Assembly: GCF_027594865.1 (NCBI RefSeq)
Contig: NZ_CP089391.1
Location: forward strand, 4,618,501 to 4,682,500
From: Bradyrhizobium xenonodulans
GTDB taxonomy: Bacteria > Pseudomonadota > Alphaproteobacteria > Rhizobiales > Xanthobacteraceae
Direction of reading: 5' to 3'
DNA: 64,000 nt
Shown here in pieces: positions 1-64,000 of the stretch (the first letter of the stretch is position 1; each line of letters starts with the position of its first letter). Under the pieces are notes generated by a model, which made no database searches, was not told the origin of the DNA, and saw nothing but the letters and a program-made list of their open reading frames with translations. Both the position numbers and the translations under genes were made by a program.

Positions 1-152
1 CGACAACAATGACATCGTACATCGCGTTATTTCTCGACCTTCAAGAAACCCGGGATGTCGGATGATATCAGTAGGAAGTCATTTGGACAGTGGCGCTTTC
101 GCCGCGCGTCATGACGAGGGGGACATAGGTGCGCGCTCAATCGCGCTGTCAT

Positions 153-268
153 CGCCCGGCTCGACCGGGCGATCCAGTACTCCGAGACAGCTGTGGTTGA
201 ATCGATAGGTCGCGGCGTACTGGATGCCCCGCCCCCGTGCGCAATTGCGCACTAGGCGGGGCATGACA
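153..268 (-). repeat. Dispersed palindromic extragenic repeat, copy 1
   Basis: Read on the minus strand this is a TGTCAT-CCCCGCC start, a variable hairpin (GTGCGCAATTGCGCAC core), GGCGGGGCATCCAG, a spacer, GGAGTACTGG, then a terminal hairpin of CCGGTCGAGCCGGGCG type. The same layout occurs in the other orientation at 27399-27530. It lies just beyond the parC stop codon and could fold as a transcript end. The family resemblance to Bradyrhizobium extragenic repeats is from memory. Bases 1-152 to its left hold no gene I can support. Confidence 0.6.
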
Positions 269-291
269 CCAATGTTGCGGCAGTCGCGCCC

Positions 292-2550
292 CTACCCGAT
301 CACCCGGCCGAACTTGTTCGACTTCGGGAAACCCTTCGGCGGCAGGCGGCCGGCGTCGGCGCGGGTGCCTTGCCACTCCGCGAGCTCCTTCATGGTCGCG
401 GAGAATTCGCGGCCCGCGGAGTCCCGCCAGGTCAGGCCCGCCTTGGCCTCGAACACGGCAATGTCCGAGAGGCCGCCGTCCTTGTACTTCTGGAGGCGGA
501 CGCCGCGGCCGCGGGCCATCTCCGGCACCTGGTCGAGCGGGAAGACCAGCATCTTGCGGTTCTCGCCGATGACTGCGACGGTGTCGCCTGTAACCTCGGT
601 GATCGCGCGCGCCTCGTTGGGCATGTCGACGTTGAGGACCTGCTTGCCCTTCTTGGTGGTGCCGACGCAATCGTCCTCGTTGACGACAAAGCCCTGGCCC
701 TCGTGGCTCGCGACCAGGAATTTGCGTCCGCCCTTGTTGACGAACAGCGCGACGGGCGCGGCCTCCTGCTCGAGATCGATGAACAGGCGGATCGGCTCGC
801 CGTGGCCGCGGCCGCCCGGCAGTTTTGCGACATCGAGCGAGTAGAATTTGCCGTTGGTGGCAAACAGCAGCAGCTTCGACGTCGTTTCCGCGAAGAACGC
901 AAAACCGAGCTTGTCGTCCTGCTTGAAGGCGAGGCCCGAGAGATCCTCGACATGGCCCTTCATGGTGCGGATCCAGCCCTTGTCGGAGACCACGACCGTC
1001 ACCGGCTCGCGCTCGACGAGAGCTTCCTCCATCGCGGCGAGATCGTGCTCGGGCGCGTCGGCAAAGGTGGTGCGGCGCTTGCCGAGCGGCGTCTTCGGTC
1101 CGAACATGTCGCGGACCTTGCCGACCTGCTCGCCGACCTTCTTCCACTGCTCGGGCTCCGAGGCGAGCACCGCGTTGATGCCCTTGAGCTCGGCACGGAG
1201 GTTCTTGTCCTCGGTGCGGATCTCCATTTCCTCGAGCTTGCGCAAGCTCCGGAGACGCATGTTGAGGATGGCTTCAGCCTGCACCTCGGTGAGCTTGAAC
1301 TCCTTCATCAACGCCGGCTTCGGCTCGTCCTCGTTGCGAATGATCCTGATCACCTCGTCGATGTTCAGATAGGCGATCAGGAAGCCGCCGAGGACTTCCA
1401 GCCGGTGCTCGATCTGCGCCTTGCGGTAGTTGCTCCGGCGGATCAGGACGTCGCGCAGATGGTCGAGCCATTCGCGCAGGCACTCCGCCAGCCCCACCAC
1501 CTTGGGGATGCGGCCCTTGATCAGCACGTTGAGGTTCAGCGGAATCTTGTTCTCGAGCTCGGTCAGCCGGAACAGCGATTCCATCATCAGCGCGGGATCG
1601 ACGTTCTTCGATTTCGGCTCGATCACGATGCGGACGTCTTCGGCCGACTCGTCCCTGATGTCGCCGACCAGCGGCAGCTTCTTCTGGTCCAGCAGCTCGG
1701 CGACCTTCTCGATCAGACGCGACTTCTGCACCAGGAAGGGGATCTCGGTGACGACCACGACCCAGGCGCCTCGCGCGCCCTCCTCCTGCTCCCACCTGGC
1801 GCGGACGCGGAATGAGCCGCGACCGGTGGTGTAGGCTTCGGCGATCGCCTGCTTGGAATCGACGCAGATGCCCCCGGTCGGGAAATCCGGACCCTTCACC
1901 CACTTCAGCAGCGCCCTGGATTTGGCGTCGGGCTTCTCGATCAGATGCAGCGCGGCGTCGCAGAGCTCGGCGGCGTTGTGCGGCGGGATCGAGGTCGCCA
2001 TGCCGACCGCGATGCCCTGCGCACCGTTGGCGAGCAGGTTCGGAAAGCCGCCGGGCAGCACGACCGGCTCCTTCGACTGGCCGTCGTAGTTCGGACGGAA
2101 TTCGACCCCGTCCTCGTCGATGCCCTCCAGCAGAAGCCGCGCGACGTCGGTCATGCGCGCTTCGGTGTAGCGGTAGGCGGCGGGGTTATCGCCGTCGATA
2201 TTGCCGAAATTGCCCTGGCCGTCGACCAGCGGATAGCGCGAGGAGAAATCCTGCGCGAGGCGGACCATGGCGTCGTAGATGGCCTGGTCGCCGTGCGGAT
2301 GGAACGAGCCCATCACGTCGCCGACGATCTTGGCGGATTTCTTGAAGGCCGTGCCGGGATCGAGCCGGAGCAGGCGCATGCCGTACAGGATGCGCCGGTG
2401 CACCGGCTTCAGGCCGTCGCGCGCGTCGGGCAGCGCGCGGTGCATGATGGTGGAGAGCGCATAGGCAAGATAGCGCTCTTCCAGCGCCTCACGCAGCGGC
2501 ACATCGTGAATTTCGGCCGGTTCTTCCGGCGGAACGATTCGTTTTCCCAT
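292..2550 (-). CDS. parC: DNA topoisomerase IV subunit A
   Basis: ParC is the DNA breaking and rejoining subunit of topoisomerase IV, which with ParE unlinks daughter chromosomes. The 752-residue product has the GyrA/ParC N-terminal fold: the [17 protein letters not shown] segment near residues 42-58, the quinolone-determining loop [12 protein letters not shown] at 84-95, and the catalytic tyrosine Y128 in AAYRYTE. A C-terminal beta-pinwheel-like region fills the last third or so. It is shorter than GyrA and lacks the GyrA box, which favours ParC. The positions equivalent to E. coli Ser80 and Glu84 are Gln89 and Asp93. The start is ATG and the gene ends the leftward core block. Confidence 0.95.
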
Positions 2551-2611
2551 GCCGCCCGGTTAAACCGTGGAAGCGAATCGGGCAAGGATGGATTGGTTCC
2601 CTGTGGGCGGC

Positions 2612-2890
2612 CTACTGGCCTGCCCAACCGGCCGTCACGGTCTGCGGGGTCTTGGTCTGTGCGGTGACCGGCGCAGTGGTCAGGCAACGCCGGGCCGCCT
2701 CGATCTCGGCCTCCGTCGCACCCTTTGACCTCGCCCATGTCTCTGCGGCCGCAGCAGAATATTTCGCCACATAGTATCGGACGACGGTGCACGATGCCCG
2801 GCGAAACACGCCCGGCTGCGGCTCACCGGCCATGGCATCAGGCGCGAACGCGAGCAGCGCCGCGGATAAGGCGAATCCCCTGATCAACAT
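2612..2890 (-). CDS. Small secreted hypothetical protein
   Basis: This 92-residue protein has a clear Sec signal peptide: a positive start, a hydrophobic run (ALSAALLAFAP) and a likely cut after AMA, about residue 22. The mature part is about 70 residues, with two cysteines (about C34 and C69) that could form a disulfide in the periplasm, and a Thr/Pro-rich tail. I recognise no domain. It lies between recO and parC on the same strand, 61 bp upstream of parC, so the two may be co-transcribed. The function is unknown. Confidence 0.7.
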   Translation of the reverse strand: MLIRGFALSAALLAFAPDAMAGEPQPGVFRRASCTVVRYYVAKYSAAAAETWARSKGATEAEIEAARRCLTTAPVTAQTKTPQTVTAGWAGQ

Positions 2891-2991
2891 TTAGGCTGTC
2901 CCCGTTGTGGAACCAGCAGGGCCAATTCGCCCAATCCCGATTTCGTTCCGGGGAACTCCATGTCCCTGGGCAAGGCAGAGGCGCGATCAGC

Positions 2992-3744
2992 TCATGGCGC
3001 GGGAATCGCGGCGCGCGCCTGCTGCCGCGTCAGCGCGTTGATGAAGCCGGCGCGCGCGTCGGAATGGCCCTGCCCGCGCGGCTCCAGCACGTGTCGCAGC
3101 AGGAACAGGCCGGTCAGCCGAAAGCCGTCCTGGAGATCCTGCTCGGTGACCTCGCGCGCGGCTTCGCCGTGGCGCAGGAACGGCGGCAGCCGCAACAGGC
3201 GATCGCACCACGGCTCGCCCGCGCCGCGCGAGACCGCGCCGCCGGATTTCGGCGAGACATAGATCAGCTCCGTGGTCTCCCCGGTCACCGCGCAGTTTTC
3301 CAGCGCGAGCCCAAATCCGAGCTCGGCAAGCATCGCCAGCTCGAAATGGATGACGTGCACGGCGGCGCTGCCGATGTCGTCGAAATCATCGAGCGAATGC
3401 TCGAGCCGCGCAAAAATGTCCCCGTGCGGATCGCGCTCGGGAAGCAGCCGCGCGATCGAGGCCAGATGGGTGACGCCGTAGACGCCATGGGAGGATCCCA
3501 GCAGGGTCGCCGCGCGCAGCTTCAAGCCCTCGATGGCATAGGTACCGAGGTGCTCGTCGAGCCGCGCCCGCCACACCGCGCTGACGCTGTTGCCGGGTTG
3601 CAGCAGCGGCCGCATCCGCGAACCGGCGCCACCGCGCACGAGGCCGAGATGCCGGCCATGCGCACGCGTCAAGAGCTCGACGATGGCGCTGCTCTCGCCA
3701 TGCCGCCGCACGCCCAGCACGATGCCTTCGTCGGTCCATTCCAT
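2992..3744 (-). CDS. recO: DNA repair protein RecO
   Basis: RecO acts with RecR to load RecA on SSB-coated single strands in gap repair and can anneal complementary strands. The 250-residue product begins with the N-terminal OB-fold pattern [30 protein letters not shown], followed by [14 protein letters not shown], and then the helical RecO C domain. Length is normal. It follows era in the usual alphaproteobacterial order but is separated from it by a rightward membrane-protein gene and a short leftward orphan, so it probably has its own promoter (see 3752-3765). The start codon is only 7 bp from that palindrome, so a leaderless transcript is possible. Confidence 0.93.
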
Positions 3745-3751
3745 CTGCTAG

Positions 3752-3765
3752 ATATAGCGCTATAT
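3752..3765. promoter_or_regulatory. Perfect 14-bp palindrome in the recO divergent promoter gap
   Basis: ATATAGCGCTATAT is perfectly symmetric and sits between divergent recO and the membrane-protein gene at 3803. Each arm contains TATAGC or CTATAT, which could serve as a -10 box in either direction, or the whole could be an operator. It is an inference; no -35 box is evident. Confidence 0.4.
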
Positions 3766-3802
3766 GTCCCGACGCAGAAGATCAGACACGCCGGGGATCA
3801 CG

Positions 3803-4117
3803 ATGGACATCATTGCCGGTTTTATCGTCTCAGTTCTCGAACTGGTGGTCTGGCTGCTCTGGTGGGTCGTCTTCGACGCCTTGCCGACCATTTTCTATTT
3901 CACGGCGCTGGCTTTGCTGTTCGCCGTCACCTTCGGCAAGGTCACCGTCGAAGTCCCCAAAGGCATGACCGGGATCGGCTGGACCGGCTTCCTGCAGATC
4001 ACGCGTTGCGGCGAAGGCCGGGTGATCCTGTCCCCGGCGCTCGGCGTCATCGTCGGGTTTGTCGTTTGGACCATCATCGTGAGCGGGGTGATCATTGCTC
4101 ACGCCTATCAGACGTAG
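3803..4117 (+). CDS. Small membrane protein of unknown function
   Basis: This 104-residue protein has an N-terminal hydrophobic stretch (IIAGFIVSVLELVVWLLWWVVFDALPTIFYFTALALLFAV, about residues 3-42, one long or two close membrane spans) and a C-terminal span (LGVIVGFVVWTIIVSGVIIA). About 40 polar residues lie between them. The ATG at 3803 is chosen because the upstream in-frame start at 3764 would add a charged extension overlapping the palindrome. It is divergent from recO and convergent with the orphan at 4168. I recognise no family beyond a conserved membrane protein. Confidence 0.6.
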   Translation: MDIIAGFIVSVLELVVWLLWWVVFDALPTIFYFTALALLFAVTFGKVTVEVPKGMTGIGWTGFLQITRCGEGRVILSPALGVIVGFVVWTIIVSGVIIAHAYQT

Positions 4118-4145
4118 GGCGGATTAGCCGAAGGCGTAATCCGCC
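4118..4145. terminator. Inverted repeat between convergent genes
   Basis: GGCGGATTA at 4118-4126 pairs perfectly with TAATCCGCC at 4137-4145. It lies between the stops of two convergent genes, so it could end transcripts from both sides. The sequence also looks like a common extragenic repeat of bradyrhizobia (GGCGGATTAGC..GCGTAATCCGCC), judged from memory. Confidence 0.55.
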
Positions 4146-4167
4146 GCATTGTCCACCGCGCAAGACC

Positions 4168-4548
4168 TCACGCGTTGAACCAGCCCTGGGCATCGCCGCT
4201 GAAGGAGAAATACAGGCCCAGCGTCGTCAGCACGCAGGAGACGATCTCGATGGCGCTGTCGAGCTCCATGCCCTTCTCGCCGATGATCTGGCCGAGCGAA
4301 ATCACCGACAGCACGAGGGCTGCCGCCAGCACCCAGCGCGGCCAGTTCTTGCGCCAGTGCGCGGCCAGCCAGACGAAATAGACCAGCAGCAGGATCATGC
4401 CGCCGGCGAGCAAGGTCGCCGTCATGATCATTTGCTCGGTCATCTCGGCAGTGGGCGTGCGGTCCTGCACCGCGACCGACAGGGCATCCAGCATCAGTGA
4501 CGCATAGAGCAGCGCTTCGAAGCGCCGGACGTTGCTGGGTACGCTCAT
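4168..4548 (-). CDS. Conserved inner-membrane hypothetical protein
   Basis: This 126-residue protein has about four hydrophobic segments: a weak one near the N-terminus (ALLYASLMLDAL), ATLLAGGMILLLVYFVWLAAHW, WVLAAALVLSVISLGQII and IEIVSCVLTTLGLYFSF. A WRKNWPRW motif lies between the second and third. It begins 21 bp after the era stop on the same strand, so it is probably the distal gene of the lepB-rnc-era transcript. No known domain is evident. There is no obvious Shine-Dalgarno sequence before the ATG, which fits translation coupled to era. Confidence 0.65.
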   Translation of the reverse strand: MSVPSNVRRFEALLYASLMLDALSVAVQDRTPTAEMTEQMIMTATLLAGGMILLLVYFVWLAAHWRKNWPRWVLAAALVLSVISLGQIIGEKGMELDSAIEIVSCVLTTLGLYFSFSGDAQGWFNA

Positions 4549-4569
4549 CGGTGACCGATCTTTTCTTGC

Positions 4570-5496
4570 TTATTCTTTGGGAAATTCCAGGCCCATCTCG
4601 CGGTAGCGATCGGGATCGTCGCCCCAGTTCTCGCGTACCTTGACGAACAGGAACAGGTGCACCGGCACGCCCAGGATCTCGGCGAGCTCCTTGCGCGAGT
4701 CCGCGCCGATCGACTTGATGGTGGCGCCGCCCGCGCCGAGCACGATCTTGCGCTGGCTCTCGCGCTCCACGAAGATCGTCTGCTCGATGCGCACCGACTT
4801 GTCCTTGCGCTCCTCCCACTTGTCGGTCTCGACCGTGGATTGGTAGGGCAATTCCTGGTGCAACTTGCGATAGATCTTCTCGCGCGTGATCTCGGCCGCA
4901 AGCTGCCGCATCGGCGCGTCCGACATCTGGTCCTCGGGATAGAGGAACGGCCCCGGCGGCACGATCTCGGCCAGCGTATGCCTGAGGTCGTCGACGCCGT
5001 CGCCCGAGATCGCCGCGATCATGAAGGTCTTCGCGAACGGCATGCGCTCGTTGGCGGCCTGCGCCAGCGCCAGCAGCTTCTCGCGCTGAACCAGATCGAC
5101 CTTGTTGATCACCAGGATCTTCTCGTGTTTCACGCTGGCGACCTTGGTGAGGATCGCCTCGGCCTCCTCGTCGATCCCGGCCTTGGCATCGAGCAGCACG
5201 CAGACGAGATCGGCGTCATGTGCCCCGCTCCAGGCGGTCGACACCATCGCGCGGTCGAGCCGGCGCTTGGGCAGGAAGATGCCGGGCGTGTCGACCAGAA
5301 TCACTTGCGCGTTGTTCTCGATGACGATGCCGCGGATCAGCGCGCGCGTGGTCTGCACCTTGCGCGAGACGATGGTGACCTTGGCGCCGACCAGCGCGTT
5401 GACCAGCGTGGATTTTCCGACATTCGGCGCGCCGATCAGCGCAACGAAGCCGCAGCGCGTCGCGGCGGGCGCCTCGCCGCTTGTTTCAGCCGTCAT
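4570..5496 (-). CDS. era: GTPase Era
   Basis: Era binds the 3' end of 16S rRNA and helps 30S subunit maturation. The 308-residue product has a Ras-like GTPase domain with G1 GAPNVGKS at 22-29, G3 DTPG at 69-72 and G4 NKVD at 129-132. A C-terminal KH domain follows, with GAGG in the GXXG position. The ATG at 5496 is preferred. A GTG at 5517 would add seven residues, but the ATG start gives the family's normal N-terminus and an 11-bp overlap with the end of rnc, which suggests translational coupling. Confidence 0.96.
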   Translation of the reverse strand: MTAETSGEAPAATRCGFVALIGAPNVGKSTLVNALVGAKVTIVSRKVQTTRALIRGIVIENNAQVILVDTPGIFLPKRRLDRAMVSTAWSGAHDADLVCVLLDAKAGIDEEAEAILTKVASVKHEKILVINKVDLVQREKLLALAQAANERMPFAKTFMIAAISGDGVDDLRHTLAEIVPPGPFLYPEDQMSDAPMRQLAAEITREKIYRKLHQELPYQSTVETDKWEERKDKSVRIEQTIFVERESQRKIVLGAGGATIKSIGADSRKELAEILGVPVHLFLFVKVRENWGDDPDRYREMGLEFPKE

Positions 5497-6301
5497 TGCC
5501 GCCGCCAACGCCTTCACGTTCGATCATCACCGAGGCCGCCACCTTTTCTGCTGCGCGCTTGCTGCCGCCGATGCCTTCGGCCGGCGCCAGTCCCGGCAGG
5601 TCCACCGCGACGCGGAACTGCGGATCGTGATGCGGGCCGGTGCGCTCGACCTCGCGGTAGACAGGCGTCGGCAGCCCCTTCCCCTGCGCCCATTCCTGCA
5701 GCACGGTCTTGGGATCGCGCAAGGGACGCCGCGGCTTGTGCATGCGTTCGGTCCAGTTGCGCTTGACGAAGTCGGATGCCGCCGCATGGCCGCCGTCGAG
5801 GAAGATGGCGCCGATCACGGCCTCGCAGATGTCGCCGAGCACGCTCTTGCGCAGGCGGGCGTCGGCGCTGGGCCCGACCGAGCCGAGCTTGATGTCGTCG
5901 AGCAGACCGAGCGACTTGGCGACGTCGGCGCAGCTCTCCTTGCGCACCAGTTCTGCAAGACGCTTGGACAGCTCGCCCTCGTCGGCATTCGGGAAGGCGT
6001 GATAGAGCATGTCGGAGACGACGAGCCCGAGCACGTGGTCGCCGAGGAATTCCAGCCGCTGATAGCTGTCGCCGCGCTTGCGCCCGGATTTCAGCGCCGA
6101 GACATGCGTGATCGCTTGGATCAGCTGGTTCGGATCCGCAAAGCTGTAACCAATGCGCGCCTCGAGTGCCGCATTCGCATCCGTGGCTTTGGCCTTGCGT
6201 ACCCGCTTCTTCTTCGCAGGCGTCTTCGGTGCAGCTTCGCCCTCAGGGACGGCTTGCGCCTCGATCGGTTGGGTCGCGATGTCCTTGGCTTCGTCTTTCA
6301 T
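5486..6301 (-). CDS. rnc: Ribonuclease III
   Basis: RNase III cleaves double-stranded RNA during rRNA and mRNA processing. The 271-residue product has the signature RLEFLGDHVLG with E84 and D88, the second catalytic cluster in LGDICEAVIGAIFLDGG, and a C-terminal dsRNA-binding domain (TVLQEWAQGKG ... GIGGSKRAAEKVAA). It is about 45 residues longer than a typical RNase III because of a Lys/Ala/Pro-rich N-terminal tail (residues 1-42), probably disordered. The ATG overlaps the lepB stop codon as ATGA (6298-6301), and the 3' end overlaps era, so lepB-rnc-era is a coupled operon. Confidence 0.95.
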   Translation of the reverse strand: MKDEAKDIATQPIEAQAVPEGEAAPKTPAKKKRVRKAKATDANAALEARIGYSFADPNQLIQAITHVSALKSGRKRGDSYQRLEFLGDHVLGLVVSDMLYHAFPNADEGELSKRLAELVRKESCADVAKSLGLLDDIKLGSVGPSADARLRKSVLGDICEAVIGAIFLDGGHAAASDFVKRNWTERMHKPRRPLRDPKTVLQEWAQGKGLPTPVYREVERTGPHHDPQFRVAVDLPGLAPAEGIGGSKRAAEKVAASVMIEREGVGGGNDG

Positions 6302-7062
6302 CGGACGATATTGAAGAACCGGTTCCAGCGCACCGCCCACGGCCAGCGCCAGAACATCCAGGCATGCTCGCCTTCGGCGATGGAGAAGAAGATCATCTGG
6401 GCGCGGCCGATCAAATTCTCCTGCGGAACGTAGCCGACCTGGCCGAGGAAGCGGCTGTCGGTGGAGTTGTCGCGGTTGTCGCCCATCATGAAGAAGTGGC
6501 CGGGCGGCACATTGTAGACGTTGGTGTTGTCCATGTAGCCGTTGTCGGCGCAGTCGAGCGTCTCGTAGGAGACGCCGTTCGGCAGCGTCTCCTTCCAGCG
6601 CTTCACCCGCGAGATGCCGCCGCCTTCGGAGCCGCACGGATCCTCGCCGACGAACTCGCTCATGCGCTGCCGCTCGACCGGGGTGTCGTTGATGTAGAGC
6701 AGCCCGTCCCTCATCTGGACGCGGTCGCCGGGAAGGCCGATCACGCGCTTGATGTAGTCGGTGGAGTCGTCCTTCGGCAGGCGAAACACGACGATGTCGC
6801 CGCGGTTCGGATCCGAGCCCCAGATCCTTCCGGAGAACAGGTTCGGCGAGAACGGAATCGAGTAGTGGCTATAGCCGTAGGAATATTTCGAGACGAACAG
6901 ATAGTCGCCGACCAGCAGCGTCGCCTTCATCGAACCGGACGGGATGTTGAAGGGCTGGAACAGGAACGTGCGGATCACCAGCGCGATCAGGAGAGCGTGG
7001 ATCACGACCCGGATCGTTTCGCCGACGCCGCTTTCAGTTTTCGTTCCCGAAGTCACGCTCAT
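6298..7062 (-). CDS. lepB: Signal peptidase I
   Basis: LepB removes signal peptides from exported proteins at the inner membrane. The 254-residue protein has one N-terminal membrane span (about 17-36). The catalytic serine is S44 in IPSGSMKATL and the general-base lysine is K105 in YIKRVIGLPGDRV. The later FFMMGDNRDNSTDSR box is also intact. It is a single-span form, as is usual in alphaproteobacteria, unlike two-span E. coli LepB. Its stop overlaps the rnc start by four bases. The 248 bp upstream, to acpS, are AT-richer than the surroundings and probably hold its promoter. Confidence 0.96.
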   Translation of the reverse strand: MSVTSGTKTESGVGETIRVVIHALLIALVIRTFLFQPFNIPSGSMKATLLVGDYLFVSKYSYGYSHYSIPFSPNLFSGRIWGSDPNRGDIVVFRLPKDDSTDYIKRVIGLPGDRVQMRDGLLYINDTPVERQRMSEFVGEDPCGSEGGGISRVKRWKETLPNGVSYETLDCADNGYMDNTNVYNVPPGHFFMMGDNRDNSTDSRFLGQVGYVPQENLIGRAQMIFFSIAEGEHAWMFWRWPWAVRWNRFFNIVR

Positions 7063-7310
7063 TGCTCTCTCAATTCCGGCCGGCGGTCACAGAGCGCCCT
7101 CCTCCCGCGAACAGCCCATCGTTCGCGGCCCAAGGAGATTGTCCTGATTCTGATAGTGAGGGCCAATTCCGGCGTAAAGCCGAATTCGCCCAGCCTGATT
7201 TGCGTCGGCGGACTTTTAGACGGTTGTCGGGGTCCACGCAATCAAGGATCGCGTCAAAACTTCATAAGATGTTGATTTTAAATACGAATTATAAAACGAG
7301 CAGTTGTGCT

Positions 7311-7730
7311 TCAAGGCTTGGCCAGCGGCACGGCGGAAATGATGACGAAGGCCTGTGCCAGCGGCCAGTCGTCGGTGATCGACAGGTCGATCCTGGCCTC
7401 GAACCCCTCCGGCGTCAGGGCCTGGAGCCGGGCGAGCGCCCCGCCCGTCAACTGCATGGTCGGGCGCCCCCCGGGCAGGTTGACCACGCCCATGTCACGC
7501 CACCAGACACCGAGCCGGATCCCGGTGCCAAGCGCCTTGGAGCAGGCTTCCTTGGCGGCGAAGCGCTTGGCGTAGGTCGCGACCACCATCCTCTCGTTCT
7601 TGGCGCGCCGCTCCGCCTTGGCGCGCTCGGCCGCGGTGAAAATGCGGTCGAGGAAGCGCTCGCCATGGCGCTCGATCACCTTGGCCACCCGGGTGATGTC
7701 GATCAGGTCGGAGCCGATGCCGATGATCAT
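7311..7730 (-). CDS. acpS: Holo-[acyl-carrier-protein] synthase
   Basis: AcpS transfers 4'-phosphopantetheine from CoA to apo-ACP, which activates fatty-acid synthesis. The 139-residue product has the two magnesium-binding motifs of the family: GIGSDLI with D8, and KRFAAKEA with E61. Length is normal for the AcpS type and too short for Sfp-type enzymes. Its ATG overlaps the pdxJ stop codon by four bases, so the two are translated in sequence. Confidence 0.95.
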
Positions 7731-8479
7731 GCCCGGCCCCGGCCGCGGTCCATCGCCGCGCGCATGCTCCGCACCGTCTCGGCGAGGCCGACGAACAGCG
7801 CCTCGCCGATCATGTAGTAGCCGATATTGAGCTCCATGATGTCAGGCAGCGCCGCGATCGTCTCCGCCCTCGCATAATCGAGCCCGTGCCCGGCATGGAC
7901 TTCGAGCCCGGCGGCCTTCGCCAGCTTCACCCCAGCAACGATCCGCTGCCATTCGGCCTCGGCCTTGTCGGTGTGACCATCGACGACGGCGTCGCACCAG
8001 GCGCCGGTGTGGATCTCGATCACGGGCGCCCGCAGCCGCGCCGCCATCTCGATCTGGGCGGGATCGGCCGCGATGAACAGCGAAACCCGGATGCCGGCAT
8101 CGTTCAGCCGCGCGATGTAGGGCGCGAGCGCATTGTGCTGGCCGACCACGTCGAGGCCGCCTTCGGTCGTCACCTCCTGCCGGCGCTCCGGCACCAGGCA
8201 CACCGCATGCGGCTTGGTGGCGAGCGAGATCCGCATCATGTCGTCGGTCGCCGCCATCTCGAAATTGAGCGGCTTGGAGATCTCGGCCTTCAGCCGCGCC
8301 ATGTCCTCGTCGCGGATGTGGCGGCGATCCTCGCGCAAGTGCGCGGTGATGCCGTCGGCGCCGGCCTCGATCGCCAGCAGCGCGGCGCGCACCGGATCGG
8401 GATGGCGGCCGCCGCGCGCGTTACGGACGGTTGCGACATGGTCGATATTGACGCCGAGGCGGAGCGGAGAAGCGGGCAT
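7727..8479 (-). CDS. pdxJ: Pyridoxine 5'-phosphate synthase
   Basis: PdxJ condenses 1-deoxyxylulose 5-phosphate with 3-amino-2-oxopropyl phosphate in the DXP-dependent vitamin B6 pathway. The 250-residue protein is a TIM barrel with the family start [17 protein letters not shown]. It also has [26 protein letters not shown] and a glycine-rich VHAGHGLDY phosphate-binding segment. The ATG at 8479 is preferred over a GTG at 8491 because family members begin with this short leader; neither has a strong Shine-Dalgarno. It lies 45 bp downstream of rel and overlaps acpS by 4 bp. Confidence 0.95.
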
Positions 8480-8524
8480 TTCAGGACTCACGAAATCAGG
8501 GAGACAGACGCATGCGAGCGGCGT

Positions 8525-10807
8525 CTATCCATTAACACGTTCGACGCGGGCGACGACCGCCTTTGCCCGCAGCTGGGCCAGGATCGCGCTCAGGTGCTTC
8601 AGATCGTAGACTTCGAGGTCGATCGTCGTCTCGGTGAAATCAGGCGAACGGCGCTGCATGCTGATGTTGTCGATGTTGCCGTCGTGCTCGGCGATCACGG
8701 TCGCGATCTGCGCCAGCGCGCCCGGCTCGTTGACGTTCTCGACCCTGATACGCGCCGGGAAGCGCTGCGGCGCGGAGTCCTCGATGTCCCAGCGCACGTC
8801 GAGCCAGCGCTCCGGCTCCTCCTCGAAATCCTTCAGGGCCGGCGCCTGGATCGGATAGATCGTGATGCCCTCGCCCGGCGTGACGATGCCGACGATGCGG
8901 TCGCCGGGCACGGCGCCGCCGTTCGGCGCGAACTTCACCGGCAGGTCGGAATTGATGCCGCGGATCGGGATCGCGACCGGGCTGCGCGGCTCCGACGATT
9001 TCTCCTTGAGCTTGGCGGCAAGCCCCTTCTTGACGCCGTAGCGCGCGATGCGCTCTTCCTTGTAGTCGGGATACATCGCGCGCGCGACGTGGGAGGCCTT
9101 GATCTCGCCGCGTCCCACGGCCGCCATGACGTCCTCGATCGAGGTGCGCGCGAGCCGCGGCAGCGCGCCCTTGAGCTTGTCGTCGGCGTATTCGATCTTG
9201 GCGCGCTCGAACAGGCGCTCGACGATACGCCGGCCGAGGCCGACATATTGATCGCGCACGGCGGTGCGGGTGGCGCGGCGGATCGCGGCGCGCGCCTTGC
9301 CGGTGACCGCGAGCGTTTCCCAGGCGGACGGCGGCGCCGATTGCGCTTCCGAGGTCAGCACCTCGACCTCGTCGCCGTTCTGGAGCTCCGAGGACAGTGG
9401 CGCGAACTGGCCGTTGATCTTGCAGCCGACGGCGCTGTTGCCGACGTCGGTATGCACCGCATAGGCGAAGTCGATCACGTTGGCATGGCGCGGCAGCGCG
9501 ATCAGCTTGCCCTTCGGGGTGAAGCAGAACACCTGGTCGTGGAACAGCTCGAGCTTGGTGTGCTCGAGGAATTCCTCGGGATTGGCGCTCTCCGAGAGGA
9601 TGCCGATGGTGTGGCGCAGCCAGGCGAACGCATTGGACTCGCGCTTGAGGAATTCGGTCGGCGAGCCCACGCCTTCCTTGTAGAACACATGCGCGGCGAT
9701 GCCGCGCTCGGCGATCTGGTCCATCGCCTCGGTACGGATCTGCAGCTCGACGCGCTGGTTGCCCGGGCCGATCACGGTGGTGTGGATCGAGCGGTAGTCG
9801 TTCTGCTTCGGCGTCGAGATGTAGTCCTTGAAGCGCCCGGGCACGACCGGCCAGGCGGTGTGGACGATGCCGAGCGCGCGATAGCAGGACTCGATGTCGT
9901 TGACGACGACGCGGAAGCCGAAGATGTCGGACAATTGCTCGAAGCCGACCGACTTGCGCTCCATCTTGGTCCAGATCGAGAATGGCTTCTTGCGGCGGCC
10001 GTAGACCCGCGCCCCGAGGCCGCGGTGGCGCAGGTTGTTGGAGAGCTGCGCCTCGATCTCGCCGATCAGGTTGCGGTTGCGCTCGGCGAGCGCATCGAGC
10101 CGCTGCATCACCACCGAATAGGCTTCGGGATCGAGGGTGCGGAAGGACAGGTCTTCCAGCTCCTCGCGCATCTCCTGCATGCCCATGCGCCCCGCCAGCG
10201 GCGCATAGATGTCGAGCGTCTCCTCGGCGATGCGCCGTCGCGACTCGGTCGGCACGAAGTCCAGCGTGCGCATGTTGTGGAGGCGGTCGGCGAGCTTCAC
10301 CAGAAGCACGCGGACATCGTCGGCAATCGCCAGCAACAATTTGCGCAGGTTCTCGGCCTGCTTGGCCTCGCGCGACACCAGCTCGAGCCGCTTCAGCTTG
10401 GTGAGGCCCTCGACCAGCGCGCCGATCTCGGGCCCGAAGATCTGGTCGATCTCGCCGCGCGTCGCCTCGGTGTCCTCGATCGTGTCGTGCAGCAGCGCCG
10501 CCACGATGGTGGCGTCGTCGAGCTTCAGGTCGGTGAGAATCGCTGCCACTTCGAGCGGATGCGAGAAATACGGATCGCCCGAGGCACGGGTCTGCGAGCC
10601 GTGCGCCTTCATGGCGTACACATAGGCGCGGTTCAGCAGGTCTTCGTTGGTGTTGGCATTGTAGGACCTGACGCGCTCGACGAGGTCATATTGACGCATC
10701 ATGCGCGCGCGGGGCTTGGCCGGGCGGGCCACCGGCGCAGTCGGAGCCGCGGCAACCGATTCGGTTGCTGCCAGCATCTGCGTTGGTCTCCGGCGCCGAT
10801 ACACCAT
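8525..10807 (-). CDS. rel: Bifunctional (p)ppGpp synthetase/hydrolase (Rsh)
   Basis: This is the single long RelA/SpoT homologue typical of alphaproteobacteria, which makes and degrades (p)ppGpp in the stringent response. The 760-residue product has an intact HD hydrolase (H83, H107-D108 and ED at 111-112 in LLHDTIEDT). The synthetase domain has FRVVVNDIESCYRALG and GRFKDYISTPKQNDYRSIHTTV. A TGS domain (FTPKGKLIALPRHANVIDFAYAVHTDVG) and a C-terminal ACT domain (VNEPGALAQIATVIAEHDGNI) follow. Both active sites look complete. An Ala/Pro-rich leader of about 35 residues precedes the conserved part, and ATG codons at M36/M37 are possible alternative starts. Confidence 0.95.
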   Translation of the reverse strand: MVYRRRRPTQMLAATESVAAAPTAPVARPAKPRARMMRQYDLVERVRSYNANTNEDLLNRAYVYAMKAHGSQTRASGDPYFSHPLEVAAILTDLKLDDATIVAALLHDTIEDTEATRGEIDQIFGPEIGALVEGLTKLKRLELVSREAKQAENLRKLLLAIADDVRVLLVKLADRLHNMRTLDFVPTESRRRIAEETLDIYAPLAGRMGMQEMREELEDLSFRTLDPEAYSVVMQRLDALAERNRNLIGEIEAQLSNNLRHRGLGARVYGRRKKPFSIWTKMERKSVGFEQLSDIFGFRVVVNDIESCYRALGIVHTAWPVVPGRFKDYISTPKQNDYRSIHTTVIGPGNQRVELQIRTEAMDQIAERGIAAHVFYKEGVGSPTEFLKRESNAFAWLRHTIGILSESANPEEFLEHTKLELFHDQVFCFTPKGKLIALPRHANVIDFAYAVHTDVGNSAVGCKINGQFAPLSSELQNGDEVEVLTSEAQSAPPSAWETLAVTGKARAAIRRATRTAVRDQYVGLGRRIVERLFERAKIEYADDKLKGALPRLARTSIEDVMAAVGRGEIKASHVARAMYPDYKEERIARYGVKKGLAAKLKEKSSEPRSPVAIPIRGINSDLPVKFAPNGGAVPGDRIVGIVTPGEGITIYPIQAPALKDFEEEPERWLDVRWDIEDSAPQRFPARIRVENVNEPGALAQIATVIAEHDGNIDNISMQRRSPDFTETTIDLEVYDLKHLSAILAQLRAKAVVARVERVNG

Positions 10808-10947
10808 GCCATCCTGCCTTCAAACGGACCTTGAGGCGGCCCGTTGCATACACCTTAGCTCCGATCGCGCGCGCGTCCGATCAATTCAGTGACAGCACGC
10901 AGCGCGAACGGCAACACTATGGTAACCACGAAAACACCAACAAAAGC

Positions 10948-10974
10948 AAAGGCCCGAACGCAGGTTCGGGCCTT
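10948..10974 (-). terminator. Rho-independent terminator of rpoZ
   Basis: A 12-bp stem (AAAGGCCCGAAC at 10948-10959 with GTTCGGGCCTTT at 10963-10974) with a 3-nt loop. On the minus strand it is followed by a T-rich run (GCTTTTGTTGG), as expected for the end of the rpoZ transcript before rel. Confidence 0.85.
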
Positions 10975-11014
10975 TGATAAGATCACAAGAAGTCGACGAC
11001 TGCGATGGGACGAT

Positions 11015-11407
11015 TTACTCGTCCTCCTCGGGCTGCTCTTCCGGCGGCGCGAGGCCTTCGAGGCCCTTCAGAAGCTCCTCTTCGGTCATGCGCTCAACGG
11101 CAACTTCGGTATCGTCCGCATCGACGCTGGCGCCGGCGGAACCGATCAGCGGCACCGTATCGGGCTCGGGCTCGTCGACCTCGACGAACTTCTGGAGCGA
11201 GTGCACCAGCTCTTCGCGGAGGTCCTCCGGAGAGATGGTCTCGTCCGCAATTTCACGCAAAGACACAACAGGGTTCTTGTCGTTATCGCGGTCAACCGTT
11301 AGTTGTGAACCGGACGAAATCATGCGGGCACGGTGGGCGGCCAGCAGGACCAGGTCAAACCGGTTGTCGACCTTGTCGATACAATCTTCTACGGTGACGC
11401 GAGCCAT
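11015..11407 (-). CDS. rpoZ: RNA polymerase omega subunit
   Basis: Omega helps assemble RNA polymerase by latching the beta' subunit, and in many bacteria it is needed for one ppGpp site. The 130-residue product starts [28 protein letters not shown], the diagnostic omega N-terminus, and ends in an acidic tail ([10 protein letters not shown]). It lies upstream of the (p)ppGpp enzyme gene, as in many proteobacteria, but a terminator separates them here. A GGAG Shine-Dalgarno lies about 8 bp before the ATG. Confidence 0.95.
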
Positions 11408-11736
11408 GGACTGTCGCTCCGTTGTGGGTGGGACGAAATATGTGGATGATCGGGGCTAGTTATAGGGGAAGGGGCGGTTTCGCAAGGCCAATTTGTGATT
11501 TGGCCTCGCCAAACGGCTCTGCTACCCCCACATTGGGGCTAGGATGGGTGGTTTCTCGGGCTGCCATTGAGGGCGGCACCGGATGTATGCAGATCGGCCA
11601 TAACTATACCTTGATTGCCCCGACTTCTCCGGATTTGCGGTTTCGACGGGTTTCGGCGTCACCTTAGGACTGCGCGGCTTGCTGCCGCCGCGCCAACAAT
11701 AAACGATCAATCACGAACTCTACGCGAGCAAACTGA
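11408..11736. other. Divergent intergenic region rpoZ / NYN gene
   Basis: This 329-bp gap must hold both divergent promoters. I see an imperfect inverted repeat (AAGGCCAA ... TTGGCCTC at about 11484-11506) but no convincing -35/-10 pair and no RNA gene. Confidence 0.4.
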
Positions 11737-12381
11737 ATGTCACCTTCTCCGACCAACAAGATCGCGCTCTTCATCGATGGGGCCAATCTCTACGCGACAG
11801 CGAAAACTCTGGGCTTCGACATCGATTACAAGCGCCTGCTGAAGGAGTTTCAGAGCCGCGGGACGCTGCTCAGGGCGTTCTACTACACTGCCATCATCGA
11901 GGATCAGGAATACTCCTCGATCCGCCCGCTGATCGACTGGCTGGACTACAACGGCTACACCGTCGTCACCAAGGCGACCAAGGAATTCATCGACGCCTCC
12001 GGCCGCCGCAAGGTCAAGGGCAACATGGACATCGAGCTTGCGGTGGATGCCATGGAGCTCGCCGAGCACGTCGACCAGATGGTGCTGTTCTCGGGTGACG
12101 GCGATTTCCGCTCCCTGGTCGAGGCCGTCCAGCGTCGCGGCGTGCGGGTCACGGTGATCTCCACCATCGCGAGCCAGCCGCCGATGATCGCCGACGAGCT
12201 GCGCCGCCAGGCCGACGTCTTCACCGACCTCGTCGAGCTGCAATCCAAGCTTGGCCGCGACCCGTCCGAACGCCCGGCTCCGCGTGACCGCAGCGAGCGC
12301 GAGCCGCGCCATCATGCCCCGCAATTCCTCCAGCGCGCGACGACGATGGCGCCGAGGGGCGATGACGACCTCGAGGAGTGA
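11737..12381 (+). CDS. NYN domain protein (LabA/DUF88 family)
   Basis: The NYN fold is PIN-like and its members are usually RNases. The 214-residue product has FIDGANLY with D14 and N17, KGNMDIELAVDAM with D98 and D104, and FSGDGDF with D121 and D123, which together make the acidic metal site. Residues from about 165 on form a charged, Arg/Glu/Pro-rich tail that is probably disordered. The uracil-DNA glycosylase gene starts inside its last 20 bp, so the two are coupled. The RNA substrate is unknown. Confidence 0.85.
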   Translation: MSPSPTNKIALFIDGANLYATAKTLGFDIDYKRLLKEFQSRGTLLRAFYYTAIIEDQEYSSIRPLIDWLDYNGYTVVTKATKEFIDASGRRKVKGNMDIELAVDAMELAEHVDQMVLFSGDGDFRSLVEAVQRRGVRVTVISTIASQPPMIADELRRQADVFTDLVELQSKLGRDPSERPAPRDRSEREPRHHAPQFLQRATTMAPRGDDDLEE

Positions 12382-13036
12382 GGCGGTAAGGTCAGGCCGC
12401 CCGCCCCTCACCCTCGTCCCCAACCGTGACTGTCCGCTCTGTCCGCGCCTGGTCGCCTTTCGCGAGGCGAACCGCGCGCGCGAGCCGCTATGGCACAATG
12501 CGCCGGTCGCGCCCTTCGGCGACATCAAGGCGCGGCTTTTGATCGTCGGCCTTGCGCCGGGGATGCAAGGCGCCAACCGCACCGGCCGTCCCTTCACCGG
12601 CGACTATGCCGGCGACCTGCTCTACGCCACGCTGCTTGAATACGGCTTCGCCAGGGGCACCTATCAGGCGCGGCCCGACGACGGGTTGAGGCTGGTCGAC
12701 TGCCGGATCGCCAACGCCGTGCATTGCGTACCGCCGCAGAACAAGCCGCTGCCGGTCGAGATCAACACCTGCCGCCAGTTTCTCGCCGCGAACCTTGCGA
12801 CCATGCCGAACCTGCGCGCGATCGTCGCGCTCGGACGCATTGCGCACGACACCGTGCTCAAGCCGCTGAATCTGAAGGCTTCTCAGGCCCCGTTCGGCCA
12901 CGGCGCGGTGCATCAAGCCGGCGCGTTCAAGCTCTACGACAGCTATCACTGCTCGCGCTACAACACGAACACCGGCGTGCTGACGCCGGATATGTTCAGG
13001 TCCGTATTCGCGAAGGTGAAGGCGGGCCTCGACTAG
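12362..13036 (+). CDS. Uracil-DNA glycosylase, type 5 (UdgB)
   Basis: This enzyme removes uracil, and often hypoxanthine, from DNA to start base-excision repair. The 224-residue product has the family 5 motif GLAPGMQGANRTGRPFTGDYAG and a motif-2-like segment HCSRYNTNTGVLTP. Four cysteines (C24, C27, C122, C137) are spaced to bind a 4Fe-4S cluster. Family 5 lacks the Asp/Asn base used by family 1 enzymes, in line with GLAPG here. The ATG at 12362 starts 20 bp before the upstream stop. Its TAG stop shares the tetramer CTAG with the convergent peroxiredoxin gene. Confidence 0.88.
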   Translation: MTTSRSEAVRSGRPPLTLVPNRDCPLCPRLVAFREANRAREPLWHNAPVAPFGDIKARLLIVGLAPGMQGANRTGRPFTGDYAGDLLYATLLEYGFARGTYQARPDDGLRLVDCRIANAVHCVPPQNKPLPVEINTCRQFLAANLATMPNLRAIVALGRIAHDTVLKPLNLKASQAPFGHGAVHQAGAFKLYDSYHCSRYNTNTGVLTPDMFRSVFAKVKAGLD

Positions 13037-13626
13037 GCCTTGGTGGAATTCTCGGCGGGATTGGCCTTCAGCCAGTCCAGGACGTCGCCGGCGTTCCGGT
13101 CGGGCGGAAACACCGGATAGAACACGTGCGTGATCCTGGCGTCGTCGATGATCAGCGCAAGGCGCTTGATCAGCGTTAGACCTGCGACCTCCATGGTCGG
13201 CAGATCGAGGGCGCGCGTCAGCGCCAGCTTTTCGTCCGACAGCACTGGAAACGGCAGATGCAGTCGTGAGGCCATCTCGGTCTGATATTCGTTGCTTTGG
13301 GTCGAAAGGCCATACACCTGCGCGGCGCCGGCAGCCTTCAGCTCGGCGAACAGATCACGAAACGCGCAAGTCTGCGGCGTACAGCCGCGCGCCCCCGGAA
13401 TCATGTCCCAATCGTCGACCAGCGAAATCTTGCCGGGCTCACCGGTCCGCGGATAGGCGAACACCACGGTCCGCCCCGAAAGCGCCGACAGCGCCACCGA
13501 GGTGTCGTCGGTGGCGAGCAGGCTGATCGGAGGCAAGGTCTTGCCCTTCAGGTGCGCGGCACCGCCGTCGTCGGCGGGTGCGGGAATCTGGCTCCAATCG
13601 ACCTCGAGCAGGTTTCTCTGGTTCAT
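13033..13626 (-). CDS. Peroxiredoxin, PrxQ/BCP-like
   Basis: The 197-residue product is a thioredoxin-fold peroxidase. It has VVFAYPRTGEPG where PrxQ proteins have a YP(K/R)..TPG motif, then GCTPQTCAFRD, giving a peroxidatic C82 and a resolving C87 in the CxxxxC spacing of PrxQ. No signal peptide is evident, so it is cytoplasmic. It probably reduces hydroperoxides using thioredoxin. It is convergent with the glycosylase gene and lies just downstream of smpB on the same strand. Confidence 0.82.
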   Translation of the reverse strand: MNQRNLLEVDWSQIPAPADDGGAAHLKGKTLPPISLLATDDTSVALSALSGRTVVFAYPRTGEPGKISLVDDWDMIPGARGCTPQTCAFRDLFAELKAAGAAQVYGLSTQSNEYQTEMASRLHLPFPVLSDEKLALTRALDLPTMEVAGLTLIKRLALIIDDARITHVFYPVFPPDRNAGDVLDWLKANPAENSTKA

Positions 13627-13641
13627 CCCGTCCTCTTGCCG

Positions 13642-14115
13642 CTATCCCCTCGCCCGCATCAGCCGGCCCTTCTCTCGGCTCCAGTCGCGCTTCTTCTCGG
13701 TCTCGCGCTTGTCGTGCAGCTTCTTGCCTTTCGCAACCGCGAGCTGCAATTTGGCGCGGCCCCGCTCGTTGAAATAGAGCTTGAGCGGGATCAGCGTCAT
13801 GCCCTCGCGGTCGACCGCGCCCATCAGCTTGTTGATCTGCCGGCGATGCAGCAGCAGCTTGCGCGGCCGCTTGGGCTCGTGATTGAAGCGGTTGCCCTGG
13901 AGATATTCGGGAATGGTGGCGTTGATCAGCCAGATCTCGCCGTCCTTGGAATCGGCGTAGGATTCCGCGATCGTGCTCTTGCCGTTGCGGATCGACTTCA
14001 CCTCGGTGCCGGTCAGCGCAATGCCCGCCTCGACCGTGTCCTCGATGGCGTAGTTGAAGCGGGCCTTGCGATTTTCCGCCATGACCTTGATCGGACGTTC
14101 GTTCTTGTCGGCCAT
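13642..14115 (-). CDS. smpB: SsrA-binding protein SmpB
   Basis: SmpB binds tmRNA and brings it to stalled ribosomes for trans-translation. The 157-residue product has the conserved [33 protein letters not shown] start, the INATIPEY and KLLLHRRQI segments, and a basic C-terminal tail ([16 protein letters not shown]) that enters the decoding site. The ATG at 14115 is chosen over a TTG three codons upstream. The tmRNA gene itself is not in this window. Confidence 0.95.
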
Positions 14116-14174
14116 GGAGGTCAAACCTGATCGAGATGCGCGCGTAAGCTAACAGTTCGGATGAAGCGCGCGCG

Positions 14175-14588
14175 TCACTTCTTGAGGAGATCGCGGATCT
14201 CGGTCAGCAGCTCGACCTCCGCGGACGGTTTTGGCGGAGCCGCAGGCGCCGCCTCGTCCTTGCGCTTCAACTTGTTCATGGCACGGATCACCAGGAACAA
14301 CACGAAGGCAATGATGATGAAGTTGATCGTCAGCGTCAGGAAGCTACCGTAAGCAAGTACGGCGCCTTGCTTTTTCGCGTCAGCTAAGTTGGTGGCGGTC
14401 ACCGACTTCGACAAGGGGACGAAGTAGTTCGAGAAGTCGAGGCCGCCGGTGGCGGCGCCGATGATCGGCATGATGATGTCGCCGACCAGCGACGTGACGA
14501 TGGCGCCGAAGGCCGCGCCGATGATGACGCCGACCGCGAGGTCGACGACATTGCCCTTCATGGCGAACTCGCGGAACTCCCTGAGCAT
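14175..14588 (-). CDS. mscL: Large-conductance mechanosensitive channel MscL
   Basis: MscL opens under membrane tension to release solutes after osmotic downshock. The 137-residue form starts [31 protein letters not shown], the family's amphipathic helix and first span. A second span ([22 protein letters not shown]) and a cytoplasmic helix bundle ([14 protein letters not shown]) follow. An in-frame ATG at 14615 with a GGAGA site would add nine residues. The internal ATG at 14588 also has a good GAGG site and gives the usual family start, so I prefer it. It is downstream of dapA on the same strand. Confidence 0.93.
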
Positions 14589-14640
14589 TCGCGTGCCTCT
14601 TTCCTCGACGCTCATGAAAGGTCTCCGGGAGGCGAGCGCC

Positions 14641-15531
14641 TCAGTTGATCAAGCCGGCATGAACCATGGCGCTGCGCACGGCAACGCGCGTCGGCTCCGA
14701 GACCGGGACCATGGGCAGCCGCAGCGTCTCGTCCAGCTTGCCGAGCAGCGACATCGCGTACTTGATCGGCGCCGGATTGCTCTCGATGAAGAGATTGTTG
14801 TGCAGCGGCATCAGCTTGTCGTGCAGCCTCAAGGCGGTGGCGTGGTCGCCCTTCGCCCAGGCCGCCTGGAACTCCGAGCACAGGCGCGGCGCGACGTTCG
14901 AGGTCACCGAGATGCAGCCGTGGCCGCCATGCGCCATATAGCCGAGGATGGTCGCGTCCTCGCCGGAGAGCTGGTTGAAGTCCTCGCCCATCGCCGCGCG
15001 CTGCTGCGAGACGCGGACCATGCTGGCGGTGGCGTCCTTGACGCCGGCGATGTTCTTCAGCTCCCACAGCCGCTTCATGGTGTCGACCGACATGTCGATC
15101 ACCGAGCGCGGCGGGATGTTGTAGATGATGATCGGAATCCCGATCGCGTCGTTGATCGCCTTGAAGTGCTGGTACATGCCTTCCTGGGTCGGCTTGTTGT
15201 AGTAGGGTGTCACCACCAGCACCGCATCCGCGCCCGCCTTCTCGGCATGCTGGGAGAGCTCGACCGCCTCCTTGGTCGAATTGGAGCCGGCGCCGGCAAC
15301 GACAGGCACGCGGCCCTTGGCTTCAGCGATGCACCATTCGACGACCTTCTTGTGCTCGTCATGGCTGAGCGTCGGGCTCTCGCCGGTGGTGCCGACCGGG
15401 ACCAGGCCGTTGGTGCCCTCGGAGATCTGCCAGTTGACCAGCGAGCGGAACGCCGCCTCGTCCAGCGCGCCGTTCTTGAACGGCGTGACCAAGGCGGTGA
15501 ACGACCCCCGGAATTTTGTCTTGGCTGCCAT
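14641..15531 (-). CDS. dapA: 4-hydroxy-tetrahydrodipicolinate synthase
   Basis: DapA condenses pyruvate with aspartate semialdehyde, the first committed step to diaminopimelate and lysine. The 296-residue TIM barrel has [10 protein letters not shown]137 in IIYNIPPRS and the Schiff-base lysine K165 in NIAGVKDAT. The ATG at 15531 follows a strong GGAGGA site. The open frame continues upstream only because it is antisense to the Lys/Ala-rich part of slt. Diaminopimelate feeds peptidoglycan, which the divergent neighbour slt degrades. Confidence 0.96.
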
Positions 15532-15772
15532 GGACTTCCTCCGTACGCGGCGATCTCTCGAGCAAGCCCCCTTCATACCGGGTCTGTCCCGGCGGTAAAA
15601 GGGCCGCTTCCGTGTGACACACCGTTTAGGCCGCGATTTTGCCGCGGTGGTGGTGCAAACCCGGCGACGGTAAGCGGCTGTTGGTATTTTGTCCGCATAT
15701 TCAATCAAATACAGCCAGATCTTGTACAGATAGGTCTTGAGCCAATTGACTGATTCGGGGCGACGTAACGCC

Positions 15773-18244
15773 GTGACCTCCTTTCCGCGCGCCGCATGGC
15801 GATCCCTTGGTCTGGTCGTGTGCCTGACGGCAGGGCTGTCGGTGGGCTGCGCCGCCCTCGCCAAGTCCAATGAGACGGCTGCGGACCCCGCCAAAGACGC
15901 TGCGAAGAACACGGCGAAGCCAGCCGCCAAGGATGCGGCCAAGGGGCCAGCCAAAGGGTCGGCCAAGGAAACAGCCAAGGATACAGTCAAGGGAACCGGC
16001 AAGGACGCAGCGAAGGGCGCGAGCAAGGGTGCGACGAGTGCCCCGGCCAAGGATGCAGCGAAGAAGCCTGGCAAAGATGCCGGTAAGGATGCTGGCAAGA
16101 ACGCCGGCAAGGATCCCACTAAGGACAAGCCAGCGGCGGCAGCGCCGGCGCCGAAATCGCATCCAGCCGCCAGCGGTTCGTCTCCGAAAACCGCACCTGC
16201 GCCGGCCGCGACGGCCACCATCAAACCAGCGGCCCCGGCCGCCGCCAAGCCGGTCGCAGCCCCCGTGCTGGCGCCTGCGACCCGCCAGCATGCGACGCCG
16301 CGCAAGCCGGTCACGCCGGCCGCGGTCGCTGCGACCTCCTCGACGCCGCAAGCCGACAAGGACACGCTGGAGACCGTCATCGAGCTCGTGCGCAAGCGCA
16401 AATCGGGCGATGCCAGCAACTACGCCGCCTCCATCTCCGACCCCGTCGCGCGAAAGCTCGCCGAATGGATCATCCTGCGCAGCGAAGACAATGGCGCCAC
16501 CGTCGAGCGCTACCGCGCCTTCCTGTCCGCCAATCCGAGCTGGCCGTCGCAAACCTTCCTGCGCCGGCGCCTCGAGGCCGCGATGTGGGACGACAGGCGC
16601 GACGATTCCGTCGCGTGGTCGTGGTTCGAGAATGAATCCCCCGTGTCCGCCAAGGGCCGCTTCACGCTCGCCAAGGCGATGCTGGCGCGCGGCGACCGCG
16701 CCAATGCAGAACGCCTGGTGCGCGAGGCCTGGCGCAGCGATCCGATGTCGGAGGACACCGAGAACAACGCGCTCGACCAGTTCGGCGCCCTGCTGACGCC
16801 GGGCGACCAGAAGGCGCGGATGGACACGCTGCTCTACGGCAGCGAGAACGAAGCGGCGCTACGCGCTGCAAAGCGCCTCGGCGCCGGCTATGTCGCGCTC
16901 GCCAAGGCCCGCATCGCCGCCGTCAAGAAAGCGCCGAACGCGCATGCGCTGCTCGACGCCGTGCCGCGCGAGCTGCACAACGATCCCGGCTTCATCTTCA
17001 GCAAGATCCAGCTGCTGCGCCGCGAGGAGAAGTTCACTGAGGCCGCCCAGCTCATGCTGTCGGCGCCGAAGGATCCGGGCCGGCTCTACAATCTCGACGA
17101 ATGGTGGATCGAGCGGCGTCTCCTGGCGCGCAAGATGATCGACACCGAGGAATTCCGCAGCGCCTATCTGATCGCGCGCGATGCGGCCCTGCCCTCGCGC
17201 GACATCTACAAGACCGAGCAGGAATTCACCGCCGGCTGGATCGCGCTGCGCTTCCTCAACGATCCGGCAGCGGCCACCCAGCATTTTGCCCGCATCGGCG
17301 TCGGCAGCGTCAATCCGACCACGCTGGCGCGCGCCGGCTATTGGCAAGGCCGTGCCGCGGAAGCCGCCGGCCGCCAGCAGGAGGCGCGCAACGCCTATGC
17401 CCGCGCAGCCGAACAATCCACGAGCTATTACGGCCAGCTCGCACGCGCGAAGCTCGGCCTGCCGCAGATCGAGCTCAACAGCCAGCCGCGCGGCCGCGGC
17501 GCCGAGCGGCTGGAGATCGTGCGCGCCGCGCACCTGCTCTACGAGCTCGACGAGCGCGAGATGGCCGTGCCCATGCTCGCCGACATGGGCGAGAACGGCG
17601 ATCCCGAGGCGCTTGCCGGCCTCGGCGAACTCAGCCAGCGTTACAGCGACGCGCGCGGCATGCTGCTGCTCGGCAAGGCCGCGCTCAACCGCGGCCTGCC
17701 GTTCGACTACTACGCCTACCCCGTCAACGGCATACCACAGTTCACGCCGATCGGCCCCGAGGTCGAGCGCAGCATCGTCTATGCGATCGCGCGGCAGGAG
17801 AGCGCGTTCAATCCCTCCGTGGTCTCGCCGGCGCAGGCCTACGGGCTGATGCAGGTGACGCCGGACGCCGCACGCTATGTCTGCAAGCGGCACGGCGCGA
17901 CTTACGATCTGGGGCGGCTGAAGAACGATTCGGTCTACAACGCCACGCTCGGCTCAGCCGAGCTCGGCGGACTGCTGGAGGATTATCGCGGCTCCTACAT
18001 CATGACGTTTGCCGCCTACAATGCCGGCCGCGGCAGCGTGAAGAAGTGGGTCGACCGCTACGGCGACCCGCGCGACCCCAAGGTCGACGCGGTCGACTGG
18101 GTCGAGCTGATTCCGTTCTCCGAGACGCGCAACTACGTGCAGCGGATCATGGAAAACCTTCAGGTCTATCGCGCCCGCTTCGGCGGCGGCTCGCGGTTGC
18201 AGATCGAGGCCGATTTGCGCCGCGGCGCCGGCAGCGTGGAATAG
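15773..18244 (+). CDS. slt: Soluble lytic murein transglycosylase with Lys/Ala-rich linker
   Basis: Slt cleaves the MurNAc-GlcNAc bond of peptidoglycan to form 1,6-anhydro ends. From the GTG at 15773 the product is 823 residues: a signal peptide ending near GCAALA, then about 170 residues of Lys/Ala/Pro-rich low complexity with AAKG/AKDA-type repeats. An alpha-superhelical U-domain follows. A C-terminal SLT domain has the catalytic Glu in [29 protein letters not shown] at 15737 would add 12 residues before the signal peptide and is less likely. The polycationic linker is far longer than in E. coli Slt70 and resembles histone H1 tails in composition. Confidence 0.9.
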
Positions 18245-18392
18245 GCGTGCGTGTCGATGAAGCCGATCCTGCCCTGGGCCGTGGCCGCGGGATTCGGCAA
18301 AATCCCATTACCCTGCCGACCGCATGGCGATAGGATTGGAACGAGCATTGCCACTCACCGGTTGGTGGGCTCTACAAATCCGGAGACGTGTC

Positions 18393-18668
18393 ATGTTGCG
18401 CGCAGTTGGTGCATTCGTGGTTGCAGCCGTGATCTTGTCCAGTCTTCCAAGCGGTGGCTCGCCCGCCTACGGCAAGACTCGCCATCACTCCCAGCCGCAG
18501 CCAACCGGCATTCAGGATCGTTACTGCCTGCAGGGAATGCGTTGGGGGTACCCTGGCAACTGCCAGTTTTCCACTTACAGCCAGTGCATGGCGACCGCGT
18601 CGGGGACCATCGATGCCTGTGGCCTGAACCCAACCTATGCCTTCCAGGAGTGGAAGGGTCCAAGATAG
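18393..18668 (+). CDS. DUF3551 family small secreted protein
   Basis: This 91-residue protein has a signal peptide (AVGAFVVAAVILSSLPSGGSPAYG) and four cysteines in the pattern YCLQ..G-NCQFST..QCMATASG..DACGLNP. That is characteristic of the DUF3551 family, which is abundant in Bradyrhizobium. The four cysteines suggest two disulfides in the periplasm. The ATG at 18393 is preceded by a CGGAGA site; a longer frame from 18324 lacks one. The function is unknown. It faces a second DUF3551 gene at 18757. Confidence 0.8.
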   Translation: MLRAVGAFVVAAVILSSLPSGGSPAYGKTRHHSQPQPTGIQDRYCLQGMRWGYPGNCQFSTYSQCMATASGTIDACGLNPTYAFQEWKGPR

Positions 18669-18756
18669 TCGTCTGAGATGGTAGTTTGATCGCGATCGTC
18701 GAGAGGGCGTAGCTCCCACGCAGGCGCGAGACCCCGCCCTTCACAGGATTCGATCC

Positions 18757-19059
18757 TCACCACCCCCTGTCGGGGGCGGGTCGGCGGTGAAGTGGGCGGG
18801 CTGAAGTCGGCTCGGACCAATATGGGTTCGTGAGGCACGTCGCCGACAGTCCCATCGCAGAAGTCTTGCAATCCTCCCATGACCGGTAGCTACAGGAAAT
18901 CCTGCTGCTGCCGCCCCACTCCCATTTCTGAAGGCACACCGGATAGTTGGGGTCCAAGGGTTCGGCGGCCGCCGGCGCGAATACCGGAGCAACCAAGACG
19001 ACCATCGATATCGCACCGAGCACGCTCAGCATCCGCCCGCGGATCGTCGAAAAGTTCAT
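18757..19059 (-). CDS. DUF3551 family small secreted protein
   Basis: The 100-residue product has a signal peptide (MLSVLGAISMVVLVAPVFAPAAA) and the same four-cysteine layout as its convergent neighbour: YPVCLQ..SRISCSYRSWEDCKTSAMG..ATCLTNPYW. It differs in having a Pro/Arg-rich C-terminal tail. The two are distant paralogues rather than a recent duplication. Function is unknown; export to the periplasm is inferred. Confidence 0.78.
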   Translation of the reverse strand: MNFSTIRGRMLSVLGAISMVVLVAPVFAPAAAEPLDPNYPVCLQKWEWGGSSRISCSYRSWEDCKTSAMGLSATCLTNPYWSEPTSARPLHRRPAPDRGW

Positions 19060-19131
19060 GGCCTGAAGCTCCCTTGCCGCGCTCTCGAACGATCCACCAC
19101 TTAGGTGCTCTGTACACGGCCCGCAAATAAA

Positions 19132-19157
19132 AACCCCGGCAGTTTCCTGCCGGGGTT
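19132..19157 (-). terminator. Rho-independent terminator of the porin gene
   Basis: An 11-bp perfect stem (AACCCCGGCAG at 19132-19142 with CTGCCGGGGTT at 19147-19157) with a 4-nt loop. On the minus strand it is followed by TTTTTATTT, a strong T tract 25 bp beyond the porin stop. Confidence 0.92.
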
Positions 19158-19181
19158 CGCTTCTCGATCAGATGATCGAGA

Positions 19182-20699
19182 TCAGAAGTTGCGCTGAGCG
19201 CGGAGGAGCAACTGGAGGTTGCCCTGATCCTTCAGCTCGTAGGTGGCCGCCGGCTTCGCAACGGCGGCGTTCGCCGTGGCAGCACCCGCGATCGTGCCCG
19301 AGTACTTCTGGTCGAGCCAGACGTAGCTCAGGTCGGCCGTGAAGGCGAGGTTCTTGACCGGGGTCCAGACCACGTTGCCGCCGAGAACCGCGAGGTTGAA
19401 GTCGGGGTTACAGGTGGCAGTCGCGGCGCCGTAGGCGGCGACGAAGTTCGCGCAGATCAGAGCCTTGCCCGTGTCGCCGTAGCGAAGCGAAGCGTAGGCA
19501 CCATAGATCGACGAAGCCCAGTTCGGGGACCAGTTGTGGGTGTAACCACCACGGAAGCCCCAGGTCTTGACCGTGTCGATACCGGTGCCGGTGCCGAAGA
19601 CACCGTCAGCCATACCGGCGAAGCCGAGGCTCTGGTACGCGATGTTGCTGCCGCCGTAGATGTAGATGTTCTGCGGGAACAAGCTCTGGAAGTTGTAGCG
19701 GGTCGCACCGTCGGTGTAGACGGCCTGCAAGTTGATCGAGTCACCCGCACCAGTCGGGATGTTCTTGATCGACAAGGCACCCTGCACCGCAAAGCCCCAC
19801 TTGTCGTCGGGATGGCCGCTCGGTTCCGTCGTGCCGTAGTAGGCCGAGTGGAGTTCGTGCGCGGCAACCGACACCTGGGCGAGACCCCAAGCCTGGTCGA
19901 CGCGAACCTGACCGACGATGTCGGGCGTACGCGTGCCACCCCAATCGTTCGTGCCGTAGATGCCCTGGATGAGGGCAGCGCCAGCAGCCGAAGCCGAAGT
20001 GAAGCCGCTGAGACCACCAGCAGTGATGCTGGCGTTATAGAGGTTCGTCTGGCCACCTGCAGCCGTCGTCATGTCCTGCAACGCCACCGAAGCGGTGATG
20101 CCCTGGCCGAAATCAGCTGTGTAGGCAACCTGGTTCACACCGGTCACGTTGTTGCTGCCGCCCGGAAGGAAGTCGGGACCGCCAGCCGGATAGCTCTGCC
20201 ACGGCGTGTCGAAGATCGAGACCGTGCGGCCGAAGGTGAAACCAGCGAACTGGATGAACGCATGGTAGAGGCCGAGCGAAGCGGAACCGGTCGAGAACGC
20301 CGACGGGTTGCTGGCAGTGGTCGCCTGGCTATCCCAGGAGAAGATCATATCGGCGTAGGTACGCACCACGCCATACTCGGTCGCCGTCCGCGTATCGACG
20401 TTGAAGTCCATACGAGCGCGGCTCTGGTAGTAGTTGTCCAGACGGTTGTTACCACCGCCGGGAGCGCCCTGGCCAATGCCGTAGTCGCTGTTCGTGTTCC
20501 CCAGCATGTCAGCACGGACGTAGCCGCCGAGCTTGATGCAGGTGTCAGTGCCCGGCATGTAGTAGAAACCGGCACCGTACAGGGAGCAGATCTTCACGTA
20601 TTCGACCGCCTTGGCCTTCACGGGAAGATCGGCTGCCTGAGCTCCGCCAACGGCGATCAGACCCGCCGCCGTACCGAGCAAAAGGCTCTTAAAGTTCAT
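19182..20699 (-). CDS. Outer-membrane porin, Porin_2 family
   Basis: This 505-residue protein is a general diffusion porin of the alphaproteobacterial Omp2/RopA type. The signal peptide MNFKSLLLGTAAGLIAVGGAQA is followed by ADLPVKAKAVEYVKICSLYGAGFYYMPGTDTCIKLGGYVRADM, the family start with two cysteines. Alternating amphipathic beta strands follow, and the end is an aromatic terminal strand (LLLRAQRNF) suited to BAM recognition. The ATG at 20699 has a strong TTGGAGG site. The strong terminator and ribosome site suggest high expression. Confidence 0.93.
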   Translation of the reverse strand: MNFKSLLLGTAAGLIAVGGAQAADLPVKAKAVEYVKICSLYGAGFYYMPGTDTCIKLGGYVRADMLGNTNSDYGIGQGAPGGGNNRLDNYYQSRARMDFNVDTRTATEYGVVRTYADMIFSWDSQATTASNPSAFSTGSASLGLYHAFIQFAGFTFGRTVSIFDTPWQSYPAGGPDFLPGGSNNVTGVNQVAYTADFGQGITASVALQDMTTAAGGQTNLYNASITAGGLSGFTSASAAGAALIQGIYGTNDWGGTRTPDIVGQVRVDQAWGLAQVSVAAHELHSAYYGTTEPSGHPDDKWGFAVQGALSIKNIPTGAGDSINLQAVYTDGATRYNFQSLFPQNIYIYGGSNIAYQSLGFAGMADGVFGTGTGIDTVKTWGFRGGYTHNWSPNWASSIYGAYASLRYGDTGKALICANFVAAYGAATATCNPDFNLAVLGGNVVWTPVKNLAFTADLSYVWLDQKYSGTIAGAATANAAVAKPAATYELKDQGNLQLLLRAQRNF

Positions 20700-21261
20700 G
20701 TTAAACCTCCAAGTTTGCTCTCTAGGGAAGGTTCCGGATCCGCTGGGTGATGACACCCTAAGGTTGGTTCCCTTGTCCCTTGTAACCACCGCTTAGTCGC
20801 TTCGCGCCTTCGGACACACCCGCTGAAACGCGAGGGACTTAAGCGAACCACCTAGAACGGGACGACCTCGGGATGCCCCCCTCCGTCGCTCGATCACAAT
20901 TACTGAACGTCTTTGCACACACAACAAAAGAACGCTTCGGATCGGGCCTCCAACACGTGTTTTCCGATGGGTGTTGCACAAATAACACGCAGATGTGATC
21001 AAACCACTCGTGTAACCGACTGATAAATATAGAGAAATTTCTTCGGTTCCAATCGCCTTGAAAAATCCCCGGTTTGGGCACCGGCCTCCGTAGCGCAGCT
21101 GCGCCGCTGTCTCACTCGAATCGAGCGCGCGAATCCCCGCCGAATCTGTGCGCAAAACCGGATCGTCGCATGGAGTACGGCTGGGACCGTCGAGGACGCG
21201 GCATCGGCTGCTCGCGGCCCCGATCGAATCCGGATCAACCGATCGGCCGGCGTTCCACGCG
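20700..21261. other. Porin upstream region
   Basis: This is 562 bp with no gene I can support. An AT-rich stretch at about 21020-21055 contains, on the minus strand, TTGGAA (21047-21052) and TATATT (21026-21031) separated by only 15 bp, a weak candidate promoter. If used, the porin mRNA would have a leader of more than 300 nt, room for small-RNA or riboregulatory control. No RNA family is recognised. Confidence 0.3.
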
Positions 21262-23874
21262 TCAGACGGATCGTACCGAGGACATCTCGATGTGGTCGGG
21301 CGGCAGTCCGGCACGATACCGCCGAACCATGGCCTCAAACGCTTGTTCCAGGTTTCGGGCAAGCAGAGGCGTATCGAAGAGCGGCATCGTATGACGACGC
21401 TTTTCCAGAGTTTCCCTGATGCCGTGGAGCTTCTCACGATTGAGAGCCAGTTCAATCGCGCGTTCTTCATATTCATCGCGAGAATGCGTGATGAGTTCGG
21501 CCAATCCGAGAGCATGCAGCAGGCTGGCTGCGACCCGGCCCGCATAGGCTTCTCCTGTCAGCGTCAGCACGGGCAGGCCAGCCCAGAGAGAGTCGCCTGC
21601 GGTGGTGTGAGCATTGTACGGCAGAGCGTCCAGGAACAGGTCTGCCAGGCCGTGACGCGCCAGGTGATCCGCCGTCGAGGCAATGCGCGCCGCAAAGACC
21701 AGGCGCTGCGGATCGATGCCGCTCGCCTCGGCCGCTCTCCGCAAATTGGATTTTGCGACATCCGGGAGATCGGAAAGCCAGACGACAGAGCCGTCGACAT
21801 CCCTCAGGATGCGCATCCAGCTCCCAAACGTCGCAGGATTGAGTTTGTAGGCGTTGTTGAAGCCGCAGAAGACGACGCCGTCGGCGGGCAATCCCTGCGC
21901 CCGCCTGTCGAGCCCGGCATGCGAGATCGCGCGTCCCTCGGCATCGTGAGGCATGAAGCAATGCGGCAGCCAGACGACCTTCTCCGAAAAGTGCTTGCGG
22001 TCCTCGGCAGGAATGACCCGCTCATCGGCGATCACATAATCCAGCAATCCTCCGCCGACGGTGCCGGCAAAGCCGAGATAACCTGCGAGAACTGGAGCCG
22101 GCCGCCGCGCGAGAAGAGCGAGCCGTGCTCCGAGCGTATGCCCCATCAGGTCCACGAGGATGTCGATCTTGGCCGCCTCGATGCAGCCCATGATTTCATC
22201 ATCGCTCCGCCCGAAGAGATCGGTAAAATGGTCGAAGCTCCTCTCCAATCGGGCGCGCAGATCGCTGTGGTCGGTCGGGCCGATCGAGAAACCATGCGTT
22301 TCAAATCGGGTGCGATCGTGGGCCTCGAAAAGCCCTGCGGCCAGATAGCTGACTGGATGAGTGCGAAAATCCCCCGACAAGTAGCCGATGCGGATCTTGT
22401 CGGCCTGAACGGGGGCAGCCTCGACGGTCTTGCGCGCGGCAAGACCAAGCATCCTTTCGATCCAGAAATCGGCGCTTCGTCGCTGGTCCTCGGCCGAGGC
22501 CGCAATCGAGAGCAGCGCAAACGGCTGACAGCCCCCCTCGCCCGCACGAATGGATGCGATCAAGCGCGTTCTTTCAGCCTCTATCTCCGTCCAGTCGCAG
22601 CAATTCAGCTTCGAATAGAGCCTTGCGCCTTCCACCCCGGGCAGGCCGCGATTGAGCGAGAACGCCCTGTCGAAGGCCGCGAACGCGTCGTCGTGGCGAC
22701 GAAGGTCGGCGAAGATGTTCCCTCGCCCGAACCAGGCCTCCGCCAGGTCGGACCTGATGGACAGCGCCTTGTCGTAGCCGTCGAGCGCCTCCCCGTAGTT
22801 CTTAACGTCGGCGAAAACGTTGCCGCGGCCCAGCCAGGCTTCCGCCAGGTCCGGCGCGATGGAGACCGCCTTGTCGTAGGCGGCGAGTGCATCGTCGTGA
22901 CGCCGCAAATCCAGAAGGACATTGCCGCGGCCGAGCCAGGCCTCGGCCGAATTCGCTTTGCCCGAGAGCACCACGTCGTAGAGCGCGAGGGCATCGTCGT
23001 GAAGCTTGAGGGCCGTGAAGACGTTGCCGCGGCCAATCAGGGCCTGGGTCGAATCCGGCTTGATCGAGAGTGCTTTTCCGTAGGCCGTGAGCGCTTCGTC
23101 ATAGCGCTTGATATCCGCGTTGACGTTGCCCCGGCCAAGCCAGGCGGCCGCCGATTCAGGGGCGATGCCGAGTGCGCGGTCGTAGGACGCGGCGGCATCC
23201 GCGTAGCGCCTGAGCTCGTACAGGACATTGCCCCTGCCGATCCAGCCCTCCGCCAGATCGCCCCTGATGGAAAGTGCCCTGTCAAAGGCGGCAAGAGCCT
23301 CGTCGCGGTGCCCGCGCCGAGCCAGCGCCGTGCCGCGGCCGAGCCAGGCTTCCGCCAGTTCGGGCCTGACGGAGAGCGCCCGGTCATAGGCGGCCAACGC
23401 CTCGGCATGGCGCCCGAGTTCGAGCAGCGACTTGCCCTTGTTCGCATGAGCGTCGGCGTAGTTCGGATCGAGAGCAATCGATCTGTCGAAGTCGGATATA
23501 GCCGCTTCGTATTGACCGAGATCGTTACAGGCCGCGCCGCGGTTGTTCCAGCTCTCGCGCACATTTGGATTGAGCCGCAAGGCCGAGGTGAATTGCTCGT
23601 GCGCGAGTGCGGGCTTGCCAAGCTGCTTGGCGATCAGCCCGTAATTGTAGAAGGAAACATCCGATCCTTGATTGAGCTTGACCGCGCGCGCGATGAATGG
23701 CTCGGCCTCGGCGAACCGGTTCGTGTTCATGAGAACGATTGTCAGCAGGTTGAGCGCAGGCACATGCGACGGCTCGGACTTGATGACCCGCCTGAAGCCC
23801 TCCTCGGCCTTCTTGAGATCGCGCGCATTGAGGGCCGAGAGCGCCTCATTGAAGATCGCTGCAATGTTCTTCAT
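21262..23874 (-). CDS. TPR protein with O-GlcNAc transferase-like (GT41) domain, first copy
   Basis: The 870-residue product starts with about twelve tandem 34-residue TPR units (residues 1 to about 410). Several are near-identical, of the type AEAWLGRGNV..D...Y.EAL.AYDKALSI.PD. A SPINDLY/OGT-type glycosyltransferase domain follows: IRIGYLSGDFRTHPVSYL, VDLMGHTLGAR, RPAPVLAGYLGFAGTVGGGLLDYVIAD, PYNAHTTAGDSLWAGLPVLT and FAGRVAASLL-like GRVAASLLHA. It probably transfers a sugar from a nucleotide sugar to Ser/Thr of proteins bound by the TPRs. The ATG at 23874 is preferred to a GTG at 23916. It lies upstream of the porin on the same strand. Targets are unknown. Confidence 0.88.
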   Translation of the reverse strand: MKNIAAIFNEALSALNARDLKKAEEGFRRVIKSEPSHVPALNLLTIVLMNTNRFAEAEPFIARAVKLNQGSDVSFYNYGLIAKQLGKPALAHEQFTSALRLNPNVRESWNNRGAACNDLGQYEAAISDFDRSIALDPNYADAHANKGKSLLELGRHAEALAAYDRALSVRPELAEAWLGRGTALARRGHRDEALAAFDRALSIRGDLAEGWIGRGNVLYELRRYADAAASYDRALGIAPESAAAWLGRGNVNADIKRYDEALTAYGKALSIKPDSTQALIGRGNVFTALKLHDDALALYDVVLSGKANSAEAWLGRGNVLLDLRRHDDALAAYDKAVSIAPDLAEAWLGRGNVFADVKNYGEALDGYDKALSIRSDLAEAWFGRGNIFADLRRHDDAFAAFDRAFSLNRGLPGVEGARLYSKLNCCDWTEIEAERTRLIASIRAGEGGCQPFALLSIAASAEDQRRSADFWIERMLGLAARKTVEAAPVQADKIRIGYLSGDFRTHPVSYLAAGLFEAHDRTRFETHGFSIGPTDHSDLRARLERSFDHFTDLFGRSDDEIMGCIEAAKIDILVDLMGHTLGARLALLARRPAPVLAGYLGFAGTVGGGLLDYVIADERVIPAEDRKHFSEKVVWLPHCFMPHDAEGRAISHAGLDRRAQGLPADGVVFCGFNNAYKLNPATFGSWMRILRDVDGSVVWLSDLPDVAKSNLRRAAEASGIDPQRLVFAARIASTADHLARHGLADLFLDALPYNAHTTAGDSLWAGLPVLTLTGEAYAGRVAASLLHALGLAELITHSRDEYEERAIELALNREKLHGIRETLEKRRHTMPLFDTPLLARNLEQAFEAMVRRYRAGLPPDHIEMSSVRSV

Positions 23875-24277
23875 CGACGGGAACACACCTCTTGCACGGC
23901 GTCCCACTACGTCCACGGACCGACGTCGCGCTCAGCCCCCAAACCATGCCCATATTCGCCAAGTATTCGCCGTGTCGAGCGAAAGACCGGTGAAGTACCT
24001 CACGCTGGCTCGGTTGAACATACGCCGCGCGCCATGTTTCTCAGGCAAGGCGCAGAGGACAAGGCGCAGAGGATATGGTCCATTAGGCTGGGAGGACGTC
24101 AGCAGAGCCGGATTTGACGGTTCCGGGAGTTCCTTACGGCGATTCGCCGAGCTGCAAACCAGCGGCCGCGGACCATGTAGGATGGTAAGGCCGGGGGCGC
24201 TCCGCCTTCAGCCCATCCCGGCCGCCGAGCGCGCGCCCAATCCGCAAAAAATGGAAGACATTTCAATTGGATACATC
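23875..24277. other. Gap between GT41 gene and tRNA-Ser
   Basis: This 403-bp stretch has no supported gene. It carries a short tandem repeat: AAGGCGCAGAGGAC at 24047-24060 is followed directly by AAGGCGCAGAGGA at 24061-24073. Promoter signals for the leftward GT41 gene should lie here, but I could not pick them with confidence. Confidence 0.4.
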
Positions 24278-24371
24278 TGGCGGAGACGGAGGGATTCGAA
24301 CCCTCGATAGGCCTTTACAAGCCTATAACGGTTTAGCAAACCGCCGCCTTCAGCCACTCGGCCACGTCTCC
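24278..24371 (-). tRNA. tRNA-Ser (anticodon GCU)
   Basis: On the minus strand the 94-nt sequence starts GGAGACG and ends CGTCTCC-G-CCA with CCA encoded. The acceptor stem pairs perfectly. The anticodon loop is TTTGCTAA with GCT, reading AGC/AGU serine codons. A long variable arm (ATAGGCTT ... AGGCCTAT) is typical of class II tRNA-Ser, and the T loop is GTTCGAATC. Nothing nearby (integrase, repeated 3' end) suggests use as an attachment site. Confidence 0.96.
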
Positions 24372-24713
24372 AATGCGCCGGGTATGCCCGACACGGCGGC
24401 GGGCTGCAAGCGGCAGAATTGGGACGAGCGGGTTTCTTTGCACATGAAAGCTCTGGCAGTGATGGAATAGGACGGGCGGGACCGGCTGACGTCCCGGCCG
24501 GCTGGCCGTCGTCACGCCCGCACAGCGGCCAGCCCTCGCGTCGGTTGGCCCGCATCGAGTTCGTCATGCGCGAAATCTCGGCCCAGGCGCGATGGTTTCG
24601 TGCCGCGACGCGCGAGCGGCGCGGCCGTTGTTCTCTCCGGCAAAGGCGGCTAGTGTTTTTGCGCCAATCCGCCGAAGCACAGCCCCGTCACCGGGGTCCA
24701 GAAATCCAATCAC
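24372..24713. other. Gap between tRNA-Ser and second GT41 gene
   Basis: This is 342 bp without a supported gene. It must contain the promoter of tRNA-Ser (leftward) and of the rightward GT41 gene. No clear hairpin, repeat or operator stands out. Confidence 0.4.
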
Positions 24714-26735
24714 ATGTCGCAGCAAAGCCGCAACAAGGGAGCTTCGGCCCCCTCCTCACTTCATCCGTCGATTATTCTGGACAAGGCAATTGCGGCGCAC
24801 CGTGCGGGCAATGTGTCGGATGCGGAGCGGGCCTACACGGCGATCCTGAAGGGAAGCAGAACGCACCCCGTCGCGCTCCACATGCTTGGGCTGTTGCACG
24901 CACAGCGCGGCAATTTCGCGGATGCCGAGCCATTGCTCAAGAAGGCTGTCCGCGTCGATCCCGGTAATCCCGACGTCCTCTTCAACTATGCCAACGTGCT
25001 GCGTGCCTTGGACAAGACAGACGATGCGCTCGGCTGGCTTGCGAAAGCGATTGCCCTGGCGCCGAACTTCGCCGGCGCGCATCTCAATCGCGGAGCGATC
25101 CTGATGGCACGGAAGGAGCTTCACGATGCCATCGTGGAATTTGACCGCGCCATTGCGATGGCGCCGTCGAGCGCAGCGTTCGCAAACCGAGGTAGTGCGT
25201 TTCACCAGCTCGGTCGGCTCGACGAAGCGCATGACAGCTACCAAAGGGCCGTCGAGCTCGGACCGTCGGATCCACAGAACCATTTCCTCTTGTCTGAAGT
25301 CCTTACCCAGATGGGTCGGCACGACGAAGCGATCGGGGCGCTCGAAAGAACGGTCGCGCTGGACAAGGCTTTCCCGTTCGCATTGAGCAAGCTCGTTGGT
25401 TCCAGGCGGCACCGTGCCGACTGGCGCAGTTTCGAAGTTGAACAGGCCGCTCTGGACGAGGCCGTCGAATCCGGCGTGGCGGTCGACCCTCTTACCTACT
25501 TTCATGCCTCGTCGTCTCCCGCACATCAATTGACCTGTGCAAAGACATTTGTCGCCAAGGTCGCTTCGGAACGAGCTGCCGCGATCCCCGGAGCGCCGTC
25601 ACCGGTTTCCCGGCTGCGGGTCGCGTATCTGTCCGCCGATTATCGCAATCACGCCACCGCGCATTTGATGGCCGGAGTTTTCGAGGAGCACGACCGCGAG
25701 CGCTTCGAGCTCAGCGCCATCTCCTACGGACCGGATGACCGCAGCGACATGCGCGATCGCCTGAAGGCGGCATTCGAACGCTTTGAAGATGTCAGCGAGC
25801 TTGCCGACGAGGACGTGGTCAAGCTGATACGCCGGCTCGACATTGATGTTCTTGTCGATCTGGGAGGCTTCACCACCGGTGCGCGGCCGAATATCCTTGC
25901 GTGCCGGGCGGCGCCCCTCCAGGTCAGCTATCTCGGCTTTCCCGGCACGATGGGCGCGTCATATATCGACTACGTCATTGCCGACAGGATCGTCATCCCC
26001 GAAGCCGAGCAGAAGTATTACGCCGAGAAGGTGATTTATCTTCCCGGCAGCTATCAGGCGACCGACGCGAGGCGACCGCTCCTGCGAAATGGTCCGGCCC
26101 GGAGCGAGGTCGGACTGCCGGAAGACGCATTCGTCTACTGCGCGTTCAACAGAGCGTCCAAGATCACGCCCGTGCTGTTCGATGTCTGGATGAGGCTGCT
26201 GACCAAGACAGCAGGCAGCGTCCTCTGGCTGCTCGACGGGGATCCCATCGCCAGGGAGAACCTGAGGCGTGAAGCCGTTGCGCGCGGCGTCGCTGCCGAG
26301 AGGATCGTGTTCGCCCCACAGGTCCCTGCTTACGAACATTTGGCGCGCCACCAGCACGCCGATCTCTTCCTCGACACGTTGCCCTACAACGCCCATACCA
26401 CGGCCAGCGATGCCCTCTGGGCCGGCTTGCCGGTCCTGACCTGCCTCGGCACCGCCTTTGCGGGACGTGTTGCAGCCAGTCTCCTGAATGCCGTCGGCCT
26501 TCCCGAGCTGGTGACGCGGTCGCTGGACGAATATGAGGCTTTGGCGCTTCGCATCGCGCACGATTCTGAACTTCGAGCCGCCCTCAAGAGCAAGCTGGCG
26601 ACGCATCGGACCTCCTGGCCTCTCTTCGATACCGTCGGCATGACGCGACACATCGAAAGGGCCTTCAATGAAATGTGGCGCCGGCATTGCGCCGGCGAAG
26701 CGCCGGCCTCGTTTGCCGTCCAAATCTCATCGTGA
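24714..26735 (+). CDS. TPR protein with O-GlcNAc transferase-like (GT41) domain, second copy
   Basis: The 673-residue protein has about six TPR units (residues 20 to about 230), fewer than its divergent neighbour. A GT41 domain follows: LRVAYLSADYRNHATAHLMAGVFEEHD, VDLGGFTTGARPNILACRAAPLQVSYLGFPGTMGASYIDYVIAD, PYNAHTTASDALWAGLPVLT and FAGRVAASLLNA. It keeps the H-x-x-x-H of eukaryotic OGT (NHPTSHL) as NHATAHL. It probably glycosylates proteins using a nucleotide sugar. No Shine-Dalgarno is obvious before the ATG. The genes on either side of the tRNA are old paralogues, not a recent duplication. Confidence 0.88.
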   Translation: MSQQSRNKGASAPSSLHPSIILDKAIAAHRAGNVSDAERAYTAILKGSRTHPVALHMLGLLHAQRGNFADAEPLLKKAVRVDPGNPDVLFNYANVLRALDKTDDALGWLAKAIALAPNFAGAHLNRGAILMARKELHDAIVEFDRAIAMAPSSAAFANRGSAFHQLGRLDEAHDSYQRAVELGPSDPQNHFLLSEVLTQMGRHDEAIGALERTVALDKAFPFALSKLVGSRRHRADWRSFEVEQAALDEAVESGVAVDPLTYFHASSSPAHQLTCAKTFVAKVASERAAAIPGAPSPVSRLRVAYLSADYRNHATAHLMAGVFEEHDRERFELSAISYGPDDRSDMRDRLKAAFERFEDVSELADEDVVKLIRRLDIDVLVDLGGFTTGARPNILACRAAPLQVSYLGFPGTMGASYIDYVIADRIVIPEAEQKYYAEKVIYLPGSYQATDARRPLLRNGPARSEVGLPEDAFVYCAFNRASKITPVLFDVWMRLLTKTAGSVLWLLDGDPIARENLRREAVARGVAAERIVFAPQVPAYEHLARHQHADLFLDTLPYNAHTTASDALWAGLPVLTCLGTAFAGRVAASLLNAVGLPELVTRSLDEYEALALRIAHDSELRAALKSKLATHRTSWPLFDTVGMTRHIERAFNEMWRRHCAGEAPASFAVQISS

Positions 26736-26742
26736 GGGCGCC

Positions 26743-26760
26743 TTGGCGCAATCGCGCCAA
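26743..26760. terminator. Hairpin between convergent genes
   Basis: TTGGCGC at 26743-26749 pairs perfectly with GCGCCAA at 26754-26760 around a 4-nt loop, just after the stop of the second GT41 gene and before the convergent Sel1-like gene. No strong T tract follows. Confidence 0.45.
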
Positions 26761-26792
26761 TCGGCCAGTTCGGTTCCCTGCGGCGGGGTAGG

Positions 26793-27059
26793 TCAGTGGG
26801 TGGAAACCCACGCCCTCGCCTCGCGCTGCGCGGCCGAGATCTCGGCATCCGACATCTGTCCGGCGATTTCCTGGCGCAGCGTCACGGCGTCCTTGCGGCC
26901 CTTCAGGGCGGCGAGGTTGAACCATTTGTGCGCGGCGACGAGATCGACCAGGCCGGAGCGGCCGCTCGCCCAATAGATCCCGCGCTCGAACAGCACGTCC
27001 GACAGCGCGCTCGTATCGATCGGCGTGGCCGTCTCGAGATCAAAAGTACCCTGAAACAT
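26793..27059 (-). CDS. Small Sel1-repeat-like protein
   Basis: The 88-residue product contains a single Sel1/TPR-like unit: LFERGIYWASGRSGLVDLVAAHKWFNLAALKGRKDA, with the AHKWFNLAA.G pattern typical of Sel1 repeats. A second helix pair (EIAGQMSDAEISAAQREARAW) follows. There is no signal peptide, so it is cytoplasmic. The ATG has an AGGGGAT site. One such repeat cannot form a long solenoid, so it probably binds a partner; the role is unknown. Confidence 0.75.
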   Translation of the reverse strand: MFQGTFDLETATPIDTSALSDVLFERGIYWASGRSGLVDLVAAHKWFNLAALKGRKDAVTLRQEIAGQMSDAEISAAQREARAWVSTH

Positions 27060-27398
27060 AACGCATCCCCTTTTTTCTTATGCCGCCTCGTTCCCCCGAG
27101 CGCGGCTCCCGTCCAACTCCGATGTGCATGACCCTTCCCGGGATCGTGCACTGTTCAACTCTCCCCATGCCGTTTGCCGGCTTGTTGGAGGCGATGATGG
27201 CGGGCAAATTTGAATGGCAGTTTAAGTATCGCGATGAAGCAGACGTAAACGCGGGCGCACGGCAGTCGCGCGCTGAATTCAAGAAGTCCCTGATTTGCCG
27301 GCACTTCTGCGATTCGTCAGATTTGGTTTACCCTGGGATTTTGGGACATCGATAACCATCGCGCGCGGTCGGATGCGCGCTGCGCGGCCACCTCGCCC

Positions 27399-27541
27399 TG
27401 TCATTCCCCGCCACCGGCTCTCGCCTTCGGCGAGCCCGATGACGGGCTCCGGCGGGGAATCCAGGACGCCGCGGCTCACCGATCAACGACTGGCGACCCG
27501 GAGTACTGGGCACCGGGTCAAGGCCGGGCGATCACGCCCGG
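27399..27541 (+). repeat. Dispersed palindromic extragenic repeat, copy 2
   Basis: Same design as 153-268 but in the opposite orientation: TGTCATTCCCCGCC, a different variable hairpin (CTCGCCTTCGGCGAG and GAGCCCGATGACGGGCTC nested), GGCGGGGAATCCAG, a spacer with ACGCCGCG and CAACGACTG, GGAGTACTGGG, then CCGGGTCAAGGCCGGGCG. The conserved blocks flank a hairpin that differs completely between copies. Confidence 0.6.
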
Positions 27542-27918
27542 AATAGGGAAGCCGCGCGCAAACGCCGGGGCAAGCGCACCGCAGCCCTCGCCTGCCCCAA
27601 GGCAGAGCGACGACGTCAGCGCGGCGACGTCGCGGTCAGATCAGCAATGTGGGGAAAGGGATGCCGGCAATACCCCGGCCTCAAGAGAACGAGGGCGTCG
27701 GCGAACACGTCAGGACCAGATCTCACATTGGCCCGAAGGCCGCTTGTGAAATTGCGGAGCTCCTTGCGGAGAACCGCACCGAACGAAGAAAACTTGTTTC
27801 TTCTGCCGGACCGGGCTTTAGCGAGCGAACCCGCGAAGAGAACGATCCGACCGTTGACCTGATGTCTCGCCGACACCCTCTATCGTCGATCAGAACCTTT
27901 TGGAGGCGCTGATGACGT

Positions 27919-27939
27919 GCCGGCTCTCTAGGAGCCGGC
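27919..27939. terminator. Hairpin downstream of the Lys/Ala mini-protein
   Basis: GCCGGCTC at 27919-27926 pairs perfectly with GAGCCGGC at 27932-27939. It is 17 bp beyond the stop of the 32-residue gene on the minus strand. There is no T tract, so it may only protect the 3' end. Confidence 0.5.
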
Positions 27940-27955
27940 AACTTCAGAAGCGAAG

Positions 27956-28054
27956 TTACTTCTTCTTGGCGACCTTGCGGGTCTTCTTCGCAGTCTTCTT
28001 CACTGCGCTCTTCGCCTTCTTCGCCTTCTTTGCCTTCTTAGCTTTCTTGGCCAT
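27956..28054 (-). CDS. 32-residue Lys/Ala histone-H1-like mini-protein
   Basis: This very short frame encodes a protein in which 17 of 32 residues are lysine: an (A-K-K) repeat at the start, then AVKKTAKKTRKVAKKK. The composition matches the tails of bacterial H1-like proteins, so it is probably a nucleic-acid-binding or compacting peptide. Support comes from a strong GGAGGG site 6 bp before the ATG, a clean TAA stop, a hairpin just downstream, and good separation from neighbours. An alternative is a low-complexity chance frame, but the ribosome site argues against that. Function is inferred from composition only. Confidence 0.7.
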   Translation of the reverse strand: MAKKAKKAKKAKKAKSAVKKTAKKTRKVAKKK

Positions 28055-28620
28055 GTTGCCCTCCGATGTGTGAGATGGCTTAATCGCTGCGTGCACTCGG
28101 GTATCGATATGCACTCATCCCGAATACACCAACACGACGAAAAAAACAGCGTCTCGCTTAAAGAAGTGTTGACGGCGCAACGCGCCTGCGCTTGGCGAAC
28201 GCGATGCAAGTGCTCCGCACGAGGCGTTGGTGCGATCCCGCAGAGCTGGCGCATCGTGCATGTCCGCGAGAGATGCGATTGCAGAAAAACACTATGCAGA
28301 AAGTATTTTCCCGCACTCACGCATTGCGCATGATCGGCACGACGACGCGTGTCGCGACGGGCGCGACGACCTCGCGAAGGCGCTTCGCGGACTCTGAGTC
28401 GCGAGTTTTGGCAACGAAAATATTTTCATGCTTAACGGCGCAAACGCTCGTCGGAGCGTGTGCAAGCCGCCGTTTTGCGCGAATCGCGTCACGGCGATTC
28501 GGTGGCGCTGCGCGCCTCTGAGCGGATGAAGTTGGCCGTTGATGATGCGCGCGCGCGTCGCATCGCGAACCCATGGCGAGGTGACGACGCGTATCCGTCA
28601 CCTCGTTCGAACGCGTGAGG
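28055..28620. other. CpG-palindrome-rich intergenic region
   Basis: This 566-bp gap lies between the mini-protein and gatB. It is rich in CGCG, GCGCGC and ACGCGT steps and short inverted repeats such as GATGCG..CGCATC at about 28544-28564. All frames are broken by stops or are featureless. It should contain the promoter of the leftward mini-protein gene. I see no RNA gene I can name. Confidence 0.4.
28578..28604 (-). terminator. Hairpin downstream of gatB
   Basis: GAGGTGACG at 28578-28586 pairs perfectly with CGTCACCTC at 28596-28604 around a 9-nt loop, starting 17 bp beyond the gatB stop. No T tract follows, so the assignment as terminator is moderate. Confidence 0.55.
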
Positions 28621-30105
<1,485 letters not shown>

Positions 30106-30281
30106 GGCGGAAGTGTCGTTCCGAGCTGGAGAAAAAGAGGCCGTTGCCACGGGTGAGGCCCGGCAGGCGACAGATAAGCCGATGCTGGTGGCGATGCAAC
30201 CTGCGCAACCGCGGCACGATTTGGCGTGAACCCACACGCCATCCGTGCCAGACTCCGCAGTCGGCAGACGGGGGGAAGGCA

Positions 30282-31724
30282 ATGGCGCAATTGTCGCTTC
30301 GCATGGCGGACGGGACACATATCATCGTGCCGCCGTCGCTCGACGCAATCACGACCTATGTCATTCTCGAGCAGGAGAAGTGGTTCGAAAAGGAGCCGGC
30401 ATTTCTTTCGCGCTGGCTGAAGCCGGGGATGACCGCGCTCGACATCGGAGCCAATCTGGGTGTCTACAGCCTCCCGATGGCGCGGATGGTCGGCCCAGAA
30501 GGCCAGGTCTTCGCCTATGAGCCCGCGAGCGAGCCGCGCCGCCTGCTCGCGCTCAGCAAGGCGAAGAACGGGGCCGCCAACCTCAATCTCGTCGATGCAG
30601 CCCTCTCCGACGGCGTCCGCGAGGGCCGATTGGTGCTCGGCGCATCGAGCGAACTCAATTCGCTCGATGGCGACGGCCCCAGCGAGACCATTCGGATCAC
30701 ATCGCTGGATCATGAACTGAGATCGAGACATTGGGGCTCGATCGACTTCGTCAAGATCGATGCCGAAGGCGAGGAAGAGCGCATTCTGGCCGGCGCGACC
30801 GCCTTCTTCTTCGAGCATTCGCCCCTTGTCATGTTCGAGGTGAAGGCCGGCCTCAAGCAGAACGACAGCTTGCCGGCCGCCTTCGCGCAGCTGGGGTTCG
30901 GCATTTACCGCCTGCTCGACGGCGATCCGCTGCTGGTTCCGGTGCAGACGGGCGAGCCGCTCGACGGTTACGAGCTGAACCTCTTCGCCGCCAAACCCGA
31001 CCGCGCCGCTGCGCTGGCCCAGGACGGCCTGCTGATCGAAACCAATCCGCAATGGGAGCTCGACGATACCGCGCGCAGCAAGGCACTGGCCCTGTTCGAG
31101 GCACAAGCTTTTGCTGGGATCTTCGCGGCCTTGTCGGGCGGGGCTGTCGCGGAGGATCCGATCTATCGCGATGCGCTCGCATGCTACGCCCTATGGCGCT
31201 CGCAGGATCTCGCCTGGCCCGTCCGCTACGCCGCGCTGAAGCACGCCTATGGCACACTCGAACCGTTGTGTCGGAAACAGGATTCACTGCCCCGGCTTTC
31301 GACCCTCGCGCGCATCGCGTCGGACCTGGGATACCGCAGCGTAGCCGTCAACGTGCTCCAACTCGTGGCCGATGTCCTCAAGGGTGGAAAGGGCCGGATC
31401 GCGGAGCCATTCTGGCCGGCGCGTCCACGGTTCGACAAAATTGCCCCCGGTACCGATCCTGTCGGTTGGTTCGTCGCCGCCGCGCTCGAGCAGCTCGAGC
31501 TGATAGCGTCCTACTCCTCCTGTTTCGCGGCCTCCCGCATCGATCTCGACTGGCTGGCAAAGCACCCACTCGCTTGCATCGAAATCGAACGCCGGCGCGT
31601 CCTTCAGCGCGCCCGCGCCGGGCAAAAAGTCGAGGTGCCCTCGCGGCTGCTGTCGGCCGCACCCGACAATGCCAACGCCGAGACCTGGCGCTCCGGCGCC
31701 GTGCCGAACACCATCGTGCGATGA
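30282..31724 (+). CDS. FkbM family methyltransferase
   Basis: The 480-residue product starts with a SAM-dependent FkbM domain: motif [30 protein letters not shown] (DIGANLG at 54-60), and [17 protein letters not shown] for the later acidic motif. The C-terminal half (about 270-480) is helical and unrecognised. FkbM enzymes O-methylate sugars of polyketides or polysaccharides, so a polysaccharide target is plausible. The ATG follows a strong GGGGGAAGG site. It is divergent from gatB and convergent with the orphan at 31751. Confidence 0.8.
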
Positions 31725-31750
31725 GCCTGTCCGATCGCGGGGGGCGCCGC

Positions 31751-32041
31751 TCAGATCAGCGCCTTTACGATCCGCTCCCACTCCGCTTCCAATGAATCCT
31801 TTGCCGCCGGCTGGCCGGCCTGACGGTACCAGTAGCCGGCATTGCCGAGATCGCCTTCGACCCGGTGCAAATAAGCGTGCACCCAGGCGGCCTCGCGGCT
31901 GCTCTCGTCCTGGACGATCTTGTGGGCCTGATCCCAGTCGCCCTTGGCGGCCCACCAGAGACCTCCAAGCGGCGCGTTCAGCTCCGGCGCGGGCGCCGCG
32001 CCGTCGAGGCTTGCGATGAAGGCCGCGACATTCACCACCAC
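31751..32041 (-). CDS. Conserved hypothetical protein coupled to gatA
   Basis: The 96-residue protein contains [52 protein letters not shown], a compact TPR-like helical pair rich in Trp and Tyr. I have seen similar small proteins in other alphaproteobacteria but know no function. Its ATG lies 10 bp inside the end of gatA, so it is translationally coupled to it. There is no signal peptide or membrane span. Confidence 0.75.
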
Positions 32042-33507
32042 CTCGCGGGCGTGAAGCGGCCGGCGGCCTGCTCGATCACCTCACCGAGCGAGAACAGCGT
32101 CTCTTCGTCGAAGGGACGGCCGATCAGCTGCAGGCCGAGCGGCAGGCCCTGCGCGTCCTTGCCGGCGGGCACGGCGATGCCGGGCAGGCCCGCCATGTTC
32201 ACGGTCACCGTGAAGATGTCGTTGAGGTACATCTCGACGGGGTCCGCACCGCCCTTCTCGCCGATGCCGAAGGCGGCCGACGGCGTCGCCGGCGTCAGGA
32301 TCGCGTTGACGCCCTTGGCGAAGCAATCCTCGAAATCCTTCTTGATCAGCGTGCGCACCTTCTGGGCGCGCAGATAGTAAGCGTCGTAATAGCCGGCCGA
32401 GAGCACATAGGTGCCGATCATGACGCGGCGGCGCACCTCGGCGCCAAAGCCTTCGGCGCGGGTGTTCTCGTACAGCTCGTTGATGTTCCGACCCTGCTCG
32501 CGCAGGCCGTAGCGCACGCCGTCATAGCGCGCGAGGTTGGAGGACGCCTCCGCCGGCGCAACGATGTAATAGGCCGGCAGCGCGTACTTCGTATGCGGCA
32601 GCGACACCTCGACGAGCTCGGCGCCGGCCGCCTTCAGCCAGGCCGCGCCCTCGCTCCACAGCTTCTCGATCTCGGCCGGCATGCCGTCGAGACGGTATTC
32701 CTTGGGAATGCCGATCCTGAGGCCCTTCACGGACTTGCCGATCGCGGCCTCGTAATCCGGCACGGGCATGTCGACCGAGGTCGTGTCCTTCGGATCGTGA
32801 CCGGCCATCGAGCGCAGCAGCATCGCGCTGTCGCGCACGCTGCGCGCGATCGGACCGGCCTGGTCGAGCGAGGACGCAAAGGCGACGATGCCCCAGCGCG
32901 AGCAGCGGCCATAGGTCGGCTTGATGCCGACGGTCGCGGTGAACGCCGCCGGCTGGCGGATCGAGCCGCCGGTGTCGGTCGCGGTCGCGCCCATGCACAG
33001 CAGCGCCGCCACGGCCGAGGCCGAGCCGCCCGACGAGCCGCCCGGCACCAGCGTGGTGTTGGAGCCTTCGCGCCGCCAAGGGTTGCCGACGGGACCGAAG
33101 CACGAGGTCTCGTTCGCCGAGCCCATTGCGAACTCGTCATTGTTGAGCTTGCCCAGCATCACCGCGCCGTCGCGCCAGAGCTGCGAGGTCACGGTCGACT
33201 CATAGGTCGGCACGAAATTGCCGAGGATCTTCGAGCACGCCGTGGTGCGTACGCCCTTGGTCGCGAACAGGTCCTTGATGCCGAGCGGAATGCCCGCGAG
33301 CGGGCCGGCGTCGCCCCTGGCGATCTTCTCGTCCACGGCCTTCGCCATGTCGCGCGCGCGATCCGGCGTCTCCATCACGAAGGCGTTGAGCACGCGCGCT
33401 TTCTCGATCGCGGAAAGATGCGCGTCGGTCAGCTCGAGTGACGTGAAAGTCTTGTCGGCGAGACCCTTGCGGGCCTCGGCGAGCGTCAGCGATGTCAAAT
33501 CGGTCAT
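32032..33507 (-). CDS. gatA: Asp-tRNA(Asn)/Glu-tRNA(Gln) amidotransferase subunit A
   Basis: GatA hydrolyses glutamine and delivers ammonia to GatB for tRNA-dependent amidation. The 491-residue product is an amidase-signature enzyme with the triad K78 (GIPLGIKD), S158 (PGGSSGGSA) and S182 ([10 protein letters not shown]). Length and motifs fit GatA rather than a generic amidase. It overlaps a 70-residue orphan upstream by 4 bp and a 96-residue orphan downstream by 10 bp, and gatC lies one gene upstream. Confidence 0.96.
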
Positions 33508-33716
33508 TTATTGATCGGGCTGCAGAAGAATGGAGACAGGGTCTTGTCGTTGGCCGGGTCGTCTTTTTTGGCGGCAGCTTTCGCGGCAGCCTCGATCTCG
33601 TCGAGCACGGCATTGACGGCGACGTTGGGGTCGGCGGCCTTGCCCTGCCGCTCCATCCTGTCGAGATAGTTCATGTAGGCCTGATAGGCCTTCTCATCGT
33701 CGCAAAGCATGCACAT
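33504..33716 (-). CDS. Small CxxC hypothetical protein between gatC and gatA
   Basis: The 70-residue protein begins [25 protein letters not shown], with a CxxC at the very N-terminus, then a charged Ala/Lys helix and a Cys near the end. No domain is known to me. Its stop overlaps the gatA start by 4 bp and it starts 18 bp after the gatC stop, so it is part of the gat operon. A metal-binding or redox role is only a guess from the CxxC. Confidence 0.72.
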
Positions 33717-33734
33717 CGGGCGGCGTCCTAAGAA

Positions 33735-34022
33735 TTACTCGACCACCTTGGGCACAAGAAAGAAGTGACCTTCGGTCGCAGGCGCATTGGCAACGATATC
33801 GTCGGCGATCTCGCCGTCATCGACCACGTCCTGCCGCTTCTTCATCTGCATTGGCGTGACCGAAGTCATGGGCTCCACGCCCTCGACATTGACCTCCGAG
33901 AGCTGCTCGACAAAGGCGAGCATGGCATTGAGCTCGCCCTGTAGATGCGGAACCTCGCCCTCGGAAACCGCAATGCGCGCCAGATGCGCGATGCGGCGGA
34001 CGGTAGCGGCGTCGACGGACAT
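33735..34022 (-). CDS. gatC: Asp-tRNA(Asn)/Glu-tRNA(Gln) amidotransferase subunit C
   Basis: GatC stabilises the GatA-GatB pair. The 95-residue product starts [19 protein letters not shown] and has the [25 protein letters not shown] core and the C-terminal FFLVPKVVE that wraps around GatA. The ATG at 34022 is chosen by family length; a longer frame to 34085 has no family support. It is the first gene of the leftward gatC-orphan-gatA-orphan set. Confidence 0.94.
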
Positions 34023-34099
34023 TATATATGGCCTCTCACGGCAAAACCCATGTGCCGTATAGCAGAGGCCGCTTTTGCGCCGCAACCGGCGCTTCCCAC

Positions 34100-35176
34100 C
34101 TATCCGGCGAGCGTTTTCATGCGGGCCAGCGCCGATTTGGCGAGATCCCGGGTCAATTCGGCCGCCGGCACCTCGCGGCCGAGGGCAACGGCCTGGCCGG
34201 CCCAGAGATTCGTGAAATCGACCCTGCCCTGCTTTTCGGCAGCCGCCTTCAACGGCCCCAGCGCGGTCGCGGCATGGGGAAACGGCGGCGCGTCGGGCGA
34301 GATCGGGCCGGCCTCGCGCATCAGGCGGTTCTGGACCCCGCGCGCGGGCCGCCCGGTCATCACGTTGGTGATGACGGTGGAATCGTCACCCGCTTCGGCG
34401 AGCGCCTTGCGGCCGCCGGGCGTGACCTTGGATTCGGGGCAACGCAGATAGGCGCTGCCGATCTGCACGCCGGAGGCGCCGAGCGCGAAGGCTGCGGCGA
34501 TGCCGCGCCCGTCGGCGATGCCGCCGGCCGCGATGACGGGCACCTTCACGGCATCGGCGACCTGCGGCACCAGCGCGAACGTGCCGGGCTGCTCGGAGAT
34601 CTTGTCGGTCAGGAACATGCCGCGATGACCGCCGGCTTCGGCGCCTTGCGCGATCACGGCATCGACGCCGCGCTGTTCCAGCCAGACCGCTTCCTTCACG
34701 GTGGTGGCCGACGAGATCACGAGGCAACCGGCCGCCTTGACGCGCTTGAGCAGCCCCTGCTCCGGCAGACCGAAATGGAAGCTGACGACCTCCGGCTTCA
34801 ACTTCTCGACGACCTCGCAGAACGCGGCATCGAACGGCGCACGGTTCGCCGCATTGATCGGCGCCGTGGGATCAAGACCATGCTCGGTGTAATAACCCGC
34901 GAGCCGCTGCTTCCAGCGCGCCTCGGCCTCGGTCGTGAGCTCGACCGGCGTGTGGCAGAAGAAGTTCATGTTGACCGGCGCCTTCACGCGCTGGCGGATA
35001 ATGTTGACCTGCTCCCGCGCCTTCTCCGGCGACAGCATCGCACTCGGCAGCGAGCCGAGCCCGCCGCCTTGCGCAACCGCAATCACCAACTCCGCATCCA
35101 TCACGCCGGCCATGGGCGCCAGCACGACCGGGAATTCAGTCTTGAAGAGGTCGATCAGTCGACGGTCAGGCCACAT
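34100..35176 (-). CDS. Nitronate monooxygenase, first copy
   Basis: This FMN enzyme oxidises alkyl nitronates such as propionate 3-nitronate. The 358-residue TIM-barrel product has [40 protein letters not shown] with the catalytic-type His, and [33 protein letters not shown]. These fit the 2-nitropropane dioxygenase family, probably class I. The ATG at 35176 has a GAGAGA site; the frame continues upstream only through a repeat element. It lies downstream of a second family member in the same direction. Confidence 0.88.
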
Positions 35177-35202
35177 GGTTGTTCTCTCTCGTTGGTTCGT
35201 TC

Positions 35203-35363
35203 TTACCCTCCCCTTGAGGGGGAGGGTCGATCGCGCGAAGCGCGAGCGGGGTGGGGTGACGGTCTCTCCATTGAGACGCTGCCCGCGGGGAGAGATCACC
35301 CCACCCGCTTCGCATTTCGCTTCGCTACATGCGTAGCGACCCTCCCCCTCTAGGGGAGGGTTA
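35203..35363. repeat. Inverted repeat element between two monooxygenase genes
   Basis: The element is bounded by TTACCCTCCCC...GGGGGAGGGTCG at about 35203-35229 and CGACCCTCCCC...GGGGAGGGTTAA at about 35337-35363, which mirror each other. Inside is a second imperfect pair: GGGGTGGGGTGACGGTCTCTCC near 35250 and GAGAGATCACCCCACCC near 35292. I know this GGGTGGGG/CCCCACCC, CCTCCCC layout as a common extragenic repeat of bradyrhizobia. Confidence 0.65.
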
Positions 35364-36344
35364 AGAATTCTGCCCAGCAACTATCGAGTTACGCCGCCCC
35401 GCCAGCAACTGCTCCGCCTCAATCGCAATCCGCTCCACGATCTCGGCCGCCGGGGAAATATCATGGATCAGGCCGACCGCCTCGCCGGCAAAGACGGCCG
35501 CGACCTCGAAATTACCCGCGGCTTTCGCCGCAGCGTACTCCGCAGCCATCTCGCCTGCGCGCTGCATCAGCTCGATCTCTCGGCCGGTCCAGCTCTTGAT
35601 GTGATCGTTGACCAGCGTGCGCGCGGTGAACGGCGCCGGCCAGAACAGGTTCCGCGACCAGTCGGCGATCACGCCCCGCACCGTGTCGTTGCTGTTTGCC
35701 GCGCGAATGCGCAGCTTCGCCTCTTCGGCGCCGTTGGCCTCCACGCTCGCATAGAAGCGTGTGCCGATCAGCACGCCGGATGCGCCCAGCATCATCATCG
35801 CGGCGAGACCCCGGCCATCGGCGATGCCGCCGGCCGCGACGACAGGCGCGCGCCCTGCCGCGAGATCGACGATGGCAGGCACGATATCGACGGTGGTGCG
35901 CGATGCGCCGTGACCGCCCGCCTCCGTCCCCTGCGCGATCAGGATCTCCGCACCGGCATCGAGCGCCTGCTTCGCCATGTCCTCGCTCTGCACCTGGCAG
36001 ATCAAGCGTGCGCCACTCGCCTTGATGCGCGGCGCGAACGGCGCAGGGTCGCCGAACGAGAGCATGACGGCCTGCGGACGAGCGTCGAGCGCGATGTCGA
36101 GAAGCTCGGGCTGTTTTGCCAGGCTCCAGGTAATGAAGCCGATCCCGAACGGGGCAAAGCCCCTCAGCTCCCTGGTCTCAGTTTCCAGCCGGGCCCGGTC
36201 GCCGTAGCCACCGCCGAGGATGCCGAATCCGCCGGCATTGCTGACGGCGCGGGTCAGCCGGCTGCCGGCGATCGTGTCCATGGGCGCCGACAGGATCGGA
36301 TGCCTGATCCCGAGAAGCTCCGTCAGCGGCGTCGTGATCGGCAT
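35361..36344 (-). CDS. Nitronate monooxygenase, second copy
   Basis: The 327-residue product is a second, shorter 2-nitropropane dioxygenase-type flavoprotein: HPILSAPMDTIAGSRLTRAVSNAGGFGILGGGY, AQGTEAGGHGASRTT, and [32 protein letters not shown]. It shares the barrel and AGGH motif with its neighbour but is only distantly related overall. It is divergent from a LysR regulator, which may control it. The substrate is unknown; nitronates are the family's known substrates, and enoyl-reductase activity occurs in some relatives. Confidence 0.85.
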   Translation of the reverse strand: MPITTPLTELLGIRHPILSAPMDTIAGSRLTRAVSNAGGFGILGGGYGDRARLETETRELRGFAPFGIGFITWSLAKQPELLDIALDARPQAVMLSFGDPAPFAPRIKASGARLICQVQSEDMAKQALDAGAEILIAQGTEAGGHGASRTTVDIVPAIVDLAAGRAPVVAAGGIADGRGLAAMMMLGASGVLIGTRFYASVEANGAEEAKLRIRAANSNDTVRGVIADWSRNLFWPAPFTARTLVNDHIKSWTGREIELMQRAGEMAAEYAAAKAAGNFEVAAVFAGEAVGLIHDISPAAEIVERIAIEAEQLLAGRRNSIVAGQNS

Positions 36345-36385
36345 CGGTCCTCACACTCTGGACAGGAACATTAAGCGCGAATAGC

Positions 36386-36402
36386 ATTCTCCAAAATTGA
36401 AT
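36386..36402. promoter_or_regulatory. Candidate LysR-type binding site
   Basis: ATTC (36386-36389) and GAAT (36399-36402) form a T-N11-A inverted repeat with a 9-bp AT-rich spacer. It lies between the divergent LysR gene and the nitronate monooxygenase, where LysR regulators usually bind. It is short, so chance is possible. Confidence 0.35.
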
Positions 36403-36438
36403 TCTTGCGAACGCTGCCATCTCAAAATCGAAACGATC

Positions 36439-37329
36439 ATGGAACTCAGCGATATCAAGACCTTCGCCGCAGTGGCCCGCGCCGGCGGCATCACCCGTGC
36501 GGCGGAAGAGCTCAACACGGTGCAGTCGAACGTCACGCAGCGGATCAAGGCGCTGGAAGCGGTGATCGGCACGCCGCTGTTCGAGCGCCACAGCCGCGGC
36601 ATGACACTCACGGCCGCCGGCAAGCGTCTGCTGCCCTACGCAGACAGGATGACGGCATTGTTGCACGAGGCTGTGCTTGCGGCGCGCGACGATGGCGAGC
36701 CGAAGGGGCCGCTCGCGATCGGCTCGATGGAGACGACGGCCGCGGTGCGATTGCCGCCGCTGCTCGCCGATTTCCACCGCCGCTTCCCCGCCGTGCGGCT
36801 CAGCCTGCGCACCGCGCCGACCGCCGACCTCGTTGCTAGCGTGCTCGAAGGCGCGCTCGATGGCGCCTTCGTCGCGGGGCCCATCGCGCATGCCGACCTC
36901 ACTGCGACGAGCGCCTTCCGCGAAGAGCTGGTGCTGGTCAGCGCGCGGCGCTGGACCTCGCTGGCCGAGCTGCGCGCCGGCACGCCGGAGTCGGGCCCGA
37001 CCGCGCTGGTGTTCCGCACCGGCTGCACCTACCGCCAGCGTCTCGAACAGATCTTTGTCGAGTTCGGCTGGCCCTCGGCGGCGCGCTTCGAGCTCGGCAC
37101 GCTTGACGGCATGATCGGCTGCGTCGCCGCCGGCATGGGCGTGACGCTGCTGCCGCGCGCAGTCGTCGAACGCAGTGCGATGAATGGCAGCGTATCGATC
37201 CACGCGCTGGGTCCATCACACGCCCGCGTCGAGACGCTCTTCATTCAGCGCCGCGCCGGGCATCACTACAGCGCGCTCACCGGCTTCATCTCCTGCCTGA
37301 AGAACGACGACGAAATCATCGCAGCGTGA
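36439..37329 (+). CDS. LysR family transcriptional regulator
   Basis: The 296-residue product has an N-terminal winged helix-turn-helix (MELSDIKTFAAVARAGGITRAAEELNTVQSNVTQRIKALEAVIGTPLFERHSRGMTLTAAG) and a periplasmic-binding-protein-like effector domain. The ATG at 36439 is the family start. It is divergent from the nitronate monooxygenase gene at 36344, which it probably regulates together with itself. The coinducer is not predictable from sequence. Confidence 0.9.
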   Translation: MELSDIKTFAAVARAGGITRAAEELNTVQSNVTQRIKALEAVIGTPLFERHSRGMTLTAAGKRLLPYADRMTALLHEAVLAARDDGEPKGPLAIGSMETTAAVRLPPLLADFHRRFPAVRLSLRTAPTADLVASVLEGALDGAFVAGPIAHADLTATSAFREELVLVSARRWTSLAELRAGTPESGPTALVFRTGCTYRQRLEQIFVEFGWPSAARFELGTLDGMIGCVAAGMGVTLLPRAVVERSAMNGSVSIHALGPSHARVETLFIQRRAGHHYSALTGFISCLKNDDEIIAA

Positions 37330-37386
37330 GGCGACGCAGCGTTCCACGGCACGAAATTCGTCACAAATCCATCGTGTTTGAATCAA

Positions 37387-37417
37387 GCTGCGCTGCGTTC
37401 AGCCGTCGCAGCGCAGC
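37387..37417 (+). terminator. Hairpin downstream of the LysR gene
   Basis: An 11-bp perfect stem, GCTGCGCTGCG at 37387-37397 with CGCAGCGCAGC at 37407-37417, starts 58 bp after the LysR stop. It lacks a T tract but is strong enough to mark a transcript end. Confidence 0.5.
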
Positions 37418-37524
37418 ACTCGAAAAGCTTTGAAGCGCGCGCTCCTTCTACGTTAGGATGAGCGACTGGCCAGCGCGAAACCATAACGAAGCCAAACATC
37501 GGCAAAACATCGGGAGGACTATCG

Positions 37525-38460
37525 ATGCGCAATACGCTCGTGTTGTGCTGTGTCGCCGCGTTGTCGGCGACGATCCAAACAGCAAGCGCTCAGGACTGGA
37601 CCAAATCGAAATGGGGGCCGAACGACGAGATCGGTGCCGCCAATTACATGACGCCCGAGCTGGTGCTGAAGGCGGCCTCGCTGGTGAAGACCGGCAAGAC
37701 CTATGCTCTCGGCATTCCCGTCACGCCGCAGACGCCGGCCTATCCGCCGCGCGCGTTCAAGCTCACGATTGTGCAGCCCGGACAGGCCGGCAGCCCGGGT
37801 CTTGGTCCCAACAAGGCGACCTATAACGACGACATCCTCGACACCTGGGTCGGCATCGGCAGCCAGCTCGACGGTCTCGGCCATCTCGGCGTCGAGCACG
37901 TCTATTATAACGGCAACAAGCTCGCCGACTTCGCCGATCCCAACGGGCTGAAGAAGCTCGGCATCGAGAAGGTGCCGCCGATGGTGACGCGCGGCGTGCT
38001 GCTGGACATGGCCGCCTATTACAAAACCGACGTGGTGAAGGAAGGCACAGCCTTCAACGTCAAGGAGATCGAGGACGTCGCCAAGGCGCAGGGCGTCGAG
38101 ATCCGCCAGGGCGACGTCGTCATCTTCCATACTGGCTGGCTCAGCCTGATCGGCAAGGATGACAAGCGCTATTCGGCCGGCGAGCCCGGTCTCGGCGTCG
38201 AAGGCGCGAAGTACTTGACCAGCAAGGGCGTCGTCGCCATCGGCGCCGACACCTGGGCGCTCGAGGTGCTGCCGTTCGAGTCCAAGAACGTGTTCGAGGT
38301 GCATCAGATCCTGCTCGCGATGAACGGGACCTACATCCTCGAGAACATGGACACCGCCGCGCTCGCGCGGGACAAGGGCTACGAATTCCTGTTCGTGCTG
38401 GGACAGCCGCGCTGGACCGGCGGCGTGCAGGCCATGATCAACCCGATCGCGATCCGCTGA
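37525..38460 (+). CDS. Periplasmic cyclase-family (PF04199) metal hydrolase
   Basis: The 311-residue product has a signal peptide (LVLCCVAALSATIQTASAQ) and a cyclase/kynurenine-formamidase-like fold. Its metal site motif appears as SQLDGLGHLGVEH in place of the HxGTHxDxPxH of cytoplasmic formamidases. Later family segments include GVLLDMAAYY, QGDVVIFHTGWLSLIG and GADTWALEVLPFE. It probably opens a cyclic amide, lactone or similar compound in the periplasm; the substrate is unknown. A good GGGAGGA site precedes the ATG. A strong terminator follows, so it is a single-gene transcript. Confidence 0.83.
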   Translation: MRNTLVLCCVAALSATIQTASAQDWTKSKWGPNDEIGAANYMTPELVLKAASLVKTGKTYALGIPVTPQTPAYPPRAFKLTIVQPGQAGSPGLGPNKATYNDDILDTWVGIGSQLDGLGHLGVEHVYYNGNKLADFADPNGLKKLGIEKVPPMVTRGVLLDMAAYYKTDVVKEGTAFNVKEIEDVAKAQGVEIRQGDVVIFHTGWLSLIGKDDKRYSAGEPGLGVEGAKYLTSKGVVAIGADTWALEVLPFESKNVFEVHQILLAMNGTYILENMDTAALARDKGYEFLFVLGQPRWTGGVQAMINPIAIR

Positions 38461-38470
38461 TCCCGGATCT

Positions 38471-38521
38471 TCCGGGCGAGCGTTTGCCTGCAATATCGCA
38501 GGCGCCCTCGCCCGGACTTTT
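38471..38521 (+). terminator. Rho-independent terminator of the cyclase-family gene
   Basis: A nested hairpin: outer stem TCCGGGCGAG (38471-38480) with CTCGCCCGGA (38507-38516), inner stem GCCTGC (38486-38491) with GCAGGC (38498-38503), then CTTTT. It starts 10 bp after the stop codon. Confidence 0.88.
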
Positions 38522-38737
38522 CTATCGCGGCCTGAGATGCCAGCGCCGCAACGCAACGACGGCCCAGATCGCCTCGACGAGGCCGAACGGCCAGGCGCCT
38601 TGCAGGAAGCCGTAGCCCGAGCCGAGCGCACAGGACATCGCGAACAGCAGCACGAACCAATGGCTGCGATCTTCCAGGGCATAGCAGACTAGCATCGCGG
38701 AGACGGCGAACAGGCCGAATAATGTCAACGCATCCAT
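38522..38737 (-). CDS. Small two-span membrane protein
   Basis: The 71-residue protein is mostly hydrophobic: LTLFGLFAVSAMLVCYALE, then HWFVLLFAMSCALGSGYGFLQG and WPFGLVEAIWAVVALRRW. The ED-RSHWF segment between the first two spans is characteristic of a small conserved family in rhizobia, as far as I recall. It is divergent from ruvX. The function is unknown. Confidence 0.7.
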   Translation of the reverse strand: MDALTLFGLFAVSAMLVCYALEDRSHWFVLLFAMSCALGSGYGFLQGAWPFGLVEAIWAVVALRRWHLRPR

Positions 38738-38783
38738 GTTCCGGGTTCACTCCGCGGCACGGCGCGTGATATGCGCTAAATCC

Positions 38784-39275
38784 ATGCCGGCTCTTATCCT
38801 GCCTCTCGTCGATGCTGCAACCCACTGGCCCGAACGCGGCGGGTTGGTCGGGCTCGACCTCGGCACCAAGACCATCGGCGTTGCCGTGTCTAATCCGGAC
38901 CGGCGGCTCGCGACAGGCGTCGAGACCATCCAGCGCAAGGCGTTCAAGCAGGACGCCGCCCGGCTGCTCACGATTGCGGCCGAGCGCAAGGCGGTCGGCT
39001 TCGTGCTCGGCCTGCCCATCAACATGGACGGCAGCGAGGGCCCGCGCGCGCAATCGACCCGTGCCTTTGCGCGAAACCTTGCCAATCTCACCGCGCTCCC
39101 GATCGGCCTCTGGGACGAGCGCCTGTCGACCGCGGCGGTCGAGCGCGAGCTGATCGGCATGGATGTCAGCCGCGCCAAGCGCGCCGAGGTGATCGACGAG
39201 CACGCTGCGATCTTCATCCTGCAAGGCGCGCTCGACCGCCTTGCCAATCTTCGCGCCAGCCCGGGGGCCGGCTGA
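38784..39275 (+). CDS. ruvX: Holliday junction resolvase-like protein RuvX/YqgF
   Basis: RuvX has an RNase H-like fold and takes part in 16S rRNA 5' end processing (E. coli YqgF); a role in resolving junctions was proposed from structure. The 163-residue product has GLDLGTKTIGVAVSN with the first acidic residue, FVLGLPINMDGSEGPRAQSTRAFA, and LWDERLSTAAVERELIG with VIDEHAAIFILQGALD. Length is normal. The ATG at 38784 is preferred over one at 38736. The AEC transporter follows 3 bp after its stop. Confidence 0.94.
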   Translation: MPALILPLVDAATHWPERGGLVGLDLGTKTIGVAVSNPDRRLATGVETIQRKAFKQDAARLLTIAAERKAVGFVLGLPINMDGSEGPRAQSTRAFARNLANLTALPIGLWDERLSTAAVERELIGMDVSRAKRAEVIDEHAAIFILQGALDRLANLRASPGAG

Positions 39276-39278
39276 TCC

Positions 39279-40202
39279 ATGACTGTGGTGATCGCGGCGC
39301 TGCTGCCGGTCTTCCTGCTCATCGTGCTCGGCGTGGTGCTCCGGCACAGCCTGATGCGGCTCGACACGCAATGGCACGGGCTCGAGCGGCTGACCTATTT
39401 CGTGCTGTTCCCGATGCTGCTGATCCAGACACTGGTGAAGGCGGACCTCACAAAAGTGCCGGTCGCCGGCGTCGGCGGCGCGCTGCTGCTGTCGGCGCTC
39501 GCGATGTCGCTGCTCTGCCTCGCGCTGCGCCCGGCGCTGGCGCGGTTCGACATCGACGGCCCCGCCTTCACCTCGATCTTCCAGGGCGCGACGCGCTGGC
39601 AGACCTATGTGGCGCTCTCCGTCTCCGCCAACCTGTATGGCGATGTCGGGCTGGCGCTGGCCTCCGTGGCCATGGTCGCGATCATTCCCCTGGTCAACGT
39701 GTTCAGCGTCGCCGTGCTCGCGCATTATGCGTCGCCCGAGAAGCAATCGGGACGTGCCATCGTCATGACGGTGATCCGCAATCCGCTGATCTGGGCTTGC
39801 GTGATCGGGCTCGCCGTCAACCTGCTGCATCTGCCGCTGCCGAAAATCTGGCATGAGGTGGCGGACGCGCTGAGCCGCTCCTCGCTCGCGATCGGCCTGC
39901 TCGTCACCGGCGCCGGCCTCCAGCTCAAGGGCTTGCTCCGCCCGAGCGTGCCGGCGACCATCGGCGTGGCGTTCAAGCTGGTGCTGATGCCCGTGATAGC
40001 CCTGATGCTCGCCGCCGGGTTCGGGCTCTCGGGCGACAGCCTCGCCATCGTCGCAATCTGCGCGGCGGTGCCGACCTCGCCCAGCGCCTATGTGCTGGCG
40101 CGGCAAATGGGCGGCGATGCGCCGCTGCTGGCGCAGATCATCACGCTGCAGACGATCTTGGCGGCCATCACGATGCCGATCGCGATCGCGCTGGTGGCCT
40201 AG
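39279..40202 (+). CDS. AEC family transporter
   Basis: The 307-residue protein is a membrane carrier of the auxin efflux carrier family, which in bacteria includes malonate and other organic acid transporters. It has about ten hydrophobic spans, starting VVIAALLPVFLLIVLGVVLR, and the NLYGDVGLALASVAMVAIIPLVNVFSVAVLA segment near the domain crossover. Substrate is unknown. It starts 3 bp after ruvX. Its TAG stop shares the tetramer CTAG with the stop of the convergent protease gene. Confidence 0.85.
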   Translation: MTVVIAALLPVFLLIVLGVVLRHSLMRLDTQWHGLERLTYFVLFPMLLIQTLVKADLTKVPVAGVGGALLLSALAMSLLCLALRPALARFDIDGPAFTSIFQGATRWQTYVALSVSANLYGDVGLALASVAMVAIIPLVNVFSVAVLAHYASPEKQSGRAIVMTVIRNPLIWACVIGLAVNLLHLPLPKIWHEVADALSRSSLAIGLLVTGAGLQLKGLLRPSVPATIGVAFKLVLMPVIALMLAAGFGLSGDSLAIVAICAAVPTSPSAYVLARQMGGDAPLLAQIITLQTILAAITMPIAIALVA

Positions 40203-40963
40203 CTCCCCAGCCACATCGTCAGCACCACCGCGGTCAGATTGTTCAGCGCGTGCAGCACGATCGTGAGCCAGAGCGAGTTGGCGCGGTAGCGCATGTAGCC
40301 GAACCACACGCCGATGGTGAAGACCTCGGCGAGGAAATACAAATCGTACTGGAGATGCACGACCGTCCAGACCAGCGACGACAGAAGGATCGCACCGGGC
40401 ACGCGCAGAAAACTCGACGACCAGCCGCGATAGAGGAAGCCGCGCGCGAGCACCTCCTCGGACATCGGCGCCGCCACGCTGAACGCGAACAGCAGCATCA
40501 CGGCGCCGCCCTTGTCGCGACCGGATTTCAACAGGTCGGTCATGAAGCCCGGCGTCGCCTCGCGGCCGAGACTCCGCGACATCGTCTCCCAGGCGACCAC
40601 GACCAGGATAAGCCCGACCGCGCCGAGCAGAAGTTGCTTCCAGGACGGCCAGTACAGCGCGAGATAGTCGACGAAGGAGGCCTTCTTGATGCGGATGGCG
40701 AGCCACACCGCGGCCAGCGTCGCCGGCAGGCCCATTGTGACCGACAGTGCGAGCGATGCCGGCTCGCGACCGACGTGCTGCATCGATGCGAGGTCGACAG
40801 GGTCGCCACCGACCCAGACCAGATAAACGATGGCACCGATCTGTCCGACGAACATTGCCGCGAAAATGACGACGCCCCACACCGCTGTGCCCCAGAACTT
40901 CCAGACGCGCGGCGGCGCAGGGCTCACGGTCAGCGGCGGATGGTCGGGATTGAGGGAGTCCAT
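40199..40963 (-). CDS. CPBP family intramembrane metalloprotease
   Basis: The 254-residue protein has about six membrane spans and the three CPBP (CAAX protease and bacteriocin-processing) motifs: E169-E170 with R174 in SEEVLARGFLYRG, H203 in WTVVHLQYD, and H238 with N242 in LHALNN. All catalytic residues look present. Bacterial members mostly have unknown substrates; some process peptides or act in immunity to bacteriocins. No bacteriocin gene is nearby. Confidence 0.87.
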   Translation of the reverse strand: MDSLNPDHPPLTVSPAPPRVWKFWGTAVWGVVIFAAMFVGQIGAIVYLVWVGGDPVDLASMQHVGREPASLALSVTMGLPATLAAVWLAIRIKKASFVDYLALYWPSWKQLLLGAVGLILVVVAWETMSRSLGREATPGFMTDLLKSGRDKGGAVMLLFAFSVAAPMSEEVLARGFLYRGWSSSFLRVPGAILLSSLVWTVVHLQYDLYFLAEVFTIGVWFGYMRYRANSLWLTIVLHALNNLTAVVLTMWLGS

Positions 40964-41001
40964 CAGGAGGCTTTCGTTAGGTTCGGCAAACCATCGGGCC
41001 T

Positions 41002-41748
41002 TCAGGGCCGCGGCAGGATCGGGAAATCATAGGCCGCCCCGCCCGCCCCCGGCAGGGAAAAGTGCCACCACTCCTTCGAATAGTTCACAAAGCCTTGCCT
41101 CGCCATGGCAGCGACCAGCCGCCTGCGCCAGGCGCGCTGCTCCGGCGTGATCGATGGTGCAGCGGTGTGTCCCTTCGTGTCCGTGCAGTCATAGCCCGTG
41201 CCCATGTCGACGCTGCCTTCCGGCAATCGCGCCTCGACCGGCGCCGTGCAATCGGCATACGATTTCGCGGGATCGATCCTGGCGGAATGATCGGCCTTGA
41301 GATCGACCAAAGTGAGATCGAGCGCAGCACCGGTCGAGTGCTGCGAACGGCTCGCGATGTAGCCGAGACGGAACAACTCGGTCTTCGGGATCTTCGGATT
41401 GTAGCGCCGCTCCGCGGCGGTCTCGCGGCCGTTCTGCGACCATCTCACCATGTCGAGCGAGGCCCGCGCCGGCCGGTAGCAGTCGAACATCTTGAGCGAG
41501 AGATTTTGCGCCGCCAGCTCCTGCTGCACGGCCTTCAGCCGCAGCCCCACCTCCCGCTTCACCACGCATTCGCTGGCGCCGTACCCGGCGAGCGGACGGC
41601 CGACGAAATTGTTCGATGTGGCGTAGCGAATGTCCTGGATGATGGTCGGATCGATGTCGCGCAGATAGACGAAGCCGCCGGGGAGCGATTGGGCGTGGGC
41701 TGCGCTGATGAGCATTGCAGCGAAGAGTGTCGTCAGCATTGTTTTCAC
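41002..41748 (-). CDS. D-alanyl-D-alanine dipeptidase (VanX/DdpX-like), exported
   Basis: The 248-residue product is an M15D peptidase with a signal peptide (MLTTLFAAMLISAAHA). Metal ligands are H137 and D144 in SQHSTGAALDLTLVD and H229 in EWWHF, with E226 as the general base. The activity would be cleavage of D-Ala-D-Ala in the periplasm for turnover of cell-wall peptides rather than vancomycin resistance. A GTG at 41748 with a GGGGAGA site is preferred over the ATG at 41739. Confidence 0.86.
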   Translation of the reverse strand: MKTMLTTLFAAMLISAAHAQSLPGGFVYLRDIDPTIIQDIRYATSNNFVGRPLAGYGASECVVKREVGLRLKAVQQELAAQNLSLKMFDCYRPARASLDMVRWSQNGRETAAERRYNPKIPKTELFRLGYIASRSQHSTGAALDLTLVDLKADHSARIDPAKSYADCTAPVEARLPEGSVDMGTGYDCTDTKGHTAAPSITPEQRAWRRRLVAAMARQGFVNYSKEWWHFSLPGAGGAAYDFPILPRP

Positions 41749-41764
41749 GTGATGTCTCCCCGTC

Positions 41765-41892
41765 GTCATGGCCGGGCTTGTCCCGGCCATCCACGCCCTT
41801 TTTGCGTCAAATGCGATAGAAGATCGTGGATGCCCGGGACATAGGCTAGCGGAAGCGACGCCGTCCTTCAGACGGCTATGCCCGGGCATGAC
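41765..41892. repeat. Dispersed extragenic palindromic repeat
   Basis: The sequence GTCATGGCCGGGCTTGTCCCGGCCATCCACG starts the element and CCCGGGCATGAC ends it. Inside are CGTGGATGCCCGGGAC and a small hairpin CCGTCCTTCAGACGG. The ends mirror each other (GTCATG ... CATGAC). It separates the exported peptidase from pyrB and resembles bradyrhizobial extragenic repeats. Confidence 0.6.
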
Positions 41893-42009
41893 GGAGACCT
41901 TGGAGACAGGTCGCGCCACGACAGCAAGTCCGACAGATCAGGGGATAACTCCCCGCCCCGGCATTGGCCCTTGCCCCCCCAGCCATCCGCGCCTATAGCT
42001 CTCGCTTTA

Positions 42010-42957
42010 ATGACATCGAAATCGACCTTTGTCCTCGGTCACCGGCATTTGCTGGGCATCGAGGGCCTTTCCGCGGCCGACATCAGCGGCCTGCTCGACC
42101 TGTCCGAAGAATATGTCGAGCTCAACCGCCAGGTTGACAAGAAGCGCACCGTCCTGCGGGGACGGACGCAGGTGAACCTCTTCTTCGAGGCCTCCACCCG
42201 GACCCAATCCTCGTTCGAGCTCGCGGGCAAGCGGCTCGGCGCGGACGTCATGAACATGTCGGTGGCGTCCTCGTCCATCAAGAAGGGCGAGACGCTGATC
42301 GACACCGCGATGACGCTCAACGCCATGCACCCGGACATCCTGGTGATGCGCCATCACGCCTCCGGCGCGGTGGAACTGCTGGCCCGCAAGGTCGACGGTT
42401 CCGTGATCAATGCCGGCGACGGCGCGCACGAGCATCCGACCCAGGCGCTGCTCGACGCGCTGACCATCCGCCGCAACAAGGGGCGGATCGAGGGACTCGT
42501 GGTGGCGATCTGCGGCGATGTGCTGCATTCGCGCGTCGCCCGCTCCAACATCATCCTGCTCAACACGATGGGCGCCCGTGTCCGCGTCGTCGGCCCCTCC
42601 ACGCTGCTGCCGCCCGGCATCGAGCGGATGGGCGTCGAGGTCGCGCGCGACATGCGCGAGGGCCTCAACGGCGCCGACATCGTCATGATGCTGCGGCTCC
42701 AGCGCGAGCGCATGAACGGCTCCTTCGTGCCCTCGACCTCCGAATATTTCCACTATTTCGGGCTCGACCAGAAGAAGCTTGCCTACGCCAAGCCGGACGC
42801 GCTCGTGATGCATCCCGGTCCCATGAACCGCGGCGTCGAGATCGACTCGATCGTGGCCGACGGCGCGCAGTCCCTGATCCGCGAACAGGTGGAGATGGGC
42901 GTGGCCGTACGCATGGCCGTGCTGGAAGCGCTCGCCCGCAACCTGCCGAACGCGTGA
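42010..42957 (+). CDS. pyrB: Aspartate carbamoyltransferase catalytic subunit
   Basis: PyrB joins carbamoyl phosphate and aspartate in the second step of pyrimidine synthesis. The 315-residue product has the carbamoyl phosphate loop [13 protein letters not shown] (S62-T65), [21 protein letters not shown], and [14 protein letters not shown]. No regulatory PyrI gene is present. It overlaps the pyrC-like gene by 4 bp, as in the pyrBC' arrangement in which an inactive dihydroorotase is part of the holoenzyme. Confidence 0.95.
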
Positions 42958-44264
42958 TGCCGATGTTGACAGACCGCCGACCGATCCTGCTCGCCAATGC
43001 CCGCGTCGTCGATCCCTCTAGGGATTTCGACGGTATCGGCGACGTCCTCATCGCCGACGGCACCATCCGCGAGACCCGCCGCGGCATTGGGGCTGCCGGC
43101 GTCCCCGAAGGCACCGACATCATCAACTGCTCCGGCAAGGTCGTCGCGCCCGGCCTGGTCGACATGCGCGCCTTCGTCGGCGAGCCCGGCTTCAGCCATC
43201 GCGAGACCTTTGCCTCGGCGAGCCAGGCGGCTGCGACCGGCGGCATCACCACCATCATCTGCCAGCCCGATACGTCGCCCGTCATCGACAATTCGGCGAC
43301 CGTCGACTTCGTGATGCGCCGCGCCCGCGACACCGCGATCGTCAACATCCAGCCGATGGCCGCGCTCACCAAGGGCATGCGCGGCGAGGAGATGACCGAG
43401 TTCGGGCTGCTCAAGGCCGCCGGCGCGGTTGCCTTCAGCGACAGCGACAGGAGCGTGACCAATGCGCAGGTGATGCGCCGCGCCCTGACCTACGCCCGCG
43501 ACTTCGATGCGCTGATCGTGCATTTCACCGAGGATCCCGATCTGGTCGGCGAAGGCGTCATGAACGAGGGCGAGTTCGCCTCGCGGCTCGGCCTGATGGG
43601 CATCCCGAAAGCCGCCGAGGCCGTGATGCTCGAACGCGACATGCGTCTCGTCGCCCTGACCGGCGGCCGCTATCACGCGGCCTCGCTGTCCTGCATCGAG
43701 TCGCTCGACATTATGAAGCGTGCCCGCGATGCCGGCCTCGCCGTCAGCGCCTCGGTCTCGATCAACCACCTTGCGCTGAACGAGAACGACATCGGCCCCT
43801 ACCGCTCCTTCCTGAAACTGTCGCCGCCGCTGCGCACCGAGGACGACCGCCGCGCGCTGGTGGAGGCGGTGGCCTCCGGCCTCGTCGACGTCATCATGTC
43901 CGATCACAATCCGCAGGACGTCGAGGTCAAGCGCCTGCCGTTCGCGGAGGCCGCCCCCGGCGCCGTCGGGCTCGAGACCATGCTGCCGGCGGGCCTGCGC
44001 CTCGTGCACAATGGCGAGATGGAACTGAAGACCCTGATCCGGGCGATGTCGACCCGGCCGGCCGAGCTGCTCGGCTTGCCTGGCGGAACCCTGCGCGCGG
44101 GTGCACCTGCCGACGTCATCGTGATCGATCCCGATGTGCCCTGGGTGGTCGATCCCGCCGATCTCAAATCGCCCTGCAAGAACACGCCGTTCGACGAGGC
44201 CCGCTTTACAGGCCGCGTGGTGCGCACCATTGTCGGCGGACGGACGGTTTACGAGCATGTCTGA
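42954..44264 (+). CDS. pyrC: Dihydroorotase-like protein, probably catalytically inactive (PyrC')
   Basis: The 436-residue amidohydrolase is usually annotated dihydroorotase. Against the type I consensus DxHxHxREPG it reads [10 protein letters not shown]: the two metal His are R72 and F74 and the substrate Arg is G76. A further His of the YHIAHIS motif is S245 (YHAASLS). D318 in MSDHNPQD and H191 remain. This matches the non-catalytic PyrC' that pairs with PyrB in some bacteria such as Pseudomonas. If so, the cell needs another pyrC elsewhere. The 4-bp overlap with pyrB supports complex formation. Calling it PyrC' is an inference. Confidence 0.85.
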
Positions 44265-44341
44265 CGTGCGGGATCATGCGTGGCGTCTCGGTTCGGGATG
44301 GAGATGCGGCCACAGGATTTGCAGACACAGGACTTGCAGAC

Positions 44342-44938
44342 ATGGGCTTTGAAGCATTTTTGCCGGTGGCCCTCGTCATCGGCTACCTCCTCGGCTCGAT
44401 TCCATTCGGGCTGATCCTGACGAGGCTCGCCGGCACGCAGGATATCCGCTCGATCGGCTCCGGCAGCATCGGCGCCACCAACGTGCTGCGCACGGGACGC
44501 AAGAGCCTTGCCGCAGGCACCCTGTTGTTCGACGCCCTCAAGGGCACCGTGGCCGTGGTGATCGCGGGTTATATCGCCGGGCCAAACGCCGCCATGGTGG
44601 CCGGGCTCGGCGCCTTCCTCGGCCATCTCTTCCCGGTCTGGCTCAAGTTCAAGGGCGGCAAGGGTGTCGCCGTCTATATCGGCATCCTGCTCGGCCTGTT
44701 TTGGCCGGGCGCGGTGGTGTTCTGCCTGCTCTGGCTGGCGACCGCCTTCACCACCCGCTACTCCTCGCTGTCGGCGCTGGTGGCAGCGTTCATCACGCCG
44801 ATGTTCCTGTGGTGGTTCGGGCACCTCGCGCTCGCCTCACTGTTCGCGATGCTGACGCTGCTGCTGTTCTACGCGCATCGCGAGAACATCAAGCGATTGC
44901 AAGCCGGCAAGGAAAGCCGGATCGGCGAAAAGGCTTAA
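44342..44938 (+). CDS. plsY: Glycerol-3-phosphate acyltransferase PlsY
   Basis: PlsY transfers the acyl group from acyl-phosphate to glycerol 3-phosphate, the first step of phospholipid synthesis with PlsX. The 198-residue protein has about five spans and the three family motifs: [14 protein letters not shown] with [33 protein letters not shown], and the later AHREN. The ATG at 44342 is the family start; an earlier frame from 44276 would add a hydrophilic leader. Confidence 0.94.
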
Positions 44939-44940
44939 GT

Positions 44941-45000
44941 AGCGTTTTCGAGCGAAGTGGATACCGGTTCGCGTCAAGAAAACGCGTCAAAACAAAATCT
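44941..45000 (+). repeat. Short dispersed rhizobial repeat
   Basis: AGCGTTTTCGAGCGAAGTGG starts the unit; GCGTTTTC at 44942-44949 is mirrored by GAAAACGC at 44978-44985, then CGTCAAAACAAAA. From memory this sequence recurs many times in Bradyrhizobium and related genomes. It lies directly after plsY. Confidence 0.6.
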
Positions 45001-45151
45001 GAACTCCTAAAAAGTACGGATATCGCCGTACCGCTTCCGCATTATATGCCAAATCCTGTTCGCAACTTGCAGCCGACTCAGCGCTAGAGTGGCGAACGGG
45101 TTCCATGCCTGTCATCCTGACGGAGCAAATGGCGTTACGCGGTTGCTCAGA

Positions 45152-46321
45152 ATGAGCGAGAAGATTGTCGGCACGCATGTCGAAGGCGGCTCGCAGGGCA
45201 CTGCGGCAAGCCGGCTGCTGTCGACGACCAACATCTGGTCCGATGCGCCCTCGCCGCTTCCCGCGCCGGAGCCTGTCCCCGTTGCGCCGCCCGCTCACGT
45301 CGCTTCGGCCCCGATCGAGGTCGTAACGACGGCCAGGCCAGTTGTGCAGTCACGCCCCAAGCAATGGCCGCCGCGAAAACTCTCGCTGGCGCTTCAGGGC
45401 GGCGGCACCTTTGCGGCCTTCACCTGGGGCGTGCTGGAACGGCTGCTGGAAGAGCCTGATATCAGGATCGACACCATCAGCGGCGCCAGCGCCGGTGCGA
45501 TCAATGCCCTCCTGCTCGCCTCCGGCCTCGCCGAGGGCGGCCGCGAAGCGGCCCGCGCCCGCCTCAACCGGTTCTGGCTCCGCCTGATGCACGAGGCCTC
45601 GTTCCGCTCGCTGATGCTGCTCGGCGGCTTCTCGCCGGCGGGAAGCTCGGTCGCGTTCGGTCCGACGCTGCGCTCCGGCCAGTTCGATCCGTTCGATCTC
45701 GATCCGCTGCGGCAGGCGCTGTCGCGCGACATCAACTTCGCCGCCTTGCACGATGCGGTCTGCCCGAAGCTCCTGATCGCGGCGACGCGCATTCGCGACG
45801 GCCAGCAGCAGATCTTCCGCAACGATGCCATCACCGCCGACGTCGCGCTGGCCTCGACCTGTCCGCCGCTGGTCCACTGCGCCGTCGAGATCGAGGGCGA
45901 GGCCTATTGGGACGGCGGCTTCGGCGGCAATCCGCCGCTGATCAAGCTGGCGGAGGAATCCACGACCTCCGACGTGCTGCTCGTCCAGGTCACGCCCGCG
46001 CGCGACAGCTATGTGCCGATCACGCTCGCCGCGATCGACCGAAGGCTCGACCAGATCGCGGCCAATGCCACGCTCAATGCCGAGATCGCGGCGATCGAAT
46101 GGGCGACTGCACATGGCGCGCCGTCGCTGCGGCTTTCCAGGATCGCGGCAGAAGACTCCGTCGACGGTCTGGCGCAGCGCTCGTCCACCGACCTTGGTCG
46201 CGGCTTCCTGCGCTCGCTGCACCGGAACGGCCGCGAGGCCGCCGGGCGCTGGCTCGGACAAGGCGCTGCTGGCACCGAGGCCGAACGCCCCATGCTCGCT
46301 TCCGAGCCTGCGCTAGCCTGA
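45152..46321 (+). CDS. Patatin-like phospholipase family protein
   Basis: The 389-residue protein has a patatin serine hydrolase domain: oxyanion loop LALQGGGTFAAFTWG (80-93), nucleophile GASAG with S113, and the catalytic Asp in DGGFGGNPP (D254). The first 75 residues are a Pro/Ala-rich, probably disordered leader. Relatives act as lipid acyl hydrolases or as polyhydroxybutyrate-associated proteins; the substrate here is unknown. The start at 45152 is chosen as the first ATG with a plausible leader; a GTG at 45089 is possible. It converges with the amidase, overlapping by 9 bp. Confidence 0.83.
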   Translation: MSEKIVGTHVEGGSQGTAASRLLSTTNIWSDAPSPLPAPEPVPVAPPAHVASAPIEVVTTARPVVQSRPKQWPPRKLSLALQGGGTFAAFTWGVLERLLEEPDIRIDTISGASAGAINALLLASGLAEGGREAARARLNRFWLRLMHEASFRSLMLLGGFSPAGSSVAFGPTLRSGQFDPFDLDPLRQALSRDINFAALHDAVCPKLLIAATRIRDGQQQIFRNDAITADVALASTCPPLVHCAVEIEGEAYWDGGFGGNPPLIKLAEESTTSDVLLVQVTPARDSYVPITLAAIDRRLDQIAANATLNAEIAAIEWATAHGAPSLRLSRIAAEDSVDGLAQRSSTDLGRGFLRSLHRNGREAAGRWLGQGAAGTEAERPMLASEPALA

Positions 46322-47557
46322 TTTCGCCAGCGCGTTCTCCAGGAACCACGCCGCCGCCAACGCCATCGGATCGTTGCCGAAGCGCGCGATCACCTGCACG
46401 CCGATCGGCAAGCCGCCGACCTTCAGCACCGGCACGTTGACGCAAGGATTGCCCATCAGCGTCCATAGCCGGTTGTAGCGGGGGTCACCGGTGGAGGCGA
46501 GCTCCTTGGCCGGCGGCGTGCCCGGCGCCGAATAGGTCAGGAGCACATCGAAGCTCTCGAACAATTCGCTCATCTCGCGGCGGCCGCGCCGGGCGATCCG
46601 GCGCGCCTCGTCATAATCCTTCGGCGTCAGGCCGACCGTCGCGTCGAGGCTGGCGCGCAGCAGCGGCGCGATCTCGTCGTGTCGCTCGTCAAACTCCCAG
46701 GCGAGCGCGCGATGCGCCTCGAAATCCTGGATGATCGGGTGGATGCGCCAGGCCTCCTGCACCGACGCGGGAAGATCGATCGTCTTCACGCTGGCGCCGG
46801 CCTTCTCGGCTGCCTTGATCGCGGCTTGCAGCCCCTCCTCGGCCGCCGGCTCGACGGCGCCGGCAAACTCCTGCCTGACCACGGCGATGCGCGGCGACTT
46901 CGCGGGCGCGATGCCGGAGAATTCGCTGCGCCCTGTCATTCCTAAAAGTCCGCGCGCGAGATCCTCGGCGCGCGATCCGAACAGGCCGACGGTGTCGAGC
47001 GCCCACGAATAGCATTTGACGCCGACCGTTGGCAGCATTCGGAACGACGGCTTGATCGCAGCAGTCCCGCAATAGGCCGCCGGCCGGATCACCGAGCCGC
47101 CGGTCTGGGTGCCCAGCGCCAGCGGGATCATACCGGCGCCGACGGCAGCCGCCGAGCCCGAGGACGAGCCGCCCGGCGTATGGCCGAGATTGTGCGGATT
47201 GAGCGTCGCCGTCGGATCGCGCGAGGCGAACGCCGTGGTCGTGGTCTTGCCGATGATGGTCGCGCCTGCGCGCTTCAGCATCATCACCACGGGCGCATCG
47301 CTGCGCGGCTGCCAGCCGCGATAGATCTCCGAGCCCATCTCGGTCGGCATGTTGGCGGTGTCGATGATGTCCTTGATGCCGACCGCGATGCCGCGCAGCG
47401 GGCCGGAGGCTTGCGCTCTTGCGGATTTGTCATGACGGACGAAGGCGCGAACGTCCTTCTCTTTGGCCTCGATCGCCGCGTGCGACTGGGCGATGGCGTC
47501 ATCGGGCGAAAGCTCGCCCGCTTCGATGCGGCGCTGGAGGTCGGCGAGTGAGATCAT
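46313..47557 (-). CDS. Amidase signature family hydrolase
   Basis: The 414-residue enzyme has the Ser-cisSer-Lys triad: K62 in GIAVGIKD, S131 in TPGGSSSGSA and S155 in QTGGSVIRPA. It is shorter than GatA and lacks its tRNA-synthetase-related features, so it is a generic amidase of unknown substrate. The ATG at 47557 is preferred because the frame beyond it is antisense to dprA. It is divergent from dprA with 115 bp between. Confidence 0.85.
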   Translation of the reverse strand: MISLADLQRRIEAGELSPDDAIAQSHAAIEAKEKDVRAFVRHDKSARAQASGPLRGIAVGIKDIIDTANMPTEMGSEIYRGWQPRSDAPVVMMLKRAGATIIGKTTTTAFASRDPTATLNPHNLGHTPGGSSSGSAAAVGAGMIPLALGTQTGGSVIRPAAYCGTAAIKPSFRMLPTVGVKCYSWALDTVGLFGSRAEDLARGLLGMTGRSEFSGIAPAKSPRIAVVRQEFAGAVEPAAEEGLQAAIKAAEKAGASVKTIDLPASVQEAWRIHPIIQDFEAHRALAWEFDERHDEIAPLLRASLDATVGLTPKDYDEARRIARRGRREMSELFESFDVLLTYSAPGTPPAKELASTGDPRYNRLWTLMGNPCVNVPVLKVGGLPIGVQVIARFGNDPMALAAAWFLENALAKSG

Positions 47558-47672
47558 GGCAATACCCTTCTTATTGGCATCGCTTTTAGCATCGCGATGA
47601 GACCGCGCAAGCGCACGACCCTGTTGCGCAACGCCCTCAGGTTGTTCCATGCTGCTCCCACAAGGAGACGCC

Positions 47673-48791
47673 GTGGACGCCATCAATCCCAGCGTGGAGC
47701 TGACCGAGGCCGAGCGGATCGACCGCCTCCGGCTGATCCGGTCCGACAATGTCGGGCCGCGCACCTTCCGCTCGCTGGTCGATCATTTCGGCAGCCCGCG
47801 GGCGGCACTGGAGCGGCTGCCGGATCTCGCCCGCCGGGGCGGTGCGCAGCGGTCGGGCCGCATCTGCAGTGCGGATGAGGCCAAGGCCGAGCTCGCCGCG
47901 AGCCGCAAGTTCGGCATCATCTGGCGCGCGCCCGGCGAGGACGGCTATCCGGCGCGGCTGGCGATGATCGACGATGCGCCGCCGCTGCTCGCTGTCCGCG
48001 GCGACACCAAAACCCTGATGCGGCCGACGATCGCGATCGTCGGCTCGCGCAACGCCTCCGGTGCCGGGCTGAAATTTGCCGGTCAGCTCGCGCGCGAGCT
48101 TGGCGATGCCGGCTTCATCGTCATCTCCGGGCTCGCCCGCGGCGTCGATCAGGCCGCGCATCGTGCCAGCGTCGCAAGCGGCACGGTCGCCGTGCTCGCC
48201 GGCGGACACGATTGCATCTATCCGCCCGAGCACGGCGATCTGCTCACCGCGATCCTCGACCACGCGGGCGCTGCGATCTCGGAGATGCCGCTCGGCCACG
48301 AGCCGCGCGCCCGCGACTTTCCCCGCCGCAACCGGCTGATCTCGGGCGCCGCGCTCGGCGTGGTCGTGGTGGAGGCGGCGCACCGCTCTGGCTCGCTGAT
48401 CACCGCGCGCATGGCCGCCGAACAGGGCCGCGAGGTCTTTGCAGTGCCCGGCTCACCGCTCGATCCGCGCGCTGCCGGCACCAACGACCTGATCAAGCAG
48501 GGCGCGACGCTCGTCACCGAAGCTGCCGACATCGTCAACGCGGTTCAGCCGATCATGGAGCGGCCGCTGATGCATCCGGCGGGCGAGCCCGACAGCGAGC
48601 CGTTCGAGAGCGATCCGCAAGGCCACGACCGCGACCAGATCACCGGCCTGCTCGGCCCCGCCCCCATCTCAATCGACGATCTCGTGCGCATGTCCGGCGC
48701 CTCGCCTGCGATCGTGCGCACCGTGTTGCTGGAGCTGGAGTTGGCCGGCCGGCTCGAACGCCACGGCGGCGGATTGGTATCCTTACTCTAG
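47673..48791 (+). CDS. dprA: DNA processing protein DprA
   Basis: DprA binds incoming single-stranded DNA and loads RecA during transformation. The 372-residue product has an N-terminal helix-hairpin-like region ([25 protein letters not shown]), a Rossmann core ([31 protein letters not shown]), and a C-terminal winged-helix DML1-like domain. The GTG at 47673 has an AAGGAGA site 4-5 bp upstream and is preferred over the ATG at 47649. It is common even in bacteria not known to be competent. Confidence 0.93.
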
Positions 48792-49198
48792 CTGCTATTG
48801 CGCTCGTCGAAGCGCGTCCGCGCCGACGCGATCTGTTCCTGATGCATGATCGCCCACTCGCCGAGCGCCTTCACCGGCTGCTGGAGACCGCGGCCGAGAT
48901 CGGTCAGCTCATAGTCCACACGCGGCGGAATGGTGGGAAAGATGGTGCGCGTGACGAGGCCGTCGCGCTCCAGCCCGCGCAGCGTCAGGGTCAGCATCCG
49001 CTGCGAGATGCCGTTGATCATGCGCTTCAGCTCGTTGAAGCGCTTTGGCCCGTCACTCAGCTTCATGATCACGAACACACTCCATTTGTCCCCGACCCGG
49101 GCGAGGATCGAGGCGACGCCGCGGCAATCGGCATGGTCAGGGTGCGGCGCCTGCAAGGCAGGCAATTCGCTGTGTGTCGGTTCCAAAGATGTGCCCAT
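48788..49198 (-). CDS. HxlR family transcriptional regulator, first copy
   Basis: The 136-residue product has the HxlR winged helix: C25 in [62 protein letters not shown]. The single conserved Cys before helix 1 is the site through which some HxlR proteins sense electrophiles or oxidants. It is divergent from an azoreductase gene, with 83 bp between, and probably represses it. Its 3' end overlaps dprA by 4 bp. Confidence 0.88.
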
Positions 49199-49249
49199 GG
49201 CTCAAAAAAGTGCGTTCTTGCGGGGATTTCTATAGTCACTCATGTAGCT

Positions 49250-49270
49250 CTGGTTACAAACATATACCAG
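49250..49270. promoter_or_regulatory. Candidate HxlR operator upstream of the azoreductase
   Basis: CTGGT (49250-49254) and ACCAG (49266-49270) form an inverted repeat around TACAAACATAT, just 11 bp before the azoreductase ATG and within the divergent gap. The arms are only 5 bp, so this is tentative. Confidence 0.35.
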
Positions 49271-49281
49271 GGTGATCCCAA

Positions 49282-49890
49282 ATGAAACTCCTCCATATCG
49301 ACTCCAGCGTGCTCGGCCCCCACTCCGTCTCCAGGCAGGTTTCCGCCGCCATCGTCGACCGGCTGCGGCAGGCAACGCCGTCGCTCGACGTGACCTATCG
49401 CGACCTGACCCAGACCCCGCTTGCCCATCTCTCCGGATCGCATCTGGCGGCCGCACAGGGCGCGCCCGCCCCGGCGGAGCTCGGACCTGACCTTGCCGCG
49501 AGCGCGGCCGCGCTGGACGAGTTCCTGGCCGCCGACGTCGTCGTGATCGGCGCCCCCATGTACAATTTCACCATTCCGAGCCAGCTCAAGGCGTGGATCG
49601 ACCGCATCCTGGTGGCGGGAAAGACATTTAAATACGGCGCGGCCGGCCCTGAAGGGCTTGCCGGCGGCAAGCGTGTGATCGTGGCGATCTCACGCGGGGG
49701 CTATTACGGCGCGGAGACGCCATACGCAGCCGGCGAACATCTCGAAAGCTATTTGCGTTGGGTGTTCGGCTTCATGGGCATCACTGGCCTCGAATTCATC
49801 CCAGCCGACGGCATCCAGGTCGGACCGGATCACCGCGAGAAAGCGCTGGCCGGCGCGCTTCAGGCGGCAACCGACCTGCGGGCGGCGTAA
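49282..49890 (+). CDS. azoR: FMN-dependent NADH-azoreductase
   Basis: AzoR reduces azo bonds and quinones with NADH using FMN. The 202-residue flavodoxin-like product begins [21 protein letters not shown], the FMN phosphate loop, followed by [32 protein letters not shown] and ISRGGYYG, the AzoR hallmarks. It is paired with an HxlR regulator, a common arrangement for electrophile-inducible reductases (AzoR1 and YodB in Bacillus subtilis are an example). Confidence 0.93.
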
Positions 49891-49905
49891 GGCTCACTGC
49901 GACGA

Positions 49906-49934
49906 CAGCCGCTGCCGGACTCCGGCGGCGGCTG
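49906..49934. terminator. Hairpin between azoR and convergent small gene
   Basis: CAGCCGCTGCCGG (49906-49918) pairs with CCGGCGGCGGCTG (49922-49934), 12 of 13 positions, with a 3-nt loop. It lies 16 bp after the azoR stop and 15 bp before the convergent stop, so it could serve both. Confidence 0.55.
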
Positions 49935-49948
49935 ATCGATCGAGCGCG

Positions 49949-50131
49949 TTAAAACCAGGCGCCCTGCATTCCCAGAATGACGGCAATGAGCGAAACAAAC
50001 AGGCCGATGCCGGCGAAAATGGCCACCCCGATGAATTCGGAGATGTCCGAGCGTTTGGCGGGAATGGCGGAACGTTCGACGTAAATACGCGGTGCTGAAA
50101 TCGACGAAAAAATGCGAGCTGCTTTTGGCAT
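49949..50131 (-). CDS. Small single-span membrane protein
   Basis: The 60-residue product has a basic N-terminal half (PKAARIFSSISAPRIYVERSAIPAKRSD) and one C-terminal hydrophobic span (FIGVAIFAGIGLFVSLIAVILGM). The ATG at 50131 has an AGGGAGC site and is preferred over a GTG one codon earlier. It resembles small inner-membrane proteins of no known function and has no clear partner here. Confidence 0.6.
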   Translation of the reverse strand: MPKAARIFSSISAPRIYVERSAIPAKRSDISEFIGVAIFAGIGLFVSLIAVILGMQGAWF

Positions 50132-50309
50132 CACGGGCTCCCTGAAAAATGAGTCTTATGACCCCCTGCCCGTAAAAATGTCTGTGCAGCAGATGCGAAG
50201 GTTCAACGCCTCACGGAAGGTTCAGAGAAATACAGCTCGCGAGGTGTAGGAACCGGCCGGCGCAACCGCTTGCCGCGGCGCCGACCGATTCAATTTTCGA
50301 CAGAGTTGA

Positions 50310-51083
50310 TCAGCCGCGATAGATCGGCGCGCCGCTCGGCGAGGCCACCGCGCCGCCGTCGACGAAGATCTCCTGTCCCTGCACATGCGCGGAATCATCC
50401 GAGGCAAGAAACAATACCGTCTTCGCAATGTGATCGGGTTCACCGATGCGGCCGAGCGGCGTCGACAACGCGATGCGCGTCTCGAACGCCTTCTCGGCTT
50501 CCGGCGTTGCGACCGCCGCGCCCCAGATCGGGGTACGGATCGCACCGGGCGCGACCACGTTGACGCGGATACCGCGCGGCGACAGCTCAGATGCCATGAT
50601 CCGCGCCATCGCGCGCACGCCGGCCTTCGCGGCACCGTAAGCCGAGTAACCGGGAATGCCGAGCACGGAGATCACCGAGCCGTTGAGGATGATCGAGGAA
50701 TTGTCGTTGAGATAGGGCAGCGCGGACTGAACGGTGAAGAACACGCCCGTGAGGTTGGTGCTGATGACCTTCTCGAAAACATCCAGCGTTGCCGAGCCGA
50801 GCGGCGTGCCGCCGGGAATGCCGGCATTGGCGAACACGATGTCGAACTTGCCGAATTTTTCAGCGCCCTGCTTGATCGCGGCTTCCGTCGCGGCGATGTC
50901 GGTGGCATCGGCGGCGAGCGCGAGTGCATTCGGGCCGAGCTCCTTGCCGGCCGCCGCCAGCGTCTCCTTGTTGCGCCCGGTGATCACCACCTTCGCGCCC
51001 TCGGCCACGAACAATTTTGCCGTCGCCAGGCCAATGCCGCTGTTGCCGCCCGTAATCAGGGCCGTCTTGCCTTGAAGTCTCAT
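50310..51083 (-). CDS. SDR family oxidoreductase
   Basis: The 257-residue short-chain dehydrogenase has the NAD(P) motif TGGNSGIG near residues 11-18, FANAG, the serine N-GS-x-I segment and the catalytic Y-x-x-x-K in YSAYGAAKAG. An Arg in VITGRNKE after beta-2 hints at NADP preference. The substrate is unknown. It is divergent from an HxlR regulator across a strong inverted repeat, so it is probably the regulator's target. Confidence 0.88.
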   Translation of the reverse strand: MRLQGKTALITGGNSGIGLATAKLFVAEGAKVVITGRNKETLAAAGKELGPNALALAADATDIAATEAAIKQGAEKFGKFDIVFANAGIPGGTPLGSATLDVFEKVISTNLTGVFFTVQSALPYLNDNSSIILNGSVISVLGIPGYSAYGAAKAGVRAMARIMASELSPRGIRVNVVAPGAIRTPIWGAAVATPEAEKAFETRIALSTPLGRIGEPDHIAKTVLFLASDDSAHVQGQEIFVDGGAVASPSGAPIYRG

Positions 51084-51094
51084 GCTCGCCTCCA

Positions 51095-51153
51095 GTGGTT
51101 GCATAATGAAACTAAGTTGCCATCTAGGGCATACGGTTTTATGATGCAACCAC
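51095..51153. promoter_or_regulatory. Large inverted-repeat operator between SDR and HxlR genes
   Basis: GTGGTTGCATAATGAAAC (51095-51112) and GTTTTATGATGCAACCAC (51136-51153) are inverted copies matching at 16 of 18 positions, 23 bp apart. The pair fills the gap between the divergent genes, right where both promoters must lie. This is the strongest operator candidate in the window. Binding by the HxlR protein is inferred. Confidence 0.7.
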
Positions 51154-51203
51154 ACAAGCGCGTGATGGATGTCAAAACGCACGACGTGACGGGACGAAGG
51201 ACG

Positions 51204-51671
51204 ATGGTGAAACGAACGAGCTTTGAGGGCGATGCCTGCCCGATCGCGCGCGCGCTGGAGGCGATCGGCGATTGGTGGTCGCTGCTGATCATCCGCGAGG
51301 CGCTGTTCGGCCTGCGCCGCTTCGGCGAGTTTCAGAGCAAGCTCGGCATGGCCAAGAACATTTTATCCGTGCGCCTGCGTGCTCTGGTCGATCACGGCAT
51401 TCTGACAACCGCTCCCGCCTCCGACGGCAGCGCTTACCAGGAATATGTGCTGACGCCGAAAGGCCGCGGCACCTTCCCGATCCTGGTGGCGCTCCGGCAA
51501 TGGAGCGAGGCGTTCGACGATCACCCCGAAGAGATCGCGACCATTCTGGTCGATCGCGAGAAAGGTCGTCCCGTAAAGAAGCTCGAAATGCACGCCGAGG
51601 ACGGCCGCCTGCTCACCCCCGCGGACACCACGCTGAAGCCGCGACCGGCACCGCGACGGCGGTCGGCTTGA
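51204..51671 (+). CDS. HxlR family transcriptional regulator, second copy
   Basis: The 155-residue product has the conserved Cys at the start of the domain (DACPIARALEAIGDWWSLLIIREALFGLRRFGEFQSKLGMAKNILSVRLRALVDHGILTT) and a longer C-terminal tail than the first copy. The ATG at 51204 has GAAGG about 8 bp upstream; earlier in-frame ATGs at 51141 and 51165 are possible but would start inside or beside the operator. It probably represses the divergent SDR gene and itself. Confidence 0.87.
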   Translation: MVKRTSFEGDACPIARALEAIGDWWSLLIIREALFGLRRFGEFQSKLGMAKNILSVRLRALVDHGILTTAPASDGSAYQEYVLTPKGRGTFPILVALRQWSEAFDDHPEEIATILVDREKGRPVKKLEMHAEDGRLLTPADTTLKPRPAPRRRSA

Positions 51672-51682
51672 ACGCGACGCGC

Positions 51683-51738
51683 TGCCACCCCGTCGTCGTT
51701 GCAAGGAGCCCTTGCGACGAAGCAATGACGGTGTGGTG
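51683..51738. repeat. Dispersed repeat remnant
   Basis: CCACCCCGTC ... TTGCAAGGAGCCCTTGCGACGAAGCAATGACGGTGTGGTGG has the GCAAGGAG/GCGACGAAGCAAT core of a repeat family common in bradyrhizobia, with CCAC...GTGG ends and a TTGCAAGG/CCTTGCGA stem. Confidence 0.45.
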
Positions 51739-51798
51739 GGACTTGTGCAAAATCTCGACGACGTCAAAGATGGCCAGGCATCCGAAAGTGGCGCCACC

Positions 51799-52353
51799 AT
51801 GCCCCTGCTCGCCGTCGTCTACTTCTCCATCTCCGGCACCACCGAGAAGCTGGCGCATGCGTTGGCGCGCGGCGCGGCTGGGATGACAGAGATCGTACTT
51901 TGTCGGATCATGGGCGACGATATCGTGTCGGGCCGTTTCCAGAATGAGGGCTTGCTGGAGACGCTGGACGGCGCCGACGCCGTCGCGTTTGGCAGCCCGA
52001 CCTACATGGGCGGACCAGCGGCCCAGTTCAAAGCTTTTGCGGACGCTTCGAGCGACAGATGGAGCAAGCAAGCCTGGGCCAACAAGATCGCAGCCGGGTT
52101 CACCACGGGTGCCTGTGCAAGCGGCGATCAACTGCACACATTGAGCTATTTTTCCATTCTGGCCGCGCAGCACGGCATGCTCTGGTGCGGGCTGGATATT
52201 CCGGGCGGGGAGGATCCGAGCGGCCGGAATCGTTTAGGCAGCCAGCTTGGCCTGGCGACACACTTGGTCGACGCCTCGTTACCGCAGAGCGACCTCAGCA
52301 CGGCCGAATATCTCGGCCAGCGATTGGCCAAAATGGCGAGCCGTAACGGCTAA
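51799..52353 (+). CDS. Flavodoxin-like NAD(P)H-quinone reductase family protein
   Basis: The 184-residue product has the flavodoxin FMN loop VVYFSISGTTEKLAHAL near the N-terminus, then AVAFGSPTYMGGPAAQFKAFAD and AAGFTTGACASGDQLHTLSYFSILAAQHGMLWCGL. This is WrbA-like in layout. It probably binds FMN and reduces quinones. No Shine-Dalgarno is seen before the ATG at 51799; a frame from 51712 overlaps a repeat and is less likely. No clear operon partner. Confidence 0.82.
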   Translation: MPLLAVVYFSISGTTEKLAHALARGAAGMTEIVLCRIMGDDIVSGRFQNEGLLETLDGADAVAFGSPTYMGGPAAQFKAFADASSDRWSKQAWANKIAAGFTTGACASGDQLHTLSYFSILAAQHGMLWCGLDIPGGEDPSGRNRLGSQLGLATHLVDASLPQSDLSTAEYLGQRLAKMASRNG

Positions 52354-52443
52354 CCGCACCGTCACCCCTGAGGCGCCGGAGCGAAGCGGGTGCCTCGACG
52401 AGCGACGGCAAAGCCGGCGCATCGGTCGATAGGACCATGCATC

Positions 52444-53166
52444 TCAGGTAAACACGAAGGTCTCGAGAACGATGCGTTCGACGGGATCGTAGTAAAGCAG
52501 GATGCTGTCTGCACCGGAGGCGCGGTAGTGCCAGCCGGGCACATCCGCAATGAACCGATAGGATCGTCCATCGCGCGTCATCGGGGCTGCATCCCCGTCG
52601 ACGTAGGTGAACGCGGACCCCTCGACATCTTCCCAAATCAAGTTGCCGACCTCTGGGATGCCGCCGAGTTGCGACAGCGCTGCTACCGGCGTTGGTTCTT
52701 GCCCGCCGTCGACCCGACACACCTGGCCCGACCTGGCAAAAGCGGCCTTGCTCGCCGAAAAACTCGAATGCTGCTCATCGTAATGGTCCCGGAGATATCC
52801 CTTGACCCCTTCCCCACCGGCCGCCTCGGCTTCAAAGAACCGAAAATCGCCCAGCAGCTCGTAGCGATCGTCTGTGCCGACGCGGAAGGCGATCCAGTTC
52901 GGTTGCAGGTAAGGGCCCCAATACGCCTTGCTGCGGTCGCCGATGCATCCATCATACGGCTCGATCGGGCTGACAAGATGGACCCACCCCGAGAGGCCGG
53001 GATCGATCGCTGGGAGCTGGATGGACACGAGCGGATGGAGAACGCGTTGATATCTGGCGACCGGTTCCACGAAAACCGCGTCCGACTTAGGAAACGCCTT
53101 CAGAAATGGCTGGGGCAGGAAGATGTCTTGCACGAAGCCCTCCTCGCTTTTGGTCCCGGGGACCAT
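52444..53166 (-). CDS. Hypothetical protein
   Basis: The 240-residue protein has no signal peptide or membrane span. Segments such as IAFRVGTDDRYELLGDFRFFEAEAAGGEGVKGYLRDHYDE and ALSQLGGIPEVGNLIWEDVEG suggest a globular alpha/beta protein, somewhat like YwqG/DUF1963 proteins in tone, but I cannot support that. It ends with a beta-rich FIADVPGWHYRASGADSILLYYDP. No partner is evident; it is flanked by repeat remnants. No Shine-Dalgarno precedes the ATG. Confidence 0.7.
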   Translation of the reverse strand: MVPGTKSEEGFVQDIFLPQPFLKAFPKSDAVFVEPVARYQRVLHPLVSIQLPAIDPGLSGWVHLVSPIEPYDGCIGDRSKAYWGPYLQPNWIAFRVGTDDRYELLGDFRFFEAEAAGGEGVKGYLRDHYDEQHSSFSASKAAFARSGQVCRVDGGQEPTPVAALSQLGGIPEVGNLIWEDVEGSAFTYVDGDAAPMTRDGRSYRFIADVPGWHYRASGADSILLYYDPVERIVLETFVFT

Positions 53167-53298
53167 GGCGCGACGCTCGCGAGAGCAAATGGCTGGCCCT
53201 CAGCGATATTCTCCAGTTGCACCATAAAGACGTTGTGACAGTGGCGGCATTCGCTGCGCTCGCAACGATAGGAGTTAGAGCAGCGCCCACGGAACTCC

Positions 53299-53399
53299 CC
53301 GTCACCCCCGCGAAACGGCGAAGCCGTTGTCGCTGGAGGTGCTCGCCTCTTCGGCGAGCCTCGGAGGGCGACGGAACTGATCTCAGGATGACGGGGCTG
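53299..53399. repeat. Degenerate dispersed repeat
   Basis: CCGTCACCCCCGCGAAACGG ... GTGCTCGCCTCTTCGGCGAGCCTCGGAGGGCGACGG ... CTCAGGATGACGG contains a GCTCGCC/GGCGAGC hairpin flanked by GTCA and TGAC ends, the layout of a common bradyrhizobial extragenic repeat, here decayed. Confidence 0.4.
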
Positions 53400-53414
53400 A
53401 TAAAGGCGCAAGCC

Positions 53415-53654
53415 TCACGACAGCTTGCGCCTGCTCCGCAGCCTCAAATGCTCGTCGGCCTCAAGCTTGGTCATGCCCAACAGGTAGTGCAACACATCGA
53501 GCTTGTGGCGCTCGGCGAGCTTGCGCAACGCCCCAACCTGCTCGGCGATGAAGGCGACGGCCTCATCGACCCCGCCCTCCCCGGGTTCCTCGTTGCGCGA
53601 ACTCCCTCGCGCACCTGATGCGGCGCGCGCTTGTTTCTTTCCCGGCCTCGTCAC
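53415..53654 (-). CDS. Small conserved hypothetical protein
   Basis: The 79-residue product has a basic, disordered N-terminus and a helical end: VDEAVAFIAEQVGALRKLAERHKLDVLHYLLGMTKLEADEHLRLRSRRKLS. The helical part looks conserved in bradyrhizobia by my recollection. The start is GTG; an internal start is possible. It is divergent from topA. The function is unknown. Confidence 0.65.
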   Translation of the reverse strand: MTRPGKKQARAASGARGSSRNEEPGEGGVDEAVAFIAEQVGALRKLAERHKLDVLHYLLGMTKLEADEHLRLRSRRKLS

Positions 53655-53758
53655 CAGACCCCACCCGAATCCATGCCCGAGGGAACTTTACGCCGACACC
53701 GGCCACAACTCAAAGGTGGTATTTCGCAACTTTCGCGATATGAAACTTTTCCCATCCG

Positions 53759-53833
53759 GGGGGCTTTCAACAGCCCCCGATTTGACAGCGGGGGCCTCAC
53801 CACCCATGTTCGGGTCGAAAGGGCCGACCCGAA
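53759..53833 (+). promoter_or_regulatory. Two stem-loops in the topA leader
   Basis: GGGGGCT (53759-53765) pairs with AGCCCCC (53772-53778), and TTCGGGTC (53809-53816) pairs with GACCCGAA (53826-53833). Both are perfect and end 48 bp before the topA ATG. They could be a leader attenuator or a terminator for upstream transcripts. The role is inferred. Confidence 0.4.
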
Positions 53834-53880
53834 TCTCATCGAATTCGGCCCGGATTTTCCCCGTAAGTTACTGGAACTAC

Positions 53881-56622
53881 ATGAATATCGTCATTGTGGA
53901 GTCGCCGGCGAAAGCCAAGACGATCAACAAGTATTTGGGCTCGTCCTACGAGGTTCTGGCCTCGTTCGGCCATGTCCGCGACCTGCCGGCGAAGAACGGC
54001 TCCGTCGATCCCGACGCCAATTTCAAGATGATCTGGGAGGTCGACCCCAAGGCGGCCAGCCGGCTCAACGATATCGCCAAGTCGCTGAAGGGCGCCGACC
54101 GCCTGATTCTGGCGACCGACCCTGATCGCGAGGGCGAGGCCATCTCCTGGCACGTGCTGGAGGTGATGAAGGAGAAGCGCGCGCTGAAGGATCAGAAGAT
54201 CGAGCGCGTGGTGTTCAACGCCATCACCAAGCAGGCGGTCACGGACGCGATGAAGCATCCGCGCCAGATCGATGGTGCGCTGGTCGACGCCTATATGGCG
54301 CGCCGCGCGCTCGACTATCTGGTCGGCTTCACCCTCTCCCCCGTGCTGTGGCGCAAGCTGCCGGGCGCCCGCTCGGCCGGCCGCGTGCAGTCGGTGGCGC
54401 TGCGCCTCGTCTGCGACCGCGAGCTGGAGATCGAGAAGTTCGTTGCGCGCGAATACTGGTCGCTGATCGCGACCCTGCTGACGCCACGCGGTGACGCCTT
54501 CGAGGCGCGTCTGGTCGGCGCCGACGGCAAGAAGATCCAGCGCCTCGACATCGGCAGCGGCGCGGAAGCCGAGGACTTCAAGAAGGCGCTGGAGCTTGCG
54601 ACCTACGCGGTCACCGCGGTCGACGCAAAGCCCGCCCGGCGCAATCCGCAGGCGCCCTTCACCACCTCGACGCTGCAGCAGGAAGCCAGCCGCAAATACG
54701 GCTTTGCCCCCGCGCACACCATGCGGATCGCCCAGCGCCTCTATGAAGGCATCGACATCGGCGGCGAGACCACCGGACTCATTACTTATATGCGGACCGA
54801 CGGCGTGCAGATCGCCCCCGAGGCGATCACCCAGGCGCGCAAGGTGATCGGCGAGGATTACGGCAACGCCTACGTGCCGGACGCCCCGCGCCAGTACCAG
54901 GCCAAGGCCAAGAACGCCCAGGAAGCGCACGAAGCGATCCGCCCGACCGACCTCTCCCGCCGCCCCGACAGCATGAGCCGCAAGCTCGATGCCGACCAGG
55001 CCCGACTCTATGAGCTGATCTGGAAGCGCACCATTGCCAGCCAGATGGAATCGGCCGAGCTGGAGCGCACCACCGTCGACATCGTGGCGAAGGCCGGCGG
55101 CCGCACGCTGGAGCTGCGCGCGACCGGCCAGGTCGTCAAGTTCGACGGCTTCCTCGCACTTTATCAGGAAGGCCGCGACGACGAGGAGGACGAGGACTCC
55201 CGCCGCCTGCCCGCGATGAGCCCGAACGACGCCTTGAAGCGGCAGTCGCTCGCCGTCACCCAGCACTTCACCGAGCCGCCGCCGCGCTTCTCGGAGGCTT
55301 CGCTGGTCAAGCGCATGGAAGAGCTCGGCATCGGCCGTCCCTCGACCTATGCCTCGATCCTCCAGGTCCTGAAGGACCGCGGCTACGTCAAGCTGGAGAA
55401 GAAGCGCCTGCACGGCGAGGACAAGGGCCGCGTCGTGGTCGCGTTCCTCGAAAGCTTCTTTGCCCGCTACGTCGAATACGATTTCACCGCGAGCCTCGAA
55501 GAGCAGCTCGACCGCATCTCCAACAACGAGATCTCCTGGCAGCAGGTTCTGAAGGACTTCTGGACCGGCTTTATCGGCGCCGTCGACGACATCAAGGATC
55601 TGCGCGTCGCGCAAGTCCTCGACGTGCTCGACGACATGCTGGGCCAGCACATCTATCCGCCGCGCACCGATGGCGGCGACATCAGGCAGTGCCCGAGCTG
55701 CGGCAACGGCCGGCTGAACCTGAAGGCCGGCAAGTTCGGCGCCTTCGTCGGCTGCTCGAACTATCCGGAGTGCCGCTACACCCGTCAGCTCGCCGCCGAC
55801 AGCGAGCAGACAGCCGACCGTTCGCTCGGTCAGGATCCCGACACTGGTCGCGATGTCTGGGTCAAGGCCGGCCGCTTCGGCCCCTACATCCAGCTCGGCG
55901 AGCAAAAGGATTATGAGGAAGGCGAGAAGCCGAAGCGCGCAGGCATTCCGAAGGGCACCTCGCCCGGCGATGTCGAGCTTGAGCTTGCGCTGAAGTTGCT
56001 GTCGCTGCCGCGCGAAATTGGCAAGCATCCGGAAACCGGCCAGCCGATCACGGCCGGCCTCGGCCGCTTCGGGCCGTTCGTGAAGCACGAGAAGACCTAT
56101 GCCAGCCTGGAGGCCGGCGACGAGGTCTTCGACATCGGCCTCAATCGCGCGGTCACGCTGATCGCGGAAAAGGTCGCCAAGGGTCCGAGCCGCCGTTTTG
56201 GTGCCGATCCCGGCAAGGCGATCGGCGATCATCCGAGCCTCGGCACCGTCACCGTGAAGAGCGGCCGTTACGGCGCCTATGTCACCGCGGGCGGCGTCAA
56301 CGCGACGATCCCGGCCGAGTTCGAAAAGGACACCGTGACGCTGGCGCAGGCGATCGCGCTGATCGACGAGCGCGCGGCCAAGGGCGGCGGCAAGAAGCCG
56401 AAGAAGGCGGCGAAGCCGGCCAAGGCCAAGAAGACTGCGGAGAAGGCTGCCGACGGCGAGGACGCCGCCCCCAAGAAGAAACCGGCCGCGAAGAAGGCGG
56501 CCAAAACCAAATCCGAATCCACCAGCAAGGCGCGCGCAGCCGTGTCGTCGTCCGCCAAGACGTCGCCAACCAAGCCATCTGGCGCCAAAGCTCCGGCCAA
56601 GAAGAGCGCCGGCACCAATTAG
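53881..56622 (+). CDS. topA: DNA topoisomerase I
   Basis: TopA relaxes negative supercoils by single-strand passage. The 913-residue product has the TOPRIM domain (E7 in VESPAKAK, D80 and D82 in ATDPDREGEAISWH) and the catalytic Y303 in GLITYMRTDG. One zinc-ribbon-like C4 motif (CPSCGNG ... GCSNYPECRY) and several topo-C repeats (GRFGPFVK, SGRYGAYV) follow. The last 80 or so residues are a Lys/Ala-rich tail (KKPKKAAKPAKAKKTAEKAADG ...), which probably helps bind DNA. The rnr gene begins 7 bp after it. Confidence 0.96.
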   Translation: MNIVIVESPAKAKTINKYLGSSYEVLASFGHVRDLPAKNGSVDPDANFKMIWEVDPKAASRLNDIAKSLKGADRLILATDPDREGEAISWHVLEVMKEKRALKDQKIERVVFNAITKQAVTDAMKHPRQIDGALVDAYMARRALDYLVGFTLSPVLWRKLPGARSAGRVQSVALRLVCDRELEIEKFVAREYWSLIATLLTPRGDAFEARLVGADGKKIQRLDIGSGAEAEDFKKALELATYAVTAVDAKPARRNPQAPFTTSTLQQEASRKYGFAPAHTMRIAQRLYEGIDIGGETTGLITYMRTDGVQIAPEAITQARKVIGEDYGNAYVPDAPRQYQAKAKNAQEAHEAIRPTDLSRRPDSMSRKLDADQARLYELIWKRTIASQMESAELERTTVDIVAKAGGRTLELRATGQVVKFDGFLALYQEGRDDEEDEDSRRLPAMSPNDALKRQSLAVTQHFTEPPPRFSEASLVKRMEELGIGRPSTYASILQVLKDRGYVKLEKKRLHGEDKGRVVVAFLESFFARYVEYDFTASLEEQLDRISNNEISWQQVLKDFWTGFIGAVDDIKDLRVAQVLDVLDDMLGQHIYPPRTDGGDIRQCPSCGNGRLNLKAGKFGAFVGCSNYPECRYTRQLAADSEQTADRSLGQDPDTGRDVWVKAGRFGPYIQLGEQKDYEEGEKPKRAGIPKGTSPGDVELELALKLLSLPREIGKHPETGQPITAGLGRFGPFVKHEKTYASLEAGDEVFDIGLNRAVTLIAEKVAKGPSRRFGADPGKAIGDHPSLGTVTVKSGRYGAYVTAGGVNATIPAEFEKDTVTLAQAIALIDERAAKGGGKKPKKAAKPAKAKKTAEKAADGEDAAPKKKPAAKKAAKTKSESTSKARAAVSSSAKTSPTKPSGAKAPAKKSAGTN

Positions 56623-56629
56623 AGGTTAA

Positions 56630-58987
56630 GTGAAACGCAAGAATGACCATGGCTTTCCCGACAGGGCAGCCATCGTCGCCTTCATCAAGGCAAATCAAGG
56701 CAACGTCGGCACCCGCGAAATTGCGCGCGAGTTCGGCCTGAAGAACGCCGATCGCATCGAGCTCAAGCGCATGCTGCGCGAGCTTGCCGACGACGGCACC
56801 ATCAAGAAAAAACGCCACAAGGTGTCCGAACCGGACACGCTCCCGCCGACGCTGGTCGCCGACATTACCGGCCGCGACCAGGACGGCGAATTGATCGCCT
56901 CCCCCACCGAATGGGACGAGGTCGAAAGCGGCGAGCCGCCAAAGATCCGCATCCAGATGCCGCGCCGGCCAAAGCCGGGCACCGTTGCCGGCGTCCGCGA
57001 CCGCGTGCTGCTGCGCGTCGAGCGCACGGACGAGACCGAGGGACCTGCCTATCGCGGCCACATCATCAAGGTCTTCGACAAGACCAAGACCCGCATCCTC
57101 GGCGTATTCCGCGCGCTGCCCGAAGGCGGCGGACGGCTCGTCCCCGTCGACAAGAAGGCCGCCGACCGCGAGCTGAACATCGCCGCGGCCGATACGCACG
57201 GCGCGCAGGACGGCGACCTCGTCAGCGTCGACATCGTCCGCACCCGCAGCTTTGGGCTGGCGTCAGGCCGCGTCAAGGAGAAGCTCGGCTCGGTCAAGTC
57301 AGAGAAGGCGATCAGCCTGATCGCGATCTACGCGCACGACATCCCACTGCAATTCCGTCCCGCGGCCGAGCGCGAAGCCGAAGCGGCGGAGCCGGCCAAC
57401 CTGAAAGGACGCGAGGATTGGCGCGACGTGCCGCTCGTCACGATCGATCCGCCCGATGCGAAAGATCACGACGACGCGGTGCATGCGCAGCCCGACGACG
57501 ATCCCAACAACAAGGGAGGCTTCATCGTCAACGTCGCCATCGCGGATGTGAGCTTCTACGTGCGGTCGGGCAGCGCGCTCGACCGCGACGCGCTCGATCG
57601 CGGCAACTCGGTCTATTTCCCCGACCGCGTCGTGCCGATGCTGCCCGAGCGCATCTCCAACAATCTCTGCTCGCTGGTGCCGGGCGAGCCCCGCGGCGCG
57701 CTCGCGGTGCGGATGGTGCTCGGCCCCGACGGCCGCAAGCGCTCGCACAGTTTTCACCGCATCCTGATGCGCTCGGCGGCGAAGCTCAGCTACGCGCAGG
57801 CGCAGGCCGCGATCGACGGACGGTCTGACGACACCACCGGCCCGCTGCTCGATCCGATCCTGAAGCCGCTCTACGCGGCTTACGCCTGCGCCAAGCGCGC
57901 CCGCGACGAGCGCGATCCGCTCAATCTCGATCTGCCCGAGCGCAAGATCTTGCTCAAGAGCGACGGCACGGTCGACCGCGTCGTCGTCCCTGAAAGGCTC
58001 GACGCGCACAAGCTGATCGAGGAGTTCATGATCCTCGCCAACGTCGCTGCGGCCGAGATGCTGGAGAAGAAATCGCTCCCGCTGATCTACCGCGTGCATG
58101 ACGAGCCGACGCTGGAAAAGGTCCACGCGCTCGCGGAATTCCTGGAGACGCTCGACGTTCCCTTCGCCAAATCAGGCGCGCTCCGCCCGACGACGTTCAA
58201 CCGCGTGCTGGCCCAGCTCGAAGGCCACGACTACTATCCGCTGGTCAGCGAGGTGGTGCTGCGTGCGCAGGCGCAGGCCGAATATTCCTCGGAGAATTAT
58301 GGTCATTTCGGCCTGAATTTGCGCCGCTATGCGCATTTCACCTCGCCGATCCGCCGCTATGCCGACCTCGTCGTGCACCGCGCGCTGGTCCGCGCGCTTG
58401 GCCTCGGCGAAGGCGCCCTGCCCGACAGCGAGACGCCGGAAACCCTCAGCGAGGTCGCAGCCCATATCTCGGTCACCGAACGGCGCGCGATGAAAGCCGA
58501 GCGCGAGACCGTCGACCGGCTGATCGCCCATCACCTCGCCGACCGCATCGGCGCGAGCTTTCAGGGCCGCGTCTCCGGCGTCACGCGCGCCGGGCTCTTT
58601 GTCAAACTCGCCGAAACTGGCGCCGACGGCCTGATCCCGATCCGATCCCTCGGCACGGAATATTTCAACTATGACGAGGGCCGCCACGCCCTCATCGGCA
58701 CACGCAGCCGCACCATGTATCAGCTCGGCGACGTGGTTGACGTTCGTCTAGTCGAGGCAGCACCTGTCGCAGGTGCGCTACGCTTCGAGTTGCTGTCGTC
58801 GTCCAGCGAGACCGCACCGCGCGACAGCAGACGCCCCGGCCAGCAACGCCGCCCCTCCTTCAAAGCGCATCCTGGACGCAGTCCGGCGAAAAAACACAAG
58901 CCCGCGAAGCCAAAGTCCGGCAAAGCGAAGAAGGCCAAAGGTAAGAACAAGGGCAAAGGCAAGGGGAATAAGGGCAAGGCATGGTGA
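56630..58987 (+). CDS. rnr: Ribonuclease R
   Basis: RNase R is a processive 3'-5' exoribonuclease that degrades structured RNA and takes part in trans-translation and rRNA quality control. The 785-residue product has an N-terminal helix-turn-helix-like domain, cold-shock domains, the RNB catalytic core TIDPPDAKDHDDAVHA with its Asp cluster, LPERISNNLCSLVPGE, and YAHFTSPIRRYADL. An S1 domain (GASFQGRVSGVTRAGLFVKL) and a Lys/Gly-rich tail follow. The start is GTG with an AGAGG site. It is coupled to topA and to the DUF983 gene. Confidence 0.95.
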   Translation: MKRKNDHGFPDRAAIVAFIKANQGNVGTREIAREFGLKNADRIELKRMLRELADDGTIKKKRHKVSEPDTLPPTLVADITGRDQDGELIASPTEWDEVESGEPPKIRIQMPRRPKPGTVAGVRDRVLLRVERTDETEGPAYRGHIIKVFDKTKTRILGVFRALPEGGGRLVPVDKKAADRELNIAAADTHGAQDGDLVSVDIVRTRSFGLASGRVKEKLGSVKSEKAISLIAIYAHDIPLQFRPAAEREAEAAEPANLKGREDWRDVPLVTIDPPDAKDHDDAVHAQPDDDPNNKGGFIVNVAIADVSFYVRSGSALDRDALDRGNSVYFPDRVVPMLPERISNNLCSLVPGEPRGALAVRMVLGPDGRKRSHSFHRILMRSAAKLSYAQAQAAIDGRSDDTTGPLLDPILKPLYAAYACAKRARDERDPLNLDLPERKILLKSDGTVDRVVVPERLDAHKLIEEFMILANVAAAEMLEKKSLPLIYRVHDEPTLEKVHALAEFLETLDVPFAKSGALRPTTFNRVLAQLEGHDYYPLVSEVVLRAQAQAEYSSENYGHFGLNLRRYAHFTSPIRRYADLVVHRALVRALGLGEGALPDSETPETLSEVAAHISVTERRAMKAERETVDRLIAHHLADRIGASFQGRVSGVTRAGLFVKLAETGADGLIPIRSLGTEYFNYDEGRHALIGTRSRTMYQLGDVVDVRLVEAAPVAGALRFELLSSSSETAPRDSRRPGQQRRPSFKAHPGRSPAKKHKPAKPKSGKAKKAKGKNKGKGKGNKGKAW

Positions 58988-59421
58988 GCATGAGCACGGC
59001 CCCAAAGATCTGGACGCGCGAGACCGGCCTGGTCGAGAAGCGCGACGTCTGGACGGCGATGAAACGCGGCTTTCGCAGCCGCTGCCCGCGCTGCGGCGAG
59101 GGAAAACTGTTCCGCGCCTTCCTGAAGACCGCGGACAATTGCTCGGTCTGCGGCCTCGACTTCACGCCGCACCGCGCCGATGATCTGCCCGCCTACCTCG
59201 TCATCGTCATCGTCGGCCACATCGTGGTGCCCGCGGTCCTCTGGATCGAGACCAATTACACCACGCCGGTCTGGATCAGCTTTGCGGCCTACCTTCCTTT
59301 CACCTTCGTCGCTTCGCTCGCGCTCTTGCAGCCGGTCAAGGGAGCCGTGGTCGGCATGCAATGGGCTCTGCGCATGCACGGCTTTGACGACAACCCTACG
59401 GATGGTATTCCGCCGGTCTAG
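58981..59421 (+). CDS. DUF983 family zinc-ribbon membrane protein
   Basis: The 146-residue product has two CxxC pairs (CPRCGEGKLFRAFLK ... CSVCGLDF), which probably bind zinc, then GHIVVPAVLWIE and FAAYLPFTFVASLALLQPVKG as membrane spans. This is the DUF983 family, found near rnr or cytochrome oxidase genes in alphaproteobacteria. It starts 7 bp inside the rnr end, so the two are coupled. Its role is unknown. Confidence 0.86.
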   Translation: MVSMSTAPKIWTRETGLVEKRDVWTAMKRGFRSRCPRCGEGKLFRAFLKTADNCSVCGLDFTPHRADDLPAYLVIVIVGHIVVPAVLWIETNYTTPVWISFAAYLPFTFVASLALLQPVKGAVVGMQWALRMHGFDDNPTDGIPPV

Positions 59422-59453
59422 GCCAAATAAGCAAAAGTCAGTTGGGTGAGGAC

Positions 59454-60203
59454 ATGACGGATACGTCGCAAGGAGCCGAAAAGGCAAAAATCCACGAGGG
59501 CAAGGAAGCCGACCACCATCCCTATTTCCGCCCGAAGGATGCCGCGACGCTGATCCTGGTCGATCGCGGCGGCAGTATTCCAAAAGTCCTGGTCGGCAAG
59601 CGCCACGACAAGGTGGTGTTCATGCCGGGAAAATTCGTCTTCCCCGGCGGCCGCGTCGACAAGAACGACTATCGGGTGCCGTGCGCGGCGCCGATCACCG
59701 CAGAGCTGGAAGCCAACCTCGCCAAGGGCAGCCCGAAGACCCCGGCTTCGCGCGCGAAGTCTTTGGCCATCGCCGCGATCCGCGAGGCCTGCGAGGAGAC
59801 CGGTCTCTGTCTCGGCCGCAGGTCCGAGGGAAAAGCAAAACTCGAAGGCGCCTGGAAGCCGTTCGCGGATGCGGGCCTCCTCCCCGATCCCTCCAGCCTG
59901 TTCCTGATTGCGCGCGCGATCACCCCGCCCGGCCGCGTCAAGCGGTTCGACACGCGCTTCTTCACCGCGGATGCCTCCACGATCACCCACCGCGTCGATG
60001 GCGTGATCCATGCGGACGCTGAACTCGTCGAGCTGGTCTGGGTCGAGCTCGGCTCAAAACCGCTCGCCGACCTGCATCCGATGACGCGCAACGTGCTCAA
60101 CGAGCTCGACACCCGCCTTGCCACCGGACCGCTCCGCCACGATGCGCCGGTGCCGTTCTTCCATTTCTATGGCGGCAAGATGCAGAAGGATATTTTGGCC
60201 TAG
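59454..60203 (+). CDS. Nudix hydrolase
   Basis: The 249-residue protein has a Nudix fold: GKFVFPGGRVD, then an extended insertion, and the REACEETGLCLG end of the Nudix box with its metal-binding Glu residues. The insertion between GGR and RE is longer than in MutT and fits the NUDT7/19-like group, so CoA or a nucleotide-sugar diphosphate could be the substrate; that is a guess. The ATG at 59454 with GAGG upstream is preferred over a TTG at 59442. It follows the DUF983 gene by 32 bp. Confidence 0.84.
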   Translation: MTDTSQGAEKAKIHEGKEADHHPYFRPKDAATLILVDRGGSIPKVLVGKRHDKVVFMPGKFVFPGGRVDKNDYRVPCAAPITAELEANLAKGSPKTPASRAKSLAIAAIREACEETGLCLGRRSEGKAKLEGAWKPFADAGLLPDPSSLFLIARAITPPGRVKRFDTRFFTADASTITHRVDGVIHADAELVELVWVELGSKPLADLHPMTRNVLNELDTRLATGPLRHDAPVPFFHFYGGKMQKDILA

Positions 60204-60293
60204 GACGCGGACTCATTCAGGCGCAGCCACATCAACCCATCCGCGACGCGACCGATCATACGTCCGGCGGCCGTGGATAGCATTGTTGCCTGA

Positions 60294-60707
60294 TCAGTCA
60301 TTCACGCCGATATCCGTAAAAAGGAACCCCGCCGGCGTCTTGGTAAAGACGAAGATGTGCTGGCCGCAGAAGACGGAGTAATAATCATTGTTCTCTTGAT
60401 CGCGATCGTAGAAGGCCTTGCCGCGCTGGATACACGCGCGATTTTTCGCCGTGAAAAAAGTCCCATAGGTCTTAGCGCGAAATTGCGCGGCGTCGCGAAT
60501 TGCGCTGTCGTTCATGAACGGCAATCGTGTCATGCCGGCGACGGCGGCGGAATCGTTTGTCTTCAGCGCCGTGCGAAACTTCTCAATGAAGCCATCGAAT
60601 TCCTTCTGCAAGGCAGAAGAAGCGACGGCGTTCTTCGGCGTCTGGGCGACGGCTGGAGCAAGGTTCACGAGAGCGGTTGCAAGCATAACTCTCAGCAAAA
60701 ATCGCAC
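60294..60707 (-). CDS. Secreted hypothetical protein
   Basis: The 137-residue product has a signal peptide (MRFLLRVMLATALVNLAPAVAQ) and a mature helical part with FDGFIEKFRTALKTNDSAAVAGMTRLPFM, YGTFFTAK, two cysteines and YYSVFCGQHIFVFTKTPAGFLFTDI. It looks like a small periplasmic NTF2-like or lysozyme-inhibitor-like fold, but I cannot assign one. The GTG at 60707 with AAGGAG 7 bp upstream is preferred over a TTG at 60734. Confidence 0.72.
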   Translation of the reverse strand: MRFLLRVMLATALVNLAPAVAQTPKNAVASSALQKEFDGFIEKFRTALKTNDSAAVAGMTRLPFMNDSAIRDAAQFRAKTYGTFFTAKNRACIQRGKAFYDRDQENNDYYSVFCGQHIFVFTKTPAGFLFTDIGVND

Positions 60708-60807
60708 AGGCGGCTCCTTCCATCGAACAATCAAGGTCTTCCGACCGATCCAAATCCATGGCGTACGTCAGGGATTTTCTGGCTCGCCGGGTTTATGGGT
60801 AGACGAC

Positions 60808-61350
60808 CTAATCGGCGTCCGGCTCGGTGCCGACATAGTCGCGCGCCGGCAGCTTGAGGACACAGCCGATCTCGCCTGCGAACCTGTCCGCCTCCTCACG
60901 CTTCGTAAAACTCATCAGCGTGATCGGCTCGGTGCCCCTGTTGCCGCAGAGATTGACGTCATAGGCCGTCAGCTCCGAATCATTGTCCTCGGTGATGCTG
61001 ATGAAGTGATAGTCGGCGAGATCGCGGTGCTTGCGGATATTCAGCGGGCCGAACTGCCTGGTGATGACGATCTGGCGAAGCGTCTCGTTGAGCACGACAA
61101 AAGTGCGGTAGGTCAGCAGGATCAGGCCGGGGATGCCGACCAGCAGCCCGATCCCGGTGAACACCAGCACCGGCACGAGGTCATCGGCGAGCCGGCCGAA
61201 GCCCGAAAAATCCTGGCGCAGGCCGAGCGCGACAATCCACAAGAGATAACCGCTCGCCGCCAGCAGCGGCAACGACAGCAGCCGGCCGACCCAGGGCATG
61301 GGCCGGTCGATGCGGACCATGCCGCCATCCACTGTCATTGCGCCTGCCAT
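60808..61350 (-). CDS. Hypothetical two-span membrane protein
   Basis: The 180-residue product has two spans: VGRLLSLPLLAASGYLLWIVALGL and LVPVLVFTGIGLLVGIPGLILLTYRTFVVL. A C-terminal beta-rich soluble part follows (IVITRQFGPLNIRKHRDLADYHFISITEDND ... GTEPITLMSFTKREEADRFAGEI), a PH-like pattern seen in some bacterial membrane proteins. A good AAGGAGA site precedes the ATG. The function is unknown. Confidence 0.75.
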   Translation of the reverse strand: MAGAMTVDGGMVRIDRPMPWVGRLLSLPLLAASGYLLWIVALGLRQDFSGFGRLADDLVPVLVFTGIGLLVGIPGLILLTYRTFVVLNETLRQIVITRQFGPLNIRKHRDLADYHFISITEDNDSELTAYDVNLCGNRGTEPITLMSFTKREEADRFAGEIGCVLKLPARDYVGTEPDAD

Positions 61351-61501
61351 TAAAAGTCTCCTTACGAGGTCATGGCTTGGTCGGGGCGAGGGGTAGATAG
61401 GTTCGAAGAGACGCCCCGGCGCCGTTCGCCCATTTTTACGGCGGAAGGTGCGACCAGATGTGCTAGGTGAAGGAAAGGGCGCTGAAGGATTGGAGGATCG
61501 G

Positions 61502-62926
61502 ATGACGCGGTTTGTAAGGCCTCTGCTCGCTTCCGTGGCGTTGTGCGGCCTGCTCTCGCCGACTGCTCATGCGGAGCTCGACGTCGCCAGACTGAAGCAA
61601 ACGATCGAGACCTCCTTCGAGAGCGAATATCCGAAGCTCGACGCGCTCTACAAGGACATCCACGCCCATCCCGAGATTGCCTTCCAGGAAGAGAAGACCG
61701 CGGCGAAACTCGCCGCCGAGATGCGTGCGATTGGCTTTGAGGTCACCGAGCACGTCGGCAAGACCGGCCTTGTTGCCATCTACAGGAACGGCGACGGTCC
61801 CACCATCATGGTTCGCACCGAGCTCGATGCGCTGCCGATGGAGGAGAAGACCGGCCTTGTTGCCATCTACAGGAACGGCGACGGTCCCACCATCATGGTT
61901 CGCACCGAGCTCGATGCGCTGCCGATGGAGGAGAAGACCGGCCTGCCCTATGCCAGCCGCGACAAGCAGATCTGGCAGGGCCGCGAAACGTTCGTTGCTC
62001 ATAGCTGCGGCCATGACATCCACATGGCGAGCTGGGTCGGCACGGCGAAGGCCCTGGTCGGCATCAAGGACCAGTGGCACGGGACGTTGATGTTCATCGC
62101 GCAGCCCGCCGAGGAAGAGGTCGCGGGCGCAAGGGCGATGATCAACGATGGCCTGTTCACCCGCTTTCCCAAGCCCGATGCGGGATTTGCCCTGCACGAC
62201 AGCAGTGGGGCCTACGGCTCCGTGACCTATCGGGTCGGGGTCGGATCGTCGAATGTCGACGGTCTCTTCATCAGATTTGTTGGCCGCGGCGGCCATGGCG
62301 CGATACCGCAGGCGACCATCGATCCCGTGATGATGGCATCCCGCTTCGTCGTCGACGTGCAGAGCGTGATCAGCCGCGAGAAGGACCCGACCGAATTCGG
62401 CCTTGTCACCATCGGCGCGATCCACGCCGGCACCGCCGGCAACATCATTCCCGACGAGGCCAGGGTGATCGGCACGATCCGCAGCTTCAAGCCGCAGGTG
62501 CGCGCCAGGATGCTGGCCGGGATCGAGCGGACGGCGAAGGCGGTGGCAGCGATGGCGGATGCGCCGGCGCCCGAAATCCATCTCGACGAGGGGACCAAGG
62601 CGGTGGTGAACGATGCCGCTGTCGTCGGCCAGGCCGAGCGGGTGCTGAAAGCGGCCTTCGGCGACAAGTTCAACGTCAGCCCCGCAAACACGACCAGCGA
62701 GGACTATTCGGAATATGTCAACGCCGGCGTGCCTTCGATGTTCTTCAACATCGGCGTCTATGAGCCCGACCGCGTCGCCGCCGCACGTAACGGCAGCGGC
62801 CCGCCGCTTCCCGGCAACCACTCGCCGCAATTCGCCCCGGTGCCGAAACCGACCATCCAGACCGGTGTCACCGCGATGACGCTCGCCGTGCTGAGCGCCT
62901 TCGATCAGAGGGCGCGGGGACAGTAG
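61502..62926 (+). CDS. Exported M20 family amidohydrolase with internal tandem duplication
   Basis: The 474-residue product has a signal peptide (LLASVALCGLLSPTAHA), then IHAHPEIAFQEEKTAAKL and the metal site SCGHDIHMASWVG, QPAEEEVAGARAMI and GRGGHGAIP, which place it among M20D amidohydrolases (hippurate or N-acyl-amino acid hydrolase types). Residues encoded by 61760-61846 (KTGLVAIYRNGDG ... DALPMEE) are repeated exactly by 61847-61933, adding 29 residues. The duplicated segment is near the metal site, so activity may be altered. GGAGG lies about 6 bp before the ATG. Confidence 0.85.
   Translation: MTRFVRPLLASVALCGLLSPTAHAELDVARLKQTIETSFESEYPKLDALYKDIHAHPEIAFQEEKTAAKLAAEMRAIGFEVTEHVGKTGLVAIYRNGDGPTIMVRTELDALPMEEKTGLVAIYRNGDGPTIMVRTELDALPMEEKTGLPYASRDKQIWQGRETFVAHSCGHDIHMASWVGTAKALVGIKDQWHGTLMFIAQPAEEEVAGARAMINDGLFTRFPKPDAGFALHDSSGAYGSVTYRVGVGSSNVDGLFIRFVGRGGHGAIPQATIDPVMMASRFVVDVQSVISREKDPTEFGLVTIGAIHAGTAGNIIPDEARVIGTIRSFKPQVRARMLAGIERTAKAVAAMADAPAPEIHLDEGTKAVVNDAAVVGQAERVLKAAFGDKFNVSPANTTSEDYSEYVNAGVPSMFFNIGVYEPDRVAAARNGSGPPLPGNHSPQFAPVPKPTIQTGVTAMTLAVLSAFDQRARGQ
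61760..61933 (+). repeat. Exact 87-bp tandem duplication inside the M20 gene
   Basis: 61760-61846 and 61847-61933 are identical at all 87 positions. The first 11 bases (AAGACCGGCCT) occur a third time at 61934-61944, which marks the pre-existing short repeat used to make the duplication. The length is a multiple of three, so the frame is kept. Confidence 0.97.
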
Positions 62927-63110
62927 CCCCTCTCGCGTCAGTGTCTGTGGCTTGATGGCTTCCAGGCTCATCGCCACGCGGCGCGCCGGAATGACGCAAT
63001 TGTGCTGAGGTGCCGGCAAAAAACAAAAGATTCTTCCCGCCTCCCCCAATGGCGGAGTTCCGACTCGTCCCTATGTCTTCTCGAACGACACCGAGAACGG
63101 ACAGCGGGCG

Positions 63111-64000
63111 ATGGCACAACGGCAACTCAAGCTTGGCGCATTCATGCGCCCGATCAGCATTCACACCGGCGCCTGGCGCTATCCCGGGGCCTGGCCGGAC
63201 GCCAATTTCAACTTCAGTCACATCAAGACGCTGATCCGAAAGCTCGAGGCCGGCAAGTTCGACGCCTTCTTCATGGCCGATCACCTCGCCGTCTTGAACA
63301 TGCCGGTCAATGCGCTCAAGCGCAGCCACACGGTGACGTCGTTCGAGCCGTTCACGCTGCTGTCGGCGCTCTCGGCCGTCACCGAACGGATCGGCCTGAT
63401 CGCGACCGGTTCGACCACTTTCGACGAGCCCTATCACGTCGCGCGCCGCTTCGCCTCGCTCGACCATCTCAGCGGCGGACGGGCGGGGTGGAACATCGTC
63501 ACCACCTCGAATCCGGACGCGGCGCTGAACTTCGGCCTCGACGATCACATGGAGCACGCCGAGCGCTACAAGCGCGCCCGCGAGTTCTACGACGTCGTCA
63601 CGGGCTTGTGGGATTCCTTCGCCGACGACGCCTTCGTGCGCGACGTCGAGAGCGGGCTGTTCTTCGATCCTTCGAAAATGCACACGCTCGACCACAACGG
63701 CAAATATCTGAAGGTGCGCGGGCCCCTCAACATCGCCCGCCCGGTGCAGGGCTGGCCGGTAATCGTGCAGGCCGGCGCCTCCGAGGACGGCAGGCAGCTC
63801 GCGGCCGAGACCGCCGAGGCCGTGTTCACCGGCGGCGGCAGCCTCGCCGACGCGCAAAAGCTCTACGCCGACATCAAGGGCCGCATGGAGAAGGTCGGCC
63901 GCGACCCCGAGCACCTCAAGATCCTTCCCGGTGCTTTCGTCGTGGTTGGCGACAGCGTCGACGAGGCCAAGGAGAAGCGCGCTTTGCTCGACAGCCGCGT
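63111..64000 (+). CDS. LLM-class flavin-dependent monooxygenase (NtaA/SnaA/DszA type), partial
   Basis: The frame is open from the ATG at 63111 to the right edge (296 codons), so the C-terminus is missing. The product begins AQRQLKLGAFMRPISIHTGAWRYPGAWPDANFNFSHI, then FDAFFMADHLAV, ATGSTTFDEPYHVARRFASLDHLSGGRAGWNIVTTSNPDAALNFG and WPVIVQAGASEDGRQLAAETAEAVFTGGG. This is the nitrilotriacetate/sulfur-source monooxygenase family, which uses reduced FMN from a partner reductase. The substrate is unknown. No Shine-Dalgarno is obvious. The 184 bp before it hold no gene. Confidence 0.88.
   Translation, partial: MAQRQLKLGAFMRPISIHTGAWRYPGAWPDANFNFSHIKTLIRKLEAGKFDAFFMADHLAVLNMPVNALKRSHTVTSFEPFTLLSALSAVTERIGLIATGSTTFDEPYHVARRFASLDHLSGGRAGWNIVTTSNPDAALNFGLDDHMEHAERYKRAREFYDVVTGLWDSFADDAFVRDVESGLFFDPSKMHTLDHNGKYLKVRGPLNIARPVQGWPVIVQAGASEDGRQLAAETAEAVFTGGGSLADAQKLYADIKGRMEKVGRDPEHLKILPGAFVVVGDSVDEAKEKRALLDSR

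Follow-up and report, generated by a model that had tools for sequence, protein, structure and literature searches.

Lineage-specific, in-frame 87-bp tandem duplication in an M20-family amidohydrolase gene of Bradyrhizobium xenonodulans, likely formed between 11-bp direct repeats

The closest described counterpart of the locus examined here is the penA beta-lactamase gene of Burkholderia thailandensis, in which de novo tandem repeats have been reported (PMC4169377). The two cases are alike in being in-frame duplications within an enzyme gene, and penA repeats 1-3 have the same geometry as the duplication described below, which the authors attribute to replication slippage. The bordering repeats of penA are 3-8 bases long, whereas that of the amidohydrolase gene has 11 bases. 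In addition, the penA duplications were drug-selected, change the omega loop and are reversible (PMC4169377), whereas the 87-bp unit reported here lies in a conserved part of its protein and is not known to have been selected, to bring a gain of function or to revert.

Short, head-to-tail, exact duplications in a bacterial genome are also found in topA mutants of Escherichia coli, where they are reported to arise at a high rate and independently of existing sequence repeats (PMC6954433). The duplication studied here differs in that it ends on a repeat pair, and 1.62 Mb of the genome yielded no second exact tandem duplication whose unit exceeds 15 bp. Spontaneous duplications in Salmonella share with it the presence of short direct repeats at their endpoints, but that study is a population survey of spontaneous rearrangements rather than a case of an in-frame duplication found within a gene of an assembled genome (PMC3411829). 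Among the titles and opening lines of abstracts in the open-licence literature, we found no report of an in-frame tandem duplication in an amidohydrolase, and likewise none of such a duplication in Bradyrhizobium.

The gene that carries the duplication is located on the forward strand at positions 61502-62926 of the window, by which we mean the whole 64,000-nucleotide stretch of DNA that was analysed. The open reading frame extends from either a GTG at 61448 or an ATG at 61502, the latter being the start adopted here, and remains open through 62926. It encodes 474 amino acids including the extra unit, versus about 445 for its homologues. The protein scores 255.4 bits against the TIGR01891 profile, above the curated cut-off of 153.75, which places it in this amidohydrolase family. 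It also matches the M20 peptidase family profile PF01546 (90 against a cut-off of 24.6) and PF07687 (36.4 against 21). The top sequence match among solved structures is 6slf, an N-alpha-acyl-glutamine aminoacylase. Among named loci, those carrying the closest orthologues belong to Bradyrhizobium. A probable signal peptide (MTRFVRPLLASVALCGLLSPTAHA), judged by eye from the translation, is encoded at 61502-61573 on the same strand. The neighbours of the gene are an opposite-strand ORF of 180 amino acids, for which a Pfam search returned no match, and a gene for a luciferase-like monooxygenase (PF00296). A scan for promoters and terminators around the amidohydrolase gene gave nothing beyond chance.

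The duplication consists of two adjacent 87-bp copies on the forward strand that are identical base for base, located at 61760-61846 (copy 1, residues 87-115) and 61847-61933 (copy 2, residues 116-144). These are followed at 61934-61944 by a third stretch comprising only the first 11 bases of the unit, which specify KTG and two bases of a leucine codon. Sequence compared with itself at an offset of 87 bp agrees over exactly 98 bases, with no extension to the left, and chance is far too small to explain such a match. Tandem Repeats Finder reports 2.1 copies of the 87-bp unit with 100% matches, and a separate repeat search agrees. Thus, the two exact copies and the partial third that a preliminary description had noted are confirmed, as are its preserved frame and 29 added residues. 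Exact head-to-tail copies with a repeat remnant reaching 11 bases beyond them are a feature of slippage-type events.

Comparison with relatives reveals the ancestral arrangement. We parsed 120 of 141 amidohydrolase loci at the duplication site, two of the 120 being the window itself. All 118 others are single-copy with their KTG sites exactly 87 bp apart, although some genomes are represented in both collections (L038 and L120, for instance, look alike), so that not all of these loci are independent. The sequence AAGACCGGCCT, which forms the 11-bp remnant, occurs twice, 87 bp apart, in single-copy relatives, which identifies the remnant as the ancestral gene's downstream direct repeat. Relatives including L036, L038, L039, L113, L119 and L120 carry AAGACCGGCCTT at the upstream site and AAGACCGGCCTG at the downstream site, and they thus represent the exact single-copy precursor that had been postulated from the sequence of the window, its template flanked by identical repeats, as in a slippage-type event. 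At least 11 identical bases are present at both KTG sites in 20 of the 118 single-copy loci; L007 and L116 are among the relatives that lack the full set of 11 repeat bases. An old and fixed duplication is rejected on the single-copy state of all 118 loci.

We also scanned the B. xenonodulans genome for exact tandem units of 12-2000 bp, covering the window and 78 stretches of 20 kb. Within this 1.62 Mb of the 8.28-Mb genome, the next-longest units after the 87-bp duplication measure only 15, 15, 14, 13, 12, 12 and 12 bp. The duplication is therefore a real and locally unusual event, and the idea of a mutator genome is unsupported by the scan. We considered that nature might hold one copy, with the extra unit introduced during assembly or present only in the sequenced clone. 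This explanation would fit the confinement of the two-copy form to one genome, but it is improbable given that the genome was assembled as one contig, that both ends of the duplication coincide exactly with the ancestral direct repeat, as expected of a biological event, and that, apart from this one, the scan uncovered no exact tandem duplications with units of more than 15 bp.

We consider it likely that the locus records a single tandem duplication, specific to this lineage, for which slippage between the 11-bp repeats (or unequal sister exchange) was responsible, and, with less certainty, that the extra unit impairs the enzyme and the gene is dispensable. The ancestral gene carried an 87-bp stretch bordered by two copies of the 11-bp direct repeat. 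Slippage between these repeats during replication, which we infer as the mechanism, could then have produced the second unit; an unequal sister-strand exchange involving these repeats would give an identical product. Because KTGL is encoded by both bordering repeats in one reading frame, the added length is divisible by three and the ORF stays open. The 29 extra residues, drawn from a highly conserved part of the protein, would impair the enzyme, and the two-copy allele might persist as the gene is probably dispensable in the genus.

Two other sources for the event were rejected. A DNA hairpin is not indicated as a trigger, since the strand around the unit folds with a z score of -0.38 and 68 of 200 shuffled sequences fold at least as well. 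A paralogue is likewise not indicated as a donor, as the four other DNA matches in the same genome are short (37 to 88 bases, 74-86% identity). The 87-bp unit does contain a 13-nt near-palindrome, and the near-palindrome CGCACCGAGCTCGATGCG is found in each copy, at 61814-61831 and 61901-61918.

The duplication postdates the split from the nearest species compared, because it is absent elsewhere. The preliminary description had taken the perfect identity of the copies to mean that the event is recent (or the identity maintained), and recency is upheld by this absence from relatives rather than by the identity itself. We reject the latter argument given how little the unit has diverged from the nearest species: it differs by 1 base from L037, L038 and L039, and by 5 from L007. 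The unit has 21 synonymous sites, so that at the dS of 0.096 to the nearest relative (L038/L120) 2.0 synonymous differences are expected and the probability of observing none is 0.13. For L007, 4.3 differences are expected and this probability is 0.013.

Another reading that had been proposed is a polymorphic on/off or tuning switch, wherein a toggle between one and two copies would reversibly switch or retune the probably exported amidohydrolase in Bradyrhizobium populations. Long exact tandem copies can revert, and one penA duplication did so at 3.6x10^-5 (PMC4169377). Moreover, the bordering repeat reaches at least 11 bases in the 20 single-copy loci mentioned above, and the KTGL repeat is conserved at both sites in many species. 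However, the repeat follows from the conserved KTG at both sites, and selection for slippage need not be invoked. Copy-number variation did not recur among the 118 other parsed loci, and a second two-copy case is also absent from the best 120 of 8000 matching homologous proteins, each of which stands for a 90%-identity cluster wherein a two-copy member would go unseen.

A degenerate junction pattern, which detects only junctions reading EEKTG-x-VA, matched one of 265 genus genomes, one of 397 order genomes and one of 289 class genomes in overlapping sets, and in every case the match was the window's own genome (G000). A control with the pattern reversed matched G121 in the genus set and G791 in the class set, indicating that chance matches are rare but not nil. 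An amidohydrolase match at E <= 1e-100 is present in only 92 of the 265 genus genomes, including the window's own, and thus many genus genomes are uninformative on this patchily distributed gene. In these collections, which hold one genome per species, the switch proposal finds no support, and we regard it as highly improbable.

The location of the unit bears on what the extra residues might do. The motif RTELDALP, whose Asp is presumably the catalytic Asp of M20 enzymes, falls inside it. Further downstream on the forward strand, at 62000-62023, is the motif HSCGHDIH, which we take to be the metal-site region of the M20/TIGR01891 family. Its residues H167, S168, C169, D172 and H174 are invariant in 67 aligned sequences, and G170, H171 and I173 are nearly so. 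The added residues had been described as lying next to the metal-binding region, which is approximate, as copy 2 ends 24 codons upstream of C169 in the CGHD motif (62006).

Within the unit, 22 of 29 positions are invariant in 66 homologues, compared with 191 of 445 across the whole protein, and only 7 of 416 windows of 29 residues have more invariant positions. Positions 87-115 are gapped in more than 90% of the 66 aligned homologues, and it is here that the N-terminal catalytic part is interrupted. HPE and CGHD are separated by 84 or 90 residues in 90 of 92 aligned rows, against 119 in the two that derive from the window. Since the unit is strongly conserved and no other parsed relative retains an insertion at this place, impaired function seems, with lesser certainty, the likelier outcome of the 29 extra residues. 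A damaged allele, which had been listed among the options, appears favoured by this conservation.

The opposite outcome is that the duplication is real and tolerated, with one copy occupying the native place, the other looped out and the enzyme active or only mildly changed. The intact ORF and the presence of the downstream motifs are consistent with such tolerance, and the identity of the copies suggests that either could fill the native place. The HPE-CGHD spacing of the other sequences, with no insertion kept, argues against it, and we judge a tolerated insertion somewhat unlikely. By descent, the two-copy protein is a member of the M20/TIGR01891 family, of uncertain activity.

Two observations weigh against impairment in a dispensable gene, the reading that we prefer. 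The dN/dS values to relatives are 0.06-0.19 (16 loci of the 36 tested) and the rest of the frame is intact. These low values reflect past constraint and give no sign of decay, although a recent event would not yet be visible in them. Two genus genomes may have disrupted versions of the gene. In G069, the orthologue match (C1:4578410-4579482) consists of two pieces that overlap (residues 117-295 and 293-474) and lie in different open frames, resembling a frameshift. In G231, the match (C1:6680324-6681388) contains one internal TGA. Both the split and the TGA may be sequencing errors. Because the gene is patchy in the genus, split in G069 and interrupted by a TGA in G231, its loss seems to be tolerable there.

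The mutation is of a known kind, and it is confirmed here as a lineage-specific, slippage-type, in-frame duplication. In this natural example, sequence alone reveals the precursor, its pair of bordering repeats and the product of duplication, and it illustrates how a protein motif that occurs twice, such as KTGL, can render its gene prone to in-frame duplication. Otherwise, the duplication is an ordinary mutation, probably harmful or neutral, in an accessory gene.

Two further repeat regions are present in the window. At 23229-23437 there is an imperfect tandem repeat with a 102-bp unit, about 1.8-2.0 copies and 75-76% matches, which is older than the 87-bp duplication. Short overlapping arrays with units of 24 and 36 bp and 74-82% matches occupy 15926-16125.
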